Source of the DNA: Croceivirga sp.
Lineage (GTDB): Bacteria > Bacteroidota > Bacteroidia > Flavobacteriales > Flavobacteriaceae
NCBI GenBank assembly: GCA_028284285.1
Contig: JANQSA010000048.1
Location: 62,001-126,000 of the forward strand
Direction: 5' to 3'
DNA: 64,000 bases
Every line of letters starts with the position of its first letter. Positions within the stretch are counted from its first letter, which is position 1. Both the position numbers and the translations under genes were made by a program. Below the pieces are notes generated by a model that saw only the letters and a program-made list of their open reading frames with translations, was not told the DNA's origin and ran no database searches. Shown here one piece after another: positions 1-64,000 of the stretch.

Positions 1-1275
1 GGAAGACCTAATGGTACCCAGATTTTTCTGGTTGCTTTTCCGGTTAGCCGCATCTTTATACAACATATAAGGTGTTCCGGTCTCGATTTGGGATTCCAAG
101 ATTTTCTCCCACAATTCCCGCGCTTTAATTGTTTTGCGGCCTTTGCCTGCTTCCTCGTACTTTGAATACAAGGCTTCAAACTCCTCACTGTGGCATGAGA
201 ACAAACCCGGGCATTCGTTAGGGCACATCAGTGTCCATTCCCCGTCAGCTTCAACACGTTTCATAAAAAGATCTGGGATCCACATCGCATAAAACAAATC
301 CCTCGCCCGCATTTCTTCTTTTCCATGGTTCTTCTTTAAATCCAGGAACTCAAAGATGTCTGCATGCCAGGGTTCCACGTAAATTGCAAAACTCCCTTTT
401 CGTTTTCCCCCGCCTTGATCTACATATCTGGCCGTATCATTGAACACCCGCAGCATAGGAACAATTCCATTGGAGGTACCATTTGTTCCCGCAATATATG
501 ATCCCGTGGCCCTAATGTTGTGAATAGAAAGTCCGATGCCTCCCGCAGATTGTGAGATCTTTGCAGTTTGTTTCAGGGTATCATAAATCCCATCAATACT
601 GTCTTCCTTCATCGCCAATAAAAAACAAGAGGACATTTGGGGTTTGGGCGTCCCGGAGTTAAAGAGTGTTGGCGTGGCGTGGGTAAAGTATTTTTTAGAC
701 ATTAATTCGTAGGTCTCTACAGCCGATTCCAGGTCTTCCTGGTGTATTCCTACGGCAACACGCATTAACATATGTTGAGGACGTTCTGCTATCTTCCCAT
801 TTATTTTTAGGAGGTAGGAACGTTCCAAGGTTTTAAATCCAAAATAATCGTAGCCAAAATCCCGATTGTAAATGATCGTGGAATCCAGGCGTTCAGCGTT
901 TTCAGAGATCACCTTATACACCTCGGAAGAAAGCATTGGTGCTTTTTTGCCTGTTCTCGGGTTTACGTATTCATACAGATCCTTCATGGTTTCAGAGAAG
1001 GATTTTTTAGTGTTTTTATGTAGGTTGGAGACAGAGATACGTGCGGCCAGTTTTGCGTAATCCGGATGCATAGTGGTCATGGTTGCTGCTATTTCAGCGG
1101 CAAGATTGTCTAATTCTGAGGTGGTTACCCCGTCATAAAGCCCTTCAATAACCCTCATGGCTACTTTTACCGGATCGACCAAATCGTTGAGGCCGTAACA
1201 CAATTTTCGTACTCTGGCCGTGATTTTATCAAACATTACCGGCTCTTTTCTACCATCTCTCTTTACTACATACAT
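1..1275 (-). CDS. nrdA: Ribonucleoside-diphosphate reductase class I alpha subunit, 5' part (runs off the window)
   Basis: The large catalytic subunit of class I ribonucleotide reductase reduces NDPs to dNDPs together with NrdB. The first 425 codons are present; the frame is open to base 1, so the 3' part lies beyond the left edge. Translation starts [18 protein letters not shown], typical of the N-terminal ATP-cone allosteric domain (about residues 1-95). One redox-active Cys is visible at 217 (MSSCFLL). The reading ends in NLGTIRSS, just before the position where the catalytic NLC.E motif is expected. The ATG at 1275 is the natural start. It is the last gene of a minus-strand nrdB / four-helix-bundle / nrdA series. 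Cytoplasmic. Identification is by motif and gene context and is very secure. Confidence 0.96.
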
Positions 1276-1364
1276 GATTTGAATAAGATTTTTGATTTAC
1301 GAGTTACGATTAGTCCAATCCTTTTCAATCTTGGTCCTTTCGTTTATCGCAATTTGTTATCACT

Positions 1365-1730
1365 TTATTTTCGCGCTTTTATTATTTTCTTTCTTATGGT
1401 ATTGATTGAGGCCACTGTGATTGACAGTAATTCGTTAGCCTCTGACAATAATCTCTTTATTTCTTGGTGCTCTTTAGTGGAAATAATTAAAAATATTTCC
1501 AAGAAATACATGCACTCATCCGCTTCCTCTTCGACAATTTTGAGCTTGTTCAAAAAATCAGCGTCAGATTTGGCTCTACAAGCTGCCCTGTAGTTTGCAC
1601 CGACAGAACCTGAACATCGTATTAGTTGCCTACAATAAGCATCATATTCCCTTGTTGTGGGAAACTTTGAACACAACTGCCAACAATCTATTGCAAACTT
1701 TTGAGTTCTTTTCTTTAGTTCTTCTCTCAA
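1365..1730 (-). CDS. Four-helix-bundle protein (S23 / IVS-type family)
   Basis: A 121-residue all-helical protein. The segment QLIRCSGSVGANYRAACRA followed by DFLNKLKIVEEEADECMYFLE is diagnostic of the four-helix-bundle family (TIGR02436), first known from intervening sequences in 23S rRNA and widely scattered in Bacteroidetes genomes. Its biochemical function is unknown. Here it sits between nrdB and nrdA, two genes normally close together, on the same strand, 52 bp after nrdB and 89 bp before nrdA. Short AT-rich repeats containing TGATTTACGA flank it in opposite orientation (about 1293-1310 and 1761-1771). Both facts suggest an inserted cassette rather than an original operon member. The family call is firm; any role in nucleotide reduction is not supported. 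Confidence 0.88.
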   Translation of the reverse strand: MREELKKRTQKFAIDCWQLCSKFPTTREYDAYCRQLIRCSGSVGANYRAACRAKSDADFLNKLKIVEEEADECMYFLEIFLIISTKEHQEIKRLLSEANELLSITVASINTIRKKIIKARK

Positions 1731-1751
1731 AACTAAAAAACCTCACTTCTA

Positions 1752-1792
1752 AAATCAGAAATCGTAAATCAGAAATCGTAAATTAGAAATCG
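1752..1792. repeat. Short AT-rich tandem repeat at the nrdB 3' end
   Basis: Units of CAGAAATCGTAAAT are repeated twice, with a third degenerate partial copy. The repeat runs into the nrdB stop codon. A related TGATTTACGA sequence lies in the opposite orientation on the other side of the four-helix-bundle gene (1293-1310). It may mark the edges of an insertion. Confidence 0.55.
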
Positions 1793-2769
1793 GCATCAAA
1801 GCTAATTTTTTGTGAGTCTTTATCTTTTTCCTTATTCAAAACACCGGCTTTCTGGTACTCCGAAACCCGTTTTTCAAAAAAGTTGGTTTTTCCTTGTAAG
1901 GAAATCATATCCATAAAATCAAAAGGATTGGTGGAATTGTACACTTTGCTACAACCTAATTCCACTAACAACCTATCGGTAACGAACTCAAGATATTGGG
2001 TCATTAATTTGGCATTCATCCCAATTAAGCTCACCGGTAATGATTCTGTAATAAATTCCCGTTCTATATTCAGGGCATCTACAATAATTTCGGTGATACG
2101 CTCTTGTGGAACTTTGCTTACCAGATGGTTGTTATGAAGGTGCACGGCATAGTCGCAATGCATCCCTTCATCCCTGGAGATTAATTCATTGGAAAATGTA
2201 AGTCCTGGCATTAATCCTCTTTTCTTCAACCAGAATATAGAACAGAAGGCTCCGGAAAAGAATATCCCTTCCACGGCAGCAAATGCGATCAACCGCTCTG
2301 CAAAACTGGGAGAATCAATCCATCGCAACGCCCAATCCGCCTTCTTTTTAATTGCGGGGAAATTCTCAATGGCCTTAAAAAGAATGTTTTTTTCCTTTTC
2401 GTCCTTAACATAGGTATCTATCAAAAGAGAGTAGGTCTCCGAATGGATATTTTCCATCATGATCTGAAAACCATAAAAGAATTTTGCTTCGGAGTACTGT
2501 ACTTCATTTACAAAGTTTTCTGCCAAATTCTCATTGACAATACCATCAGAAGCTGCAAAAAATGCCAATATGTGTTTAATAAAATACCGCTCGTCATCAT
2601 TTAGTTTATTATTCCAATCATTTAGATCCTGGTGCAGATCGATCTCCTCAGCAGTCCAAAAACAAGCTTCTTGTTTTTTGTACCACTCCCATAGATCGTG
2701 ATGTTGGATAGGAAAAATGACAAATCTGTCCTCGTTCTCTTGCAAAATAGGCTCAATAGCAGCTGACAT
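1783..2769 (-). CDS. nrdB: Ribonucleoside-diphosphate reductase class I beta subunit
   Basis: The small subunit (328 aa) houses the diiron-tyrosyl radical cofactor and forms the active enzyme with NrdA. Family features visible include the WTAEEIDL and [19 protein letters not shown] segments, the iron-ligand helices [18 protein letters not shown] and [10 protein letters not shown], and a C-terminal acidic tail ending DADF of the type that docks into NrdA. Length is normal for the Bacteroidetes form. It begins the minus-strand series nrdB / four-helix bundle / nrdA. A 13-bp palindrome (AACACGACGTGTT, 2895-2907) lies about 125 bp upstream and is a possible operator. The ATG start at 2769 matches the conserved N-terminus. 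Confidence 0.96.
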
Positions 2770-2894
2770 AGTGTTTTTTTATTTAATCAATTAAAAATGA
2801 AGGATTGAAATTACCTTGCGGTAGGGACTAACAAAGATTGGAAAATGTGACCTAATTGTAAAGTATGTTTAACCGGAACGTTTGCAAAGTTTTT

Positions 2895-2907
2895 AACACG
2901 ACGTGTT
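2895..2907. promoter_or_regulatory. Palindromic possible operator upstream of nrdB
   Basis: AACACGACGTGTT has perfect 6-bp arms around a single central base and lies 125 bp before the nrdB start. It does not match the NrdR-box consensus as I know it. A regulatory role is inferred only from symmetry and position. Confidence 0.3.
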
Positions 2908-3208
2908 GAAATGTGCGCTCGCATGTGATGTTTTCTGGGATTCTAAACCGTGATAGCCTAATTACTGATTTTCAACAAACAAGCAGGAATAAAAAAAGAC
3001 CAAAAAGTATTTTTAACTACACCCTTTGGCCCTGAAGGCTTACTACCACCAAACCGTACGGCCAATGCCACTACACTTTCCCTTTAGATCTCCAGATAGT
3101 TCCCCCGAAAACCGGAAAATCTGAGGGAGGCAAGTAGCATTAACTATTTTGTATATTCACATGCTTACGCATACTGGTCGGCCGTACGATGGTTGGTAAA
3201 TACTAGTG

Positions 3209-3328
3209 CTATGGTTTTGAATTCCATACAACAACCTCTTTTTGCTCTGATGCCTCAGCTTTTTCCAAGATTGCGGCAAAGACGAGCATTACCAGAAGTA
3301 CGATAAACAATATCACACACTTTTTCAT
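3209..3328 (-). CDS. Possible small membrane peptide (39 aa)
   Basis: An ATG-started frame of 40 codons. It encodes MKKCVILFIVLLVMLV, then an AAILEKAEASEQKEVVVW tail: two lysines, one hydrophobic segment (about residues 4-20) and a polar charged tail. This fits either a single-pass small membrane protein or a short secreted peptide. No homologous family is recognised. It lies alone in a long intergenic region on the same strand as nrdB and opposite to the LytTR pair. Codon composition does not decide whether it is real. It could be chance. Confidence 0.35.
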   Translation of the reverse strand: MKKCVILFIVLLVMLVFAAILEKAEASEQKEVVVWNSKP

Positions 3329-3514
3329 TATTGGACGGGTTGGTGAATACGCTTAACTTGACACTTTAAAATTAAGCAGCGATCATCTTTACCGGACTGC
3401 TTATGTATAATTGGTTGTAAATCGTGTACAAATGGAAAAACACTTCTTTTTACCATGCGGGCTTATAAGGTTAAAGGCTGAGAGTTGTAAGCAATAGCTT
3501 ACAGTTGCCGTTTT

Positions 3515-3592
3515 TAGTGGTATACCGGCTGATTATCACCTATAATTGTCCAGTGACACATAATTCTGTACAAGTTATAGGTAATACCACTA
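3515..3592. promoter_or_regulatory. Inverted repeat upstream of the LytTR regulator
   Basis: TAGTGGTAT (3515-3523) and ACCTATAA (3538-3545) are mirrored by the right arm at 3575-3592, which reads TTATAGGT then ATACCACTA. The right arm ends 30 bp before the response-regulator start. It could be an autoregulatory site or a 5'-UTR hairpin. The role is inferred. Confidence 0.3.
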
Positions 3593-3622
3593 CTTTTACC
3601 ACTACTACAAATTTTAAACTGT

Positions 3623-4357
3623 ATGTTGCAGGCGGTTTTAGTGGATGACGAATCCAAAGCATTGGAAAGTTTAAGCTGGGAATTGACCAACCTCAGTAAT
3701 GAGGTTAAGGTAGTGGCCTCCTTTACCGATGCACACGAAGCTTTGACTTATTTGGACAGTAATACTCCGGATTGCCTTTTTTTAGATATTGAGATGCCCG
3801 TAATGGATGGTTTTCAGTTTATCAAAAACTTAAAAAACAGGAATTTTCCGGTTATTATTACTACCGCTTATAATCAGTATGCGCTCAAAGCATTAAAAAA
3901 TCAAGCTATTGATTATTTGTTAAAGCCCATAGACAGTGATGATCTTTATGATACCATCACCAAAATCAAAAAATACAATGAAAAAAATCAGACTGCAGAA
4001 AAATTAGAGCAAATTTTACTCAATTTCAATTCCAAGTCTTTAGACAAAAAGATCACTATTAATACGGATGGAAAACTCTTGTTTTTGGAAAGCGAGGAAA
4101 TCCTTTATGCTGAGTCCGATGGAAACTATAGTACCCTCTACCTTGAAGACGGTCATAAAATACTATTGACCAAAAAATTAAAGGAAGTCAACCAAATTCT
4201 ACCCTCAGACTCGTTTTTCAGAATTCACAACTCCTTCATTGTGAATCTGGGAAAAATAAAGGAATTCTTAAAGACGGATGGTTATGTGGTACTAAAGACC
4301 AATCATAAAATTCCGGTTTCCAGACAGAAAAAATCAGATTTTCTGGACTTGTTATAA
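3623..4357 (+). CDS. LytTR-family response regulator
   Basis: A 244-aa two-component transcription regulator. The N-terminal receiver domain (about 1-120) has the acidic pair DD at 8-9, phospho-acceptor Asp55 in CLFLDIEMP and the conserved Lys in LLKPID. The C-terminal LytTR DNA-binding domain (about 140-244) shows ILYAESDGNYSTLYL and FFRIHNSFIVNLGKI. It is followed after 9 bp by its partner histidine kinase, a LytS/YehU-type arrangement common in Bacteroidetes. The signal and target genes are unknown. Inverted sequences just upstream may be its own control site. Confidence 0.93.
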   Translation: MLQAVLVDDESKALESLSWELTNLSNEVKVVASFTDAHEALTYLDSNTPDCLFLDIEMPVMDGFQFIKNLKNRNFPVIITTAYNQYALKALKNQAIDYLLKPIDSDDLYDTITKIKKYNEKNQTAEKLEQILLNFNSKSLDKKITINTDGKLLFLESEEILYAESDGNYSTLYLEDGHKILLTKKLKEVNQILPSDSFFRIHNSFIVNLGKIKEFLKTDGYVVLKTNHKIPVSRQKKSDFLDLL

Positions 4358-4366
4358 TTTTTATGA

Positions 4367-6331
4367 ATGCCCAAACCCAAATGCTCCCTTTTACATACTC
4401 ATCTGTGCCTCACCCTAATCTTCTGCCTGTTTTTCTGTATCGTAGGTCCTGTTAATGGTTCCTCTGCCTTTCAAGAACAGGAGTTGGAAAATACCGTTGC
4501 GGGTCTTCTGCAACAACAGCCAAAAACGTATCAGGAAATAGACCAAGCGCTAAGGTCTTACAAACGGGATACCTTAGCCCTTAATTTTTTCATTCTAAAA
4601 GCTACTGAGGAGGCTTTTGCAGCAGGAAGATCTTACGCTTTAAATCAAATCGGTACCGTCTACCGAAATCTATCCGACTTTGACAAGTCCATAGCCCTGC
4701 ACCAGGAAGCCCTGGAAGCTGCAGAAACCGAAAATAATACAGAGTTTGTGGTGTATAGCCTCAATATGTTAGGGGTAGCCTTTCGCAGAAAAGATGCTGT
4801 AAAGACCGCCCTGGATTATAATCAAAGAGCCCTGGAACTTGCCGAATCCATTGAAGACCCTTCCACACATATCAAGCGAAACATCAATGTAGCGCTTAAC
4901 AGTATAGGCAATCTTTATCAAACCCTGGGCCAGTATGACCTGGCCATTTCCCAGTTTGAAAGAGCGCTGGAATTGGAAAAAGCATTGGGAAACAAGTTGG
5001 GACTCGCTATCAACAACCAAAACATAGGAGATTGCCTGGAACAGCAAGGCCAGCTCGAAGAGGCTATGGAACGTTACAAAACCTCCTTAGCCTTCAATGA
5101 TGCCATAAACAATGACTTCGGGAGGGTTATCTGTAAAAACAGTATTGCTCGTATCCATTTGAAGCAGGGAAGACCCAATATAGCATTAAATATCCTGGAG
5201 CCTTTGTTAGAACCTATAGCTAAGAACGGGGATCCGTTCATTTGGTCCACGATCTTTGCCAATTTGGGATGGGCTAATATGGAGATTGAGAATTATAGGG
5301 TTGCCGAGACAATGATGCTAAAAGGGCTGGAAATGGGCAATACTAACAGTATGCCTAGCCGGGTGGTATATGCTCAAAAGCTACTGTCCGATCTGGAAGC
5401 CAGAAAAGGGAACCATAAGCAGGCGTTGCAGTACTTTCAGGAAGCCGAGAGATTTGATCAACAACTTAAGGACGACAGAAATGTTCGTTATATCAACGAT
5501 CTTATTCTTCGATATGAGGCCGAAAAGAAGAACAGTCAGATTTCCGCTCTGGCCCAGGAAAATGAATTGGTAAAACTTCGATTGCGTAAAAACCAGACCA
5601 CTATTTTGGTAAGTGCCCTGGTCATTGGTCTGATAGGTACTATACTTTTTATCATGTACCGCCAATACCAATCCAACTATGAAAAAAGGGTGATGGGGCT
5701 TGAACAGAATATGCTAAGGAGTCAAATGAATCCTCATTTTTTATTCAATTCCCTAAATTCCATAAAGCTGTATATCATCAATAACGATAAAAAAAATGCC
5801 GTACACTACCTGAATAAATTCTCCAAGCTGGTGCGAAGGATCCTCGACGGGTCTTCTTTAAAGGAAACTACACTATCAGAAGAACTGGAGACCGTTGAAC
5901 TTTATCTCAATATAGAAAACATACGTTTTTCCGAAGGTATCTCCTATTCCATAAATGTGGCAGACGATATAGATCCCGGGCAACTTAAAATTCCCTCTTT
6001 GGTTCTGCAACCTTTCCTGGAAAACGCCATTTGGCATGGACTTTCTTCAAAGGAAGGAGAAAAAAACCTTTGGCTCGATGTTTCGAGAAAAGATGATATT
6101 CACATCGTTATTTCCATAGTTGATAATGGTGTAGGTAGGGCCGCTTCCGAAAAAATAAAAGAGAATAGGGTAATCCAACGAAAATCCGTAGGAATTGATA
6201 TTACCAAAGAGCGACTGGCCAATTTTGCCAAAGACTATCAATACGGTTTCAGTATAGAAATTATAGACCTTTTTGATGACGAAGGTGCCCCAAAGGGCAC
6301 AAAAGTGGTGCTGGAAATACCCACTATTTAG
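4367..6331 (+). CDS. TPR-repeat sensor histidine kinase (His_kinase / HATPase)
   Basis: A 654-aa sensor partner of the preceding LytTR regulator. It has an N-terminal hydrophobic signal segment (about 10-32) and a tetratricopeptide array over roughly residues 85-380 (units such as ALDYNQRALELAESI and AISQFERALELEKALG). A transmembrane helix follows (about 410-432, TILVSALVIGLIGTILFIMY). The His_kinase phospho-acceptor motif is MNPHFLFNSLNSIK with His457, and the C-terminal ATPase domain has N-box PFLENAIWHGL and DNGVGR. The sensor part is therefore predicted outside the membrane and the kinase inside. The start at 4367 is chosen because the ATG four bases earlier is in a frame that stops early. 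Its end overlaps the convergent DUF3109 gene by 8 bp. Confidence 0.92.
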   Translation: MPKPKCSLLHTHLCLTLIFCLFFCIVGPVNGSSAFQEQELENTVAGLLQQQPKTYQEIDQALRSYKRDTLALNFFILKATEEAFAAGRSYALNQIGTVYRNLSDFDKSIALHQEALEAAETENNTEFVVYSLNMLGVAFRRKDAVKTALDYNQRALELAESIEDPSTHIKRNINVALNSIGNLYQTLGQYDLAISQFERALELEKALGNKLGLAINNQNIGDCLEQQGQLEEAMERYKTSLAFNDAINNDFGRVICKNSIARIHLKQGRPNIALNILEPLLEPIAKNGDPFIWSTIFANLGWANMEIENYRVAETMMLKGLEMGNTNSMPSRVVYAQKLLSDLEARKGNHKQALQYFQEAERFDQQLKDDRNVRYINDLILRYEAEKKNSQISALAQENELVKLRLRKNQTTILVSALVIGLIGTILFIMYRQYQSNYEKRVMGLEQNMLRSQMNPHFLFNSLNSIKLYIINNDKKNAVHYLNKFSKLVRRILDGSSLKETTLSEELETVELYLNIENIRFSEGISYSINVADDIDPGQLKIPSLVLQPFLENAIWHGLSSKEGEKNLWLDVSRKDDIHIVISIVDNGVGRAASEKIKENRVIQRKSVGIDITKERLANFAKDYQYGFSIEIIDLFDDEGAPKGTKVVLEIPTI

Positions 6332-6893
6332 GCATGCTATCGGCAAGCCTTTCCAGCTCTGAATACCAGGCTTCGCCAAACTTTCTGATCAACGCTTCCT
6401 TGACAAACTTGTAAATGGGCAGTTGCAATTCGTTCCCCAAACTACAGGCGGGGTCGCAAATGGTCCATTTGTGATAATTTACCGCCGTGAACTGCGAATA
6501 TTCCTTAACCCGAATCGGGTACAGGTGACAAGAAACAGGTTTTTTCCAGGTGGTGGCACCACGATTGTAAGCTTCTTCCAGACCACACTTTGCAATTCCC
6601 CCGGAATCAAAAATCACATAGGCACATTCCCGATTATTCACTAAAGGAGTTTCCCATTCCCCATCATCGCCTTTTACAAAACTTCCCTGGGTGATGATCG
6701 CTTGCACGCCCTCGGGTCTTAAGAAAGGACGTACCTGTTCAAAAATGGCTGCCAAAATCTCTGTTTCTTCGCTTTCAAGCGGTGCTCCGGACTGCCCTTC
6801 TACGCAACAAGCCCCCTTACAGGCAGTAAGGTTACAAACAAAGTCATTTTCTATAATATCCTCAGAAATCAAGGTTTTCCCCAGTTGAATCAT
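6324..6893 (-). CDS. DUF3109 family protein (Cys-rich)
   Basis: A 189-aa member of DUF3109, a Bacteroidetes family often near nrdAB. It is rich in conserved Cys in patterns expected of a metal or Fe-S site: VCNLTACKGACC near the N-terminus, then NNRECAY, AKCGLEEA, VSCHLYP and TICDPACSLG. No signal peptide is seen, so it is probably cytoplasmic. The function is unknown. The start is set at MIQLGKTLISEDI (6893) rather than a frame extension to 6959, because a good -7 box (TAACTTTG, 6912-6919) would fall inside the longer version and family members start like this. Convergent with the histidine kinase. Confidence 0.87.
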   Translation of the reverse strand: MIQLGKTLISEDIIENDFVCNLTACKGACCVEGQSGAPLESEETEILAAIFEQVRPFLRPEGVQAIITQGSFVKGDDGEWETPLVNNRECAYVIFDSGGIAKCGLEEAYNRGATTWKKPVSCHLYPIRVKEYSQFTAVNYHKWTICDPACSLGNELQLPIYKFVKEALIRKFGEAWYSELERLADSMPK

Positions 6894-6911
6894 AGAGAAG
6901 CTTTTATCCTG

Positions 6912-6919
6912 CAAAGTTA
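6912..6919 (-). promoter_or_regulatory. -7 box (TAACTTTG) for the DUF3109 gene
   Basis: A perfect match to the Bacteroidetes -7 consensus TAnnTTTG, with 18 bp between box and ATG. A matching -33 element at normal spacing is not clear. Confidence 0.5.
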
Positions 6920-6976
6920 CTACGAATACCATCAAATTCTTTGGACAATAAACATCCATTTGGCCAATTCCCGACG

Positions 6977-6984
6977 TAAATTTG
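6977..6984 (+). promoter_or_regulatory. -7 box (TAAATTTG) for the MarC gene
   Basis: A perfect TAnnTTTG match 21 bp before the marC-like ATG. A TTTG lies 14 bp further upstream, closer than the usual -33 spacing. Confidence 0.5.
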
Positions 6985-7005
6985 CAGGAATTTTAAAATA
7001 GGATA

Positions 7006-7578
7006 ATGAAACTGAACTTTACGGAAATTATCACGGCAACAATGATTCTATTTGCGGTGATAGATATTTTGGGAAGTGTACCGGTCATCATTTCACTACG
7101 CAACAAAGTGGGCCATATTCAATCTGAAAAAGCTTCTTTGGTTGCTGCTTTAATTATGGTAGCCTTCTTATTTGTAGGAGAACGCATATTACATTTAATT
7201 GGTATTGATGTCAGTTCATTTGCCGTAGCAGGTTCCTTAGTGATTTTCTTCTTAGCTGTTGAGATGATCCTGGGAATACCCCTATTCAGAGATGACGAAC
7301 CTGAAACAGCTTCCATAGTACCTATTGCCTTTCCTTTGATTGCCGGCGCCGGAACATTAACGGCCCTCTTGTCATTACGGGCAGAGTATCATGTAGAGAA
7401 TATCATCATCGCCATTTTAATCAATATGGTTTTTGTATATCTGGTGTTAAAATCCTCTAAAAAGATTGAAAAGGTCCTGGGTAAAAACGGGCTGGGAGTA
7501 ATACGAAAGGTTTTTGGTGTAATTTTGTTGGCTATTGCGGTCAAACTATTTGCCACCAATGCCAGCCAGCTGTTTTAA
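7006..7578 (+). CDS. MarC family (UPF0056) integral membrane protein
   Basis: A 190-aa protein with about six hydrophobic helices. MarC-family features are present: LFAVIDILGSVPVI near the N-terminus, the central SFAVAGSLVIFFLAVEMILG segment and VPIAFPLIAGAGTLTALL. Despite the historical link to multiple antibiotic resistance, the family has no established transport substrate. It lies in the inner membrane. Eight bases separate it from the following small membrane protein gene, so the two are probably co-transcribed from the promoter at 6977-6984. Confidence 0.9.
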   Translation: MKLNFTEIITATMILFAVIDILGSVPVIISLRNKVGHIQSEKASLVAALIMVAFLFVGERILHLIGIDVSSFAVAGSLVIFFLAVEMILGIPLFRDDEPETASIVPIAFPLIAGAGTLTALLSLRAEYHVENIIIAILINMVFVYLVLKSSKKIEKVLGKNGLGVIRKVFGVILLAIAVKLFATNASQLF

Positions 7579-7586
7579 CATTTGCC

Positions 7587-7790
7587 ATGAATAAAAAACT
7601 TACTATCTTTTTTGTGATATTGGCTTTGGGATTAGCCATTTACAATATCACATTGGTAGACTTCAAAGATCCTTTTCAAGGAGAAAGCCTCATTGCCTGT
7701 ATAGGAATAATGGCTTCCTTATGTGCCCTTGTGCTGTTGTTGATCTTTGCAACTTCAAAAAAAATAGAACAAAAATTAAAGGACGATTAG
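7587..7790 (+). CDS. Small two-helix membrane protein
   Basis: A 67-aa protein with two hydrophobic segments (about 5-23, LTIFFVILALGLAIYNITL, and 36-55, IACIGIMASLCALVLLLIF) joined by an acidic loop and ending in a charged KKIEQKLKDD tail. No family with a known function is recognised. It lies 8 bp after the MarC gene and is probably in the same transcript. Its last 4 bases overlap the end of the convergent S41 protease gene. The compact spacing and membrane topology support a real gene. Confidence 0.7.
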   Translation: MNKKLTIFFVILALGLAIYNITLVDFKDPFQGESLIACIGIMASLCALVLLLIFATSKKIEQKLKDD

Positions 7791-9412
7791 TCCGTGGCCG
7801 GTATTCGGTCAATAATCTGTTGCTCTGCGGCAATCCTATCCAACTCCAAAACCTTTTCAAGCATCCTGTCGTGGGTAGATTTAAGCTGTGCCGCCAGATC
7901 CGGCGAATAGAGTTGCTCCGCAAGATTCGCTTTTAAATAGGTTTTTATCTTTCGCTCATTGGCGTAAAAATCCATCTTCATATTTCGATTCAGCAAATAG
8001 TCTATGAAACGTTCGAAAATAATATCGTCTACCTGGTATTCATCTACAAATTCGTTTTGGGGATAGTTGGCAAACCTACTCCTATCCAATTCCAAAAAAC
8101 GAAATATAAAATCTGAAAAATATCCCGAGCTATCCAAACTTTCCACACGCTCCTCGTCTAAAGTGCCAATGGGCACAAATACGTCCGGAATAATTCCGCC
8201 ACCCCCATATACTACTTTTCCTTTTGGGGTTACAAATTTCAGCGAATCGGCCACTTTAATACTGTCTACAGATACCAATTCCCCGCTGTGGTATCTTGCC
8301 ATAAATTTTTGGTAATAGTCTTCATGCCCATTTTCATAAGGCCTTTGAATAGAACGTCCGGTAGGCGTATAATATCTGGATACCGTTAACCTAACGGCGG
8401 ATCCATCGCCCAAATCCATTTCTCGTTGTACCAAACCTTTTCCGAAAGATCGGCGTCCTACAATGGTGCCAACGTCATTGTCCTGAAGTGCTCCGGCAAT
8501 AATCTCACTTGCCGAGGCCGAACGCTCATTGATCAGCACATATACCGGCTTGTTTTCAAAAGATCCACTATTGGTGGCATAGGCCTTACTTATCTTTCCT
8601 TTCTTGTTTTTTGTGAACAGTATGAGTTTTCCGGCTTCCAGAAATTCATCCGCCATTTTTTCGGCTATTCCCAAATACCCTCCCGGATTGTCCCGTAAAT
8701 CAAGCACTAACTTCTCCGCTCCCTTTTTCTCAAGCGACCACAAGGCTTTTTTAAATTCATTAAATGTAGATTCTGCAAAGCGGTTTATTTTTAAGTATCC
8801 CAACTTGCCGGACAACATATACTTGGCTTCCACACTCCGTATAGGTACCAAATCCCTTTTCACAACAATATCAAAGATCTTATTCTCTGATTTTCTGAAT
8901 ATCTTTAAACGCACCCTGGTTCCGTTCTTCCCTTTTAACTTGCTTATCAGAAGACTGTTGGGAATTCGCTTTCCAAACAGTGTATCGCCATCGGCCATCA
9001 AGATTTTATCCCCTGATTGAATTCCTTTTTTGTCGCTTGGACCATTTTCAATGGCACGTACCACCGTAACCGTATCCCTGAACTTATTGAAGCGTATTCC
9101 TATCCCTACAAAATCCCCTTTCATATTCTCTTCTACGGCAGCCATTTGCTCTTTTGATATGTATACGGAATGCGGGTCCAGTTTATCCAGGATATCATTT
9201 ACCGTGACATCAACAATACTATCCGTATCTATATCATCAACATATTCAAAGTCAATATAATCGATCAAACGGTTGAGTTTGTCCTTTTTAGAGTTGGTAG
9301 TGAAGAGTTTTTCCGGACTATCATTAAAATGCAGCTTGCCCCCTATAAAAATACCAAGGGCAATAGCCAAAGCCAACACAGAGGGCCATAAGTACGTATA
9401 TCTTTTATTCAT
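7787..9412 (-). CDS. C-terminal processing peptidase, S41 family (CtpA/Prc type)
   Basis: A 541-aa envelope serine protease that degrades or trims proteins from the C-terminus. Layout: N-terminal membrane anchor/signal (about 8-25), PDZ domain (about 95-180, with the loop DFVGIGIRF) and the S41 core. The core has the oxyanion region LVLDLRDNPGG (235-245), the catalytic serine in SASASE (298-303) and the catalytic Lys325 in SFGKGLVQ. The Ser-Lys dyad is intact. The C-terminal extension after the core is typical of Bacteroidetes members. It lies 6 bp downstream of the dCMP deaminase gene on the same strand, an arrangement suggesting co-transcription. Confidence 0.94.
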   Translation of the reverse strand: MNKRYTYLWPSVLALAIALGIFIGGKLHFNDSPEKLFTTNSKKDKLNRLIDYIDFEYVDDIDTDSIVDVTVNDILDKLDPHSVYISKEQMAAVEENMKGDFVGIGIRFNKFRDTVTVVRAIENGPSDKKGIQSGDKILMADGDTLFGKRIPNSLLISKLKGKNGTRVRLKIFRKSENKIFDIVVKRDLVPIRSVEAKYMLSGKLGYLKINRFAESTFNEFKKALWSLEKKGAEKLVLDLRDNPGGYLGIAEKMADEFLEAGKLILFTKNKKGKISKAYATNSGSFENKPVYVLINERSASASEIIAGALQDNDVGTIVGRRSFGKGLVQREMDLGDGSAVRLTVSRYYTPTGRSIQRPYENGHEDYYQKFMARYHSGELVSVDSIKVADSLKFVTPKGKVVYGGGGIIPDVFVPIGTLDEERVESLDSSGYFSDFIFRFLELDRSRFANYPQNEFVDEYQVDDIIFERFIDYLLNRNMKMDFYANERKIKTYLKANLAEQLYSPDLAAQLKSTHDRMLEKVLELDRIAAEQQIIDRIPATD

Positions 9413-9418
9413 AGCAAT

Positions 9419-9859
9419 TTATTGGGCCATCTCTTCAATTATAGGAAGGTGTACTAATTCCACCCCGGCGCGTTCCAAAAAAAGCAGCCCCGAATTATCT
9501 TTATAAGCTGTCTGATAGACCACACGTATAATACCGGCCTGATGTATTAACTTACTACATTCCCTGCAAGGTGATAAGGTGATATACAAAGTAGCTCCTT
9601 CACAGGACTGAGTAGAGGCGGCCACTTTTAGGATGGCATTCGCCTCCGCATGTAAAACATACCATTTGGTATACCCTTCATCATCTTCGCAAAGATTTTC
9701 AAACCCGGTAGGCGTACCGTTATATCCATCGGAAATGATCATTCTATCCTTCACAATAATCGCGCCAACCTGCCTACGCCGGCAATACGATAGTTTCCCC
9801 CATTCCTGTGCCATACGCAAATAGGCCTTATCGTATTTTTCAAGCTTGGCTCGGTTCAT
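9419..9859 (-). CDS. Deoxycytidylate (dCMP) deaminase family protein
   Basis: A 146-aa zinc-dependent deaminase of the cytidine/dCMP family, converting dCMP to dUMP for thymidylate supply. The zinc-binding and catalytic residues are intact: HAE (70-72, in VLHAEANAI) and PCREC (97-101). The N-terminal RRRQVGAIIVKDRMIISDGYN and GTPTGFENLCED segments are those of dCMP deaminases and the ComEB group rather than of tRNA adenosine deaminase. Cytoplasmic. It is followed after 6 bp by the S41 protease gene. An alternative annotation, 'ComE-like competence protein', reflects the same family and not a demonstrated uptake role. Confidence 0.92.
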   Translation of the reverse strand: MNRAKLEKYDKAYLRMAQEWGKLSYCRRRQVGAIIVKDRMIISDGYNGTPTGFENLCEDDEGYTKWYVLHAEANAILKVAASTQSCEGATLYITLSPCRECSKLIHQAGIIRVVYQTAYKDNSGLLFLERAGVELVHLPIIEEMAQ

Positions 9860-9923
9860 ATTTCTAATATACCCGCTTTAAGAATGCCCCACAACCTCTT
9901 TTCCATAAAATTAACGCTAAGTG

Positions 9924-10508
9924 CTAAGAAGGGAACGTTTCCATCAACATAGGTATTGTAATCAATACGATCAAAACAGAGGTGAAAATCACAAAACGCC
10001 TACGTTTCACCCTAACCAAATTCAGGAACAGGTACCCAAGGAAAAGTACGGAAAGAATTATCGCCACTTGTGAAAACTCAATCCCGGTGGCAAAACCAAG
10101 AAGCGGTAAGAGTTTTTCCTCTTCTTCCGCCATGAGCATATTAAAATAATTGGAGAAACCGAAACCATGGATAAGTCCAAAGAAAGCAGTGGCCCATCCA
10201 ATAAATTGCATACGGTTTGTTTTTTCCTTTTTAAATGCCTTGTACACATTGATCAAAGCCGTTAAGGCAATAGTAACCGGGATCAGGAATTCTATGAGCC
10301 CCACATCCACGGACAAAACGCCGTATACTGATAGTGCCAGGGAACTACAATGGGCAATAGTAAATATAGTGGCAAGAATTATAACCTTTTTCCAGTCTTT
10401 GAAAGTAAAGGGAATGGCGAGCGCTGCTAAAAAAAGAATATGATCATACGCGCCAAAATCCAGTACATGATCAAAACCTAATTTAATGTAAAACCAAAAG
10501 TCGTTCAT
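9924..10508 (-). CDS. HupE/UreJ-like membrane protein
   Basis: A 194-aa membrane protein with about six to seven hydrophobic helices. The family signatures are GFDHVLDFGAYDHILFLAAL at the N-terminus, with the conserved Asp/His pair, then IFTIAHCSSLAL and FFGLIHGFGFS. Some HupE/UreJ members are proposed nickel or cobalt transporters linked to hydrogenase or urease, but no such enzyme genes are in this window, so the substrate is unknown. The ATG at 10508 lies just 2 bp from a (TTTATGG)8 repeat that fills the place of its leader and promoter. Confidence 0.85.
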   Translation of the reverse strand: MNDFWFYIKLGFDHVLDFGAYDHILFLAALAIPFTFKDWKKVIILATIFTIAHCSSLALSVYGVLSVDVGLIEFLIPVTIALTALINVYKAFKKEKTNRMQFIGWATAFFGLIHGFGFSNYFNMLMAEEEEKLLPLLGFATGIEFSQVAIILSVLFLGYLFLNLVRVKRRRFVIFTSVLIVLITIPMLMETFPS

Positions 10509-10510
10509 TG

Positions 10511-10566
10511 TTTATGGTTTATGGTTTATGGTTTATGGTTTATGGTTTATGGTTTATGGTTTATGG
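10511..10566. repeat. Heptanucleotide tandem repeat (TTTATGG)x8
   Basis: Eight uninterrupted perfect copies of the 7-mer, read on the plus strand. The array starts 2 bp upstream of the minus-strand HupE/UreJ-like ATG, so it is the leader region of that gene. Perfect short tandem repeats like this can change copy number by slippage. Because 7 is not a multiple of 3 and the array is outside the frame, any effect would be on promoter or leader spacing. Confidence 0.95.
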
Positions 10567-10602
10567 AAAATGATCACTTCAACTCCTAAATCCATAAAAA
10601 TA

Positions 10603-11343
10603 TTAATTAATCCCACGTTCTTTTTGAATGGTTTCATAGGCCTTCTGTACTTGTTTAAATTTTTCCTCTGCCCCCTTTTTAATGGCTTCATCCTGGGTAA
10701 TCACACGATCCGGATGGTACTTTTTCGCCATTTTTCGGTAGGCCTTTTTTACTTCTTCATCAGTAACCGACTTATCGATTTCCAAAATGGTATACGCCTG
10801 GTCCGCAGCTTTGAAAAACATGGCTTTGATACTTTCAAAATCATAATTACCAATGCGTAAAAAACCTGCGATTTGGTTTAATTTGTCCAGTTCCGCCTGA
10901 CTAACCCTTCCGTCGGATTGGGCTATCCCAAATAAGAAATGTAATAACTGTAAGCGCACCTCATACCGGGTACGCTGGTTAAGGTATGTACAGATGCGTT
11001 GGGCCGATATTTCCCTTTTTTTGATTACCTCGTTAAAGGTCCTAAAAATGGCGTTGGCCTTTTCCCTGCCATAAGTACCTATAAAATATTGTCGCACATA
11101 ATCCAACTCGCGTTGGCTTACGGAACCATCCGCTTTTATTACTATGGAACACAGAGAAAGCAGGTTGAGCTCAAAATCTGCAGGGGAAACATTGGGTCGT
11201 GTAAAATCGCCAAACACCCGACCTCCACCTCTTCCCTGACCGGAGGATAACCCATCCAAAACACTTCCCAGAAAAAACCCGATAACAGCTCCCACAAAGC
11301 CTCGAATAAAAAAACCAATAAATGCGGCTACCCACTTAATCAT
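10603..11343 (-). CDS. TerB-like / DnaJ-domain membrane protein (DjlA type)
   Basis: A 246-aa protein. Layout: N-terminal hydrophobic Gly-rich membrane segment (about 2-30, IKWVAAFIGFFIRGFVGAV), a glycine linker, a TerB-type tellurite-resistance helical domain (about 60-160, with paired KADGSVSQ.E and QSDGRVSQAELD acidic motifs) and a C-terminal J domain with the HPD tripeptide in KYHPDRV. This resembles E. coli DjlA, a membrane-anchored DnaK co-chaperone. The start is put at MIKWVAAF (11343) because a perfect -7 box (TATCTTTG, 11362-11369) lies 18 bp upstream, inside the longer alternative frame that begins at 11385. Confidence 0.88.
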   Translation of the reverse strand: MIKWVAAFIGFFIRGFVGAVIGFFLGSVLDGLSSGQGRGGGRVFGDFTRPNVSPADFELNLLSLCSIVIKADGSVSQRELDYVRQYFIGTYGREKANAIFRTFNEVIKKREISAQRICTYLNQRTRYEVRLQLLHFLFGIAQSDGRVSQAELDKLNQIAGFLRIGNYDFESIKAMFFKAADQAYTILEIDKSVTDEEVKKAYRKMAKKYHPDRVITQDEAIKKGAEEKFKQVQKAYETIQKERGIN

Positions 11344-11361
11344 TTTCTTGTGTTGGAAGCG

Positions 11362-11369
11362 CAAAGATA
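11362..11369 (-). promoter_or_regulatory. -7 box (TATCTTTG) for the TerB-DnaJ gene
   Basis: A perfect TAnnTTTG match 18 bp before the chosen ATG. It argues against the longer start at 11385. Confidence 0.5.
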
Positions 11370-11412
11370 CTGTTTTGCGCTGCAAAGGAAGCGTGAACAG
11401 GGTGTTAAGAAC

Positions 11413-11445
11413 TTGATATCAAAACCAACAAATCCCTTATCTTTG
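11413..11445 (+). promoter_or_regulatory. Bacteroidetes-type promoter of the bacilliredoxin gene
   Basis: TTG at 11413-11415 and TATCTTTG at 11438-11445 with a 22-bp spacer fit the flavobacterial pattern TTG-N17-23-TAnnTTTG. The ATG follows after 19 bp. This is the clearest complete promoter seen in the window. Confidence 0.65.
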
Positions 11446-11464
11446 TAATACTAAAATTTTGACT

Positions 11465-11875
11465 ATGTATCCAGAAGAATTGGTAAAACCTATGCGACAA
11501 GATCTGGCCAATGCAGGTTTTGAGGAACTATATACTGGCCAAGCTGTTAAAAATGCACTTGATCAGGAAGGAACTACCCTTGTAGTGGTAAACTCTGTTT
11601 GCGGTTGTGCGGCAGCCAATGCCAGACCGGCAGCCAAGCTCAGCCTTCAAAATACAAAAAAGCCGGACCATTTGGTAACTGTTTTCGCCGGAGTGGATAC
11701 CGAAGCGGTAAACACAGCCCGGGAACATATGATTCCTTTTCCTCCGTCTTCACCTAGTATGGCGTTGTTTAAGAATGGGGAATTGGTACATATGATTGAG
11801 CGCCATCATATTGAAGGCCGTCCCGCTGAAATGATCGCTGAAAATCTTGTAGAAGCCTTTAACGAGCATTGTTAA
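11465..11875 (+). CDS. Bacilliredoxin, BrxA/BrxB (YphP/YqiW) family
   Basis: A 136-aa thioredoxin-like protein that removes bacillithiol or similar low-molecular-weight thiols from oxidised proteins. It begins MYPEELVKPMRQDL, typical for the family, and carries the CGC active site at 46-48 (VNSVCGCAAANARPA). The start is the ATG at 11465; an in-frame TTG two codons earlier is not needed. It has its own promoter (11413-11445) and a strong terminator (11907-11935), so it is a single-gene unit. Cytoplasmic. Confidence 0.92.
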   Translation: MYPEELVKPMRQDLANAGFEELYTGQAVKNALDQEGTTLVVVNSVCGCAAANARPAAKLSLQNTKKPDHLVTVFAGVDTEAVNTAREHMIPFPPSSPSMALFKNGELVHMIERHHIEGRPAEMIAENLVEAFNEHC

Positions 11876-11906
11876 CCTTTTTAGCATCTTTATGCATTAA
11901 AAAATG

Positions 11907-11935
11907 AACCACCCTAAGGGTGGTTTTTTATTTTT
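11907..11935 (+). terminator. Rho-independent terminator after the bacilliredoxin gene
   Basis: A perfect 8-bp stem (AACCACCC / GGGTGGTT) with a TAA loop is followed directly by a T-rich run. It also overlaps the frame extension upstream of plsC, supporting the later plsC start. Confidence 0.85.
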
Positions 11936-11940
11936 GTTTC

Positions 11941-12675
11941 ATGCAGAAATTGGTATCCTACCCTCTAACCGTCATTTATTTTATATGCTTTGGGTTAACC
12001 CTGGTCCTTTTTCATCCCATTCAATGGTTTTGCTTAAAGGCCTTTGGTTATGAGGCACACAAACGCTGTGTGAGTATTCTGAACTGGTGTCTAATGCGAT
12101 GTACAAATCTCCTGGGAACCCGGTATACCTTTACAAATACGCAGAATATCCCCCTGGGAAAACCCTTGATCATCACCACCAATCACCAAAGCATGTATGA
12201 TATCCCCCCTATTATCTGGTATATGCGAAAACATCACCCCAAATTTGTCAGTAAAAAGGAATTGGGCAAAGGTATTCCCAGTGTTTCCTTTAATTTAAGA
12301 CATGGTGGTTCCGCGCTCATCGATCGAAAAGACACGAAACAAGCATTGGAGCAGATCGCTCAACTGGGGCAATACATAGAAAGGCACAACCGAAGTGCTG
12401 TCATTTTTCCCGAAGGCACACGTAGTAGGAACGGGCGGCCTAAACCTTTTAAGCCCATGGGTTTAAAAACCTTGTTATGTCATTCTCCTTCGGCCCTGAT
12501 AGTTCCTATAAGTATCAATAACTCCTGGAAGTTATTGCGCTACGGCAAATTTCCTATGGGGTTGGGCTGTCATCTCCGCTTTCAGGTACATCCGCCCATT
12601 CCCAATTCAGGAAACCATGAAGCGATCATTGAGAAAACCGAGGAAATGATCAAAAAAGGGATCCAGGCACCATGA
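11941..12675 (+). CDS. plsC: 1-acyl-sn-glycerol-3-phosphate acyltransferase (PlsC family)
   Basis: A 244-aa membrane-bound acyltransferase that converts lysophosphatidate to phosphatidate in phospholipid synthesis. It has an N-terminal hydrophobic helix (about 8-30), the catalytic HX4D motif in NHQSMYD (His82, Asp87) and the glycerophosphate-binding FPEGTRSR (156-163). The ATG at 11941 is chosen over a GTG at 11920, which lies inside the terminator hairpin. TATTTTTG at 11929-11936 is a perfect -7 match immediately before the ATG, so a nearly leaderless transcript is possible. The 3' end overlaps the HD gene by 4 bp (ATGA), implying coupled translation. Confidence 0.92.
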   Translation: MQKLVSYPLTVIYFICFGLTLVLFHPIQWFCLKAFGYEAHKRCVSILNWCLMRCTNLLGTRYTFTNTQNIPLGKPLIITTNHQSMYDIPPIIWYMRKHHPKFVSKKELGKGIPSVSFNLRHGGSALIDRKDTKQALEQIAQLGQYIERHNRSAVIFPEGTRSRNGRPKPFKPMGLKTLLCHSPSALIVPISINNSWKLLRYGKFPMGLGCHLRFQVHPPIPNSGNHEAIIEKTEEMIKKGIQAP

Positions 12676-13328
12676 CCAACACGGAAATCATTGCAAAAAC
12701 CGCCGCTTATGTGAAAGAAACCCTGGCAGATGCCGAAGGTGGGCACGACTGGTTTCATATTCAAAGAGTATGGAATACCGCATTGCGCATTGCCAAGGAC
12801 GAAGAAGTGGATCTACTGGTGGTAAATTTGGCAGCATTGCTTCACGATATTGCCGACGCCAAGTTTTACAATGGAGATGAAGCTATTGGGCCAAAAACCG
12901 CAGTTGCTTTGTTGAACTCCCTTGGGGTAGAAAAAGGAACTATCGAACATGTGGAACAGATCATTCGCAATATTTCATTTAAGAACTCCCTGGATAGGGG
13001 TCAAAATGAAAAATTCAACTCCAAAGAATTGCAAGTGGTGCGTGATGCAGACCGATTGGACGCGATGGGGGCCATTGGGGTAGCCCGGGCGTTTAACTAC
13101 GGAGGGTATAGCAACAGAGAGCTGTACAATCCCGAAATCCCTCCACAAATGGATATGGATAAAGCAGCGTATAAAAAATCAAAAAGCCCAACCATAAACC
13201 ATTTCTACGAAAAGCTGTTATTACTGAAAGATCAAATGCATACTGAGACCGGTAAAAAAATGGCGGCAGACCGCCATCAATTCATGGAGAATTACCTGGA
13301 ACAGTTTTTTTTGGAATGGAATGGTTGA
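12672..13328 (+). CDS. HD-domain metal-dependent phosphohydrolase (YedJ-like)
   Basis: A 218-aa predicted phosphohydrolase. The metal-ligand pattern is present: His29 in GGHDWFHIQRV, His58-Asp59 in ALLHDIAD and a later Asp in VVRDADRLDAMGAIG. This is the COG1418 group of stand-alone HD proteins, whose substrates are nucleotides or are unknown. No signal peptide. It overlaps plsC by 4 bp, so both are probably made from one mRNA. The link to lipid metabolism is not established. Confidence 0.9.
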   Translation: MTNTEIIAKTAAYVKETLADAEGGHDWFHIQRVWNTALRIAKDEEVDLLVVNLAALLHDIADAKFYNGDEAIGPKTAVALLNSLGVEKGTIEHVEQIIRNISFKNSLDRGQNEKFNSKELQVVRDADRLDAMGAIGVARAFNYGGYSNRELYNPEIPPQMDMDKAAYKKSKSPTINHFYEKLLLLKDQMHTETGKKMAADRHQFMENYLEQFFLEWNG

Positions 13329-13749
13329 GAGGTTCCAACACCCCAACACAGAGCTAATCAAAGTCCAAAAATGAAGAAGATACTGCGGCAAGACATTTCC
13401 CTGGGTCGCTTTTTCAAGCGTATGACCCCAACTTCTTTTTAAGAAGTGTAATGGCCTATTTGTTAACTTATTAGTTAACATGAATAATGGATAAGACATT
13501 TGTGGCCGAAAATCTTGTTTGCCTAGCCCTAAAGCCCGCCTGCCGGCGAGGCAGGGACGGGCAGGGGCAAAGATTTTCTTGAGATTCGATGGTTGCTCAG
13601 AATTTTTACTCTCCTGTCTGCTGACAGGCAGGCTTTCAGGGCTGGGGAAAAGAAAAATTCAATCTGAAAGCTTATCCATTATTCACGTTAGTTATTACCC
13701 CTATGATCTCCTTTAACCGTATCTTTAGGTAGGAAAATACTTCGCTAAT
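13329..13749. other. Intergenic region with nested palindromic repeat
   Basis: About 420 bp between the HD gene and the methyltransferase. Most of it is the inverted-repeat element at 13471-13695. A separate GTTAACT / AGTTAAC hairpin lies at 13462-13479. TATCTTTA near 13717 is a one-mismatch -7 box for the methyltransferase gene. No gene is seen. Confidence 0.6.
13471..13695. repeat. Inverted-repeat-bounded element with nested GC palindromes (225 bp)
   Basis: The outer arms of 25 bp (13471-13495 and 13671-13695) match at 21 of 25 positions and share GTGAATAATGGATAAG, or its ATG variant. A second pair of arms lies inside them: one reads GCCTAGCCCTAAAGCC around 13521, and its partner is near 13632-13650. 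Two short GC-rich palindromes of the CCTGCC...GGCAGG type sit at about 13535-13565 and 13612-13632. There is no coding capacity. This fits a REP- or MITE-like non-autonomous repeat. Confidence 0.65.
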
Positions 13750-15366
13750 ATGTTATCAAAGCAGGAAAAGGTTGCACTTAGAAGTCAATTGTTCCGTCAT
13801 TTGGATGGGATTGTCACCGCCCCATCTGCCCATGTCTTGAAAGAACACGGAATAACCGATTACCTCTTACAAAAGAAAACGGCTACCCTGGATGAATTGA
13901 CCGCTACCTTTAAGGCTAATGATGGCTATCTTAATGTGGCCCTGAGGGTACTTTGCTCCCAGGGCTGGCTAAGACAACACATAGATAACCATAAAGACCA
14001 GGTGCTGTTTTCCATAAATGATGCCTCAGAATTTGCGTTCCAACATTTTGGCCTGTACAAGGAGGCCGTTGAGCTACTGCAGTTTTCGGAAAAGTACCAT
14101 TCCAGGAAGTTTAAGGTAGAACCTTTTTTGAAGCTGAAAAAGCTGTACCATCACTACAAGAATAATTTTGGGATCCGCCTTTCTCCAAATGCTGCTGAAA
14201 AGGCCCTCCAGGAACAGATATTATATCATATAGAGGGGATACTCCTTGGCCCCACCTTAGTGCTTTTGGGCATGAGCGGAATGTTTCACAAATATTTTAT
14301 GGAAACACGATTCAAGGCAGAGGAATTCCATGAAAATCCAAAGCATTTTGAACAATTGCTCGACATACTGACGGCACTTGGTTTATTCAATAAATCGAAC
14401 GATTCTTTTCAATTTACGGAGAAAGGGATGTTCTTCGCAAAAAGGGCAAGTGCCTATGGGGTAACCGTTTCTTACATTCCCACATTGCGAAAACTGGATG
14501 ATCTGTTGTTTGGAAATCCGAGGATTCTGGAAAAAACTGCCGGAGAACCCCTGGAAAGGCATGTGGATAGAGAAATGAACGTATGGGGAAGCGGAGGGGC
14601 CCATGCCACCTACTTTAAGGTCATTGATGAGATTATCATCACCATTTTCAACAAACCCATTGAAGAACAGCCCAAAGGCATATTGGATATGGGCTGTGGC
14701 AATGGGGCATTTCTGCAACACCTGTTTTCAGTAATCGAAAGCCAGACACTGCGCGGTAGCCTGCTTGATGAACATCCTTTACTGTTAATTGGGGTAGACT
14801 TTAATGAAAAAGCGCTGGAAGTATCAAAAAGAAACCTGATACAGGCCGAGATATGGGCTAAAATTATTTGGGGGGACATTGGTAATCCGGAAGTTTTGGC
14901 CGCCGACCTTGATCATAAGTATGGTTTAAAGTTGGATGAACTATTGAATGTTCGGACTTTTTTGGATCATAACCGCATCTGGGAAGCGCCCAAAAACACC
15001 CAAAAACTTAGGGTCAGTTCCTCAACCGGCGCCTATGCCACCAAGGGAAAACGGATCAGCAATAATCTGGTTTCCGAATCCTTAAAAGAACATTTTGGAA
15101 AATGGGCTCCCTACTTAAAGAAATTTGGGCTGCTCCTCATTGAACTACATACCGTTCCACCGGAACTGGTGGCAGATAATTTGGGCAAAACAGCGGCAAC
15201 AGCCTATGACGCCACCCATGGGTATTCCGACCAGTATATTCTTGAAATTGAAGAATTCAATGTAGTATTGAAAGAGGCAGGCTTTGAACAGGATCCGGAT
15301 AATTTCAGAAAATTTCCAGATTCTAATTTGGCCTCGGTATCCGTTAATTTGCTGAAATCAAAATAA
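13750..15366 (+). CDS. Class I SAM-dependent methyltransferase with N-terminal winged-helix-like domains
   Basis: A 538-aa protein. The C-terminal half carries a class I SAM-binding fold: motif I ILDMGCGNGAFLQHL (about 310-325) followed by the acidic loop LIGVDFNEKAL. The N-terminal half appears to hold two dimerisation or winged-helix-like units (about 15-80, ending ALRVLCSQGWL, and about 195-235, LDILTALGLFNKSNDSFQF), as in small-molecule O-methyltransferases. The overall length and layout recall methyltransferase domains embedded in polyketide synthases (AprA-like), but no biosynthetic partners are nearby, so the substrate is unknown. Its stop directly abuts the stop of the convergent sigma factor gene. 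Confidence 0.78.
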   Translation: MLSKQEKVALRSQLFRHLDGIVTAPSAHVLKEHGITDYLLQKKTATLDELTATFKANDGYLNVALRVLCSQGWLRQHIDNHKDQVLFSINDASEFAFQHFGLYKEAVELLQFSEKYHSRKFKVEPFLKLKKLYHHYKNNFGIRLSPNAAEKALQEQILYHIEGILLGPTLVLLGMSGMFHKYFMETRFKAEEFHENPKHFEQLLDILTALGLFNKSNDSFQFTEKGMFFAKRASAYGVTVSYIPTLRKLDDLLFGNPRILEKTAGEPLERHVDREMNVWGSGGAHATYFKVIDEIIITIFNKPIEEQPKGILDMGCGNGAFLQHLFSVIESQTLRGSLLDEHPLLLIGVDFNEKALEVSKRNLIQAEIWAKIIWGDIGNPEVLAADLDHKYGLKLDELLNVRTFLDHNRIWEAPKNTQKLRVSSSTGAYATKGKRISNNLVSESLKEHFGKWAPYLKKFGLLLIELHTVPPELVADNLGKTAATAYDATHGYSDQYILEIEEFNVVLKEAGFEQDPDNFRKFPDSNLASVSVNLLKSK

Positions 15367-16608
15367 CTACTGTAGCTGGAACTTCTTTTTAAGATGCCTT
15401 TTGACCAGGTGGTTTTTGGATAGTGTAATCGCTTGCCGTAAAGCCGATTTATATTCCCTACCGGATTCCGCCAAAATTTCGGCTTTAATTGCATAGAATA
15501 ATCCCAGCTTGGAGAAATCGTTTCTTTGGGAAAGGTGCTCTAATTCCACCAGCGCTTTTTCTGCTCCATTCACCTTGGTGAATGCCACTATCCTATTCAA
15601 GGCCACCATAGGCGAATAGTGACGTTGCAGGTGCAAATCGTACAGCTTAAGAATGGCTTTCCAATTGGTGTGCACAAAGTCCTTTGCCGTTGAATGATAA
15701 AATGAAACCGCGGCCTCTAAATGATATTTTGAAGGAAGCCCGTCTTCAGTACCGGCATTTTCCAAATGGTAGGTGCCTATTTGAATGAGTTCCTGGTTAT
15801 ATTGACTACGATCTTGGTATTCCAGTGTGACCAGCTCACCATTGGAATCCAATCGTGCTTCAAAACGAGAGGCATGAAAACACATCAATGCGATGAGGGC
15901 CTCAAGGTTGGCATGTTGACAGTACTTGTTCTTACGCAATAGCAACGCCAAACGCATGGCCTCATAACAAATATCTTTTTTTAGTATCTGTGAGCCCGAG
16001 GTGGTGGCGTAGCCTTCTGAAAAGAGCAAATAGATCACGCGAAGTACCACAAATAACCGGGACTGTAATCCCATTTCAACCGGGGCTTTTACCATTTTCA
16101 CCTCAGACTTGAACTTCTTTTTGGCCCGGGTAAACGCCTTGGCTACGGCTTCTTCATTTTTCAGCAGGGCTTCTGCCAATTCTTTATTGCTAAAGCCCCC
16201 AATGAGTTTTAGGCTTAATACAAGCTGATGTTCCTCCGACAGTGAAGGGTCGCAGCAGGCGAAGATCATTTTTAGCTGACTATCGGTAATTTCGGTAGAC
16301 GTGCTTACCTCCTTATCAAGATTCCCTTTATCAGTAAAAACAGTATCGGAGATATAGGGACTCCTTTTATCCTTTCTTAGCTGGTCTATCATCGCATTCC
16401 TGGCCACCTTTACCAACCAGGCGGTAGGCCTATCCGGAACATTTTGATAGCCCCAAACCCGCATTGCCTTTATAAAAGTTTCCTGAACCGCATCCTCTAT
16501 GGCCTCCAAATGCGCAGTGCCAAATCTATGGGTCAACAGCGCCACTACTTTCCCATATTCATTACGGAAAAGATGTTCCACCGTATGTGCTATATGCTGC
16601 GGTTCCAT
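15367..16608 (-). CDS. ECF-type sigma factor with C-terminal DUF6596/TPR-like extension (ECF42 group)
   Basis: A 413-aa RNA polymerase sigma factor. The sigma-2 region (about 10-80) includes AIEDAVQETFIKAM and RPTAWLVKVARNAMIDQLR. The sigma-4 region includes HQLVLSLKLIGGFSNKELAEAL. A long helical C-terminal extension (about 180-410) replaces a separate anti-sigma factor, as in COG4941 / ECF42 members. That group characteristically neighbours YciI (DGPF) proteins, exactly as here. The start is placed at MEPQHIAHTVEHLF (16608), which matches family N-termini; a TTG- or ATG-started extension to 16632 reaches the flanking repeat. An inverted-repeat element now separates it from its partner gene. 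Confidence 0.9.
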   Translation of the reverse strand: MEPQHIAHTVEHLFRNEYGKVVALLTHRFGTAHLEAIEDAVQETFIKAMRVWGYQNVPDRPTAWLVKVARNAMIDQLRKDKRSPYISDTVFTDKGNLDKEVSTSTEITDSQLKMIFACCDPSLSEEHQLVLSLKLIGGFSNKELAEALLKNEEAVAKAFTRAKKKFKSEVKMVKAPVEMGLQSRLFVVLRVIYLLFSEGYATTSGSQILKKDICYEAMRLALLLRKNKYCQHANLEALIALMCFHASRFEARLDSNGELVTLEYQDRSQYNQELIQIGTYHLENAGTEDGLPSKYHLEAAVSFYHSTAKDFVHTNWKAILKLYDLHLQRHYSPMVALNRIVAFTKVNGAEKALVELEHLSQRNDFSKLGLFYAIKAEILAESGREYKSALRQAITLSKNHLVKRHLKKKFQLQ

Positions 16609-16617
16609 TACTTTTAA

Positions 16618-16943
16618 AAAGAGGGTGCCCAAAAAGTGTATGAAATGTCATTTTGAGCGCAGTCGAAAAATATCATATCATTGTAAATCAATACTCGTTG
16701 TGTATTTTGAATGTGAAATGACCAAGGGCTGTCAGTTCGAGTGATTTTGAGGCACGAAAAATCGTATCGAGAACCCATCTGAAAGATTAAACTCTTGTTT
16801 TCGATACAAATTTTACTCATTTCAATCGTAAAATTCACTCAAACTGACGAGTTTTTGCCAAAATGCACAACGGGTATCAATATTTTGGAATTTGTTAGAT
16901 TCTTCATTTTCATTCAGAATGACACTTTTTGGACACCCTCTTT
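16618..16943. repeat. Inverted-repeat-bounded element between the sigma factor and YciI genes (326 bp)
   Basis: Terminal arms of 22 bp (16618-16639 and 16922-16943) match at 21 of 22 positions; the arm starts AAAGAGGGTG and ends CCAAAAAGTGT. A nested pair with GTCAGTTCGAGTGA lies inside (about 16730-16750 and 16832-16850). No open frame of significance is present. The element fills the whole spacer between two genes that normally act together, and must contain or displace the sigma-factor promoter. Confidence 0.72.
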
Positions 16944-16954
16944 GCACTACTTCT

Positions 16955-17311
16955 TTAATGGCTGTCTTCCATAGACAGGATTTCACGTATTTCTACATTG
17001 CTGCCCTCGTAATCAAAAATGGGGCATCCTTTGGAAATTTCAACGGCTTCGTCCATATCCTTTGCAGAAACGATTAAATACCCCCCAACGAGTTCGGCTC
17101 CTTCGGCAAAGGGACCATTGGTGATTACTTCACCCCTGTTGTGGACCACCCGACCATCCTCTCCCAAGGGGAGCCCATCCAAAAGCTGGCCTTTTTCTTT
17201 TAAGTTTCCCATCCAGGTATTCCAGACCTGCATATGGGCTTGTTTTTCCTCCTGGGATAATTTTTGATACGCTTCTTCGCCTCCACGGAATAAATACATA
17301 AAATTGCTCAT
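16955..17311 (-). CDS. YciI / DGPF-domain protein, partner of the ECF42 sigma factor
   Basis: A 118-aa protein with the YCII-related fold. Visible motifs are MYLFRGGEEAYQKLS at the N-terminus, DGLPLGEDGRVV and the NGPFAEGAELVGGYLIV segment corresponding to the DGPF signature; the first residue of that tetrad is Asn here. Members are small cytoplasmic proteins of uncertain enzymatic role that are linked to ECF42 sigma factors in many genomes. It is upstream of the sigma gene on the same strand but separated by a 326-bp repeat element, so the two may no longer share a transcript. Confidence 0.88.
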   Translation of the reverse strand: MSNFMYLFRGGEEAYQKLSQEEKQAHMQVWNTWMGNLKEKGQLLDGLPLGEDGRVVHNRGEVITNGPFAEGAELVGGYLIVSAKDMDEAVEISKGCPIFDYEGSNVEIREILSMEDSH

Positions 17312-17357
17312 CTTTTTTAATTTTTAGGTTCGCCATCACGAACGGGTTTATAGTATT

Positions 17358-17517
17358 GAACTTTTTTAGACTTTTTCAATTGGCTAAAAAATCGCTCTCT
17401 TTCGCCTGCTTTTTGTCTTTTTTTCCTTCCGTAGCCCTGCTATGCAACTCAAAAAAGCCTTCAATCAGACAAAAAACACCTGATTTTCGCTTCACTCCAA
17501 AAAGTCTAAATGAGTTC
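17358..17517. repeat. Dispersed inverted-repeat element, copy A (160 bp)
   Basis: Bounded by 19-bp inverted ends related to GAACTCATTTAGACTTTTT (17358-17376 and 17499-17517; 17 of 19 match). The interior aligns over its whole length, in opposite orientation, with copy B at 44568-44827, including the subterminal CAATTGGCTAAAA. The apparent 61-aa frame through it is not a gene. This is the compact version; copy B carries extra GC palindromes. Confidence 0.82.
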
Positions 17518-17576
17518 ATTGATTCAGGGTAAAGACGCCAGCCTCCTCTATGATTGGACAACTTTCCTAAAAATAT

Positions 17577-18656
17577 TTAAAATAATTGCATCTGCCCTGT
17601 TTTAAATGGCTTGTGTAGATCTGTCCTCAATTTGGGGAAGGTCCTGTTGGCAAAGTAGTTTTGACGGGCCAGTCGTGCCATTTCATGGATGTGTTCTGCT
17701 ACTTTGCCTTCTCCACTGCTGCGAATCCCAAATCTACTATCGTTAATGCTACCGCCATGGCAATCCTGGATCAGATGCAGTACTTTCTCCGCTTTCTCCG
17801 GCATTGCTTTTTTGATCCAATCGGTAAAGAGCTGCCCTATGGCTCCATTTAACCGCACTATGGTGAAGCCAAAGGATACCGCTCCAAAATCTGCTGCGGT
17901 TTGGGCAAGTTTCAAGAGTTCATGACTGTTTATCCCTGGGATCATGGGGGCAAGCATGGCATTCACCGGAATTCCATTTTCCGATAGTATTCTTACGGTT
18001 TGTAACCTCTTTTTGATAGTAGTGGTCCGGGGTTCTAAAATCCTTCTTGTTTTTTCGGAAAGCGAAGTAATGGAAACATTTACGCCTACCAGTTGCTGTT
18101 CGTTCAACTTTTTGAGGATATCGAGATCCCTTAGCACCAAAGCGTTTTTGGTAATGATGCCCACAGGATGCCTGTACTTGTAAAATACCTCCAGGCATTG
18201 TCGTGTTATTTCAAATTTCTGCTCGGCAGGCTGGTAACAATCCGTATTTCCGGATAAAACAATTGTGGCGGCTTTCCATGTTTTTTTTCTTAAATGCGAT
18301 TCTAACAGCCGGGGCGCTTCTTTTTTTACCAGAATCTTGCGCTCAAAGTCCAATCCGGCGCTGTAGCCCCAAAATTCATGGGCGTTTCGCGCATAGCAGT
18401 AGACGCATCCGTGCTCGCAACCCTGGTAAGGATTCATGGAATACTCCATTCCCACATCAGGACTCGTTACCTTATTCACTACCGTCTTTGGAAAAACCGG
18501 AAGGTATTCGGTGCGACTGGCTTCCGGAGCTTCGCCTTCTATCCGGCAGAACTCTAAAAAATCCTCCCGTATCTCGTACATATGTTGCAAGAAACGATTA
18601 TGCACATTCTGTTGTGCACCACGGCCTTTGATATATTCTTCCGAAGATTGTTTCAT
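17577..18656 (-). CDS. PA0069 family radical SAM protein
   Basis: A 359-aa radical S-adenosylmethionine enzyme. The [4Fe-4S] ligands are Cys80, Cys84 and Cys87 in GCEHGCVYCYAR. Further motifs of the PA0069 / SplB-like group include the KGRGAQQNVHNRF N-terminus, the STDCYQP-like segment SGNTDCYQP and APMIPGINSHELL. The reaction is unknown; relation to spore photoproduct lyase has been noted for the group, but a repair role is not shown. A perfect 11-bp inverted repeat overlapping its predicted -7 box directly abuts the ATG (18657-18686), suggesting tight regulation. Cytoplasmic. Confidence 0.93.
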   Translation of the reverse strand: MKQSSEEYIKGRGAQQNVHNRFLQHMYEIREDFLEFCRIEGEAPEASRTEYLPVFPKTVVNKVTSPDVGMEYSMNPYQGCEHGCVYCYARNAHEFWGYSAGLDFERKILVKKEAPRLLESHLRKKTWKAATIVLSGNTDCYQPAEQKFEITRQCLEVFYKYRHPVGIITKNALVLRDLDILKKLNEQQLVGVNVSITSLSEKTRRILEPRTTTIKKRLQTVRILSENGIPVNAMLAPMIPGINSHELLKLAQTAADFGAVSFGFTIVRLNGAIGQLFTDWIKKAMPEKAEKVLHLIQDCHGGSINDSRFGIRSSGEGKVAEHIHEMARLARQNYFANRTFPKLRTDLHKPFKTGQMQLF

Positions 18657-18686
18657 GGATTTATTCCAAATTTATGGAATAAATCC
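18657..18686 (-). promoter_or_regulatory. Perfect palindrome overlapping the PA0069 promoter and start
   Basis: GGATTTATTCC (18657-18667) and its exact complement (18676-18686) flank an 8-bp AT spacer. The -7-like box TAAATTTG (18667-18674, minus strand) lies within it, and the left arm touches the ATG. It could be a repressor operator, a hairpin sequestering the start, or a weak intergenic terminator for the upstream lipoprotein gene. Confidence 0.6.
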
Positions 18687-18691
18687 TAATA

Positions 18692-19144
18692 CTATTCTCT
18701 TTCCAATAGCATTTCGCCGGAATTTCCGAAAACTAGGCGCAAATCCTGACTGTCAAAACTGAAACCAAACTGTGCAAAGGTTCTGTCCGGTACTATAGCA
18801 GCGGTAATGGACTCGTAGAATGCTGTCCCAAAAGTGGTATCTGCCACCTCGGTAGTTGTAAAATCCAATAGGGTGAGGGTAGTATTCTCCAGCTCGTAAT
18901 TCCCGTCAAATTGATTCACCGAGGTGTTCCCGGAAAAACTACCATTGGCATTAAACACTACTGTGATCCGTTCATCGGAGGGTGATCTTTGGGTCAATAC
19001 CTGCTCCGAAACCTTAATGGAAACAATACGCCATTCTCCGGAAACAGGATTTTCAGCAGTGTCATCCGTATCATCACATGCTACGAATGCCGACAAAAGA
19101 ACCACAATCCCCAAGAAATATTGCGTAACACGAAGCATACCCAT
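18692..19144 (-). CDS. Putative lipoprotein of unknown function
   Basis: A 150-aa exported protein. The N-terminus has a hydrophobic stretch ending in a lipobox-like LSAFVAC (Cys about 23) followed by DDTDDTAENP, so a membrane-anchored lipoprotein is likely. The mature part contains GEWRIVSIKVSEQ and VFNANGSFSGNTSVNQFDGNYEL, the look of a lipocalin-like or META/HslJ-type beta domain that is common in flavobacterial lipoproteins. No function can be assigned. It lies 2 bp downstream of the secreted 515-aa protein gene, so the two are almost certainly one operon. Confidence 0.72.
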   Translation of the reverse strand: MGMLRVTQYFLGIVVLLSAFVACDDTDDTAENPVSGEWRIVSIKVSEQVLTQRSPSDERITVVFNANGSFSGNTSVNQFDGNYELENTTLTLLDFTTTEVADTTFGTAFYESITAAIVPDRTFAQFGFSFDSQDLRLVFGNSGEMLLERE

Positions 19145-19146
19145 CC

Positions 19147-20694
19147 TTATAAAAATTTGACTTCTACCAGTTGCTTTTTACTCCCACGTCTGGCATAAAA
19201 CAACAATTGTTGATCGTTTTTGTCAATCAACGGTTTGGAAACCATAAGGGGTAACCTTGCTTCCTGGTTATCTATGATCTTTTCAAAATCGATCTTTCCC
19301 TTCTCATCCAGGGCAATCACAAAAACATTCCGGTTTCTGCTAAGGCCTTGCCTGAAAACCAGTCGTTCATTATTGATCAATTGTGGATTTTCGGCAGCAG
19401 TAGAAATGAAGAAATACGTTTTTCCATTATTGCTATACGCCGTGTAAGAGGCATACGCCCCATCTCCCTGGGTTACTTCGGATTTGTTGATATTCCTGGC
19501 CCATACCATATTGCCTTCTGCGTCCAGTTTGGCGCAAACAATATCATTATAGTGAAAACGATCCACCATCATTCGCTGTCCGGCCCCGGTACGATGCATG
19601 CTATGGGTTACAAAATACTCCTCGGCATTAAACAGTATCTCATTATCCGGGGTAACATCCACACTTTTAAAGATCAGGTTTTTAACTACCTGATCCTCTT
19701 CCCGGCCGAACTTGTCAAACATAAACTCCTCCGAAAAGGCATTGTAACGTTCCCTGGTAATGGTCAGGTTTTGAGGGTCCAATTGAATGTACGCCAACCC
19801 ATTGTACCGATTGTCCTTGCGATCCGCATAAAACCCTACACATCTAAGTGTTCCGTCCTTTAGGATCGGGTATAGCGCTTCAGGGTATTTTCCTTCTTGT
19901 TTAAAACTTTGTGTTTTCGAAGAATTGGAGGAAATCTTTACTACTTCGTATTGAAATTTCCGCTCTTCTGCTTTAAATCGCCTTTTTTTGAAGTAGGCTT
20001 TCCCAATGACATACGCAGAAGACAAATCCCTGGAGAGGGCCAGTTGTTCAAAGGCGTAGTTCTTTTCCTCTGCCTCCGCCGAAAAATCATATTCCCAACG
20101 TTTCTTGAAGTTGCCATCAAAAAGATGCAGAATATGTTTGCTCTGTTTTCCTTTGGTATGATGCGTACTGACCAAAAAACCGGTCTTTTCCTCGTTGCTC
20201 AGAAGGGTAGTGGAAAAGCCGTTGGAAAAATTGCGGTTATAATAGTTCTTTCCATAGGCCCCCTGAACCACTTTGGCTGAGATCGCTAAAATACGTTCCT
20301 GCGAAAAGTTAAAATTGGTGGTCGCGCTTTTATGCACCCAATACTCGTATTGTTCCTTGTCGTAATCGTAATTAAAAAAAATGAGGTTGAGCACGCCGTT
20401 TTTCACAAACCCTTCCACAAATTGCATGTTACTGAACTTGTAGTTGTATTCATCTATAAGATTCAGGTCCTTATCGTAGCGTTCCAGGAAATATCCTTTT
20501 GGTTTTAAAATGAGGCCCTGGAGATAGGCTCTTACCAGAATATATCCGCCATCACCATCTTCGGAGATCGTCAACAAATTGGAATAACGGTGGCGATCAT
20601 TAAATTTCTCTCCAAAATCATAGGTAAGCGGCATTTTTTGAGCATGGCAAACCAGGGCAGCAAATGCCAACACTAAAAGTAGTCTGTTCTTCAT
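19147..20694 (-). CDS. Secreted protein of unknown function, beta-propeller-like
   Basis: A 515-aa protein with a clear signal peptide (MKNRLLLVLAFAALVCHAQ). The mature protein consists of repeated short strand-rich blocks with aromatic residues (GYFLERYDKDLNLIDEY, KHILHLFDGNFKKRWEYDF, DIVCAKLDAEGNMVWARN), which resemble blades of a propeller domain. I do not recognise a named family. It probably resides in the periplasm or on the outer membrane. The gene lies between the enoyl-CoA hydratase gene (20 bp upstream) and the lipoprotein gene (2 bp downstream) on the same strand; an operon is likely but its common purpose is unclear. Confidence 0.72.
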   Translation of the reverse strand: MKNRLLLVLAFAALVCHAQKMPLTYDFGEKFNDRHRYSNLLTISEDGDGGYILVRAYLQGLILKPKGYFLERYDKDLNLIDEYNYKFSNMQFVEGFVKNGVLNLIFFNYDYDKEQYEYWVHKSATTNFNFSQERILAISAKVVQGAYGKNYYNRNFSNGFSTTLLSNEEKTGFLVSTHHTKGKQSKHILHLFDGNFKKRWEYDFSAEAEEKNYAFEQLALSRDLSSAYVIGKAYFKKRRFKAEERKFQYEVVKISSNSSKTQSFKQEGKYPEALYPILKDGTLRCVGFYADRKDNRYNGLAYIQLDPQNLTITRERYNAFSEEFMFDKFGREEDQVVKNLIFKSVDVTPDNEILFNAEEYFVTHSMHRTGAGQRMMVDRFHYNDIVCAKLDAEGNMVWARNINKSEVTQGDGAYASYTAYSNNGKTYFFISTAAENPQLINNERLVFRQGLSRNRNVFVIALDEKGKIDFEKIIDNQEARLPLMVSKPLIDKNDQQLLFYARRGSKKQLVEVKFL

Positions 20695-20714
20695 AGTTGG
20701 GGCGCGGTTACTGG

Positions 20715-21491
20715 CTACTTACCAGGAAATTTTGCCTTGCGCTTTTCCAGGAAGGCTTGCGTACCTTCTTTGAAATCTTCGGTTCCGAAACAGCTGCCAA
20801 AAGCATCAATTTCAACGGGGTAGCCGTTGTTGTTATAACCCGCATTTACCGCTTTTATTGCATGGGCTATAGCCACACCGGAGTTATTCAGGATTTTGCC
20901 CGCTAATTTTTGGCATAAAGGCAGTAATTCCTCCTGGGAAACCACATAATTTACCAAACCATATTGCAGTGCTTTTTGGGCATCTATCATTCCTGCTGTC
21001 ATGATCATTTCCATAGCGATCCCTTTCCCCACCAGGTGCGGAAGACGTTGTGTACCTCCATAACCCGGGATCACCCCCAGGGAAACTTCCGGCAACCCCA
21101 TTTTGGCATTGTCACTCGCCACCCTAAAATGGCATCCCATAGCCAGCTCCAACCCTCCTCCCAACGCAAAACCATTAATGGCAGCAATTACCGGGGTAGA
21201 GAGATGTTGCACAAAACTGAATAGCAATTCCTGCCCGCTTGCCGAGAGTTTCTTCCCCTGTTCCACATCAAAATGGGCAAATTCAGAGATATCTGCCCCG
21301 GCTACAAAGGCCTTTTCCCCACTTCCCGTTATGATAATGACACGAATAGCTTCATCTTCCTCCAGTTCTTTAAAGGCATTATGAAGTTCTTTAATGGTGG
21401 TTGTATTAAGGGCATTCAGCTTCTTAGGTCGATCTATGGTGATTACGGCTACTTGATTTTCTTCTTCAATGTAAATGTTATGGTATTCCAT
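20715..21491 (-). CDS. Enoyl-CoA hydratase/isomerase (crotonase) family protein
   Basis: A 258-aa crotonase-fold enzyme. The oxyanion-hole motifs AFVAGADISEF and ALGGGLELAMGC are present. Both glutamates typical of hydratases are found: Glu in GGGLELAM and Glu in GLPEVSLGVIPGYGGTQRL. Hydration of short-chain enoyl-CoA in fatty-acid or amino-acid catabolism is therefore likely, with 3-hydroxybutyryl-CoA dehydratase activity possible. Cytoplasmic. It is followed by the secreted protein gene on the same strand. No other beta-oxidation gene is close. Confidence 0.92.
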   Translation of the reverse strand: MEYHNIYIEEENQVAVITIDRPKKLNALNTTTIKELHNAFKELEEDEAIRVIIITGSGEKAFVAGADISEFAHFDVEQGKKLSASGQELLFSFVQHLSTPVIAAINGFALGGGLELAMGCHFRVASDNAKMGLPEVSLGVIPGYGGTQRLPHLVGKGIAMEMIMTAGMIDAQKALQYGLVNYVVSQEELLPLCQKLAGKILNNSGVAIAHAIKAVNAGYNNNGYPVEIDAFGSCFGTEDFKEGTQAFLEKRKAKFPGK

Positions 21492-21557
21492 GGCTATTAT
21501 TAGGATTAGTAATTATGAACTTGATTAAAAAGGAAACCTCCTCAGAATGGGTAAAGA

Positions 21558-23066
21558 TCAGGTCTCTTTGGGAAATTTAACGCTAAATACGGTTCCTTTA
21601 CCCTCTTGAGAGGTAAATGTTATGGTTCCTCCATAGTTTTCCACAATATTCCGTACCATTCCAAGGCCTAATCCCATTCCACTGGTTTTGGTGGTGAATT
21701 TAGGTTCAAAGATCTTGTCTTTGAAATCATCCGCAATTCCAATGCCGTTGTCGGCTACCTGGATTTTTACTTTGTCTGCATCGGAGACTACGGAGACCAG
21801 GATCCGGGGCGATTTTACATTGATCATCGCCTGGATGGCGTTTTTGACCAAGTTGGTCACTATCCTAATCAATTGCGTACGATCCAACTTTGCAATGATC
21901 TCATCTTCTTCAGATATAAAATGGATATACGGTTCATTGAAAATATCCAGGGCCAGTTTGGTAACCGTAACCACATTCAGGGTTTCCTTCTGCTGCGCCG
22001 GCATATTGGCAAAGTTAGAGAACGCGGCAGCAATATTTCCCAGGGTGTCTATTTGCTGAACCAACGTCTTTGAGAATTCGTTAACCTTTGCTAGTATACC
22101 CGGATCATTGGCATCAAACTTTCGCTCAAAACTCTGCACACTCAAGCGCATGGGAGTTAGCGGATTTTTAATCTCATGCGCCACCTGTTTTGCCATTTCC
22201 CTCCAGGCCTGCTCCCGCTCACTTCTCGCCAGCTTTGCCGCACTTTCCTCCAGCTCGTCAATCATTTTGTTGTACGAATCGACCAGTTTGCGAATTTCCT
22301 CTGTTGGATTTTCAATATGTATTCTTTCATTCTTTTTCGTCAGATCCGTGAGGTGCAGTTTATCCGCAACGGTTTGCAGGGAACGTGTGATATATTTGGA
22401 AATGAAGTAAGCCAAAATAATAGCCGCCAGAAGCATCAGCAAATACACCCCGGCAAGCCGCATCATAAACTCCCGCAGCTCCATATCGTTAAAGGAATTG
22501 TCCTCAAAATAGGGCAAATTCATGATGGCTATGGGCTTGAATTTAGGGTCATTGATACAGACGTAGGAGGCCTGGTAGTTTTCCCCTGCCGTACTCTTCT
22601 CTTCCACATAGCGCTTGGCCGGACTTGCACTGAGGTTATTGAGTATTTCAGCGTCCAGACAGTTGGAAACCGAATCGGCTTCAAAAGCCGGCTTGGAACT
22701 CCGGATAAGCTCCCCTTCTAAATCATAAATATTGAAGTTCACATTTTGGACATCGGCGATCTTGTAGATCTCGTCCATAAAAATGTATTTGAGGTTTTCC
22801 GTAGTAGGTTCATAAGTAGTCTCCCGAAGCACATACTCTATACTCTGTAAGATCTGCTCTTCTTTGCGTTCCAATCTGTTTTGGTGATAGTCCTGGGATT
22901 GTTCCCGGTATTGGTAAATAGTAACCCCGGCGATCAACACTGAAGCGATGACCACCAACAAGATCATGGTAAAAAAGATCCTGGACCGAAGCGACAACTT
23001 TTTCAGCAACAGATTTGGTTTTGGTTTAAAGGTAGCAAGAATCGCTCCAAAACGGTGAAATTCCAA
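21558..23066 (-). CDS. NtrY-like sensor histidine kinase (HAMP-containing)
   Basis: A 502-aa membrane kinase. Two transmembrane helices (about 30-50, IFFTMILLVVIASVLIAGVTI, and 205-223) enclose a periplasmic sensor domain with two Cys residues. A HAMP linker (about 222-275) follows, then the phospho-acceptor His297 in QVAHEIKNPLTPMRLS, characteristic of the NtrY group. The ATPase domain has N-box NLVKNAIQAM, DNGIGI and GMGLGLGMV. No response regulator is adjacent, so its partner is elsewhere. Several N-terminal starts are possible; the region just upstream carries an 11-bp inverted repeat (23065-23127). The signal is unknown. Confidence 0.9.
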   Translation of the reverse strand: MEFHRFGAILATFKPKPNLLLKKLSLRSRIFFTMILLVVIASVLIAGVTIYQYREQSQDYHQNRLERKEEQILQSIEYVLRETTYEPTTENLKYIFMDEIYKIADVQNVNFNIYDLEGELIRSSKPAFEADSVSNCLDAEILNNLSASPAKRYVEEKSTAGENYQASYVCINDPKFKPIAIMNLPYFEDNSFNDMELREFMMRLAGVYLLMLLAAIILAYFISKYITRSLQTVADKLHLTDLTKKNERIHIENPTEEIRKLVDSYNKMIDELEESAAKLARSEREQAWREMAKQVAHEIKNPLTPMRLSVQSFERKFDANDPGILAKVNEFSKTLVQQIDTLGNIAAAFSNFANMPAQQKETLNVVTVTKLALDIFNEPYIHFISEEDEIIAKLDRTQLIRIVTNLVKNAIQAMINVKSPRILVSVVSDADKVKIQVADNGIGIADDFKDKIFEPKFTTKTSGMGLGLGMVRNIVENYGGTITFTSQEGKGTVFSVKFPKET

Positions 23067-23127
23067 ATCTCAAATCACAAAATTCAATCCAGTCCTTTTG
23101 GTATTTGGTGCTTGAAATTTGAGATTT
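23065..23127. repeat. Inverted repeat between hemJ and the kinase gene
   Basis: AAATCTCAAAT (23065-23075) and its exact complement (23117-23127) bracket 41 bp. The left arm touches the kinase start codon. It belongs to the low-complexity TTTGAGATTT-type sequences seen between flavobacterial genes. It may be a terminator-like hairpin or a repeat relic. Confidence 0.5.
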
Positions 23128-23131
23128 CGCC

Positions 23132-23674
23132 TTATGCATTGGGGTTTTTATCCCGTATCCGCTTGTACAATCGAATGCCCAGCATCAGCAAAATGCCCAA
23201 GACCAGTATCCCTACCACACCGTAGATCCAGTTAAACGCATTCTTTAAGACCACCAAAAATGTCACGGCAAAAAGTACCAATGTCGCTACTTCATTCCAA
23301 ATCCGCATAAAATGCGAGCTGTACTTCATCTCGTCCCGTTGGAGTTGCCGGAACATTTGGTGACATTTAAGGTGATATCCCCATAACAGTACCACAAAAC
23401 CCAGCTTTACATGCATCCAGGGTTCCGATAACCAACCCGGCATAAGCCATAGGAGCCAAAGGGCAAAACCTGTGCATAGTATTGCGGAAGGCCATGTAAT
23501 GATAAACCAGAGCCTTTTGGTCATTAGCTTAAGTTGTGTCGTGAGGATCTCCTTTTCCGGAGAAGGCCTTTGACTGGCCTCGATATGATAAATAAACAGG
23601 CGGGGGATATAAAACAGGCCTGCAAACCAGGTAACCACAAATATGAGATGCAAGGCTTTTATGTAGAGATACAA
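23132..23674 (-). CDS. hemJ: HemJ-type protoporphyrinogen IX oxidase (CopD / UPF0093 family)
   Basis: A 180-aa inner-membrane protein with four to five helices. The start region MYLYIKALHLIFVVTWFAGLF is the family signature; the conserved His in KALHLIF and Lys in VKLGF are thought to be needed for oxidising protoporphyrinogen IX. The initiator is a TTG at 23674, because no in-frame ATG exists between it and the upstream stop; a -7 box (TACCTTTG, 23702-23709) lies 27 bp upstream. Heme pathway partners hemH and hemA are also in this window but 35-40 kb away. In many flavobacteria hemJ lies near hemH. Confidence 0.88.
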   Translation of the reverse strand: MYLYIKALHLIFVVTWFAGLFYIPRLFIYHIEASQRPSPEKEILTTQLKLMTKRLWFIITWPSAILCTGFALWLLWLMPGWLSEPWMHVKLGFVVLLWGYHLKCHQMFRQLQRDEMKYSSHFMRIWNEVATLVLFAVTFLVVLKNAFNWIYGVVGILVLGILLMLGIRLYKRIRDKNPNA

Positions 23675-23701
23675 AAGTCTTTTCGTTTAGGTATGATAAA
23701 C

Positions 23702-23709
23702 CAAAGGTA
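23702..23709 (-). promoter_or_regulatory. -7 box (TACCTTTG) for hemJ
   Basis: A perfect TAnnTTTG match 27 bp upstream of the TTG start of hemJ. It supports use of that unusual start codon. Confidence 0.4.
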
Positions 23710-23728
23710 ACGAAAGCAAAAAAGTGCA

Positions 23729-26700
23729 CTACAATTGTACTGCACCAATGCCATTTGCCCAAAGCTTTTTGTTATACCCGGGGATCCTGGTGTTTATAAA
23801 AGCTTCTCCCTGCTGTTTCAATCCCATCCATTGTTTATCCAGTTCTGCTTTTCTGTCAATAGACGATTGATTCACCCTGGGAATGGCACTGCTGGTAGCG
23901 TTGATCAGGAAAAGGTATTCCGCAGTGAACTTGTTGGGGAAGTTCTCCACATCATCGTACGCCTTTGATTTGCGCTGTACCATATCCTTGTCCCATGCAT
24001 CCAGTTCTTCCAGCAATCGCTTCCCTTCTTTTTTTAAAGTATCGTCTTTCACTTTTTCCAAAACGGACTTTAACTGCTGTTGTGCGGTGAAAAGTCGGTT
24101 CACCATTTGGTGCATTTTCGTAAGCTCTTTTTCCGCCTCATCCATAAAGGCATCATAGGTTTCGTATTGCCCAGGAAGAGTTTCATAGGTAGGCACTTCT
24201 TGAATACTTCCCTGGGTTTCCAGGACTTTCCCATCCACTGTTAAACGCAAGGTATATTCTCCGGGAATCGCCTTGTGTCCCCTGTAATTAGCTTCAATAT
24301 AGGTGTTTGTTACCCCCGGAAGGATAGCGTGGCCCATATCCCAAACAAAGCGGTTCAGTCCTTCTTTTTTATCCAGGGTAGGTGCCGGGGGTGGGCCACC
24401 GGCAAAGCGCTTGTACGTTTTATCTTTTTCCGAAGAAAACCGATTGACCAACTTCCCTTTGGCATCCAATATCTCCAATGCTATTGGGATGGAATCGGCC
24501 AGTTTGGGTAATTCATAATACAGGACCACACCATTGGCCGGGTTTACCCCGGCGAACGCCTGACTTCCTTTAAAACGCTCTGAATTCCTATTCAAAGCAC
24601 TGCCCCAATAGCCATTGTACGCAGGTTCCGGTTGATAGAGAAAGGCGGCCTTTTTTGCGTTTTCGTATTGTCCCAAAGCGCCCAGGTCATCCAATATCCA
24701 GAAAGACCTTCCGGAGGTGGCCACTATCAAGTCACCCTTGTGTACCATAAGGTCTAAAACGGGTGTTCTGGGTAGATTCAATTGTAAGGGTTCCCATTGC
24801 TGGCCATTGTTCCAGGAGATATAGATCCCTTTTTCCGTTCCGGCATACAACAATCCTTTCCGGGTTTTGTCTTCCCGAACTACACGTGTAAATGACCCAT
24901 TGGGTATTCCTGAGCTTATATTCGTCCAGGTCCGTCCGTAATTATCGGATGTATACAGCGCCGGGGTATGGTCGTTGAACTTATATCTTGTTGTAGCGAT
25001 ATAAACAGTGGCCGGGTCATGTGGTGATACTTCGATAGCATTTACCAAACACTCTTGCAATCCCCTGGGGGTGACGTTCTCCCAACTTTCTCCCCCATTT
25101 TTGGTGATATGGACCAGGCCGTCATCACTCCCCGTGTAAAAGACCCCTTTTTCATGGGGCGACTCTATCATGTAGGCGATGGTACCATAATTTTCGGCGC
25201 CAACTGCTTCATTGGTATACGGCCCGCCCCCTTCGCCTTGCTTATCATCCTGATCCCGGGTGAGGTCCGGGGAAATTTCTTCCCAGGTAACGCCCTTGTC
25301 CCGCGTTCTAAGCACTAGTTGGGCGCAATGGTAAAACGTGCCCGGCTCGTGTTTGGACCAAAGGATAGGAGCATTCCAGTTATAGAGATATTTCATATCA
25401 CGAGCCGCACGCCCCAGATATTGAATGGGAGCGGCCATTACCTTTGTTGAAGCCCTGGAATGGGTATCTAATAAATTAATGGTCCCTAAATAACTGCCTC
25501 CCATGACGTACCTTGGGTTGTCTGGATCAAAGGCCAAAAAAGCGCTTTCCCCACCGGCAGAGTAGCTCCAGTCTTCCCGGCTGATACTCCATCTTCCCAT
25601 GGAAAGATTGGCTATTTTAACCGAGCTATTGTCTTGCTGTCCCCCGTAAATGTTATACGGAAACAGGTTATCCACGTTGATACGGTAAAACTGTGCTGTG
25701 GGCATGATGGCCTGGGTGGACCAACTTTTCCCATGATTAAAACTAATGGCGGCCCCGCCATCATTGGCGATAACCATATTTTTTGAGTTATCCGGATTGA
25801 TCCATAAATCGTGATAATCCCCATGCGTTCCGGACAGTACCTCCCAGGTTTTGCCTCCATCAATGGAACGCAAAGCAGGGGCGCTGAGGACATACACCAC
25901 ATTTTCGTTGTTGGGGTCGGCAAAAACTTCTATATAATACCAGGCTCTCTGGGTTAACCGATTATCCCCGCTTACCAAAGTCCAACTGTTTCCGGCATTG
26001 GTGGAAACAAATAGCCCGCCTTTATCGGCATTGGAATCACTCTCCAGCAGCAAATACACCTTATCCGGGTTGGCCGGGCTTGAGGCAATGGCCATTTTGC
26101 CTTTCTCTTTCGGCAGTCCTTTTTCAATTTTTTCCCAGCTCCCTCCTCCATCAACGGATTTGTAAACACCACTTCCTTCTCCTCCACTGATCACCTTATG
26201 CGGTTTCCGCTGATGGTGCCACATGGTGGCATAGAGCGTTTCCGGTACATTGGCGTCCATGGAAAGCTCAGAACAACCGGTCAGTTCGTTCACAAAAAGT
26301 ACATTATTCCACGTTTTTCCACCATCCGTAGATTTAAAAATTCCGCGTTCTGTATTCGGTCCGTAAAGCGCTCCCTGGGCAGCTACATATACGATATCCG
26401 GATCTGTGGGATGAATAACGATCCGGGCAATATGTTGAGTAGCATCCAATCCCACCTTTTTCCAGGTCTTTCCGGCATCAATGGATTTGTACACCCCGTC
26501 ACCGTAAGAGGTCATTACCCCTCGTGGCGCATGCTCCCCCATACCCACATAAACGATATTTGGATTGGAAGCGGAAACCGCAACCGCTCCAACCGATCCC
26601 ATTTCAAAGAAGCCATCCGATACATTGTTCCAATGCTGACCGGCATCGCTGGTTTTCCACAAGCCTCCTCCGGTCGTCCCCATATAGTAGGTCATGGGAT

Positions 26701-26854
26701 CTCCTACTACACCCGTTGCGCAAACCGAACGCCCTCCTCTAAAAGGGCCAATATTCCGATATTTGAGCGGCTTGAAATACTCTTCTGCCGTTTGCCCGAA
26801 AACAACTAGTATCCCGAGTACAAGGAATAACAGGGAACAGTATTTTTTTTTCAT
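23729..26854 (-). CDS. VPS10-like / BNR-repeat beta-propeller protein 1
   Basis: A 1041-aa secreted protein with a signal peptide ([21 protein letters not shown]). Many Asp-box (BNR) repeats of the S.DGG.TW type are visible ([36 protein letters not shown]), forming two propellers like the VPS10/sortilin or xyloglucanase fold. A C-terminal helical region of about 150 residues follows ([14 protein letters not shown]). Annotated homologues are often called 'glycosyl hydrolase', but catalytic residues are not evident, so an enzyme activity is not claimed. No type IX secretion C-terminal domain is seen. It lies 18 bp downstream of its paralogue and is probably co-transcribed. Confidence 0.88.
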
Positions 26855-26872
26855 CTTAATGGTTTAAAATCG

Positions 26873-29800
26873 TTATTCATCAACGGATAAATACTCCAAC
26901 CCAAGCGTATTGAACTCTGCGTTGAAAGCTTTCATCTCTTCATCCACCAAGGCGTCAAAAGCCTTTAATTGGGTATTGATCTTTGTTGTCATTTCATTTT
27001 TCACCGCTATATCCTGCTCAGTGGGAGGGAAATCATCCAAACCGACCAGACTGTTCAGGTGCGCCAGTTTGTTGGTCAGGCGGATCGGGAAATTCAAAGG
27101 ATCCTGATTGCTTTGGTTTTTAGTTTGATAGAGTGCTTTTTCAATTTCACTGAACCCTTCTTTCATTTTTTTTGCCCTTTCCACCAGCGCTGTGGTGGCT
27201 TCATCATCTTTGTATTGCCTGGTAAAAGCATCAAGTTTTTTAGTTATCTCCCGAATTTTCTTGATGGATTGATGCGCCTTATCCACGGTTTCGTTAATAC
27301 TGGAAATGAAGTCGTATTGTTTTTGCATATCGGCTACAGAAACTTCTGCCCTGGGATCCGGCAAAATGGAAAAGCTTTGGGTTTGGGTGTCGCCCCGGAC
27401 ATTCAAAGTCACCTGGTACTCCCCGGGAATCGCTTTGGCACCATTCAAATTGGCCCACCATAAGATCATCCCTTTCAACCTTTCAGCGCCTTTCCCCCGG
27501 GTATCCCAAACATGGGTATTACCGCCCTTTTTTACGGTAAGTTTCTTCACTTCCACTCCACTCAGTGCAAGCTTTTTATCCTTGGCATGGGTACTAAAAT
27601 GGGCCAGCGTATCCCCTGTCCTACTCAGGTAGGTCAATTGAAGGGTATCCTTTTCGGTAAGGTCTTTCACATAAAAATGGGTTACTACCCCATTAGGATG
27701 GTTTTGCCCCTCTGTCAGGCTCGGTTTTTTTGCCGCACGCCCTTTTGTCCTGTAGGCATCCTTTGGTGCAAACAGCTTCATTTTAGCCGATTTAACCGCG
27801 TCGTCCAACTGGTGAAGTACGGTAAGGTCATCAATGATCCAAACACTTCGGCCCTGGGTGGCTACCACCAAATTATTGTTTTTGAGGGCTAAATCAGTTA
27901 TCGGAACAATGGGCAGGTTTAACTGGAATTTCTCCCAGCTTACCCCATCGTTAAAGGACACATACATGCCGGTTTCCGTTCCCGCATAGAGCAATCCTTT
28001 TTTCTTTGGATCTTCCCGAAGTACGCGGGTAAAATGCTCGCTTTCAATACCATTGGTGATCTTCGCCCAGGTTTTGCCGTAATCCGTGGTCTTGTAGAGA
28101 TAGGGCGCAAAATCTCCCAATTTGTACCGCGTAGCGGCCACATAACAGGTGCCTTCATCAAAAGCAGAGGGTTCAATACTGTTTATCATACTCCATTCCG
28201 GAAGATTGGAAGGGGTAACGTTTTCCCAGGTTTTTCCACCATCCCGGGTAATGTGTACCAGGCCGTCATCACTGCCCACCCATAACAGTCCTTCTTTTAA
28301 AGGGCTCTCCTGGGCGGCAAAAATGGTGCAGTAGTATTCCACACCGGTGTTATCCTGGGTGATGGGACCCCCACTACTGACCAGTTTGTCCGGATCGTTA
28401 CGGGTGAGATCATCGCTTAACCGCTCCCAGCTTTGCCCCTCATTGGTACTTAAATGCACATGGTTGCTAAAGGTGTACAGTTTATTGGGGTCGTGTTTGC
28501 TAAAGATGATAGGGAAATTCCATTGAAAGCGGTATTTCATGCCTTCGGCACCATAGCCCATGGGATTATCCGGCCACACGTTGATACCGCGAACCGTTTT
28601 GTTTTTATGGTTTACCCGTGTTAAGAATCCGCCGTAGCTCCCGCCGTAGACAATATCGTTGTCTGTAGGGTCCACCGCAATATGAGCGCTTTCTCCTCCT
28701 GCCGTGGATTCCCAATCCCCTTCATCTATACTACCCCCGTCCGAGCGGTGGTTAATGCGCAGCGTGGAGTTGTCCTGCTGCGCTACATAGATCCGATACG
28801 GAAAGGCATTGTCCGTAGTGACCCGATAAAATTGCGCTGTAGGTTGATTGTAATAGGTACTCCAGGTTTCACCCCCGTCATAGCTTACCTGGGCGCCCCC
28901 GTCATCACCAATGATCATCCGTTTACTGTTTTCCGGAGCGATCCACAGGTCATGATGATCCCCATGCGGAGCATTAAAGGTTGTAAACGTTTTTCCCCCA
29001 TCGGTAGACTTATGATAGCGTACGTTAAGCACATAGACTATATCTTCATCTTCGGTATCCGCATACACCCGGGTGTAGTACCATGCCCGTTGGCGTAGTT
29101 TGCGTTCACTGTTCACCTGACTCCAGGTTTTTCCCCCATCATCGGAGCGGTATAACCCGCCTTTTTTCTTGTTTTCTACAATGGCAAACACCCTTTCCGA
29201 ATTCACCGGGGAAACGGACACCCCGATTATCCCCAGAGTATCTTTTGGAAAACCTTCATTCTTGGAGATCTCCGTCCATGAATTTCCACTATCCGTACTT
29301 TTCCAAAGGGCGGATCCCTCACCGCCGCTGCTTAAGGAATAGGGAGTGCGTTGTGCACGCCAGGTGGAGGCATACAGTATCCTTGGATTATTAGGATCAA
29401 AGGTCAGATCCACAGCCCCCGCCATATCGTTCACGAACAGGATTTGCTGCCAGGTTTTCCCCCCATCTGTGGTTTTGTATACCCCTCTTTCCCGCGTGGG
29501 TGTATAGATATTGCCCAACACAGCGGCATATGCCGTATTGTAATCCGTGGGATGTACGCGAAGCCTGGGGACATGCCTACTCTTTTCCAATCCGGCTTTT
29601 TGCCAGGTCTTCCCCCCGTCCTCGGTTTTCCAGACCCCATACCCGCTGGATACGTTGCCGCGAAGCGTTTTTTCACCCCCACCCACATAGATCACATTGG
29701 GATCGCTTTGGGCGACTTCTACCGCACCGATACTCCCTCCAAAATAGCCATCGGAAATGTTCTTCCAGCTACGGCCGCCATCCAGTGTTTTCCAGACACC

Positions 29801-30034
29801 ACCACCCGTAGCGCCAAAGTAAAAAAGGTTGGGTTCTCCGGGAACTCCGGTTACCGCCGCCGAACGCCCTCCCCGAAAGGGTCCTATCAAACGATATTCC
29901 AGGCTGGAATAAAGCTCAGCCTGATATACCGGTGTGGGAGGAGTGGTTTTTTTGCGCCGTTGGGCATGGGTGGAAACCGTAAAAAAACTAAGGGCCAGCA
30001 AGAGGATGCCGACTTTGGAGAAAAACGATGTCAT
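26873..30034 (-). CDS. VPS10-like / BNR-repeat beta-propeller protein 2
   Basis: A 1053-aa paralogue of the next gene, sharing order and motifs: signal peptide, [18 protein letters not shown] (compare [18 protein letters not shown] in the neighbour), repeated Asp boxes (KTEDGGKTWQKA, RSDDGGKTWSQV), LVHITRDGGKTWENVTP and a C-terminal helical segment. The two clearly arose by tandem duplication. Likely periplasmic or outer-membrane. The function is unknown; roles in peptide or glycan binding are possible by analogy to sortilin-type propellers. The gene is transcribed divergently from the Gfo/Idh/MocA oxidoreductase. Confidence 0.88.
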   Translation of the reverse strand: MTSFFSKVGILLLALSFFTVSTHAQRRKKTTPPTPVYQAELYSSLEYRLIGPFRGGRSAAVTGVPGEPNLFYFGATGGGVWKTLDGGRSWKNISDGYFGGSIGAVEVAQSDPNVIYVGGGEKTLRGNVSSGYGVWKTEDGGKTWQKAGLEKSRHVPRLRVHPTDYNTAYAAVLGNIYTPTRERGVYKTTDGGKTWQQILFVNDMAGAVDLTFDPNNPRILYASTWRAQRTPYSLSSGGEGSALWKSTDSGNSWTEISKNEGFPKDTLGIIGVSVSPVNSERVFAIVENKKKGGLYRSDDGGKTWSQVNSERKLRQRAWYYTRVYADTEDEDIVYVLNVRYHKSTDGGKTFTTFNAPHGDHHDLWIAPENSKRMIIGDDGGAQVSYDGGETWSTYYNQPTAQFYRVTTDNAFPYRIYVAQQDNSTLRINHRSDGGSIDEGDWESTAGGESAHIAVDPTDNDIVYGGSYGGFLTRVNHKNKTVRGINVWPDNPMGYGAEGMKYRFQWNFPIIFSKHDPNKLYTFSNHVHLSTNEGQSWERLSDDLTRNDPDKLVSSGGPITQDNTGVEYYCTIFAAQESPLKEGLLWVGSDDGLVHITRDGGKTWENVTPSNLPEWSMINSIEPSAFDEGTCYVAATRYKLGDFAPYLYKTTDYGKTWAKITNGIESEHFTRVLREDPKKKGLLYAGTETGMYVSFNDGVSWEKFQLNLPIVPITDLALKNNNLVVATQGRSVWIIDDLTVLHQLDDAVKSAKMKLFAPKDAYRTKGRAAKKPSLTEGQNHPNGVVTHFYVKDLTEKDTLQLTYLSRTGDTLAHFSTHAKDKKLALSGVEVKKLTVKKGGNTHVWDTRGKGAERLKGMILWWANLNGAKAIPGEYQVTLNVRGDTQTQSFSILPDPRAEVSVADMQKQYDFISSINETVDKAHQSIKKIREITKKLDAFTRQYKDDEATTALVERAKKMKEGFSEIEKALYQTKNQSNQDPLNFPIRLTNKLAHLNSLVGLDDFPPTEQDIAVKNEMTTKINTQLKAFDALVDEEMKAFNAEFNTLGLEYLSVDE

Positions 30035-30100
30035 TAGTCGTGTTCTTTTGAATTAGTTAGCTCTTAAAAGTAGTGAAAAAGGGAGAAACCCTTTTGCCTT

Positions 30101-30108
30101 TAATTTTG
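30101..30108 (+). promoter_or_regulatory. -7 box (TAATTTTG) for the Gfo/Idh/MocA gene
   Basis: A perfect TAnnTTTG match 33 bp before the ATG, in the divergent intergenic region. A small AAAAGGG / CCCTTTT hairpin lies just upstream (30077-30095). Confidence 0.38.
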
Positions 30109-30141
30109 TAATTTCTACCCTTTCTTAAAACACATTCAGCT

Positions 30142-31551
30142 ATGGACAAACGCGAATTCCTTAGAAAAAGTGGTATTGGTATTATTGGTGTACTAGCTGC
30201 CCCCTCATTGCTCAAAGCGAAATCCCCGGCTCCTGAGGATCGATTGCGGACCGCACATATTGGAGTGGGTAATATGGGCGGTGAAGACCTTCGGGATATT
30301 TCTTCTCATCCTCAGGTGGATGTAGTGGCACTTTGTGATGTAGATGCCGTTAATCTATCTGCAGCTCGAAAATTGCATCCAAAGGCGCGTGTATTTTTTG
30401 ATTATCGTGTAATGCTGAACGAAATGGAAGGCGAAATAGATGCCGTGATCGTCTCTACCCCGGACCATACCCACGCACCGGCTTCCTTGTTGGCTATGAA
30501 GTTGAACAAAAATGTCTACTGCCAAAAGCCCTTGACCCATTACGTGGCGGAATCCAGAGCCATGAAAAAAATGGCGGATGAAAAAGGTGTAGTGACGCAA
30601 ATGGGGATTCAGGTACATTCGTTTTACGATTACAAGTTAGCCACCTTATTAATTCAGGATGGCATTATTGGCAAAGTACATACCGTGCATGCCTGGAGTC
30701 CAAAAAACTGGGGCTACAATGGTGCAGAACCGGAAGGAGAAGATCCCGTACCGGCACAATTGGATTGGAATTTATGGTTAGGTACCTCAGCAAAACGCCC
30801 CTATAAAGAAGGGTATTACCATCCCGGGAACTGGCGAAAATTAATAGACTACGGCTGTGGTACCCTGGGAGATATGGGGGTCCATATTTTTGATACCCCC
30901 TATAATGCCCTGAACCTGGACGTGCCCATGACCATAAAGAACGAATGCCGTGAACCCAACGTATTCGGATATCCTGAAAACAATACGGTCACCTACGAAT
31001 TCCCCGGGACAGCCTACACGGGAAAGTCCCTTAAATGGATTTGGTACGATGGTCCGGGAATGCCGCCCGCTCATGAGGATTTAGTGCTACCGGGGCAGGC
31101 AACAACAACCAAAAAACAAACCACGGCTAAAACGGATATTTCCTTGGATGCCAATATAGCTGCAGACGGACAACTTCCGGACCAGGGGGCCATGTTTGTG
31201 GGGACCAAAGGGCGGCTTTTACTGCCGCACTTTATGCAATTACCCAAGAAAATTGTACGAGGGAAATATGTAGATATTTCCAGGGATATTGCTAAACACA
31301 ATTTGGGCGAACCTGTTCGTAATTATGCCAGCGAAGGGCCCAAGCATTATCATCAATTTGTGGATGCCTGTTTGGGTAAGGGGGAGTGTACCGCACCTTT
31401 CTCCTATGCCGCCCGCTTGACAGAAACCATTCTTTTGGGGGTAATCGCCGGGAGATTCCCTAACCAGACCCTACACTGGGATGCGGAAACGGCACAATTT
31501 GCAGAAGCGGAGGCGAATCAGTTTTTGGCTGGGGCGTATAGGGAGTTTTGA
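30142..31551 (+). CDS. Gfo/Idh/MocA family oxidoreductase, Tat-type exported
   Basis: A 469-aa NAD(P)-dependent dehydrogenase-like protein. The N-terminus (MDKREFLRKSGIGIIGVLAA) is a Tat-type signal lacking the full twin Arg (KR and RK present). The Rossmann nucleotide loop is GVGNMGG (41-47), and the family lysine is in YCQKPLTH (Lys129, Pro130). The C-terminal GFO/IDH/MocA domain includes DYGCGTLGDMGVHIFD. Such exported members commonly act on sugars or glycans; the substrate here is unknown. It is divergently placed to two propeller proteins. The C-terminus extends to a repeat array that begins 11 bp after the stop. Confidence 0.9.
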   Translation: MDKREFLRKSGIGIIGVLAAPSLLKAKSPAPEDRLRTAHIGVGNMGGEDLRDISSHPQVDVVALCDVDAVNLSAARKLHPKARVFFDYRVMLNEMEGEIDAVIVSTPDHTHAPASLLAMKLNKNVYCQKPLTHYVAESRAMKKMADEKGVVTQMGIQVHSFYDYKLATLLIQDGIIGKVHTVHAWSPKNWGYNGAEPEGEDPVPAQLDWNLWLGTSAKRPYKEGYYHPGNWRKLIDYGCGTLGDMGVHIFDTPYNALNLDVPMTIKNECREPNVFGYPENNTVTYEFPGTAYTGKSLKWIWYDGPGMPPAHEDLVLPGQATTTKKQTTAKTDISLDANIAADGQLPDQGAMFVGTKGRLLLPHFMQLPKKIVRGKYVDISRDIAKHNLGEPVRNYASEGPKHYHQFVDACLGKGECTAPFSYAARLTETILLGVIAGRFPNQTLHWDAETAQFAEAEANQFLAGAYREF

Positions 31552-31562
31552 CTAAGGTGGCT

Positions 31563-31657
31563 TCGAGAACCTCAGCCACCGTCGAGAGCCTCAGCCACCG
31601 TCGAGAACCTCAGCCACCATCGAGAACCTCAGCCACCTTCGAGAGCCCCGGCCACCT
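31563..31657. repeat. 19-bp tandem repeat, five units
   Basis: The unit is TCGAGAACCTCAGCCACCG with small variations; five head-to-tail copies occupy 95 bp. Two more copies lie at 32976-33013. There are no spacers between units, so it is not a CRISPR array. Each unit can pair with inverted copies nearby. Confidence 0.9.
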
Positions 31658-31812
31658 AGCAATATCCCTTTAATAGGGTTAGGGTCGCTGAGGTGACTGC
31701 TGAGGGTCTCGAAGTACTCGACGGTCATTGAGGTACTCGAAATGACCATTACAAGAGAGAAGTCATTATTTTAACCCCAATTCTAAACTTTCATTTCTTT
31801 TGTTCACTAACC

Positions 31813-31933
31813 GAAGATTTTCAAGAAATATATGGTGCTGCCAGCGGAAGTGCGTTTCGCGAAGCGAAAAAGAGCATGCAGCGATAGCAGCAGCCATGGT
31901 TTTGGCGAAGCCAAAAATGTCCTAAAAATCTTC
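31813..31933. repeat. Palindromic repeat unit
   Basis: Inverted arms with GAAGATTTT at the left end (31813) are mirrored at the right end (31933), enclosing a perfect TTTCGC GAA GCGAAA hairpin. Noncoding; similar in style to the other palindromic units in the window. Confidence 0.5.
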
Positions 31934-32234
31934 TTGATTTTTTGCTTCGTTTTGCATCAAGGCAAAATGAAGAATATTAAAATCAGCCTAGATTTTGACT
32001 GCACCCGAAGAGTTAAATTCATTTTGCTAGAGGAATGCACACTTTCATTTCTTTTGTTCGCGCAAAAGAAACGAAACAAAGAAAACGCTCCTTCTCCAGA
32101 GGAATTTTTTGCCTTTCGGCAAAAACCGCTCACAAAACTCCGCGCTTTAAAAAGCTGTAATTCGGAGCTTTTGCTTCGCTATTCTGCGGAGAAGGGACAT
32201 GAATTGCGACCTCGCGAGGAAGAAAAGGGGCGGT

Positions 32235-32843
32235 TTACTTCAACCCCAACTCCTTTTTCCGTGCTTCCAACAGCTGATACACATCAATTTGTTGTCCTTC
32301 TTGAATACTTTCATCCACCGTAAAAAGCACATAGCGCTTACCGCGATTTCTGAAAATAAGGTCTTGCCCTATTTTCAAATCCACCCCACTTTTGGAGTTG
32401 GGGGAAAGATTCGGATTCATCACATTAGGAATGATCAAAGGAATGGATTCGTCGCTCGGATTCACCAAAGTAAAACTAATACTTCCTTCATTGGCGGCCA
32501 TTACTTTTTTGGCATCCATTTCGGTAAAGGCAACGGAAAGACGGGCCGTTTTGCCCGAGGTATTGGTAAAAACTATTTTACTGGTACCTTCCACCATCAC
32601 CTCTACTTTACCAACGGGCCCCAAACCGAATCCGCGAACAAATTCCCCGGTTTGCTTGTCTACCACCTTAACCTCTAATCCTTTGCTATTGTTGTTCCTA
32701 AGTTGAAGTTCATACATCTCGTAATCCGCATAATCCAATTCCAAAGAAGCGTTGGGTGGGATGGCAAGGTTGGACTTTTGGGCCATTAGACCCCCCATTG
32801 CGGCCAGGATACTACTAAAAAATACGACTGCTGTTTTTTTCAT
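32235..32843 (-). CDS. Secreted protein of unknown function
   Basis: A 202-aa protein with a signal peptide (MKKTAVVFFSSILAAMGGLMAQ). The mature region begins KSNLAIPPNASLELDYADYEM and includes strand-rich segments (EVKVVDKQTGEFVRGFGLG, KIVFTNTSGKTARLSVAF, SISFTLVNPSDESIPLIIP), suggesting one or two beta-sandwich domains. No named family is recognised. The start is set at 32843, where the signal peptide begins; a longer frame to 32891 adds residues in front of it. It lies alone between two repeat-rich spacers. A hairpin with terminator form on this strand lies upstream (32921-32941). Confidence 0.7.
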   Translation of the reverse strand: MKKTAVVFFSSILAAMGGLMAQKSNLAIPPNASLELDYADYEMYELQLRNNNSKGLEVKVVDKQTGEFVRGFGLGPVGKVEVMVEGTSKIVFTNTSGKTARLSVAFTEMDAKKVMAANEGSISFTLVNPSDESIPLIIPNVMNPNLSPNSKSGVDLKIGQDLIFRNRGKRYVLFTVDESIQEGQQIDVYQLLEARKKELGLK

Positions 32844-32920
32844 GATATTTAAATTTAAAATGAATATGCCTACAAATTTGCAGTATCCCATTTCGGTGAT
32901 CGACTCAAATAAAAAAGAGA

Positions 32921-32941
32921 GGTCTCAAATCATATGAGACC
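32921..32941 (-). terminator. Hairpin with T-run (minus strand)
   Basis: Perfect 7-bp arms GGTCTCA / TGAGACC around 7 bases; on the minus strand they are followed by a T-rich run. It has the shape of an intrinsic terminator or attenuator upstream of the 32235-32843 gene. Confidence 0.4.
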
Positions 32942-32975
32942 CGATGTGCAAAGGGATTTCGGTGACTCGGTGGCT

Positions 32976-33013
32976 TCGAGAACCTCAGCCACCATCGAGA
33001 ACCTCAGCCACCA
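32976..33013. repeat. 19-bp repeat, two further units
   Basis: Two tandem copies of TCGAGAACCTCAGCCACCA, the same unit as at 31563-31657, now on the other side of the secreted protein gene. The gene is thus bracketed by the same repeat. Confidence 0.85.
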
Positions 33014-33091
33014 CGGAAAGTTTTTTCAATCTGGTCACCGAGACGGTGGTTGAGGCCCTCGAAACCACCGCCAAAAATTTATTCGAAGAAG

Positions 33092-33262
33092 TGTTGCCTG
33101 AGGTAATATGCTGAGCTGGTCGAAGTACTTTCGAAGGCAGCACTGGGAATAAATCCCCTTGCGCCAAAACCCCAACTTTTTTATAGGAAAACCACAAATG
33201 TTAATGGTGATTTTTTATTATGATAACCAATGGTTATTTTGGAGTATTATTTTCTCCCCCAC
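33092..33262 (+). repeat. Direct repeat L, before the defence cassette
   Basis: About 170 bp that aligns with 35454-35633 in the same orientation. Shared blocks include AAGTACTTTCGAAGGCA, CACTGGGAATAAATCCCCTT, CCAAAACCCCAA and TTATTTTGGAG. It lies 62 bp before the first cassette gene. The TTATTTTGG block near its end is a near -7 box, so the repeat may bring a promoter. Confidence 0.8.
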
Positions 33263-33324
33263 AAACTAAAATACTGAATACACCGTATGCGGTGCCTGTA
33301 CCAGGCTAAATAATAGACTTTACA

Positions 33325-33825
33325 ATGAATGAGCGTAAACAAAAGGAAAATCCTTGGGTGTCAGGAGTAATTAAAGGTAGGATTGCCGAGACCATTGTTG
33401 AACAGCTTTTTATTTCATTAGACTTTCAGGTTTTTAAGTATGGAATGGAAAATTCTATTCCAGGAATTACCGATTTGTTAAAAGGTGTTCGTGGTGATGT
33501 AGCGAAAAACATCCGGCAAATGCCTGATTTTGTTGTGTTCAAAAATGGCGAGGCTTATTTCATAGAAGTGAAGTTTCGAAAAAATGGATGCTTGTCGCTT
33601 AAAGAGATTGAGAAATATGGCGAATATCCATTTGAAAATGCCTTGTTTGTTTTGCTTTCTCCAAAACATATCAAATGCATTTCATACAAAGAGTTAAAAG
33701 AGGGCAAGGAAATACATGAAAAATGCAGAAATTGGTTGGGCAGCCGGAAAGAATTTGAAACCGATAAAGAGACGATTAAAAAGTACTGCAAATATGCCAT
33801 CAAGTTTTTTGAAAATGTAGAGTAA
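33325..33825 (+). CDS. PD-(D/E)XK nuclease-like protein (defence cassette gene 1)
   Basis: A 166-aa protein. The motif layout of a PD-(D/E)XK nuclease core is visible: Glu22 in the first helix (GRIAETIVEQLF), Pro67-Asp68 in MPDFVVF and Glu81-Val-Lys83 in YFIEVKFR. No separate DNA-binding domain is seen, so it is a minimal nuclease fold, like many restriction or repair accessory proteins. I do not recognise a named family. It starts a tight three-gene run: the next ATG follows its stop directly. Base composition is AT-richer than the flanking core genes, suggesting acquisition by transfer. Probably cytoplasmic. Confidence 0.75.
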   Translation: MNERKQKENPWVSGVIKGRIAETIVEQLFISLDFQVFKYGMENSIPGITDLLKGVRGDVAKNIRQMPDFVVFKNGEAYFIEVKFRKNGCLSLKEIEKYGEYPFENALFVLLSPKHIKCISYKELKEGKEIHEKCRNWLGSRKEFETDKETIKKYCKYAIKFFENVE

Positions 33826-34473
33826 ATGACCAAAACAGAACAACTTGATCAACTTTTTGAGGAGTGGCTGAATGATATGCCTGATTACCAGGGATTCAAA
33901 AAGGACGGAATAAATAATGAAACACTTTTTGAAAAGGCCAAAAGAAGAATTCTTTTCATTACCAAAGAACCAAACGACCCAAAACAAAAAGAAGGAGACT
34001 ATAGAAATTGGTGGAAAAAGGGTCTTAAATACACTTTTTCGCATCGAATAGCGGAATGGAGTTATGGAATATTAAATGATTTTCCTCCTATCGAGCAAAT
34101 TCAAAAGGATAAAGAAGGTTATAAAAATGTTATTTTCCAGATAGCATTTATGAATGTCAAGAAAAGTGGAGGTGGGGGTAACTCAAAATATGAAATCATC
34201 GAAGAACATCTTATAAAAAATAAACAAAATCTGATTAAGCAGATTGAAATAATCAATCCAGAAATTATTATTCTGGGCCTGACATGGAAGCGTATCAGAA
34301 ACATGCTTTTTGATACCGTTCAATGGAAATCTAGCGGTTATCATATTCCAATAGGAAAGTTCAACAATGCGAAAGTTATTGATTTCTATCACCCCTCTGC
34401 ACGCAATGCCGCTGCGGCATCGTATAGTTTATTGGAAAATGTAGTCACATCAAAATCCTTTCAAGAATTGTAA
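33826..34473 (+). CDS. Uracil-DNA-glycosylase-fold protein (defence cassette gene 2)
   Basis: A 215-aa protein whose motif order matches the uracil-DNA glycosylase superfamily (PF03167-like). There is a strand plus active-site loop ILFITKEPND (43-51, where family 4/5 has GEAPG), then FMNVKK (108-113, compare NVVKCRP), then INPEIIILGLTWKRI (143-157, compare PKVIVLLG..A) and a C-terminal HPS (189-191, in FYHPSARN), the family's motif-2 histidine position. The Cys ligands of the Fe-S families are absent. Possible activity: removal of uracil or a modified base from DNA. Its position between a nuclease-like and an Mrr-like gene suggests action on foreign DNA. Fold call moderately sure; substrate unknown. 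Confidence 0.62.
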   Translation: MTKTEQLDQLFEEWLNDMPDYQGFKKDGINNETLFEKAKRRILFITKEPNDPKQKEGDYRNWWKKGLKYTFSHRIAEWSYGILNDFPPIEQIQKDKEGYKNVIFQIAFMNVKKSGGGGNSKYEIIEEHLIKNKQNLIKQIEIINPEIIILGLTWKRIRNMLFDTVQWKSSGYHIPIGKFNNAKVIDFYHPSARNAAAASYSLLENVVTSKSFQEL

Positions 34474-34482
34474 AATAATCCA

Positions 34483-35382
34483 ATGAAAAAACCATCTAAA
34501 TCCAAATTAATTGCGCAAAAGACCATTTACGCCACATTTAAAATATTGAAAGAAAACGGCGGTCAGATGAGAGGGAAAGAAGTCGTGGATAAAATTCGAG
34601 ACACCTTAACCTTCAACGACTATGAAAAGCATCGATTTGAAAAGACGGGATATATACGTTGGGAAAGCATATTACATTTCTTCACCATTGATTGTATGAA
34701 GGCAGGTTATTTACGCAAACAAAAAGGAATATGGCACCTAACTGATGAGGGAGAGGAGGCCTATACACTGGGACCCGTGAAATTACTGGAAACAGCTACA
34801 AAAAAGTACAGAGAGTGGGATGCTAAAAACAAACTGAAAAAAGATGATTTAGACATTGATGATGACCAAGATGACCAATCACAAAAACAAGAGGCCTTAT
34901 TGGAACAATACGAAACCTCGGCCTTAGATGGAATTCGTGAGTTTTTAATTCAGAAGAATCCTTACGAATTTCAAGATATGGTCGCGGTATTATTAAAGGC
35001 TATGGGTTATCATATTGCCTTAGTATCGCCAAAAGGCAGGGATGGTGGAATTGACGTAATTGCCTATACCGATCCTTTGGGTGTTAATTCTCCTAGAATT
35101 ATAGCGCAGGTTAAACATAAACCAGATACTAAAATATCTCCTGACGACATACAGCGCCTTTCCGGTACTATGAAACGATCTAGCGATGTTGGCATATTTG
35201 TAACTTCTGGTGGATTTACTCCATACGCTCAAAATGAAGCCCGTATGGCGGATAAACACATTGAATTGATCCATTTTGAACGTTTCGTAGAATTATGGCA
35301 AGAATACTATCCCAATATGACTGACGAAGACAAGAACATGTTGCCCTTACACCCTATTTATTTTTTGGGCAGCAATGAATAA
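34483..35382 (+). CDS. Mrr-family restriction endonuclease (defence cassette gene 3)
   Basis: A 299-aa type IV-like restriction enzyme. The N-terminal winged-helix domain (about 8-95, ending GIWHLTDEGEEAY) resembles Mrr_N. An acidic linker follows (DDLDIDDDQDDQ, 121-132). The C-terminal Mrr catalytic domain (about 155-275) carries FQDMVAVLLKAMGY, GRDGGIDVIAY with Asp191, and the catalytic QxK in AQVKH (209-213). Mrr enzymes cut DNA carrying modified bases. Nine bases separate it from the glycosylase-fold gene, so the three cassette genes form one operon. A repeat-truncated small frame follows before hsdM. Confidence 0.88.
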   Translation: MKKPSKSKLIAQKTIYATFKILKENGGQMRGKEVVDKIRDTLTFNDYEKHRFEKTGYIRWESILHFFTIDCMKAGYLRKQKGIWHLTDEGEEAYTLGPVKLLETATKKYREWDAKNKLKKDDLDIDDDQDDQSQKQEALLEQYETSALDGIREFLIQKNPYEFQDMVAVLLKAMGYHIALVSPKGRDGGIDVIAYTDPLGVNSPRIIAQVKHKPDTKISPDDIQRLSGTMKRSSDVGIFVTSGGFTPYAQNEARMADKHIELIHFERFVELWQEYYPNMTDEDKNMLPLHPIYFLGSNE

Positions 35383-35398
35383 TAATTTAAAACATCTT

Positions 35399-35476
35399 AT
35401 GGACAGAACAAGTCTGACTTCGGAACAAGAAAAACTTAACGCTTTAAAACAAATGTTGTCTGGGGTGATATACTGA
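35399..35476 (+). pseudogene. Possible truncated gene start after mrr
   Basis: An ATG frame of 25 codons, MDRTSLTSEQEKLNALKQML then SGVIY and stop. It looks like a genuine N-terminus (charged, helical) that runs straight into direct repeat R at about 35454, where the frame is closed. It may be the remnant of a fourth cassette gene cut off by the repeat, or chance. Confidence 0.3.
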
Positions 35477-35633
35477 GCCGGCCAAAGTACTTTCGAAGGC
35501 AACACTGGGAATAAATCCCCTTCCACCAAAACCCCAAGATTTTTATAGGAAACCCCTAAATACCATTTGTTATTTTTTATTCCGGTTTCCAATAGTTATT
35601 TTGGAGCTACCATTAACTCCCCCATTTTTTAAT
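35454..35633 (+). repeat. Direct repeat R, before hsdM
   Basis: About 180 bp aligned with 33092-33262 in the same orientation, roughly three quarters identical by eye with a few small indels. It ends 13 bp before the hsdM ATG, so it contains the hsdM upstream region including the TTATTTTGGAG block. The pair L/R brackets the cassette. Confidence 0.8.
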
Positions 35634-35646
35634 GATATCATAAGGA

Positions 35647-37125
35647 ATGAGTTTCGAACAAACCTTTAAGAATATTGATGATGTGCTTTGGAAAGATGCC
35701 GGAGCAGACAGCGAGCTAGATTATATTGGCCAGACCTCATGGATTCTGTTTTTACGATACTTGGATGATTTTGAAAAGGAAAAGGCTGATGAGGCGGGTT
35801 TGAAAGGAGAGGACTACCAATTCATTTTAGCTGAAGAATACCGATGGCCCAATTGGGCAATGCCCAAAGGAGCTGACGGCAAATTGGACCACCACAAAGC
35901 CATGACAGGACCTGACTTAGTTCAGTTCGTGGACAACAGGTTGTTTCCATATTTGGCCAAATTCAAACAAAAAGCTGACAATCCAAAAACCATTGAATAC
36001 AAGATTGGAGAAATCTTCTCTGAACTAAAAAACAAAATACAAAGCGGGTATAACTTACGTGAAATAATTGAACATGTGGATGAACTTCAGTTTCGTTCCC
36101 AAAAAGAAAAACACGAACTCAGCCATTTATACGAAACCAAAATCAAGAACATGGGCAATGCCGGTCGGAATGGCGGGCAATACTACACCCCACGACCGTT
36201 GATTCGGGCAATGATTCATATAATAGACCCCCTGGTAGGTGAAAAGATATATGACGGGGCTGCAGGCAGTTGCGGTTTTTTATGCGAAGCATACGAATAC
36301 ATGTACCATCGTATGAATCGCACCACTTATAACCTGAAAACCCTACAGGAGAATACTTTTTACGGTAAGGAGAAAAAAAACCTCGCCTATGTGATTGGCA
36401 TTATGAACATGATTCTTCATGGTATTGAGGCCCCAAACCTTATTCATATCAATACGCTTGGTGAGAACATACGCGACATACAGGAAAAAAACCGTTATCA
36501 TGTGATTTTGGCCAATCCACCATTTGGCGGTAAGGAACGAAAAGAAGTACAGCAAAACTTTGATATCAAAACAGGAGAAACAGCCTCGCTATTTCTCCAG
36601 CACTTTATCAAAAGTTTGAAAACAGGTGGCAGGGCAGCTATTGTGATCAAGAACACCTTTTTAAGCAATGTAGATAACGCTTCAATTTCATTAAGAAAGT
36701 ACTTGTTAGAAAGCTGTAAGCTGCATACCGTTTTAGACTTGCCAGCAGGCACCTTCACAGGTGCAGGAGTTAAGACCGTGGTCTTGTTTTTTACAAAAGG
36801 CGAACCCACGAAAAAGATTTGGTACTACCAATTGGATGCAGGCAGAAGTTTAGGGAAAACCAATCCTTTGAACGATACCGATATGGAAGAGTTTGTGGCT
36901 TTGGCCACTTCGAGAGCTTTAGTGGCCGACAAAGGTCCAGAAACCGAAAAATCCTGGAATATTGAGGTGTCTGAGGTTCACGAAGACACCTTAGATTTGT
37001 CCCCTAAAAACCCCAACACTCCCGAAGAAGCACCATTACGAAGCCCGGAAGAAATTTTAGCAGAAATGCAGACTTTGGATGAAGAGACAAGCTCTATTCT
37101 AAACCAAATTAAAGCGTTGATATGA
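35647..37125 (+). CDS. hsdM: Type I restriction-modification methyltransferase subunit
   Basis: A 492-aa N6-adenine DNA methyltransferase. The N-terminal HsdM_N helical domain (about 5-150) is followed by QYYTPRPLIRAMI (178-190), a SAM motif I of the variant form YDGAAGSCGF (202-211, replacing the common PACGSGGF) and the catalytic NPPFGG (290-295). It modifies host DNA at the site chosen by HsdS and forms the M2S core of the complex. Its stop overlaps the hsdS start by 4 bp (ATGA). The upstream region is the right copy of a direct repeat that also precedes the three-gene cassette. Confidence 0.95.
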   Translation: MSFEQTFKNIDDVLWKDAGADSELDYIGQTSWILFLRYLDDFEKEKADEAGLKGEDYQFILAEEYRWPNWAMPKGADGKLDHHKAMTGPDLVQFVDNRLFPYLAKFKQKADNPKTIEYKIGEIFSELKNKIQSGYNLREIIEHVDELQFRSQKEKHELSHLYETKIKNMGNAGRNGGQYYTPRPLIRAMIHIIDPLVGEKIYDGAAGSCGFLCEAYEYMYHRMNRTTYNLKTLQENTFYGKEKKNLAYVIGIMNMILHGIEAPNLIHINTLGENIRDIQEKNRYHVILANPPFGGKERKEVQQNFDIKTGETASLFLQHFIKSLKTGGRAAIVIKNTFLSNVDNASISLRKYLLESCKLHTVLDLPAGTFTGAGVKTVVLFFTKGEPTKKIWYYQLDAGRSLGKTNPLNDTDMEEFVALATSRALVADKGPETEKSWNIEVSEVHEDTLDLSPKNPNTPEEAPLRSPEEILAEMQTLDEETSSILNQIKALI

Positions 37126-38369
37126 AGAAAGGCGTTGCAATGAGCCTGCCAAAGAGTTGGGGAGTGAAAAAATTGAGTGAAGTCTGTGAACGGTTTATAG
37201 TTCCTCAGAGGGATAAACCAAAAGAATTTAATGGAACTGTTCCTTGGTGTAGAATAGAAGACTTTGATGGAAGATATTTATATAAATCAAAAAGTGATAA
37301 ATGTGTTACTGAAGAATTAATCCAATCAATGCCTCTTCGGGTTTTTCCAGTAAATACTGTAATTGTTTCTTGCTCGGCTGATTTGGGAAGATGTGCGATT
37401 ATCAAAGAGCCTTTAGTTACTAATCAGACTTTTATAGGTCTTGTCCCAAAAGATGAAATATATCCTGAGTATCTATATTATCTAATGGGTTCAATGGCTG
37501 AGTATTTAAATAAAATCGCCACTGGAGCTACAATAAAATATCTTTCGAAAAAAAAGTTTCAAAATTTAGAAGCCCCAATCCCACAACTTTCTGAACAAAA
37601 ACAAATCGTAGCGACACTGGATGAAGCCTTTGCTGCCATAGACAAAGCCCAAGCCAATATTGAAAAAAATATTGAAAACGCGGCAGCCCTGTTTCAATCA
37701 AAACTCAATGAAATTTTTAGCCAAGAAGGTGATGGATGGGAAAAAAAGAATTTGAATGAAATCTGTGAGGTTAAAGATGGCACACATAATTCACCAAAAT
37801 ATGTTGATGAAAAGGATGGGATTCCTTTTGTAACACAAAAAAATATTTTGGATGAAGGTTTGTCATTTGAAAGTGCCAAATTCATTAGTGAAAGCGACCA
37901 TGAAGGTTTTTACAAAAGGTCTAACGTAGCATATCAAGATATACTATTCGCAATGATTGGAGCAAATAGAGGAATGGCGTGTATTGTAGACGATAAACGA
38001 ACTTTTAGCATTAAAAATGTTGGTCTAATAAAATCAAATGAAAATTATAGTCCTAAATATTTACTCTACTATTTGAAAAGTCCATTGGCAAAGAAGTACG
38101 TAGATGAAAATTCAAGTGGAAGTGCTCAAGGATTTATCGGTCTTGGAAAATTAAGAGCTTTCCCAATTCCATATACCGATATTGAAATGCAAAGGAAAAT
38201 TGAAAGCCAAATTGAATCTTTAAATGAATTCATTATTTCTACAGTTTCAGCTTATAATCAAAAACTTACCAATTTGGAAGACCTCAAAAAATCTATTTTA
38301 CAAAAAGCGTTTTCGGGGGAGTTGACTTCGGCAGGCTCAGTCCCTAGACAAAACCCAGTCAGTGTATGA
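37122..38369 (+). CDS. hsdS: Type I restriction-modification specificity subunit
   Basis: A 415-aa DNA-recognition subunit with two target-recognition domains (about 8-155 and 207-365). Each is followed by a conserved helical spacer: LSEQKQIVATLDEAFAAIDK (about 156-200) and the C-terminal EMQRKIESQIESL...LKKSILQKAFSGEL. The two domains define a bipartite target sequence that cannot be predicted here. It overlaps hsdM and hsdR by 4 bp each, so all three subunits are translationally coupled. The last dozen residues after FSGEL come from a sequence resembling the dispersed CTTCGGCAGGCTCAGT repeat, suggesting a repeat inserted at the gene end. No second hsdS or inversion site is seen. Confidence 0.94.
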   Translation: MKKGVAMSLPKSWGVKKLSEVCERFIVPQRDKPKEFNGTVPWCRIEDFDGRYLYKSKSDKCVTEELIQSMPLRVFPVNTVIVSCSADLGRCAIIKEPLVTNQTFIGLVPKDEIYPEYLYYLMGSMAEYLNKIATGATIKYLSKKKFQNLEAPIPQLSEQKQIVATLDEAFAAIDKAQANIEKNIENAAALFQSKLNEIFSQEGDGWEKKNLNEICEVKDGTHNSPKYVDEKDGIPFVTQKNILDEGLSFESAKFISESDHEGFYKRSNVAYQDILFAMIGANRGMACIVDDKRTFSIKNVGLIKSNENYSPKYLLYYLKSPLAKKYVDENSSGSAQGFIGLGKLRAFPIPYTDIEMQRKIESQIESLNEFIISTVSAYNQKLTNLEDLKKSILQKAFSGELTSAGSVPRQNPVSV

Positions 38370-40705
38370 ACGAAGCACAAACCAAACACGACTTCATAGA
38401 ACCTGCTTTACGTAAGGCAGGTTGGGGTATTGTTGAAGGCAGTCGTTTGCGTTTGGAATTTCCGATTACTAAAGGGCGTCTTATTGGTCAAAACAGGCGT
38501 GCAAAACCTTTGTTTGCAGATTACGTATTAGAATACAAGAACAGACGTATTGGTATTATAGAAGCCAAAAAAAGAGATGAGTATTACACACAAGGTTTAG
38601 GACAAGCTAAAGATTATGCGGAGCGTTTAAACATTCGTTTTACGTATTGTACTAATGGTTTGCAGATTTATGGCGTGGACATGCAAGAGGGTACGGAAGG
38701 GGATGTATCCAAATATCCAACACCAGATGAGCTTTGGGAAATGACGTATCCCACACCCAGAGAAGACTATAAAATTGAAATTGCCAATTGGGCAGCACGC
38801 TTTTTTGCTATTCCTTTTGAAGACAGAGGAGGAACCTGGCAAGCCAGATACTACCAACAGAATGCAATTGCAAAAGTGTTGGAAGCTGTCGCAGAGAAAA
38901 AAGATAGAATTCTTCTCACCTTAGCTACAGGTACAGGAAAAACGGCCATAGCGTTTCAAATTGCCTGGAAACTGTTTCATGCCAAATGGAATTTAAGAAG
39001 AGATGGGAGTAGAAGTCCACGAATTTTGTTTTTGGCAGACCGAAATATTTTAGCAGATCAGGCATTCAACTCTTTTAATGCATTTGAAGAAGATGCCTTG
39101 GTTCGGATTCGACCTTCAGAGATCAAAAAGAAAGGACGAATCCCTAAAAACGGAAGTATCTTTTTTACCATTTTCCAAACCTTTATGAGCGGACCAAATG
39201 ATTCGCCATACTTTGGAGAATACCCAGCGGATTTCTTCGATTTCATAATCATTGATGAATGTCATAGAGGTGGTGCAAATGATGAAAGTTCCTGGCGTGC
39301 CATTATGGACTATTTTTCGCCTGCTGTTCAATTAGGTTTAACCGCTACCCCAAAACGAGATGTGAATGGTGACACCTACAAATACTTTGGCGACCCCATT
39401 TATACGTACGCCTTAAAAGACGGAATCAATGACGGTTTCTTAACGCCCTTCAAAGTCAAAGAAATTGACACCACCATTGACGAATACACCTATACCTCGG
39501 ACGATGAGGTTGAGGGCCTAATTGAAGAAGGAAGAGAGTACACAGAAGCCGATTTTAATAGAATCATTGAAATTAAAGCGAGAGAAGAATACCGGGTTAA
39601 ACTTTTCATGGATTTGATAAACCAAAATCAGAAAACCCTGGTTTTCTGCGCTACTCAAATTCATGCAGCGGCCGTTAGAGATTTAATCAATCAATACGCG
39701 ACGAGTAGAAATACAAACTACTGCCATAGAGTTACCGCAGATGACGGAAAAATTGGGGAGCAACATTTACGAGATTTTCAAGACAATGAAAAGAGCATCC
39801 CAACAATTCTAACCACTTCACAGAAATTAAGTACTGGAGTTGATGCACCTGAAATCAGAAACATTGTTTTAATGCGTCCTGTTAACTCGATGGTAGAATT
39901 CAAACAAATAGTGGGTAGAGGAACCCGCCTTTTTGATGGTAAAGACTATTTCACAATTTTCGACTTTGTTGATGCTCATAATCACTTTCAAGACCCTGAA
40001 TGGGATGGTGAACCATTGGAACCATTGCCGCCAAGACCGTATCCTACTGGTGGAAATGAACCCGATGGGTTTGACGAGCCCGACCCTCCACCGTTCCCCG
40101 ATGATGAGACGCCAACCAGGCAAATGATTAAAGTGACGTTATCTGATAATAAGGTGCGTGAAATAGACTCAATGGTCAAAACTTCTTTTTGGAGTCCATC
40201 AGGGAAACCCATTTCTTCACAGGAATTCATTGCGCAACTATTTGGGGATCTACCTGAATTCTTTGTGAGTGAAAGTGAGCTTCGTAAGATTTGGAGTTTA
40301 CCAAGTACCAGAAAAAAGTTGCTAACCGAATTAAGCGAAAAAGGATATACGAATACGCAATTAGAAGATTTGAGAAAATTAATACATGGGGAAGACAGTG
40401 ATCTTTTTGATGTGTTGAGTTACGTAGCATATCACAAAGACCTTGTGCCGAGATTGGAGCGGGCAAGTAGAGCAAAAATTCAATTGAACGACTATAACCA
40501 AAAGCAACAGGATTTCTTGAATTTTGTTTTGGAGCAGTATGTAAAAGAAGGAGTTAACGAATTGGACGATTCTAAACTTCCTGACTTGTTGGAGTTGAAA
40601 TACAAAGCAATAGCAGACGCAAAACGCGAATTAGGAGATATAAAATCAATCAGAAATACCTTTATCGGATTTCAGGAACGTTTATATCAAGAAAAAGCGG
40701 GTTAG
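38366..40705 (+). CDS. hsdR: Type I restriction-modification restriction subunit (helicase-nuclease)
   Basis: A 779-aa translocase and endonuclease subunit. The N-terminal nuclease domain has Asp52 (FADYVLEY) and the Glu66-Ala-Lys68 motif in IIEAKKRDE. Superfamily 2 helicase motifs follow: Walker A ATGTGKT (187-193), DECH box (297-300, IIIDECHRGG), LTATPKR and motif VI QIVGRGTRLF. The C-terminal region is of the EcoEI_R type, with an acidic Pro-rich linker (PEPDGFDEPDPPPFPDDE-like, about 560-585). All catalytic motifs look intact, so the system is probably functional. It starts with a 4-bp overlap with hsdS and ends the defence island. Confidence 0.95.
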   Translation: MNEAQTKHDFIEPALRKAGWGIVEGSRLRLEFPITKGRLIGQNRRAKPLFADYVLEYKNRRIGIIEAKKRDEYYTQGLGQAKDYAERLNIRFTYCTNGLQIYGVDMQEGTEGDVSKYPTPDELWEMTYPTPREDYKIEIANWAARFFAIPFEDRGGTWQARYYQQNAIAKVLEAVAEKKDRILLTLATGTGKTAIAFQIAWKLFHAKWNLRRDGSRSPRILFLADRNILADQAFNSFNAFEEDALVRIRPSEIKKKGRIPKNGSIFFTIFQTFMSGPNDSPYFGEYPADFFDFIIIDECHRGGANDESSWRAIMDYFSPAVQLGLTATPKRDVNGDTYKYFGDPIYTYALKDGINDGFLTPFKVKEIDTTIDEYTYTSDDEVEGLIEEGREYTEADFNRIIEIKAREEYRVKLFMDLINQNQKTLVFCATQIHAAAVRDLINQYATSRNTNYCHRVTADDGKIGEQHLRDFQDNEKSIPTILTTSQKLSTGVDAPEIRNIVLMRPVNSMVEFKQIVGRGTRLFDGKDYFTIFDFVDAHNHFQDPEWDGEPLEPLPPRPYPTGGNEPDGFDEPDPPPFPDDETPTRQMIKVTLSDNKVREIDSMVKTSFWSPSGKPISSQEFIAQLFGDLPEFFVSESELRKIWSLPSTRKKLLTELSEKGYTNTQLEDLRKLIHGEDSDLFDVLSYVAYHKDLVPRLERASRAKIQLNDYNQKQQDFLNFVLEQYVKEGVNELDDSKLPDLLELKYKAIADAKRELGDIKSIRNTFIGFQERLYQEKAG

Positions 40706-40789
40706 TTCAAATTACCCTTTGATTAGTATTCTTCTAACCCAAAAATCGACTTTACATAATTCCGAATAGGACTACCAAAAAACAAAATC

Positions 40790-41248
40790 ATGATAAAAAC
40801 AATATTTCCTCTAATACTACTCCTTCTTGTGAGCTGTCAGATCAAAACTTCTGAGCCTCCACAAAATGAAGTAGAACTCACCAAAACCTATATCGACCCC
40901 GCCCAAGGCTATTCTCAAGCGGTAGCGGTGGAAGTCCATGGCGTAAAAACCATTTATATTTCCGGGCAAGTAGGCAGTGGCGCGAATTTTGAAGCCCAGT
41001 TTAAAGACGCCCTAAACAAATTGTTTAAGACCCTGGAAGCCTCCGGGGCTACCTTTAATGACGTGGTGAAGTACAACACTTATATTGTGAACTATCAACC
41101 GGCCTATCTGGATACTTTCCGAAGGGTACGAAAGGAGCTTTTGGGCGATACCGACATGCCTGCCAGTACCCTGGTAGGAGTTCAGGCGCTGGGATTACCG
41201 GAATGGGGTGTAGAAATTGAGGCCACTGCCGTTGTGAAGATGGAATAA
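40790..41248 (+). CDS. Rid (YjgF) family lipoprotein lacking the catalytic Arg
   Basis: A 152-aa protein with a lipoprotein signal (MIKTIFPLILLLLVSC, Cys16), followed by a Rid-domain: IYISGQVG, GATFNDVVKYNTYIVNYQP and GVEIEATAVV. Classical RidA hydrolyses reactive enamine/imine intermediates using an Arg in PARST; here the aligned segment is MPASTLVGV, with Ser in place of that Arg. The Glu region (VEIEA) is kept. Canonical imine deaminase activity is therefore doubtful. The lipid anchor places it at the envelope rather than the cytoplasm. It stands first in a run of plus-strand genes after the defence island. Confidence 0.85.
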   Translation: MIKTIFPLILLLLVSCQIKTSEPPQNEVELTKTYIDPAQGYSQAVAVEVHGVKTIYISGQVGSGANFEAQFKDALNKLFKTLEASGATFNDVVKYNTYIVNYQPAYLDTFRRVRKELLGDTDMPASTLVGVQALGLPEWGVEIEATAVVKME

Positions 41249-41296
41249 GTTGTAGGATTTCCTATTGATGTACTCCCGGATTGGCTATTTTTAAGC

Positions 41297-41605
41297 ATGT
41301 CTTTTGGATCAGACTATTATCGAGTATATCAGGGGTGGCCGGAACGGCTGGTAAGCCGTTATCCGGATCTGCCTTTTGATTATCATTGTTATTTGCGCAT
41401 CGCTTTGGACAACACCTTGGATGCGCAATGGGACACCAAGATCCGAAAGCCAGCCTACCAAAATTTATCTGAGGCACAATTAAACACAGTGCTACGGAAT
41501 TTTAACCTCTATTTTGACGACCGAACCAAATTGCTGGAACACCACCAGAGGTCATTGAACTATAGAAAAGCATGGAAAAGAAAGCAACTCAAATTTGCAT
41601 TATAG
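41297..41605 (+). CDS. Conserved-looking small protein of unknown function
   Basis: A 102-aa basic protein: MSFGSDYYRVYQGWPERLV, FDYHCYLRIALDNTLDAQWD and LSEAQLNTVLRNFNLYF, ending in KRKQLKFAL. It has no signal peptide or membrane helix, so it is probably cytoplasmic. I recall similar uncharacterised flavobacterial proteins but cannot name a family. Its 3' end overlaps the start of the FAD oxidoreductase gene by 34 bp in another frame, which suggests co-translation or that the downstream start is slightly later. TATTTTTA just before the ATG is a one-mismatch -7 box. Confidence 0.68.
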   Translation: MSFGSDYYRVYQGWPERLVSRYPDLPFDYHCYLRIALDNTLDAQWDTKIRKPAYQNLSEAQLNTVLRNFNLYFDDRTKLLEHHQRSLNYRKAWKRKQLKFAL

Positions 41606-42786
41606 GCGCCGGGATAAGTGGGCTTATCGCTGCCAAAACCCTGGAGCAGGCCGGATATGCGCCTGTAATTGTCGAACAGTCCGAAACCATTGGGGGAAGG
41701 GTACAAACCGATATAGAAGAGGATATTTATTTTGACAGAGGATTTCAGGTGTTGCTTACGGCCTATCCCCAGGCGCAAAAACATTTGGATTATAAGGCCT
41801 TAGGACTGCACCGATTTAAACCGGGCGCTTTTATTTTTAGCAAGGGGAAAACCCAACGTATCGGGGATCCCCTCAGGGATATCACAGCCTTATGGCCCAC
41901 CCTGTGGACCTCCGTGGGAACATTGGGCGATAAGATCAAAATCTTTAAGCTCAGTCAATCCTTAAAACGGAAAAGTATTGCCGCTACATTTCTGGAACCG
42001 GAAACTACCACACTCGACTATTTAAAAAACTACGGTTTTTCTGACAGGATCATCGCGAATTTTTTCCGGCCTTTCTTCACCGGCATCTTTCTGGAGGAAG
42101 AACTGCGCACCTCATCCCGAATGTTTGAGTTTGTCTTTAAAATGTTCGCCGAAGGTGAGGCCGCCATTCCGGCAGCGGGTATCGGAGCGATTCCCGAACA
42201 GTTGAGATCAGGGTTAGACAAAACCAAATTCCTGATGGGAAAGCAGGTCAACGAGGTCAACGACAAGGAGCTGATCTTTACCGACGGCAATGCTATTACT
42301 GCAGAGCATATCATCACCACTACCCCCCTTGATCCGAAAACCGTTCAATGGAAATCCTGCGACAACCTCTATTTTGAGGTCAAGGAGCAACAGTTCCCAA
42401 CGGGAATAATTGGCCTCATTGCCTCCGGGGAAGCCCTGATCAATAACCTCCACTATCTTTTTGACACTCAGACAGGAGGTAAAAAAGTGCTCTCCGTTAC
42501 CGTGGTAAAACCACACGGACTCGAGGAGGCCGCCCTGTCCCAAAAAGCGGCCACTGAATTATCTGCCTACTGTGGGATTACCACCGTTCGACTATTAAAA
42601 CACTACCGGATCCAACGTGCGCTTCCGGATATCAAAGATCTCAAAATGAACCGATCGGTATCAGAGTATTCCCCTGAGAAAGGGATGTACACCGCAGGCG
42701 ATTATCTGTTAAACAGTTCCCTAAATGCCGCTATGCGCTCCGGTGAGCAAACTGCGGAAGCGATTTTTAATGAGATAAAACCATAG
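41572..42786 (+). CDS. FAD/NAD(P)-binding oxidoreductase (amine oxidase / protoporphyrinogen oxidase-like fold)
   Basis: A 404-aa flavoprotein. The dinucleotide-binding GAGISG (12-17, in IIGAGISGLIAAKTLEQAGY) is followed by VEQSETIGGRVQTD, the GG motif of the amine oxidase/phytoene desaturase group, and a C-terminal FAD-contact region YTAGDYLLNSSLNAAMRSGE. The substrate cannot be told: relatives include carotenoid desaturases, PPO and amine oxidases. Because heme genes elsewhere include hemJ, a second PPO role is not required. No signal peptide. It overlaps the preceding small gene by 34 bp. Confidence 0.88.
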   Translation: MEKKATQICIIGAGISGLIAAKTLEQAGYAPVIVEQSETIGGRVQTDIEEDIYFDRGFQVLLTAYPQAQKHLDYKALGLHRFKPGAFIFSKGKTQRIGDPLRDITALWPTLWTSVGTLGDKIKIFKLSQSLKRKSIAATFLEPETTTLDYLKNYGFSDRIIANFFRPFFTGIFLEEELRTSSRMFEFVFKMFAEGEAAIPAAGIGAIPEQLRSGLDKTKFLMGKQVNEVNDKELIFTDGNAITAEHIITTTPLDPKTVQWKSCDNLYFEVKEQQFPTGIIGLIASGEALINNLHYLFDTQTGGKKVLSVTVVKPHGLEEAALSQKAATELSAYCGITTVRLLKHYRIQRALPDIKDLKMNRSVSEYSPEKGMYTAGDYLLNSSLNAAMRSGEQTAEAIFNEIKP

Positions 42787-42892
42787 CCTCCAAAAAAGGA
42801 TAACACCTTTTAAATTCAAAGGTTTGCCCCGATTTCGAACCAACTCACAACATAGTTTTCTGTATCGGCGTCTTCCTAAGTAGTTTTGATCG

Positions 42893-43894
42893 ATGGGAAA
42901 AAAATCTTGGAACCGTTCTCTTTTGCAAATCATAGGGATGCTTCTAACGGGACCACTTTGCCTGGCACAAAACGTTGCTCCCATAGCCGCCGATGATTCG
43001 TATACGGCAGGTTTAAATTTTACCCTACAAATGAATGCCGCCAATGGTGTGCTTGCCAATGATAGCGATGCCAATGGCAATGGTACGCTTAGTGTGTTAA
43101 CCACCCCGCTAAGCGGTCCGGCTAATGGACTTCTTACCTTAAACGCCGATGGAAGCTTTTCCTACGCCCCAAACACCGGATTTACCGGAACGGATACCTT
43201 CACGTATCAGGTTTGTGATGATGGAACCCCTCCTACCATAGTTTCTCGTTTTGACTTTGACACTCCTACCATTACGGATGCGACGATTGGGCCGGATGCT
43301 ACCTCCGTGAATCCCAACGCTGCACAAACCGGTTGTGGTATCCATTTCCCTTCCGGAGCCGGAGGTTCTGCAGGTTTTGATATTGTAGTGCCCAATGCCA
43401 CAGGCATTTTTGATTTTACCAGTTTTGAGGTGTCCTTTGAATATCAGGACCAGGAAAGCACCGCAGACATCGTGACGGCCGGCAATTTCAGGATCTATCA
43501 TATTTCCGGAAATACCATGGGGATACGAATTACAGTGATCCGGGGTGATACAGGAGTACAAGAAACCTATACCCAAACCCTGGGGAATTTCCTTAGCGGT
43601 AATGTTCCCTACACGGTGGCTTATGATGAAGCTACCGGAAACCTTACCTATACTGCCAATAGCATAACTACCGTATTTCCGGTAGCGCCTCCCAATTCCC
43701 CTCTGGACAATAGTTTGGCTACAGATGTTACTATTGGTGAACTTATGGATGGTAGTGGTTCCTCCTTACCCTCGCTTTGTAGTATGGAGTTTGTAGATAC
43801 CCGTCCGCTCTGTGATGATGCATTGGTAACCATTACGGTCAGGGCTTCGGTAATCACTAACCGAAGGATAACGTATCGGGTAAACCCCAATTGA
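42893..43894 (+). CDS. Secreted protein with cadherin-like Ig repeat
   Basis: A 333-aa exported protein. After a signal peptide (about 1-26, ending CLAQN) comes a bacterial cadherin/Ig-like domain (about 28-100: APIAADDSYTAGLNFTL, GVLANDSDANGNGTLSVL, GSFSYAPNTGFTGTDTF). A lectin- or LamG-like beta domain follows (about 110-300: FDFTSFEVSFEYQDQES, GIRITVIRGDTG). The end VITNRRITYRVNPN has no recognisable type IX sorting domain. Probably a surface or adhesion protein of modest size. TAGTTTTG, a perfect -7 match, lies only 4 bp before the annotated ATG, so the true start may be Met16 (42938) or the message leaderless. Confidence 0.78.
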   Translation: MGKKSWNRSLLQIIGMLLTGPLCLAQNVAPIAADDSYTAGLNFTLQMNAANGVLANDSDANGNGTLSVLTTPLSGPANGLLTLNADGSFSYAPNTGFTGTDTFTYQVCDDGTPPTIVSRFDFDTPTITDATIGPDATSVNPNAAQTGCGIHFPSGAGGSAGFDIVVPNATGIFDFTSFEVSFEYQDQESTADIVTAGNFRIYHISGNTMGIRITVIRGDTGVQETYTQTLGNFLSGNVPYTVAYDEATGNLTYTANSITTVFPVAPPNSPLDNSLATDVTIGELMDGSGSSLPSLCSMEFVDTRPLCDDALVTITVRASVITNRRITYRVNPN

Positions 43895-43918
43895 TCTTTC
43901 CATCTTACCAAACGGTAA

Positions 43919-44287
43919 TTACTGCCCCATGCTATGCTTGTGCTCCAGTAATTGCTCAAAAGCCACGTAGTTCAGTGCCTTCTCATGTGTAGCTTCCAGA
44001 ACAACCGGTGGGGCAAGGCCTTCTAAATACGCCTCTTTCCAGCGGGAAACACAAAGGCACCATTTATCTCCGGCCTTTAATCCCGGAAACTGATAATACG
44101 GGATAGGCGTAATAAGGTCATTCCCCCGGCTTTTGCTGAATTGCAAAAATTCATCCGTCATGATAGCACAGACCACATGGGTCCCGATGTCCTCCGCTCC
44201 GGTTTTGCAGAAACCATCCCGGTAATACCCTGTTTTCGGATCAAAACAGCATGCGGATAGTGCGGTTCCCAAAATGTTTTTTTCCAT
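43919..44287 (-). CDS. DUF2237 family protein
   Basis: A 122-aa protein of the DUF2237 family, found widely in bacteria and plants. Characteristic segments are NILGTALSACCFDPKTGYYRDG, GTHVVCAIMTDEFLQFSKSRGNDL and GLKAGDKWCLCVSRWKEA, with conserved Cys pairs. The function is unknown. Cytoplasmic. A -7 box (TACTTTTG, 44305-44312) lies 17 bp upstream. The gene is convergent with the Ig-repeat protein and followed by a long intergenic stretch. Confidence 0.92.
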   Translation of the reverse strand: MEKNILGTALSACCFDPKTGYYRDGFCKTGAEDIGTHVVCAIMTDEFLQFSKSRGNDLITPIPYYQFPGLKAGDKWCLCVSRWKEAYLEGLAPPVVLEATHEKALNYVAFEQLLEHKHSMGQ

Positions 44288-44567
44288 TTCCTAACAATCT
44301 TAGGCAAAAGTACGTCTCCCAACGAAACCAGAACCAGTGAACACGAAACGAATAATTTCCAGGTAGTACAAATGTATGGTGAGGGAATAGCTATTACCCA
44401 AAAGAAGGTGTTCTCTTAAGATGTCCTTTCACAGCGCTTACACCTCTCTTTTTCGGAGGCGCTTTTAGCTTTCCTGATCTGAGTAAGGTCCAAAACAACA
44501 GGGATAATAGCATGATTTTCTTTTTAGTTAAAGATACGATATTTTGTACAGCTTTTTTTGACTTTAA
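44288..44567. other. Intergenic region upstream of DUF2237
   Basis: About 280 bp that, with copy B of the inverted-repeat element, makes a 590-bp gap. It holds the DUF2237 promoter. A loose GC-rich hairpin lies near 44435-44470. No gene is seen. Confidence 0.5.
44305..44312 (-). promoter_or_regulatory. -7 box (TACTTTTG) for the DUF2237 gene
   Basis: A perfect TAnnTTTG match 17 bp before the ATG; no clear -33 element. Confidence 0.45.
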
Positions 44568-44827
44568 GAACTCATTTGGACTTTTTGGATTGAAGCGAAA
44601 ATCAGATGTTTTTTGTCCGATTGAAGGCTTTTTTGAGTTGCACCCGCCTGCCGAGCGGGCAGGTAGCAGGGCTACGGAAGGAAAAAAAGACAGTGCCGAA
44701 GGAAAAAGCCAATTATTTGGCTTTTGGATGAGGAGCCAGCTGGCGCGCTGTGTGAAAAAGAGCGATTTCTGCCTGCTTGCCTCGAGGCAGGCAGGTTTTA
44801 GCCAATTGAAAAAGTCTAAATGAGTTC
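44568..44827. repeat. Dispersed inverted-repeat element, copy B (260 bp)
   Basis: The 19-bp ends (44568-44586 and 44809-44827; 18 of 19 match) are the same as in copy A (17358-17517), and the interior aligns with copy A in reverse orientation. Relative to A, copy B has about 100 bp extra, including two GC-rich palindromes (about 44643-44664 and 44769-44792) and a segment with GCCAATTATTTGGC. The long frame across it is not a gene. Confidence 0.82.
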
Positions 44828-44880
44828 TAAATAAACCTTAATACTTTTAAATACATTTACTATATCTCGCAAAAGTAGCT

Positions 44881-45459
44881 ATGGCAGCAGCCTCTAAACA
44901 TAAAAAACACAAAACCCTTCCGGAATGGCTCCGGAAAGCCAGAAATACATGGACCTACACCGGAAAAGTACGTCCTCCTTTCGCGCTAGCACCTGAAAAA
45001 GGCCAACGTTCGGTTTGGGATTTTCCCCGACCACCGGCCGTTGAGCAAGAATCCCGGGAGATCCTGGTCAGGAAAGGTGATATCCTACTTGCTGCAACTA
45101 CAAAAGCTCTGGCTGTTTTGGAGACGGCAAGCCCTCCTACCTTTTACATTCCCCCTTCTGATATACATCTGAAAAACTTACGAACGTTATCTCAAAAGAA
45201 TTCCTTCTGCGAGTGGAAAGGGAAGGCCGTATATTGGGCGTTGGCTACAGCCCCTACTCAAACTATTGCCTGGTCCTACCCCAACCCCCTGGAACCTTAC
45301 GGACTGCTCACAGACTATCTCGCTTTCTATCCCCAACACCTGGAATGTTTTATAGAGGGTGAACGCGTACAACCCCAACCCGGCCCTTTTTATGCAGGTT
45401 GGATTACCCGCGATCTGACCGGGCCCTTTAAAGGGGAACCCGGCACCGGACATTGGTAA
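44881..45459 (+). CDS. DUF427 domain-containing protein
   Basis: A 192-aa protein. The DUF427 core is clear: YWALATAPTQTIAWSYPNP, VAFYP-type segment LAFYPQHLECFIEGE, and the C-terminal PQPGPFYAGWITRDLTGPFKG ending GTGHW. A basic N-terminal extension (KHKKHKTLPEWLRKARNTW) precedes it. The biochemical role is not established. Cytoplasmic. It lies just downstream of copy B of the repeat element (53 bp), which may form part of its leader. Confidence 0.88.
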   Translation: MAAASKHKKHKTLPEWLRKARNTWTYTGKVRPPFALAPEKGQRSVWDFPRPPAVEQESREILVRKGDILLAATTKALAVLETASPPTFYIPPSDIHLKNLRTLSQKNSFCEWKGKAVYWALATAPTQTIAWSYPNPLEPYGLLTDYLAFYPQHLECFIEGERVQPQPGPFYAGWITRDLTGPFKGEPGTGHW

Positions 45460-45566
45460 TCCCCATACGAGACCTGTAACAAAACGGACATTTTTTATAC
45501 CAATTATCCATAGCAGGTCTGCCATTTTTAGTAGCTTTAAAACCTAACGATATAACACACACTACC

Positions 45567-46700
45567 ATGGATATTTTTGGAAAAATAAAGGAAAAGCTCA
45601 GCAATGAGTTTATTGATATTGTAGAATGGCTGGACTACACAGATGATACCATTGCCTACAGGTTTGAACGCTACCAAAATGAGATCAAGAATGGGGCAAA
45701 ATTGATTGTCCGGGAAGGTCAAACGGCAGTTTTTGTGAATGAAGGCCAACTGGCCGATGTCTTTACCCCGGGTACTTATGATCTAACCACTCAAAACCTG
45801 CCCATTCTGACCACTTTGAAGGGATGGAAATACGGGTTTAATTCGCCCTTCAAGGCCGAGGTCTATTTTGTGAACACGCATTTGTTCACAGACGAAAAGT
45901 GGGGCACCAAAAACCCCGTTACGCTTAGCGACGATCGGTTTGGTTTGGTAGAGATCCGGGCCTTTGGTACCTATGCTTTTCGCATCTCAGACGCGGGGAA
46001 GTTCGTTATTGATATTGTAGGTACGGACAATAACTTCACCAATTTTGAAATTAACGAGCACTTAAAAAGTCTCATCGCCACACGATTTACAGATACCGTA
46101 GGGGAGGCGAATCTCCCCATAGAATTGTACGCGGCCAATACTTCGGAGCTTTCCGAAACTTGCCGGGAAGTGATGGCCCCCGAGTTTGAATCCGTTGGTA
46201 TTTCCCTGGAAAAATTCTATATCGAGAACGTTTCCATGCCGGAAGATCTCAAAAAAGAAATTTTTGAGTACAGTCGGTTGGACAAGCTGGATATGCAAAA
46301 ATTAGCCCAATTCAAAGCCGCCAAAGCCATGGAAGCGGCCGCTAAAAATGAAGGAGGAACGGCAGGAGCCGGGATGGGTATGGGCATGGGCTTTGTTTTG
46401 GCACAACAGATGGGTACGATGATGGGAGGTTCTCCCATGAGTGGTCAACCCACTTTTCCCCAGGCAGGCGCAGCAGCCGTTCCCCCGCCAATGCCCGTCC
46501 AGGTACAGTATTATTATGCCGTTAACGGGGCACAACAAGGTCCGGTAAGCTTTGAACAATTAAAAGCCTTATTTGCCAACCGCACCATTAACCGGGCGAG
46601 TTTGGTCTGGAAACAGGGTATGGCCAATTGGGCTGCCCTGCAGGATGTGGAAGAACTGAAGTCCTTTTTGGGCGGTAGTACGCCACCGCCATTGCCATAA
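45567..46700 (+). CDS. SPFH (band-7) domain protein with C-terminal GYF_2 domain
   Basis: A 377-aa protein similar to the B. subtilis YdjI group. The SPFH-like domain (about 20-230) includes KLIVREGQTAVFVNEGQLAD and FGLVEIRAFGTYAFRI. An Ala/Gly/Met-rich linker follows (about 250-300, GAGMGMGMGFVLAQQMG). The C-terminal GYF_2 domain (about 312-360) has YYAVNGAQQGPVSFEQL and VWKQGMANWAAL. Such proteins form membrane-associated scaffolds in envelope stress. It is followed by a zinc-ribbon membrane protein gene, recalling the ydjG-I arrangement, though a PspA gene is not in view. A palindromic repeat separates the two genes. Confidence 0.88.
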   Translation: MDIFGKIKEKLSNEFIDIVEWLDYTDDTIAYRFERYQNEIKNGAKLIVREGQTAVFVNEGQLADVFTPGTYDLTTQNLPILTTLKGWKYGFNSPFKAEVYFVNTHLFTDEKWGTKNPVTLSDDRFGLVEIRAFGTYAFRISDAGKFVIDIVGTDNNFTNFEINEHLKSLIATRFTDTVGEANLPIELYAANTSELSETCREVMAPEFESVGISLEKFYIENVSMPEDLKKEIFEYSRLDKLDMQKLAQFKAAKAMEAAAKNEGGTAGAGMGMGMGFVLAQQMGTMMGGSPMSGQPTFPQAGAAAVPPPMPVQVQYYYAVNGAQQGPVSFEQLKALFANRTINRASLVWKQGMANWAALQDVEELKSFLGGSTPPPLP

Positions 46701-46714
46701 GTTTAAAGTGCAAA

Positions 46715-46846
46715 AGCTCCCCTCTTCAGTTGAGGAGGGGAATGAATTCCGACCAAAGTGTCGGAAGAAAGGGGAGGTTGCAAATGAACCACCCCTCCGT
46801 CTCCCGCTTTGCGGGAGCCACCTCCCCTAAGCTGAGGAGAGGAGCT
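46715..46846. repeat. Palindromic repeat element between SPFH and zinc-ribbon genes (132 bp)
   Basis: Inverted arms starting AGCTCCCCTCTTCAG (46715) and the complement of AGCTCCTCTCCTCAG (ending 46846), with two inner hairpins: GACCAAAGTGTCGG-type near 46759, and CTCCCGC TTT GCGGGAG at about 46801-46817. Noncoding. It is of the same style as other palindromic units here. Confidence 0.65.
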
Positions 46847-46871
46847 AAAACTCTAAACGTAGTAGTAATTC

Positions 46872-47963
46872 TTGGAGGAAACCATCAAAAACACTGAACT
46901 CAAAAAAGCCTGCAGCAATTGCGGGGCGGAGATGCGATATCTGCCCGGTACAAGACATATTACCTGTGATTATTGTGGGCATCAGGAAACTATTGAAACG
47001 GACGAAAACGGTTTTAAAGAATTAGAACTCTACCCTTACCTCAAGGAAATGGGGGCGCAAAGGCACAGCGAAGGTCTAACGATGTTAACGTGTAGAAACT
47101 GTGGTGCTGTCCAACATGTGGAAGAAACCTATAAATCGCTCCATTGCGTGTATTGCAGTACGCCTCTGGTTTTGGAAGACCAATATAAAGAGGATTGGAT
47201 TGTACCCGGGGCGGTCCTACCCTTCCAAATTGACAAAAAGAAATCACACCAAATATTTCAAAAATGGGTCAAAAGCCTTTGGTTTGCCCCCAATAAGTTA
47301 AAAAAAGCGGCGCTCGACCCACAATTCACCAAAGGGCTCTATTTGCCCTATTGGACCTTTGACGCCCAGCTTCAAGCGACCTATTCCGGGCAAAGAGGGG
47401 AATATTATTATGAGACCAAGCGGGTTAGGAATGCTAACGGAAAAGTAGTACAACAACGGGTGCGTAAAACACGTTGGTACCCGGCTTCCGGTCAGATTTC
47501 GGGTTTTGTGGACGACACCCTGGTGGAAGCTTCCAAACAGAGAAAGGGAAGGGTACCCTCCAAAATAGCACGCTGGAATTTAAAACTATTGCAGCCCTTT
47601 AACTCCAGTTTTTTAAGGGGTTTTGTCACTGAGAAATACACCATCCCTTTAAAACAGGGGCATTTGGTAGCCAAAGGAGAAGCGGAGCAAATCGCCAGGA
47701 GATGGTGTCGTCGAGATATAGGTGGTGATACCCAACGCCTGACCTCAATGAAGATGCAATTATCCGAGGAAACGTTTAAACACATTCTGTTACCGGTTTA
47801 TATCAGTGCTTACCGATACAACGGTAAGGAATATAGCTTTTTTGTCAACGGAGAGAATGGGGCTATCTCCGGCACCCGACCTTATAGCGCCTGGAAGATA
47901 TTTTTGGCAATACTATTGGGTTTGATAGTTATTGGCATTATTGTTTTTCTAAGCCAAGGCTAG
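46872..47963 (+). CDS. Zinc-ribbon membrane protein (TFIIB-type ribbons, YdjG-like)
   Basis: A 363-aa protein with two N-terminal zinc ribbons: Cys14/17 with Cys32/35, and Cys74/77 with Cys92/95. A long basic middle region follows (about 120-320, with LYLPYWTFDAQLQATYSG), then one C-terminal transmembrane helix (about 340-360, IFLAILLGLIVIGIIVFL). Orientation and layout match YdjG-like partners of SPFH proteins. The start is a TTG, since an in-frame stop lies two codons upstream and the first ATG would remove a ribbon; a GGAGGA stretch lies just inside the start, so initiation slightly later at a non-standard codon cannot be excluded. It overlaps the convergent lactonase gene by 4 bp. Confidence 0.82.
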   Translation: MEETIKNTELKKACSNCGAEMRYLPGTRHITCDYCGHQETIETDENGFKELELYPYLKEMGAQRHSEGLTMLTCRNCGAVQHVEETYKSLHCVYCSTPLVLEDQYKEDWIVPGAVLPFQIDKKKSHQIFQKWVKSLWFAPNKLKKAALDPQFTKGLYLPYWTFDAQLQATYSGQRGEYYYETKRVRNANGKVVQQRVRKTRWYPASGQISGFVDDTLVEASKQRKGRVPSKIARWNLKLLQPFNSSFLRGFVTEKYTIPLKQGHLVAKGEAEQIARRWCRRDIGGDTQRLTSMKMQLSEETFKHILLPVYISAYRYNGKEYSFFVNGENGAISGTRPYSAWKIFLAILLGLIVIGIIVFLSQG

Positions 47964-49054
47964 TCCGCAAACACCAAACACACCGGATTGGCAATTTTAA
48001 ACTGATCGGTATATTCCAAAGCACCCTTGTCAACATCACGTTTAAAAACGGTGATATTATCACTTTTTTGATTGGCTACCAACACATAGTTACCGGAAGG
48101 ATCCAGGGTAAAGTTGCGCGGCCAGTCGCCCCGGACCCCTTCGCGCCCTACCAGACGAAGCTTTCCGGTTTCGGGATCCACAGCAAAGATCACAATGGTA
48201 TTCTCCCCACGATTGGAGCCATATAAAAAACGCCCGTCCGGCGAAAGATGAATATCCGCACAGGATTTTCCCCCTGTCCAATCGGGGGCCAAAGTGCTCT
48301 CTGTTTGTACGGGGAAATAATCTCCTTGATCATTTTGCTGAAAAACCGTCAGGGTAGCGTTTAATTCGTTGATCACATATAAAAAAGACCTATCGGTATT
48401 AAAAACAAAATGGCGTGGCCCCGCGCCCTCCGGCAAGTCAATGGAAGCCTGCGCTGCCGGAATCCATCCATAGGGTTGTTGCGTATAGCGCTTTACCGCA
48501 TCCAGTCCCAAATCCGCAGCAAACAAGCCTTCCTCATTAAAATGGGCCTTATGCACATGCGCCCTTTTAGTGGTATCGTTGATGGTATGGTCAATCAATT
48601 GCCGGTCGCCCAAACTTCCGTCCCCTTCCAAATCAAAAACGGCCAGATTTCCCCCACTATAATTGGACACGGCAAGTTGCCCGTCACCCGAAAGTGCGAC
48701 GTGGCAGGGATGTGCTCCTCCGCTTCCCTTACGGTTCAATTCATGTAACCTGTTCTCTTGTAGCGCGAAGGCTGTTACCCCTCCGCCCAGGGAATCAAAA
48801 TCGGCCGTTTCCTGTACGGCATAAAGAAATTTCCTGTCCCCGGAAATGGTTAAAAACGATGGATTGGGCAACGTAGCCCTCAGTTCCAATCCATCCAATT
48901 CCCCGGTCTCGGTATTAAAGCGTAACGTATAAATTCCCTCACTTGTACCATCGGTATAGGTGCCTATAAATACTGTTTTGGGGCCGGCCGGTTTGGGATT
49001 TTCTGTACAACTGATAACAAGAAAGATCGAAAAAAAGAAGAGAAAGCGCCCCAT
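47960..49054 (-). CDS. Lactonase family protein (6-phosphogluconolactonase-like propeller), lipoprotein
   Basis: A 364-aa seven-bladed beta-propeller of the Pgl/YbhE-YkgB family. The N-terminal lipobox is in LVISC (Cys about 16). Family motifs: VFIGTYTDGTSEGIYTL, GGAHPCHVALSGDGQLAVSNYSGG, GAGPRHFVFNTDRSFLYVINE, SPDGRFLYGSNRG and GDWPRNFTLDPSGNYVLVANQ. Hydrolysis of sugar lactones is known for the family; the lipid anchor suggests a periplasmic substrate here. The start at 49054 is chosen because it directly begins the signal peptide; the longer frame to 49096 adds a non-signal stretch. The PQQ sugar dehydrogenase at 53502 could supply lactones. Confidence 0.9.
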   Translation of the reverse strand: MGRFLFFFSIFLVISCTENPKPAGPKTVFIGTYTDGTSEGIYTLRFNTETGELDGLELRATLPNPSFLTISGDRKFLYAVQETADFDSLGGGVTAFALQENRLHELNRKGSGGAHPCHVALSGDGQLAVSNYSGGNLAVFDLEGDGSLGDRQLIDHTINDTTKRAHVHKAHFNEEGLFAADLGLDAVKRYTQQPYGWIPAAQASIDLPEGAGPRHFVFNTDRSFLYVINELNATLTVFQQNDQGDYFPVQTESTLAPDWTGGKSCADIHLSPDGRFLYGSNRGENTIVIFAVDPETGKLRLVGREGVRGDWPRNFTLDPSGNYVLVANQKSDNITVFKRDVDKGALEYTDQFKIANPVCLVFAD

Positions 49055-49139
49055 AGTGTTGAAGTAAGAAAAATAAATGTACTCGAAATATGGCAATTTA
49101 TAAATTCACTACCTTCATCAAAATCAAAAAACGTCAACC

Positions 49140-52100
49140 ATGTTACAAAAGATCCTCGTCCCAATTTCTTTGTGTTTTTTCCTTTTTGCGGTGCAAGCCC
49201 AAGAACCTTATTTTCTGCTCGATCCTACATTAAGCCCGGATGGTAGTACTGTTGTCTTTAGCTACGACAGCGATCTATGGAGCGTCCCCTCCAGGGGCGG
49301 AACGGCCATGCGGTTAACCGCTATGGAGGGAAACGAAACTCTACCCAGGATCTCCCCGGATGGGCAATGGCTGGCCTTTAGTGGCAGTGGCGACGGAAAT
49401 ACCAATGTGTATATGATGCCCCTTAAGGGTGGGGAAATAGAACAGCTCACTTTTCATGATGGTGCCGATGAGGTGGATAGTTGGTCCTGGGATTCCAAGC
49501 ACATCTACTTCACGTCAAGTAGGGAAAATCGTTTTTCCGGATTTACGGTATCCCTATCGGGCGGCACTCCCAAAAGGCTTTTTCACCATTATTTTGATAA
49601 TTCTCATAATGTAACGGCACATCCTAATACGGATGAGATCTTTTTTAATGAAAGCTGGGAAAGTAAATTTTTTACGAATCGCAAACGCTACAAAGGGGCC
49701 TATAATCCAAATATAAAGTCCTATAACCTAAAGACAAAGGAGTATACAGAATACACGGAGTACAATGGAAAGGATATGTGGCCTTCCTTTGATGCCAATG
49801 GGAAGCTGTTCTTTGTGTCCGATGAAGCCAATGGGGAATATAACCTGTACACCCTTAACAACAACGCCAAAACACAACTGACCCGGTTTGAGAGTTCCAT
49901 TGGCAGGCCCCAGGTCAGCGCTAATGGCGCCAAAGTAGTCTTCACCAAAGATTACCAGCTTTATCTATACGATGTAGGCTCGGGAGAAGCCCAAAAAGTT
50001 GAGATAACCCTGGCCAAGGTCAACTCTCTGAACAAACTTCAGGATTTTAAGGTTGACGGAAATATTACCCATTTTTCGGTCTCCCCGGATAACAAAAAGC
50101 TGGCCTTCATCTCTCGTGGCGAATTGTTTGTTTCCGACGTCAAAGGGAAATTCGTCAAACATATCAAAACCAAAAAAACCGAGAGGGTAAAAGAAGTCCA
50201 CTGGCTTAAGGACAATACCACCCTACTGTACACAAGAACCGACAAAGGATACTCCAATCTTTTTACCATAGCGGCTGATGGCACTCAAATAGAGAAGCAA
50301 CATACCCAAGACGCCCGAAACAACCTCAACATTTCCCTGGATGATGCGTTGAAAAGAGCGGTTTACATTAGCGGCAGGGATGAACTTCGACTGCTTGACC
50401 TAAACAGCTTTAAAAGTGAGGTTTTGGTAAAGGATGAGTTTTGGGCACTTTATGCCCCACAACCCTATTTTTCTCCCGACGGCAACCATGTACTCTACAA
50501 TGCCTACCGAAATTTTGAACATGATATTTTTACGGTTCAGCTCTCGGATAAAAAAATTACCAATCTAACCGATACGGGAGTCAACGAAACTAATGCGGTC
50601 TGGTCCCCGGACGGTAAATACGTTTATTTTTCATCCAACCTTACCCAACCCTCGTATCCCTATGGCATGCGGGAAGGGCACGTTTATCAAATGCTGCTTA
50701 ACAAATACGAGGACCCCTTTGCTTTAGAGGAATACGACAAATTATTTGAACAGGAGGAAGCTGATGAAAAAGAAGAAAAAGACGCAAAGAAAAAGAAGAA
50801 GGAGGATAAAGAAAAGAAAGAAAAACCAAAGGTGACAATTACCGAAGAAGGACTCATGGAGCGTATAAAAAAGATCAGCCCTTCTTTTGGACTTCAAATT
50901 GGGATAAAGGTACTTGCCAAGGAAAAGTCCACTCATGTATTGTACTTAAGCAATCATGACGAAGGGGAATTCAAATTATGGAAGACAACGCTCAAACCCT
51001 TTGAAGAAAACAAAACAGAGAAAGTGATGGACGAAAAAGTCCGAAACTACTCCCTTGCCTCTGCCGATGGATCCGATTATATCCTTGTAAAAGGGAATAT
51101 CCATACCCTGGATATTGCGAAAAATGCTGTCGAAAAAATAAGTATAGACCATACGTTCAGGCGGAATCTATCAGATGAATTCCATCAAATGTTTTATGAA
51201 GCCTGGGCTGGTTTTGGTGAAAACTTTTACGATGAAAACTTTCACGGAGAAGATTGGTCTGCCCTTAAGGAAAAATATGAAAAGTACTTGCCTCAAATTA
51301 CAAAACGCTCGCAATTACGACTCTTGTTCAACGATATGCTAGGCGAATTGAATACCTCCCATTTTGGATTTAGCTCAATTGGCAAAGAGGAAAACACCTT
51401 CTACAAGACCACCACCTTAGCCCCGGGCATCCAGTTTTCCAATAGCGATCCTTTTATAGTATCCCATATCGTTACAGATGGGCCGGCAGATGTAAAAGGA
51501 AAAAATATAAGGGTTGGAGACCGATTGAGAGCGGTAAACGGTGTAAAGATCGATCCGGATCTAAACCGGGAACACTATTTTATACGGCCTTCTTTGGATA
51601 AGGAAATGACCTTGACATTTGAAAGGGACGGCGCTTCCCATACCGTCAAAATACATCCCATACGCTCAAATCAACTGAGGGGACTTTTGTATGACGAGTG
51701 GGTGGACAAAAATCAAAATTATGTAGATCAAAAAAGCGATAAAAAGGTGGCCTATGTTCATATGAAAAATATGGGAGGGAACGAGCTGGAACGATTTAAG
51801 CGTGAAATGGTTTCAGAGGCTGTAAAACGAGACGCCCTGATTTTAGACCTTCGTTATAATACAGGGGGCAATGTACACGATGAAGTCTTGCGGTTTTTGT
51901 CTCAGCGACCTTATTTACAATGGAAATATCGCGAGGGAAAACTTACCCCTCAACCGAATTTTGCACCTGCAGCGAAACCCATTATTGTTCTGATCAATGA
52001 ACAGTCCCTTAGTGATGCAGAGATGACAACTGCCGGCTTCAAGGAATTAGGGCTGGGCACCCTTATCGGTACCGAAACCTATCGTTGGATCGTGTTTACC

Positions 52101-52301
52101 TCAGGTAGCGGGTTGGTAGACGGTTCATTTTATCGTCTTCCCTCGTGGGGATGTTATACGCTGGATGGGAAAAACCTGGAAAAGGAAGGGGTAAAGCCGG
52201 ATATTTTTGTTGAGGAGACCTTTAAAGATCGTATTGAGGGTAACCAACCGCAATTGGATAGGGCGCTACAGGAAATCGAAAAACAGCTAGGCGAAAAATA
52301 G
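49140..52301 (+). CDS. Tricorn-like S41 family protease
   Basis: A 1053-aa exported protease with a signal peptide (about 1-20, ending VQAQ). Two WD40/PD40-like propellers (about 25-530; LSPDGSTVVFSYDSDLW, ISPDGQWLAFSGSGDGN, WSPDGKYVYFSSNL) precede a highly charged Lys/Glu linker (about 540-565). A PDZ domain (about 760-850) and the S41 catalytic core follow, with His in LNTSHFGF, LDLRYNTGGN and the nucleophile Ser in LINEQSLSDAEM. The layout is that of tricorn peptidase homologues, which degrade peptides. Its location is probably periplasmic. It shares a short divergent promoter region with the lactonase gene. Confidence 0.93.
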   Translation: MLQKILVPISLCFFLFAVQAQEPYFLLDPTLSPDGSTVVFSYDSDLWSVPSRGGTAMRLTAMEGNETLPRISPDGQWLAFSGSGDGNTNVYMMPLKGGEIEQLTFHDGADEVDSWSWDSKHIYFTSSRENRFSGFTVSLSGGTPKRLFHHYFDNSHNVTAHPNTDEIFFNESWESKFFTNRKRYKGAYNPNIKSYNLKTKEYTEYTEYNGKDMWPSFDANGKLFFVSDEANGEYNLYTLNNNAKTQLTRFESSIGRPQVSANGAKVVFTKDYQLYLYDVGSGEAQKVEITLAKVNSLNKLQDFKVDGNITHFSVSPDNKKLAFISRGELFVSDVKGKFVKHIKTKKTERVKEVHWLKDNTTLLYTRTDKGYSNLFTIAADGTQIEKQHTQDARNNLNISLDDALKRAVYISGRDELRLLDLNSFKSEVLVKDEFWALYAPQPYFSPDGNHVLYNAYRNFEHDIFTVQLSDKKITNLTDTGVNETNAVWSPDGKYVYFSSNLTQPSYPYGMREGHVYQMLLNKYEDPFALEEYDKLFEQEEADEKEEKDAKKKKKEDKEKKEKPKVTITEEGLMERIKKISPSFGLQIGIKVLAKEKSTHVLYLSNHDEGEFKLWKTTLKPFEENKTEKVMDEKVRNYSLASADGSDYILVKGNIHTLDIAKNAVEKISIDHTFRRNLSDEFHQMFYEAWAGFGENFYDENFHGEDWSALKEKYEKYLPQITKRSQLRLLFNDMLGELNTSHFGFSSIGKEENTFYKTTTLAPGIQFSNSDPFIVSHIVTDGPADVKGKNIRVGDRLRAVNGVKIDPDLNREHYFIRPSLDKEMTLTFERDGASHTVKIHPIRSNQLRGLLYDEWVDKNQNYVDQKSDKKVAYVHMKNMGGNELERFKREMVSEAVKRDALILDLRYNTGGNVHDEVLRFLSQRPYLQWKYREGKLTPQPNFAPAAKPIIVLINEQSLSDAEMTTAGFKELGLGTLIGTETYRWIVFTSGSGLVDGSFYRLPSWGCYTLDGKNLEKEGVKPDIFVEETFKDRIEGNQPQLDRALQEIEKQLGEK

Positions 52302-52412
52302 CATAGGTTAGGGTGAGGATCAAGCCTACCCGGGTTTAACTGCCCGACTAAAATCAGATGGATTTCCCTGTTTGTATCAGATAGCTGACAATACCAACCG
52401 ACACCGCAAACA

Positions 52413-53423
52413 ATGGATAGCGCTTCCGGCATACTCGTTTTAAGTTGTCTTGGCATTGCTCAGGCTCTTTTCCTGTGTTGTTACCTGTTTACGTTAAAAA
52501 AGGGAAACCGGAAGGCTCATGTTTTTTTGGCGCTTCTGATACTGGGACTAACCCTGAGAATTGGGAAATCCATTCTCAACGAATACCTGCAACTCCTCCC
52601 CTGGCAGCGAAATCTGGGCATTGCCGGTATCTTATTGGTAGGCCCCAGCCTCTGGTTTTATGGCAAATTGCTATTTCGGCAGGAGGAAGAAACCCCAAAA
52701 TGGTCCTATCTGCATTTTATCCCTTATGTTCTTTTTTCGGCTTTTTCCGCTATGATTCCGAATCGTTTTGATTTCGCTTCCCTCCTGATCTATTATCTGG
52801 TTTTTGGTCATTTATTGTTTTATATCCTACTGTCTGCGGTGCAATGTTACCGTTTTCGACAAAATATCAGGAAACCGCTTTTTAACTGGTACCGAAACCT
52901 TGTCATCGGGGTAAGCATTATTTGGGGTTTTTATATCGGAAATGTCTCAGGGGTCATCCCTTTTTATATTGGCGGGGCCATTTGTTATACTTTTTTGGTG
53001 TATCTGTTTTCGTTTTTGTTTTTGCGAAAACATACTTTTTCCCTGGAAAAATATCAGCGTTCTTCTATGGATGCCCATACCTCCAGACAATTGATGGAAG
53101 CCACTACCGAACTTTTTTCTTCCAGGGAGATCTATCTGGAGCCACAATTGTCCTTACAAGAGGTCTCCACTATTTTAAACACCTCGCCCAGAAAACTCTC
53201 CCAGGTGGTCAATGAAAACAAAGGCATGAACTTTTCCGAATTTGTAAACTCTTATCGCATAGAAAAGGCCAAAACCCTTTTGACGGCACCCGAACATAAA
53301 AAAGAAAAAATGGCAACCATCGCCTATGACTCCGGTTTCGGCAATGTTACGTCCTTTAATCTGGCGTTTAAATCCTTTACCAACCTCACCCCCTCGGAAT
53401 TCAGGAAACGAAATGGTAAATAG
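52413..53423 (+). CDS. AraC-family regulator with N-terminal membrane domain
   Basis: A 336-aa protein. The N-terminal half has about six to seven hydrophobic helices (ILVLSCLGIAQALFLCCYLF, AHVFLALLILGLTLRI, ...YTFLVYLFSFLFL). The C-terminal AraC-type helix-turn-helix domain (about 235-335) has LSLQEVSTILNTSPRKLSQVVN and ATIAYDSGFGNVTSFNLAFK, ending FTNLTPSEFRKRNGK. Membrane-integrated AraC regulators of this type are common in Bacteroidetes and presumably sense envelope signals directly. Its targets may include the downstream PQQ dehydrogenase gene (78 bp away), but that is inference from position only. Confidence 0.88.
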   Translation: MDSASGILVLSCLGIAQALFLCCYLFTLKKGNRKAHVFLALLILGLTLRIGKSILNEYLQLLPWQRNLGIAGILLVGPSLWFYGKLLFRQEEETPKWSYLHFIPYVLFSAFSAMIPNRFDFASLLIYYLVFGHLLFYILLSAVQCYRFRQNIRKPLFNWYRNLVIGVSIIWGFYIGNVSGVIPFYIGGAICYTFLVYLFSFLFLRKHTFSLEKYQRSSMDAHTSRQLMEATTELFSSREIYLEPQLSLQEVSTILNTSPRKLSQVVNENKGMNFSEFVNSYRIEKAKTLLTAPEHKKEKMATIAYDSGFGNVTSFNLAFKSFTNLTPSEFRKRNGK

Positions 53424-53501
53424 AGCCGCTTTTCGTTTTAATGATCATGATTTTTAAAGCCTGGTGGATTTTATAGCGCTTTCTTTACGGAAAAGTAAAC
53501 C

Positions 53502-54662
53502 ATGCGCTATCTCGTCACCCTCTCGTTTTTAAGCCTTTTGGCCTGCCATACCACTACCGAAAAAAAGCCCGTTACTCCTTCCATTCTTCCTTCAAAGCAG
53601 ATTGTTTTTGAAGGGCTTAATCGTCCCTGGAGCATAGCGTTTCTAAATGAGGATGAGGTGTTGGTAACCGAAAAAAATGGCGATTTAGTGAAGGTACACA
53701 TACAAACCAAAGCGAGGAACGTCATCAAAGGGTTCCCAAAGGATCTTACTGATAGCATAGGGGCTATTCACATAGGTGACAATTCCGGCATTTTTGAAGT
53801 ACTACTACATCCCGAATTTGAAAAAAACCGATTGGTATACCTTTCCTATGCCGCTAAGAAAAAGGGAGAAGGTAAAACCACCAAGTTTGTTCAGGCCAAA
53901 CTGGAAAACGATTCCTTGTCACATCTGAAGCCGATATTGATCGCAGCACCCTACTCCAATATCAACTACCACTATGGGGGTGGAATGGCCATTGGTGGCG
54001 ACAAAAAGCTCTATCTCACGGTTGGGGAGCGCCTCTTTTGGGAGCATGATGAGCCCCCTTTGCCTATTGCCCAGGATGTAACCGATAAACGCGGAAAAAT
54101 CCACCGTTTCAATTTGGATGGCAGCATACCTGAAGATAATCCGGAGCTGGGACCGGATGCCGTTCCGAGTATTTACGCCTTGGGTATTCGAAATACACAG
54201 GGTATTGCGCTACAACCGGAAACCAATACGCTTTGGTTCTCCGAACACGGCACTATTGAAGGAGATGAACTCAATATACTTGCCGCCGGCGCCAACTATG
54301 GTTGGCCTAACCAAACTACAGGGCGCCTGCGCAGCCAGGATTACACACCTCCTAAATTGGAGGGGGTTACCTTCACCCCACCTACCTGGTTTTGGCACCA
54401 TACCGTGGCGCCAACAGGGTTGTGTTTTTACACCGGCGATGAGTTTCCCTCCTGGAAGAATAACCTATTCGTCCCGGGGCTGTCCAGGGGCAGTCTTTGG
54501 CGATTTCATATAGAAGGCGACACCATCAAGAGCGCAGAAGAGTTGTTCCTGGATGATCGGGTACGTTCCCGCAAAGTGGCCCAAAGCCCCGAGGGCAAAC
54601 TCTATCTTTTGACCGATGAAGAAGAAGGAAAAATCATTAGAATATTGCCTAAACACCAATAA
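53502..54662 (+). CDS. PQQ-dependent sugar dehydrogenase-like protein (soluble GDH fold)
   Basis: A 386-aa six-bladed propeller with a lipoprotein signal (about 1-16, LLACHTTT). Motifs of the GSDH group include NRPWSIAFLNEDEVLVTEKNG, HPEFEKNRLVYLSYA, HYGGGMAIGGDKKLYLTVGE, IYALGIRNTQGIAL, SEHGTIEGDELNIL, GANYGWP and HHTVAPTGLCFYTG. Oxidation of aldose sugars to lactones with PQQ is the usual reaction. It is anchored in the periplasm or outer membrane. It follows an AraC regulator and is followed by an NTF2-like secreted protein. Confidence 0.9.
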   Translation: MRYLVTLSFLSLLACHTTTEKKPVTPSILPSKQIVFEGLNRPWSIAFLNEDEVLVTEKNGDLVKVHIQTKARNVIKGFPKDLTDSIGAIHIGDNSGIFEVLLHPEFEKNRLVYLSYAAKKKGEGKTTKFVQAKLENDSLSHLKPILIAAPYSNINYHYGGGMAIGGDKKLYLTVGERLFWEHDEPPLPIAQDVTDKRGKIHRFNLDGSIPEDNPELGPDAVPSIYALGIRNTQGIALQPETNTLWFSEHGTIEGDELNILAAGANYGWPNQTTGRLRSQDYTPPKLEGVTFTPPTWFWHHTVAPTGLCFYTGDEFPSWKNNLFVPGLSRGSLWRFHIEGDTIKSAEELFLDDRVRSRKVAQSPEGKLYLLTDEEEGKIIRILPKHQ

Positions 54663-54672
54663 ATCCATTTTT

Positions 54673-55092
54673 ATGAAAACAGTTTTGTTCGCCCTTACAA
54701 GCCTAATGACCCTTGGTGGCTTTGCCCAATCCGAAGAGGAAGCGATTCGGAAAACCCTCCAAAAATATATCAAAGGCTCCTCGTATAGCAATATGGAGAT
54801 GATCCAGGCCGCCTTTTACGAGGAAGCTGATCTCTTTTTATCTAAAGAGGGGCAGGAAATCTGGGTGTTGTCGCCCAAGGAATACGCTGCCCTTTTCCAA
54901 AACCGGGAACAAGGGGTTTTCAACGGGCGCGAAGGTAAAATACTGGCTATAGATTATGCGAATGACATTGCCACTGCAAAGGCAGAGATCCTGATCCCCA
55001 CCAGAAAGCTACATTTTGTAGATCTGTTTCTCCTGAAAAAACTATCAGGTGAGTGGAAAATTATTAGCAAAGCGGCTACTGTACTGCAGTAG
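54673..55092 (+). CDS. Secreted NTF2-like / lumazine-binding-like protein
   Basis: A 139-aa exported protein with a signal peptide (MKTVLFALTSLMTLGGFAQ). The mature part has the SnoaL/NTF2-like pattern seen in PF12893-type 'putative lumazine-binding' proteins: EEEAIRKTLQKYIKGSSYSN at the start, AAFYEEADLFL, AIDYANDIATAKAEILI and FVDLFLLKKLSGEWKIISK. The start at 54673 is chosen because it begins the signal peptide. Role unknown; often attached to hydrolases. The next gene is a serine hydrolase 47 bp downstream. Confidence 0.85.
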   Translation: MKTVLFALTSLMTLGGFAQSEEEAIRKTLQKYIKGSSYSNMEMIQAAFYEEADLFLSKEGQEIWVLSPKEYAALFQNREQGVFNGREGKILAIDYANDIATAKAEILIPTRKLHFVDLFLLKKLSGEWKIISKAATVLQ

Positions 55093-55139
55093 TATGACAT
55101 ACAACAACACATTGTACTAATAGCTAAAATTGCAGCATC

Positions 55140-56597
55140 TTGATAAGGTCTTTTAACACGAACGGTCATTTAATTCTTTTGGTCTGGCACCTTCTTGTTA
55201 CGCTATGCGGTGCCACCAGTCTTTTTTCCCAATCCAAATTGTTACCGAGTGAACAAATTGACGCTTTGTTTTCTACATACTCCTCGGAAACCCCAGGCGT
55301 TGCGGTGGGTATAATAAGCAAAGGCAATCTCATTTTTTCCAGGGGATACGGTTCAGCTAATCTTGAATATACTATTCCCATTACTCCCAAAACAATATTT
55401 CATGTGGCTTCTGTTTCGAAGCAATTTACGGCCTTTGCCATCTACCTTTTAAAAGATCAAGGCCTGATAAACCTTGGTGATGACATTCGCAAATACATTC
55501 CTGAATTGCCCGATTATGGTGCTACGATAAGAATACACCATCTTTTAGCCCATACCAGTGGTCTGAGAGATCAATGGGCACTATTAACCTTAGCAGGTTG
55601 GCAGCTAGAAGATATTATTACAACCGAGCAAATCGTAAACCTTATGATTCAACAAAAGGCCTTGAATTTTAAACCAGGTACGGCATTTGGTTATTGTAAC
55701 ACCAGCTACACCCTTCTTGCAGAAATCGTCGAGCGGGTAACCGGTAAAGGTTTTAGTGAGTTTACCTACGAAAACATCTTCATGCCTTTGGAAATGGTAA
55801 ATACACAGTTTTATGGCGATTTCCATAAGGTTGTAAAGAACCGTGCCTATTCTTATGAATTCAAAGACAAGTCCTACGTTAAAAAGAAGCTTAATTATTC
55901 CAACGTTGGCCCTACTAGCCTTTTTACCAATGTTGAAGATTTGGTCAAATGGAGCAACAATTTTGAAAAACCGATAGTAGGCAACAAAAATCTTATTGCG
56001 GAATTTAATGAAGTCGCTACACTGGATAATGGCAATCCGGTAATCTTCCGGATCATCAATGAAGATACCTTGTACCACGCCAAAGGACAACTTTTAAGAA
56101 ATTATAGAGGTATTTTAATGCTTAAACATGGTGGTCATGATGCAGGATTTAGGTCGTTTCTGGCGCGCTTCCCAAAAGAACGCGTCACTGTCATTACCTT
56201 AAGTAATGATGAGCACTTCGAGATTTTCGCCAGGGGACTGGAGATTTCAGAATTTTACCTCAAAGATGAGATGACTGGTAGTACACCGGTACCAACCACG
56301 TTTTTTGATAACGAAAAAGAGGAAAAACAATATGACGTTGCCTTGAAAACATTTGTTGGTCAATATTCAAGTGAGGAATTATCTACTACCTACACTATAC
56401 TTGTAGAGGACAATGAACTGGTAATTCATCACAAAAGACTTCCAAATATGACCTTGAAAAGGATAGGCGAAACAGAATTTTCAGGCAACAATTATTTCGA
56501 TTTCAAGATAGATTTCTTAGTAGACGATACGCAAAAGGTTAACGGGTTTACCATATCAAATTTTGGGGTAAAGAATGTAATCTTCAATAAGATATAG
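55140..56597 (+). CDS. Beta-lactamase-family serine hydrolase (class C fold)
   Basis: A 485-aa exported serine hydrolase. After a signal segment (about 10-30) the SxxK motif Ser91-Val-Ser-Lys94 appears in FHVASVSKQF; the second motif is Tyr-Cys-Asn in GYCNTSYTLL, where Tyr-Ser/Ala-Asn is usual, and HGGHDAG supplies the third. An extra C-terminal beta domain (about 390-485) is present. This group includes esterases and D-amino-acid or peptidoglycan hydrolases; beta-lactam hydrolysis is not implied. The start is a TTG at 55140 because no in-frame ATG exists between it and an upstream stop. A bidirectional terminator-like hairpin follows (56604-56640). Confidence 0.88.
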   Translation: MIRSFNTNGHLILLVWHLLVTLCGATSLFSQSKLLPSEQIDALFSTYSSETPGVAVGIISKGNLIFSRGYGSANLEYTIPITPKTIFHVASVSKQFTAFAIYLLKDQGLINLGDDIRKYIPELPDYGATIRIHHLLAHTSGLRDQWALLTLAGWQLEDIITTEQIVNLMIQQKALNFKPGTAFGYCNTSYTLLAEIVERVTGKGFSEFTYENIFMPLEMVNTQFYGDFHKVVKNRAYSYEFKDKSYVKKKLNYSNVGPTSLFTNVEDLVKWSNNFEKPIVGNKNLIAEFNEVATLDNGNPVIFRIINEDTLYHAKGQLLRNYRGILMLKHGGHDAGFRSFLARFPKERVTVITLSNDEHFEIFARGLEISEFYLKDEMTGSTPVPTTFFDNEKEEKQYDVALKTFVGQYSSEELSTTYTILVEDNELVIHHKRLPNMTLKRIGETEFSGNNYFDFKIDFLVDDTQKVNGFTISNFGVKNVIFNKI

Positions 56598-56603
56598 TTA
56601 AGG

Positions 56604-56640
56604 AAAAACCTAGGTATTATGGGGTAATTGTTAGGTTTTT
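56604..56640. terminator. Bidirectional terminator between convergent genes
   Basis: AAAAACCTA (56604-56612) pairs with TAGGTTTTT (56632-56640) around a 19-base loop. A- and T-runs at the ends allow action in both directions. It overlaps the last codons of the MATE gene. Confidence 0.5.
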
Positions 56641-58002
56641 TGCAATGTCCTTTCTCAAATACAACCCAGTAACAATGGTGGCCAGTACATCGGCGATAGG
56701 GAAAGCAAGCCAAACGCCCAGTTCTCCCAAAAAATTGGGTAAAATCAAAATAAGGGGTATAAAGAAGAAGCCCTGTCGGGTGAGTGTAAGTAACAAGGCA
56801 GGAACGGCCTTGCCCACCGCCTGAAAATAGGCCGCTCCAATAAGTTGTAAGGCAATGATGGGGGTAGCGGCAAAGACCAATCGCATCGCCAAAGGAGCAT
56901 GTTCCAAAACAAAGGCATTGGTCTTCAATTCTTCCAAAGGCAGATCCAGCCGGTCGCTAAGGAATAAATCGGCAATTTCTCTGGGAAAGACCATTAAAAT
57001 AACAAATACTACCGTCGCTACCAGGGCGGCATATTTGATTGCAGTGTAGATGGATTCCCTTACTCTGTCATACTGAATAGCTCCATAATTGTACCCGGCA
57101 ATAGGCAAAAAACCCTGTGTAACTCCAAAAACCGGGAAGAGGGCAAACATCAGCATTCTGCCTATAATAGCATAAACCGCTACCAAAGGTTCCCCACCCA
57201 GGTTGAATAAAATATTGTTTAACAATAAATAGATGATACTGGTAACGGCCTGGCGCGACAAGGTAACAAAACCCAGGGCGCTAATTTCCCGTAATATGGG
57301 TCGGTGTAACCCAAAGTGAGAAAATCTAATTTTCAACTCGGAATGCCTGGAAAGAAAGAAGTAGATAATATACCCGAGACAGAGGAGGTATCCCGCTGTT
57401 GTAGCCCAGGCTGCTCCATGCATCCCCCAATCAAAGACATAGATAAAAAGATAATCCAAAAACAGATTCCCCACTGAGGGAATGATCATCGCGATCATGG
57501 CAAATTTGGGTTTCCCCTCGGCGCGGATCACTGTATTTCCCATCATACAGAGCGCCAGAAAAGGCACACCGTACAGTACAATGATATAATAGATCTTAGC
57601 CGGTCCAAAAATGCCCCCTTTACCCCCAAAGGCCGGGATAAGGGTATCCACAAATTGAAGCCCTAAGGCCACCATGGTAATGGTTAGCAAAAGGGTTAGC
57701 GTAATCTGATTTCCAAACGTTTTTAAGGCTTTCTCCTTATTCCCCGATCCAAGTGCGCGGGAAATGATACTGGATCCGCCAATCCCAATAGCCATCCCCA
57801 GGGCAGCAATAAAAAAGGATACCGGTAAAACCACGTTGATGGCCGCTATGGCAATAGAACCGATCCAATTCCCCACAAAAATAGAGTCTACCAAAACATT
57901 GATAGACATGACCAGTATCCCTATGGAAGCGGGAACCGCTTGTTTTACAAGCAACTTCCCAATGGGTTCCGTACCCAGTTCCTCGGAGGTTACTTTGGCC
58001 AT
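56617..58002 (-). CDS. MATE family efflux transporter
   Basis: A 461-aa inner-membrane transporter with about 12 helices in two related halves: DSIFVGNWIGSIAIAAINVV, GIGGSSIISRALGSGNKEKA and, in the second half, GVTQGFLPIAGYNYGAIQYDR. MATE proteins export drugs or metabolites using Na+ or H+. The start at MAKVTSEELGTEPIGKLL (58002) is chosen because it forms a TAATG overlap with the hemH stop, giving translational coupling; the longer frame to 58065 would read a Gly/Pro-rich extension inside hemH. The coupling to heme synthesis raises the possibility of a porphyrin or heme-related export role, which is inference. Confidence 0.9.
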   Translation of the reverse strand: MAKVTSEELGTEPIGKLLVKQAVPASIGILVMSINVLVDSIFVGNWIGSIAIAAINVVLPVSFFIAALGMAIGIGGSSIISRALGSGNKEKALKTFGNQITLTLLLTITMVALGLQFVDTLIPAFGGKGGIFGPAKIYYIIVLYGVPFLALCMMGNTVIRAEGKPKFAMIAMIIPSVGNLFLDYLFIYVFDWGMHGAAWATTAGYLLCLGYIIYFFLSRHSELKIRFSHFGLHRPILREISALGFVTLSRQAVTSIIYLLLNNILFNLGGEPLVAVYAIIGRMLMFALFPVFGVTQGFLPIAGYNYGAIQYDRVRESIYTAIKYAALVATVVFVILMVFPREIADLFLSDRLDLPLEELKTNAFVLEHAPLAMRLVFAATPIIALQLIGAAYFQAVGKAVPALLLTLTRQGFFFIPLILILPNFLGELGVWLAFPIADVLATIVTGLYLRKDIAKNLTITP

Positions 58003-59036
58003 TAGACGGGCAGCATTTCCTTTTCTTCCCAATCCTTTATCCATTGGGCCACCAGGGCCACCCAATCTTCACGATCATTAAGGCATGGGATATGTTTGTA
58101 TTCCTTTCCCCCGGCTTCTTTGAATTCTTCTTCCCCCTCCATGGCAATTTCTTCCAGGGTCTCCAGGCAGTCCGAAACAAAGGCAGGAGTTACCACAGCT
58201 AAACGTGTTTTGCCTTCTTTGGCCAAACGCTCAAACTCATAATCCGTATAGGGCTTCAACCAGGGATCTCCTGCTAAACGCGATTGAAAGGAAGAGCTTA
58301 CCTTTTCATCCGGTAATCCCAACGCTTTTTTTACCCTTTCCGTAGTATCATAGCACTGGTGTCTATAGCAGGTATGATGTGCCACCGAATTGATTTTACA
58401 GCATTGTCCGTCAATCTTGCAATGGAATTTGGTGGGATCGGACTTTCGAATATGCCGCTCCGGGATCCCATGGTAGGAAAACAGGATATGATCGTATTCA
58501 AATCCTTCCAGGCCTTCAGCAATACTCCGGGACAATACCTCAATGTACTCCGTATTCCGATAAAAGGCCGGCAGGGTGGTAACCTTCATATCCGGATAAT
58601 GTTCTTGTTGTTCTTTTAGAGCTTTTACCACAACCGTTTCATAGGAAGACATGGCATAGTGCGGGTATAAGGGTACAAGTAGCACCTCATCCACATCCTG
58701 ATCCGCCAGTTCCTGCAGGCCTTCCCTAATGTTTCCACTACCGTATCGCATGCCCAGGGCCACAGGTAGGGTTACTTTTTCCCGTACCTTCTGTGCAAAT
58801 CTGTTCGAAATGATGATAAGTGGGGAGCCTTCTTCCCACCAGATCTTGGCATAGGCCTTTGCCGATCGTTTTGGCCGGGTGTTCAGGATAATTCCCCTAA
58901 CAATAATATTCCGCAACACCGGATTTACATCTATCACCCTTTCATCCATCAAAAATTCATCCAGATACGGTTTCAGGTCTTTTTTTGAGGGACTATCCGG
59001 TGATCCGAGATTAACCAGAAGTACTCCTTTTTTCAT
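58002..59036 (-). CDS. hemH: Ferrochelatase
   Basis: A 344-aa enzyme inserting Fe2+ into protoporphyrin IX, the last step of protoheme synthesis. The ferrochelatase signature with the catalytic His189 is in LFSYHGIPERH, and the N-terminus KKGVLLVNLGSPDSPSK is typical. A Cys-rich insertion (Cys206, 212, 213, then CYRHQCYD) is common to Bacteroidetes members. The acidic metal path DCLETLEEIA is present near the C-terminus. It overlaps the MATE gene by one base (TAATG). A -7 box (TATTTTTG, 59054-59061) lies 17 bp upstream. Cytoplasmic, membrane-associated. Confidence 0.96.
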   Translation of the reverse strand: MKKGVLLVNLGSPDSPSKKDLKPYLDEFLMDERVIDVNPVLRNIIVRGIILNTRPKRSAKAYAKIWWEEGSPLIIISNRFAQKVREKVTLPVALGMRYGSGNIREGLQELADQDVDEVLLVPLYPHYAMSSYETVVVKALKEQQEHYPDMKVTTLPAFYRNTEYIEVLSRSIAEGLEGFEYDHILFSYHGIPERHIRKSDPTKFHCKIDGQCCKINSVAHHTCYRHQCYDTTERVKKALGLPDEKVSSSFQSRLAGDPWLKPYTDYEFERLAKEGKTRLAVVTPAFVSDCLETLEEIAMEGEEEFKEAGGKEYKHIPCLNDREDWVALVAQWIKDWEEKEMLPV

Positions 59037-59053
59037 AGCTTCATTTTGAGCTG

Positions 59054-59061
59054 CAAAAATA
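59054..59061 (-). promoter_or_regulatory. -7 box (TATTTTTG) for hemH
   Basis: A perfect TAnnTTTG match 17 bp before the hemH ATG. It presumably drives hemH and the coupled MATE gene. No -33 TTG at usual spacing. Confidence 0.45.
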
Positions 59062-59170
59062 CGCTTTGTGTTGATATTCTGTTTTTATTGCCCCGATTAC
59101 TTATTTATGGGGGATAGAGATTTTCGATTTGACATAAGAATAGTACCTTTTTACAAAATAATAGTAGCTA

Positions 59171-60253
59171 ATGAACCTCCTATTACTGCAAAATGCGACC
59201 GATATCATGACCAAAGAAGCGCTGCTTTACTTGGGGGGCGCCCTGCTGGGAATTATTGTTTTATATGGGTTGATCTCAACCATCCTGCGAAATTTTGGAA
59301 AGAATCCTAAGTATTTACTGCCTGAGAAATCCTTTAGAAAAATTGCACTCCCCTTATTGTTGCTCTTTGTATCCTTTTTGATCAGGATGAGGTCCTTACG
59401 GGAACTGATTGGTTTACAGGAAGCTGAATTCTGGTTTAAAAAGATCAGTGTGGTACTGTTTATTGTGGCGATGACCTGGATAGTGATTGCCATTTTGAAA
59501 ATTAGCAAACATATCATCATTCAAAACTATGATGTCACCCAGGCCGATAACCTAAGAGCCCGAAAGATCTACACACAGTTCAACATTTTGGAACGGATCG
59601 CCATTTTCATCATCATCATCATTGCACTGGGGTTTGTGTTGATGAGTTTTGAGGAAATTCGTGAAATTGGGATAAGTGTTTTTGCCTCTGCCGGGGTGGC
59701 CGGAATAATCATCGGGTTCTCTGCACAAAAGTTCATTGGCACTATTTTGGCGGGCATCCAGATCGCCATTGCCCAGCCCATAAAACTGGATGATGTGGTC
59801 ATCGTAGAGGGAGAATGGGGCCGTATTGAGGAAATCACCCTGACCTATGTTGTGGTTAAGATCTGGGACAAACGACGTTTGATTGTCCCTACTCCCTATT
59901 TTATAGAAAACCCTTTCCAAAACTGGACCAAAACCTCTGCGGATATCCTGGGTACCGTTTTTCTTTACACGGATTACGATGTCCCTTTTAACAAGCTAAG
60001 GGAAGAACTGACCCGCATTCTTGAGAATACGCCACTTTGGGATAGGCAAGTAAATGTACTTCAGGTTACGGACTCCAAGGCGGAATATGTAGAGATTCGT
60101 GCGTTGATGAGTGCCAAGGACTCTCCAACGGCATGGGATTTGCGGGTACATGTCCGGGAACACCTGATTGCGTATTTACAACAAAATTATCCGCAAAGTA
60201 TCGCACGAACTAGGGTACTTTTACAGGACAAAAAAGAAAAGAAAATAGAATGA
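59171..60253 (+). CDS. Mechanosensitive ion channel family protein (MscS type)
   Basis: A 360-aa channel protein. Three to four N-terminal helices (ALLYLGGALLGIIVLYGLIS, ISVVLFIVAMTWIVIAILKI, IAIFIIIIIALGFVLMSF) lead to the pore helix and conserved MscS core, ASAGVAGIIIGFSAQKFIG and GIQIAIAQPIKLDDVVIVEGEWG, then the beta domain EITLTYVVVKIWDKRRLIVP. It probably opens under hypo-osmotic shock. Its stop overlaps the start of the DUF1460 gene by 4 bp (ATGA), so they are coupled. Inner membrane. Confidence 0.92.
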   Translation: MNLLLLQNATDIMTKEALLYLGGALLGIIVLYGLISTILRNFGKNPKYLLPEKSFRKIALPLLLLFVSFLIRMRSLRELIGLQEAEFWFKKISVVLFIVAMTWIVIAILKISKHIIIQNYDVTQADNLRARKIYTQFNILERIAIFIIIIIALGFVLMSFEEIREIGISVFASAGVAGIIIGFSAQKFIGTILAGIQIAIAQPIKLDDVVIVEGEWGRIEEITLTYVVVKIWDKRRLIVPTPYFIENPFQNWTKTSADILGTVFLYTDYDVPFNKLREELTRILENTPLWDRQVNVLQVTDSKAEYVEIRALMSAKDSPTAWDLRVHVREHLIAYLQQNYPQSIARTRVLLQDKKEKKIE

Positions 60254-61089
60254 TGAAACGCCTTTATGCTCTGCCGCTCCTGGTATTGGGAGTACAGCTC
60301 GGTTTTGCCCAAATTAGCTGTAGTCCCGAAGATAAGCAGCGGTTTCACCAAAAAACCGAACAATTAAAAACGCTTCGGGCCAATGCATTTAGCGACACCC
60401 TTGTACAGGTGGCAAAAACCTTTTTGGGCACACCTTACGTGGAAAAAACGTTGGAAGTAGGTGAGGTGGAAACGCTGGTGGTCAATCTTCGGGGGTTGGA
60501 TTGCACCACTTTTGTAGAGAATGCGGTAGCCTTTGCTACACTATTGCGAAGTGGAAAACATGATTTTAAGGATTTTACCGATATTTTAAAGACCATTCGG
60601 TATAGAAATGGAAAATTGGAAGGATATCCTTCCCGATTGCACTATTTTACGGACTGGATCCGCAACAACCAACAAAAGGGGATAGTAAAAAATATCACTA
60701 ATTCCTTGGGGGGAGAAGAAGTGGAGAAGCCTATCAACTTTATGGGTACGCATCGCAAATTGTATCCCTTCCTGAGGGACGATGAGAATTACCGGGCCAT
60801 TCTGGAAACGGAAGCAGCCCTGGCAAAACAGCCGTTGTGCGTATTACCGCAGGATCAAATAACAGCCGTTGAGGATTCCCTACAAAATGGCGATATCATT
60901 GCTTTGGCGACCTCAATAAAAGGATTGGATGTAACCCATACCGGTTTTGCCATTCGAAGGCCTAACGGTCGTATCCATCTTTTGCATGCCTCCATTTCCG
61001 GTGAAGTTACCATCACGGAGGAACCCCTGGTAGCCTATCTAAAAAAGATCAAACACAACATTGGGATCATTGTAGCACGACCATTATAG
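60250..61089 (+). CDS. DUF1460 family N-acetylmuramoyl-L-alanine amidase-like protein
   Basis: A 279-aa secreted protein with a signal peptide (about 1-20, LGVQLGFAQ). The NlpC/P60-like cysteine-peptidase core is visible: nucleophile Cys85 in NLRGLDCTTFVENAVA, the base His in LDVTHTGFAIRR and the helical DWI-containing segment LHYFTDWIRNN. Structural work on DUF1460 members points to cleavage of muropeptides. It acts in the periplasm. It is coupled with the MscS-type channel gene and followed by a TauE/SafE-type transporter gene 19 bp later. Confidence 0.88.
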   Translation: MMKRLYALPLLVLGVQLGFAQISCSPEDKQRFHQKTEQLKTLRANAFSDTLVQVAKTFLGTPYVEKTLEVGEVETLVVNLRGLDCTTFVENAVAFATLLRSGKHDFKDFTDILKTIRYRNGKLEGYPSRLHYFTDWIRNNQQKGIVKNITNSLGGEEVEKPINFMGTHRKLYPFLRDDENYRAILETEAALAKQPLCVLPQDQITAVEDSLQNGDIIALATSIKGLDVTHTGFAIRRPNGRIHLLHASISGEVTITEEPLVAYLKKIKHNIGIIVARPL

Positions 61090-61108
61090 TGCTAAAAGGG
61101 ATATCAAG

Positions 61109-61882
61109 ATGGAAGCATTGATGGAAGTCTATCAGCAAACCGATCCCAATTTGCTGCTGCTGCTTTTTGGCCTGGGTATTTTAGCCTTTACCATTTCAAC
61201 CCTTTCCGGCGGCGGCGGTGCGTTGATCATGGTCCCGGTTTTGAATCTACTTTTGGGGGTTGGTCATACCGCCCCCGTACTTAATCTGGGTACTTTTATC
61301 GGTCGCCCTTCACGGCTATTCCTGTTTTGGAAACATATTGATTGGAAGGTCTGTCTTTTTTATACGCCAACGTCCATTTTAGGAGCTTTTCTGGGCTCCT
61401 GGCTCTTCACACAATTCCGGTTGGAATGGCTACAGATCTTAGTAGGTGTATTCTTGATAAGCACTGTTTTTCAATACCGATTGGGCAAAAAGGAACGTTC
61501 GTTTACCATGAAATTAGGGTATTTTCTTCCTCTTGGGGTGTTGGTTTCCGTACTGGGCACCCTTATCGGGGCACTGGGTCCGGTTTTAAACCCGTTTTAT
61601 TTGAATTATGGATTGGACAAAGAAGATATGATTGCGACAAAAACTGCCAATTCCTTTTTTATGGGATTGTCGCAAATAGGAAGCTATACTTTCTTTGGGC
61701 TGCTACAAAACCAATACTGGATATATGGAATCGCACTGGGTGTTGGTGCTACTTTTGGCAACCTACTCGGAAAGCGGTTTTTAAAAGGCATGAAAAGCAG
61801 CACTTTCCGCCTTTGGGTGATTACCCTGATGGTTATAAGTGGGTTGCTTTTGATCTATGGGCAGCTCCGGTCTTTTTTTTAA
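61109..61882 (+). CDS. TauE/SafE (TSUP) family transporter
   Basis: A 257-aa inner-membrane protein of about eight helices. The first half carries the family motif around LSGGGGALIMVPVLNLLLGVG and the second the related VSVLGTLIGALGPVLNPFYLNYG, reflecting the internal repeat of TSUP proteins. Transport of small organosulfur or other anions is typical; the substrate here is unknown. It lies 19 bp after the DUF1460 gene and is likely in one operon with it and the MscS gene. Confidence 0.88.
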   Translation: MEALMEVYQQTDPNLLLLLFGLGILAFTISTLSGGGGALIMVPVLNLLLGVGHTAPVLNLGTFIGRPSRLFLFWKHIDWKVCLFYTPTSILGAFLGSWLFTQFRLEWLQILVGVFLISTVFQYRLGKKERSFTMKLGYFLPLGVLVSVLGTLIGALGPVLNPFYLNYGLDKEDMIATKTANSFFMGLSQIGSYTFFGLLQNQYWIYGIALGVGATFGNLLGKRFLKGMKSSTFRLWVITLMVISGLLLIYGQLRSFF

Positions 61883-61910
61883 TGTATTCCCGGCAAAGGC
61901 TCTTAGCAGT

Positions 61911-62675
61911 TTAATTTTCTTCCCTGTTAAAGCACCACAAGATGCCCCCCAGAAGATGCTTCTTAAAATCGGGCTCATCAAACGAAGACTCCGTATGGCC
62001 CCCTCCGGTATAAAAAGCACGTCCCCCATCATATTCGTGATACCAGGCAATAGGGTGGTTTTCGCCGTTAGTGCCCCCCTCATAGGAAGTTTCGTCCAGA
62101 TTCATAAGTACCGTGACCTTCGGATTCAAATTTTTGAAATTGTACCATTCATCATTTCTAATCCATTTTTGCGGTAAATGTGCGGTAGCCGGATGATCCT
62201 TTACGAGAACATCTATTTTAGCCTGTCGCACATTAGGGTCATTGGGATGACCGTCAAAATACGCCCCGACTAAACCGGCATACCAGGGCCAGTCGTACTC
62301 GGTATCTGTAGCGGCATGTATGCCCATAAAGCTTCCTCCGTTCTTTATGTATTGTTCAAACGCCCGCTGCTGCCCGTCATCCAAAACATCCATAGTGGTG
62401 TTCAAAAAGACAACGAGTTTGTAATTTTTGAGGTTCTCGGTATTGAAATCCTCGGAAGACTCTGTTTGTAACACGATGAATCCATTTTCCCGACCCAGTT
62501 CGCGTAAGGTTTTCACCCCTTTTTCAATATTTTGATGCCGGAATCCCACGGTTTTGGTGAAAGCCAGGACCAGCTCCGGAGGAGGCTTTCCCTCCAAAGG
62601 TTGCATTTGCGTATCCTGGCAATAGGCATGCAGGAACACGGCTATAAAAAAGAAAAGGCAGAGATAGCGTCTCAT
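61911..62675 (-). CDS. ThuA-domain secreted protein
   Basis: A 254-aa exported protein with a signal peptide (about 1-20, LHAYCQD). The ThuA (trehalose utilisation) fold, related to class I glutamine amidotransferases, is seen in ELVLAFTKTVGFRHQNIEKG, VVFLNTTMDVLDDGQQRAFEQYI, GGSFMGIHAATDTEYDWPW and ENHPIAWYHEYDGGRAFYTGGGH. The nucleophile Cys of amidotransferases is not present at the corresponding site, as is usual in this family. The role is probably in carbohydrate handling but is unproven. It lies 12 bp downstream of the AraC-type regulator. Confidence 0.9.
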   Translation of the reverse strand: MRRYLCLFFFIAVFLHAYCQDTQMQPLEGKPPPELVLAFTKTVGFRHQNIEKGVKTLRELGRENGFIVLQTESSEDFNTENLKNYKLVVFLNTTMDVLDDGQQRAFEQYIKNGGSFMGIHAATDTEYDWPWYAGLVGAYFDGHPNDPNVRQAKIDVLVKDHPATAHLPQKWIRNDEWYNFKNLNPKVTVLMNLDETSYEGGTNGENHPIAWYHEYDGGRAFYTGGGHTESSFDEPDFKKHLLGGILWCFNREEN

Positions 62676-62687
62676 GTGATACTCTAT

Positions 62688-63590
62688 TTAGGAAATGGAA
62701 GTTACATATTTTTTGGGCGTTGTACCATACTTCTTTTTAAAGGAGGAGATGAAATGACTGGCGGTACTATACCCTACCCTAAGACCTACCTCGTTTACAT
62801 TGTATTTCCCGGATTCCAACAGCTTACGGGCCATTTCCATTTTATGGTCCAACAAAAATCCATATACGGTATCGCCATAGATCTGTTTAAACCCTTCTTT
62901 AAGCTTTTTAAGTGATAATCCTATTTCTTTAGCCAGTTGGTCAAGTGATGGTGGCTCCACCATTTGTTCAATAATGATCTCCTTTGCACGCTTAATCCGT
63001 CTTACATTTTCTTCATCGGCCAGAAAAGGACACTGCTCAAGATCGGCATCCCCGGTTTTATTGAAATATAAGGCGATCAATTCCAAAACCTTTCCTTTAA
63101 AATACAGTCGGCGAATAGAAGGATGCAAATTATAGTTTATCAATTGGCTCAACACCACGGCCATATTTGGGGTAAGCATTTCCTGTGCGTAGTACTTTTT
63201 TTCCCCAAAGCTTTCACTTAGAAATGGAATATGACCGGCATCCTCCGAAAACAAAGCGTGGAATTTTTGGATGGTCATTACTATGGACAAGATCCGGGTC
63301 CCGGGCTGTACCCATAGATGTAAGGGCAGGTCTTTTTGTGTGTTATACAGCAATAAAGAGTTTTCATCCGTTACCTGTAAATGGTAGGCGCCCTTGTTGA
63401 AAATGAATTGGGCATCCCCTTTAAGCGAAAAATGAAATTGAATATAGTTACGGTCAATATCATGAAAGACCTCCTCCACTACCTCATTGTCATTCTGGAT
63501 CTTAAGCACATACAATCCGCTCTCCACCAATAGACGTTCATAAGAACCTTGAGCGATACTTTTTATCCGTGGGTCGGTTTTTACATTCAT
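62688..63590 (-). CDS. AraC-family transcriptional regulator next to hemA
   Basis: A 300-aa regulator. A cupin-like N-terminal domain (about 1-200, SYERLLVESGLYVLKI, FHFSLKGDAQFIF) precedes the AraC HTH region (about 205-300, PPSLDQLAKEIGLSLKKLKEGFKQIYG and YNVNEVGLRVGYSTASHFISSF, ending YGTTPKKYVTSIS). The start is set at MNVKTDPRIKSIAQGSYE (63590), which resembles relatives; MTTELF at 63632 is an alternative, and a frame to 63731 is unlikely. Divergent to hemA, an arrangement often found in Flavobacteriia, so control of heme synthesis is plausible. Confidence 0.88.
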   Translation of the reverse strand: MNVKTDPRIKSIAQGSYERLLVESGLYVLKIQNDNEVVEEVFHDIDRNYIQFHFSLKGDAQFIFNKGAYHLQVTDENSLLLYNTQKDLPLHLWVQPGTRILSIVMTIQKFHALFSEDAGHIPFLSESFGEKKYYAQEMLTPNMAVVLSQLINYNLHPSIRRLYFKGKVLELIALYFNKTGDADLEQCPFLADEENVRRIKRAKEIIIEQMVEPPSLDQLAKEIGLSLKKLKEGFKQIYGDTVYGFLLDHKMEMARKLLESGKYNVNEVGLRVGYSTASHFISSFKKKYGTTPKKYVTSIS

Positions 63591-63744
63591 TCTTGTGTTA
63601 TTTATATTCACTCTAAATAATTCAGTTGTCATCCAGAAGCCAAACAATATAAGGCTTTTCAAAAATACGCCAAAATAGACCTGTTTTACTACTCTTGTGA
63701 TACAAATAGAACTTCTAGCGTTATTTTTCAAGTTTTATGACACT

Positions 63745-63752
63745 TAATTTTG
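63745..63752 (+). promoter_or_regulatory. -7 box (TAATTTTG) for hemA
   Basis: A perfect TAnnTTTG match 16 bp before the hemA ATG, in the divergent region shared with the AraC gene. The -33 element is weak. Confidence 0.48.
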
Positions 63753-63768
63753 CGTCGGGTTTGAGTAA

Positions 63769-64000
63769 ATGAAGTATTATCCTATTTTGAGACATTCTTC
63801 TTTTTACAGTATTGGATTGAGCTATAAAAAAGCGGATGCCGAACTTCGGGGAAAATTTAGCCTCGCCGTTCCTCAGATTGATGCATTGCTTCTTGCCGCC
63901 AGGACAGAAGGCATTGACGGTGTATTGGTAATTACTACCTGTAATCGGACCGAGCTTTATGGTTTTGCGCAACATCCCTTCCAGCTCATTAAGTTGCTCT
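63769..64000 (+). CDS. hemA: Glutamyl-tRNA reductase, 5' part (runs off the window)
   Basis: The first enzyme of C5-pathway tetrapyrrole synthesis, reducing Glu-tRNA to glutamate-1-semialdehyde. Only the first 77 codons are present; the frame is open to the right edge. Diagnostic segments are FYSIGLSYKKADAELRGKFS and the active-site motif VLVITTCNRTELYGF, with the catalytic Cys (about 58) in TTCNRTE. The ATG at 63769 follows a -7 box at 16 bp. It is divergent to an AraC-type regulator. The identity is secure despite truncation by the window. Confidence 0.95.
   Translation, partial: MKYYPILRHSSFYSIGLSYKKADAELRGKFSLAVPQIDALLLAARTEGIDGVLVITTCNRTELYGFAQHPFQLIKLL

Follow-up and report, generated by a model that had tools for sequence, protein, structure and literature searches.

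The window, by which is meant the whole stretch of 64,000 nucleotides from Croceivirga sp. that was analysed, harbors on its plus strand three tightly packed genes followed directly by a restriction-modification (R-M) operon. The first gene, P1 (33325..33825), encodes a Hjc-like PD-(D/E)XK nuclease; the second, P2 (33826..34473), a divergent protein of the uracil-DNA-glycosylase (UDG) superfamily without cysteines; and the third, P3 (34483..35382), an Mrr-type enzyme. They are separated by 0 nt (P1–P2) and 9 nt (P2–P3). The genes of the following operon, hsdM (35647..37125), hsdS (37122..38369) and hsdR (38366..40705), are full-length and contiguous and encode the methyltransferase subunit, a specificity subunit with two Methylase_S stretches and a HsdR protein of the EcoAI/FtnUII family (E = 5e-241), which makes up a complete type I R-M system of the EcoAI family. 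A RidA-like gene (40790-41248) is the 3' neighbour of both operons. The G+C content is 0.351 in P1, 0.343 in P2, 0.384 in P3 and 0.392 in hsdMSR, while the flanks have 0.476 and 0.465. A first-pass annotation had described a compact plus-strand trio before an intact hsdM-hsdS-hsdR set, in an island richer in AT than its surroundings, and had recognised a PD-(D/E)XK nuclease, a UDG-like motif series and an Mrr enzyme; all of these observations hold. It did not mention two further features, a direct repeat of 159 nt (82% identity) and the absence of a zinc ribbon from P1. A tRNA-associated island was also considered and rejected, as ARAGORN gave zero tRNAs in the 64,000 nt.

P1 retains the nuclease motif noted at first (E22, P67-D68 and E81-V82-K83), which is invariant in the seven aligned sequences, that of the window included. 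Archaeal Hjc resolvases are the nearest structures to its AlphaFold2 model (pLDDT 78; best match 2eo0, E 7.9e-5) and account for 11 of the 12 fold matches at E<=0.001; more weakly, P1 resembles the homing enzyme I-Ssp6803I. The likeness to Hjc thus lies in the predicted fold and in the E..PD..EVK residues, whereas the sequence stays below the Pfam gathering score for Hjc (PF01870, 12.9 of 21.1 bits); no Pfam family exceeds its curated cut-off with P1, the best being DpnII with 16.2 of 23 bits. P1 proteins also differ from Hjc by an N-terminal zinc ribbon, which all but one of the six other P1 proteins in the alignment possess and which is missing from that of the window. Relatives occur in five of 395 genomes of the phylum, counting that of the window; none was confirmed in viral contigs and none was found in plasmids. 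Their neighbourhoods are diverse: in G033 P1 comes immediately 3' of the hsdR of a type I system, in G383 it follows an AAA ATPase gene, in G739 (locus L065) it precedes N6_N4_Mtase and ResIII protein genes, 6 nt apart, and in G158, G253 and G867 it has no obvious defence neighbours, as judged from the lists of open reading frames (ORFs) alone. From its fold and family, P1 would serve as a branched-DNA or accessory nuclease.

P2 contains the whole series KEPN, NVKK, PEIIILG and HPS. In an alignment of 20 family members D27, G28, K113, P145 and H189 are invariant, and K47, E48, Q139 and P190 are at least 90% conserved. On its own the protein matches PF03167 weakly (E 0.0049; 17.4 bits against a cut-off of 24.3), and nine of the 20 members match it at E<=0.1. 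The profile of the 20 sequences, over its C-terminal part only, finds three solved uracil-DNA glycosylases (E 6.4e-6 to 1.2e-5), and aligns the C-terminal HP(S) motif with that of the known enzymes 4zbx, 1l9g and 1vk2. The AlphaFold2 model of P2 (pLDDT 93, pTM 0.92) has as its best Foldseek match the Thermotoga maritima UDG 1l9g (E 3.1e-4), followed by 4zby from Sulfolobus and by UdgX; the TM scores are about 0.45–0.5, and one of these matches reaches E<=0.001. A predicted phage UDG is matched as well (E 1.3e-4). The structural check proposed with the first-pass annotation therefore came out in favour of a relation to PF03167, by the fold and the HP(S) motif, although the gathering score is not reached. 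UDG families 4 and 5 are recognised by a GE(A)PG-type motif 1 and by Fe-S cysteines; the motif 1 of P2 is KEPN and its cysteines number zero, so that it shows neither feature. P2 is a divergent branch of the UDG superfamily.

Among 395 genomes of the phylum, eight have relatives of P2 at E<=0.001, and among 395 of the class, 13 have them at E<=1e-5; these two sets overlap, and each includes the genome of the window. No phage record has a relative at E<=0.01; the survey covered one of 16 Enterococcus records. Two candidates were dropped from the set of 20, G359 (E 8.9e-4) and G581 (E 2.3e-6, with no blastp match to P2-family queries). In three genomes P2 stands directly 5' of hsdM, at 86 nt (G011), 171 nt (G606) and 250 nt (G053). 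When any R-M gene within 6 kb is counted by tblastn with eight R-M queries, three of 20 P2 loci and one of 20 controls, which were round-position stretches in seven of the same genomes, are positive, a difference that is not significant (Fisher p 0.30). The position immediately before hsdM is nevertheless enriched, at 3/20 loci against 1/246 control ORFs (p 0.0014), both counted by hand from ORF lists. P2 also lies near HaeIII-type and AlwI-type R-M genes on plasmids of Vibrio alginolyticus and Enterococcus faecium, respectively; these type II loci (L052 and L054) come from annotation alone and stand outside the enrichment counts. On another Vibrio plasmid P2 is one gene within an array of small cassettes, and the remaining loci offer other settings, the neighbours at several loci being judged from ORF starts without a family search.

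P3 combines Mrr_N (1e-10) and Mrr_cat (6.2e-23) with the GGID..QVK residues of a type IV Mrr enzyme, and matches the PADLOC family PDC-S02 (E 1.1e-41). It is like those enzymes in its two domains, and apart from its place in the operon nothing notable sets it apart from them. At E<=1e-30, relatives occur in five of 238 genomes, the window's included: one is 56 nt 5' of an Eco57I-type methyltransferase gene (G014), one is 307 nt 3' of hsdM (G228), and the ORF lists show no R-M-type neighbours for the one in G196 or for that in G019, which is close to the end of a contig.

It had been proposed that the three genes form a new defence module, in which P1 and the Mrr enzyme would cut hypermodified phage DNA at the abasic sites that P2 creates in it. 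The tight packing of the operon, the fact that all three proteins show folds or domains of nucleic-acid enzymes and keep conserved residues, and the existence of defence glycosylases, described in the cited passages on Brig1 and Brig3 (PMC11078745, PMC13160076), speak for such a cooperation. However, no second member of the trio is found at any of seven P1, 20 P2 and four P3 loci outside the window, within fetched stretches of 7 to 19 kb; P1 heads a quite different operon in G739, and the P1 of the window lacks the zinc ribbon. This count is to be read with the caveat that at three P2 loci (L028, L048 and L049), which belong to the family by profile, tblastn with P2 itself gives no match at 1e-3, so that distant relatives of P1 or P3 could be missed. 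A conserved P1-P2-P3 module was consequently rejected for want of co-occurrence at these loci, the outcome that had been named beforehand as its refutation, and cooperation between glycosylase and nucleases at abasic sites has no backing from conservation. Of the mechanism suggested at first, the anti-phage glycosylase is documented by Brig1, and its partnership with the nucleases is the part that goes unsupported; we consider such a joint system unlikely. P1, P2 and P3 each occur separately, in some cases beside R-M genes, and most likely they would act as parallel layers and not as a single machine, with the type I enzyme restricting DNA that is unmethylated, the Mrr enzyme attacking DNA that is modified, and P2, by virtue of its fold, possibly excising a modified base.

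The feature that the two operons have in common is the 159-nt direct repeat, whose copies lie 5' of P1 (33086..33244) and 5' of hsdM (35448..35606) on the plus strand; no others exist in this genome. Each consists of a flank and a 73-nt element, called here the header (33170..33242 and 35532..35604). A DNA search of the genus located the core of the repeat ahead of other operons in relatives. Six header copies were aligned, and they show 47 invariant columns in a 172-column alignment, with gapless spacing inside the header and diverging flanks; the distance from CCCCA to TTATTTTGG is exactly 64 nt in the five copies found first. A weight matrix built on the six scores these at 88–97 bits, and the best other place at −2 bits in the scanned loci and −11 bits in the window. 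With up to three mismatches, the header pattern is present in two of 249 family genomes (G000 and G867) and in four of 11 genus genomes, and the reversed pattern, used as a control, gives 0 matches in both searches. The exact pattern is absent from the viral contigs.

As a held-out test, 198 relatives were scanned with a model built from the sequences of the six copies alone. Five of the training copies came back, the sixth (that of G867) belonging to a genome outside those listed, and 17 further matches reached E<=0.001. The best two of these, in G730 (E 8.8e-10, 40.3 bits) and G733 (E 2.1e-5, 26.8 bits), both precede type I R-M operons, and both diverge more than the six originals. The other 15 score at most 24.9 bits; they were treated as chance matches because none has an R-M gene within 1.5 kb (tblastn, eight R-M queries) and 12 of them overlap an ORF, a division that was drawn without a score threshold fixed beforehand. 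There are accordingly eight confident copies in seven genomes and in at least four chromosomal settings, covering six of the 11 genus genomes; seven of the eight belong to one genus, G867 being of another, so the copies are incompletely independent. Six of the eight lead operons in which restriction or methyltransferase genes are recognised: the trio of the window with its Mrr gene, hsdMSR, the type I operons of G730 and G733, a cluster in G734 that encodes a DUF4357 protein, a small HTH-like protein and two methyltransferases, and the set of G739, in which P1 is followed by the type III-like N6_N4_Mtase and ResIII genes. The cargo in G737 (a MazG-like protein and a GIY-YIG/SLFN-g3 helicase/S24 protein) is only defence-like, and in G867 P1 stands by itself. 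The header is, in this sense, one element before several operons of related function.

Some of the copies share a location. The same chromosomal site as in the window, a hotspot, is occupied in G734, where both flanks agree, and in G737, where the right flank agrees and the contig starts just before the header; the similarity of the window to G737 spans 33003-33246. At this hotspot G738 carries no recognised defence gene. Flanking genes differ among the hotspot, G739, G867 and G733. In G730 one flank gene of the hotspot, that of Gfo/Idh type, recurs about 6 kb away from the header, and G730 may represent the same site, for which reason the settings are counted as at least four. Between the two copies in the window, 72 of 84 upstream nucleotides, 56 of 73 in the header and 25 of 80 downstream are identical, and the upstream 84 nt correspond to the hotspot sequence in common with G737. 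The simplest history, as far as these alignments suggest, would be that two alleles of the hotspot recombined, stacking two cassettes.

These same facts could be taken as ordinary defence-island clutter: the headers would then have no part in regulation and would simply be traces of a common ancestral R-M locus in which the genes downstream had been exchanged. Six of the seven header genomes are in one genus, four of them may share the hotspot (the window, G734, G737 and perhaps G730), and the two copies of the window have 84 nt of hotspot flank in common, as such descent would predict. Against this, across two genera and at least four settings the header keeps its sequence and exact spacing next to flanks that diverge, which suggests selection. 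Little credence is given to this explanation.

The position of the header relative to the genes bears on its function. An ATG follows it at 42 nt (hsdM), 43 nt (G737) and 40 nt (G867), and mechanically called TTG starts follow at 35 nt (G734) and 36 nt (G733). In G730 a 31-aa ORF begins 51 nt after the header, with hsdM at 251 nt. The P1 gene starts 82 nt after it in the window and 85 nt in G739, so that the distance from header to start is not fixed. In the window this longer interval is probably due to decay of the stretch of P1 that encodes the zinc ribbon, which is intact in G867: when the DNA is aligned with the longer P1 genes of G867 and G158, it shows a putative coding remnant of the ribbon at about 33279..33324 on the plus strand. 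The gapless spacing of the header and its place ahead of operon starts fit a promoter with an upstream operator. The Bacteroidota −7 consensus is TAnnTTTG, from which the final TTATTTTGG of the header departs, and no clear −33 box is seen in the header; both points count against the promoter reading.

A structured RNA leader was considered and found unsupported, as Rfam gives no match at the two headers of the window and no conserved base pairing or RNA fold was found among the copies; an entry promoter acting in single-stranded DNA was dropped because no fold is conserved in the header. JUMPstart/ops elements are transcript-level antitermination signals, and by analogy the header, just 5' of unrelated operon starts, might recruit a dedicated antitermination factor to long defence operons. 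The unconserved RNA fold is at odds with this idea, and the AT-rich blocks and gapless spacing resemble an element bound as DNA, which makes a transcript-level signal quite improbable.

It could also be argued that the header is a recombination or homing signal for the insertion of defence cassettes, perhaps cut by the Hjc-like P1 and thereby stacking them. In that sense, two copies bracket P1-P2-P3, the header recurs in at least four chromosomal settings at a variable distance from the start codon, and P1 resembles Hjc and, to a lesser degree, I-Ssp6803I. But every copy stands just 5' of the first gene of an operon, with an ATG at 40–43 nt in three of the eight, as a promoter would; P1 is not detected by tblastn at the G734 and G737 loci, nor seen at those of G730 and G733; four genomes with P1 (G158, G033, G383 and G253) have no header at their P1 loci; and the duplication of the 84-nt flank speaks for homologous recombination of the ordinary sort at this site. 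Such a signal appears a rather poor candidate.

The reading preferred here, with moderate confidence and from comparison of sequences, is that two tandem operons occupy a hotspot and that the header is a DNA-level promoter/operator placed before unrelated defence operons. The header would contain the promoter, one putative regulator would act on all copies, and recombination within the header and the hotspot flank would exchange and stack cassettes. A further proposal, which we regard as possible but tentative, is that the defence operons of the genus constitute a regulon, in which a dedicated trans-acting factor reads the header and the homology among headers enables the exchange and stacking of cassettes. 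If this is true, the factor would switch on any cassette that lies behind a header, and newly acquired defence genes would join a standing circuit.

The header bears on the question of how bacteria keep a changing and potentially toxic set of defence genes under control. Its presence before unrelated DNA-restriction operons hints at a common control of different defence systems, and the element, which precedes differing R-M types in at least four settings, would give access to a shared control circuit. It would also serve as a sequence tag for defence operons, since its model led to two R-M operons outside the training set, and its homology among unrelated operons may let cassettes be swapped as well as stacked. 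P2, for its part, adds a predicted glycosylase-fold family that is a candidate for base-excision defence, its likeness to the Brig proteins being one of fold.

Among the matches listed from the open-licence literature, as judged by titles and the openings of abstracts, none describes the header or a P2-like protein. With Brig1 (PMC11078745), defence by a glycosylase of the UDG superfamily is established, and a preprint reports the same of Brig3 (PMC13160076), according to the cited passages of both; a figure legend on predicted systems names a UDG domain (PMC13092281). P2 is comparable to Brig1 and Brig3 by its superfamily fold near defence genes, and by this analogy a Brig-like role is plausible. 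The best solved match given for Brig1 in the cited passage is the Sulfolobus tokodaii UDG (PMC11078745), whereas that of P2 is the T. maritima enzyme, with S. tokodaii second; and relatives of P2 precede R-M genes in some loci and stand alone in others.

Two regulatory systems offer parallels to the header. In plasmids of the pLS20 family, the conserved upstream sequences EGeRS1 and EGeRS2 define a regulon of variable operons, and the header is alike in that one upstream sequence precedes several variable restriction-related operons (PMC8708921, in the cited passages). The EGeRS elements, however, control anti-restriction (establishment) genes of Bacillus plasmids, whereas the header leads defence operons of Bacteroidota; EGeRS1 spans 400–600 bp with inverted repeats, against 73 nt for the header, and EGeRS2 has a known RHH repressor (PMC8708921, same passages). 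RptR, as outlined in the cited part of its description, acts on TAGCTA sites to control type I R-M islands (PMC12255303), and the header would likewise be a DNA element at the promoter of an R-M defence island. The RptR sites are repeats of TAGCTA (PMC12255303, same part); no header copy of the eight has this sequence between 100 nt ahead of the header start and 176 nt beyond it, so that these are not sites of the RptR type. The header is an element that differs from both EGeRS and RptR elements in its sequence, its host and its cargo.

Next to the hotspot, the chromosomal site that holds the two tandem defence operons, 19-nt units resembling TCGAGAACCTCAGCCACC are arrayed in tandem at 31563-31679 and 32976-33035. 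Identical stretches of 24-26 nt of this tandem-unit sequence recur in two relatives' genomes (G730 and G733), and the units are perhaps a repeat dispersed within the genus. The window also contains an 84-nt inverted repeat pair, whose arms (17443-17526 and 44559-44642) lie 27 kb apart and are 90% complementary.

Downstream of a copy of the header, the non-coding element that opens both window defence operons, and of a MazG-like gene, locus L066 (964-3147) encodes a 727-aa protein that combines GIY-YIG, SLFN-g3 helicase and peptidase S24-like domains. In genome G033, a region with hsdR and a gene for the Hjc-like nuclease P1 is present twice (L020 and L021), and in the second copy the hsdR part appears as several short ORFs.

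Genes of the family of P2, the divergent uracil-glycosylase-fold protein, are adjoined by WYL-type regulators in three loci, the assignment being confirmed by Pfam in L029 and drawn from sequence resemblance only in L047 and L048. A Vibrio plasmid carries one member as a single gene amid numerous small cassettes (L012, 3838-4482). The L029 cluster, of genome G053, is ordered WYL-P2-hsdM-hsdS-GmrSD, and the same contig carries an hsdMSR operon (L104, 9154-14221), which is preceded by a GIY-YIG-like gene and whose hsdM appears as two ORFs; its HsdM and HsdR are 77-79% identical to those of the window.
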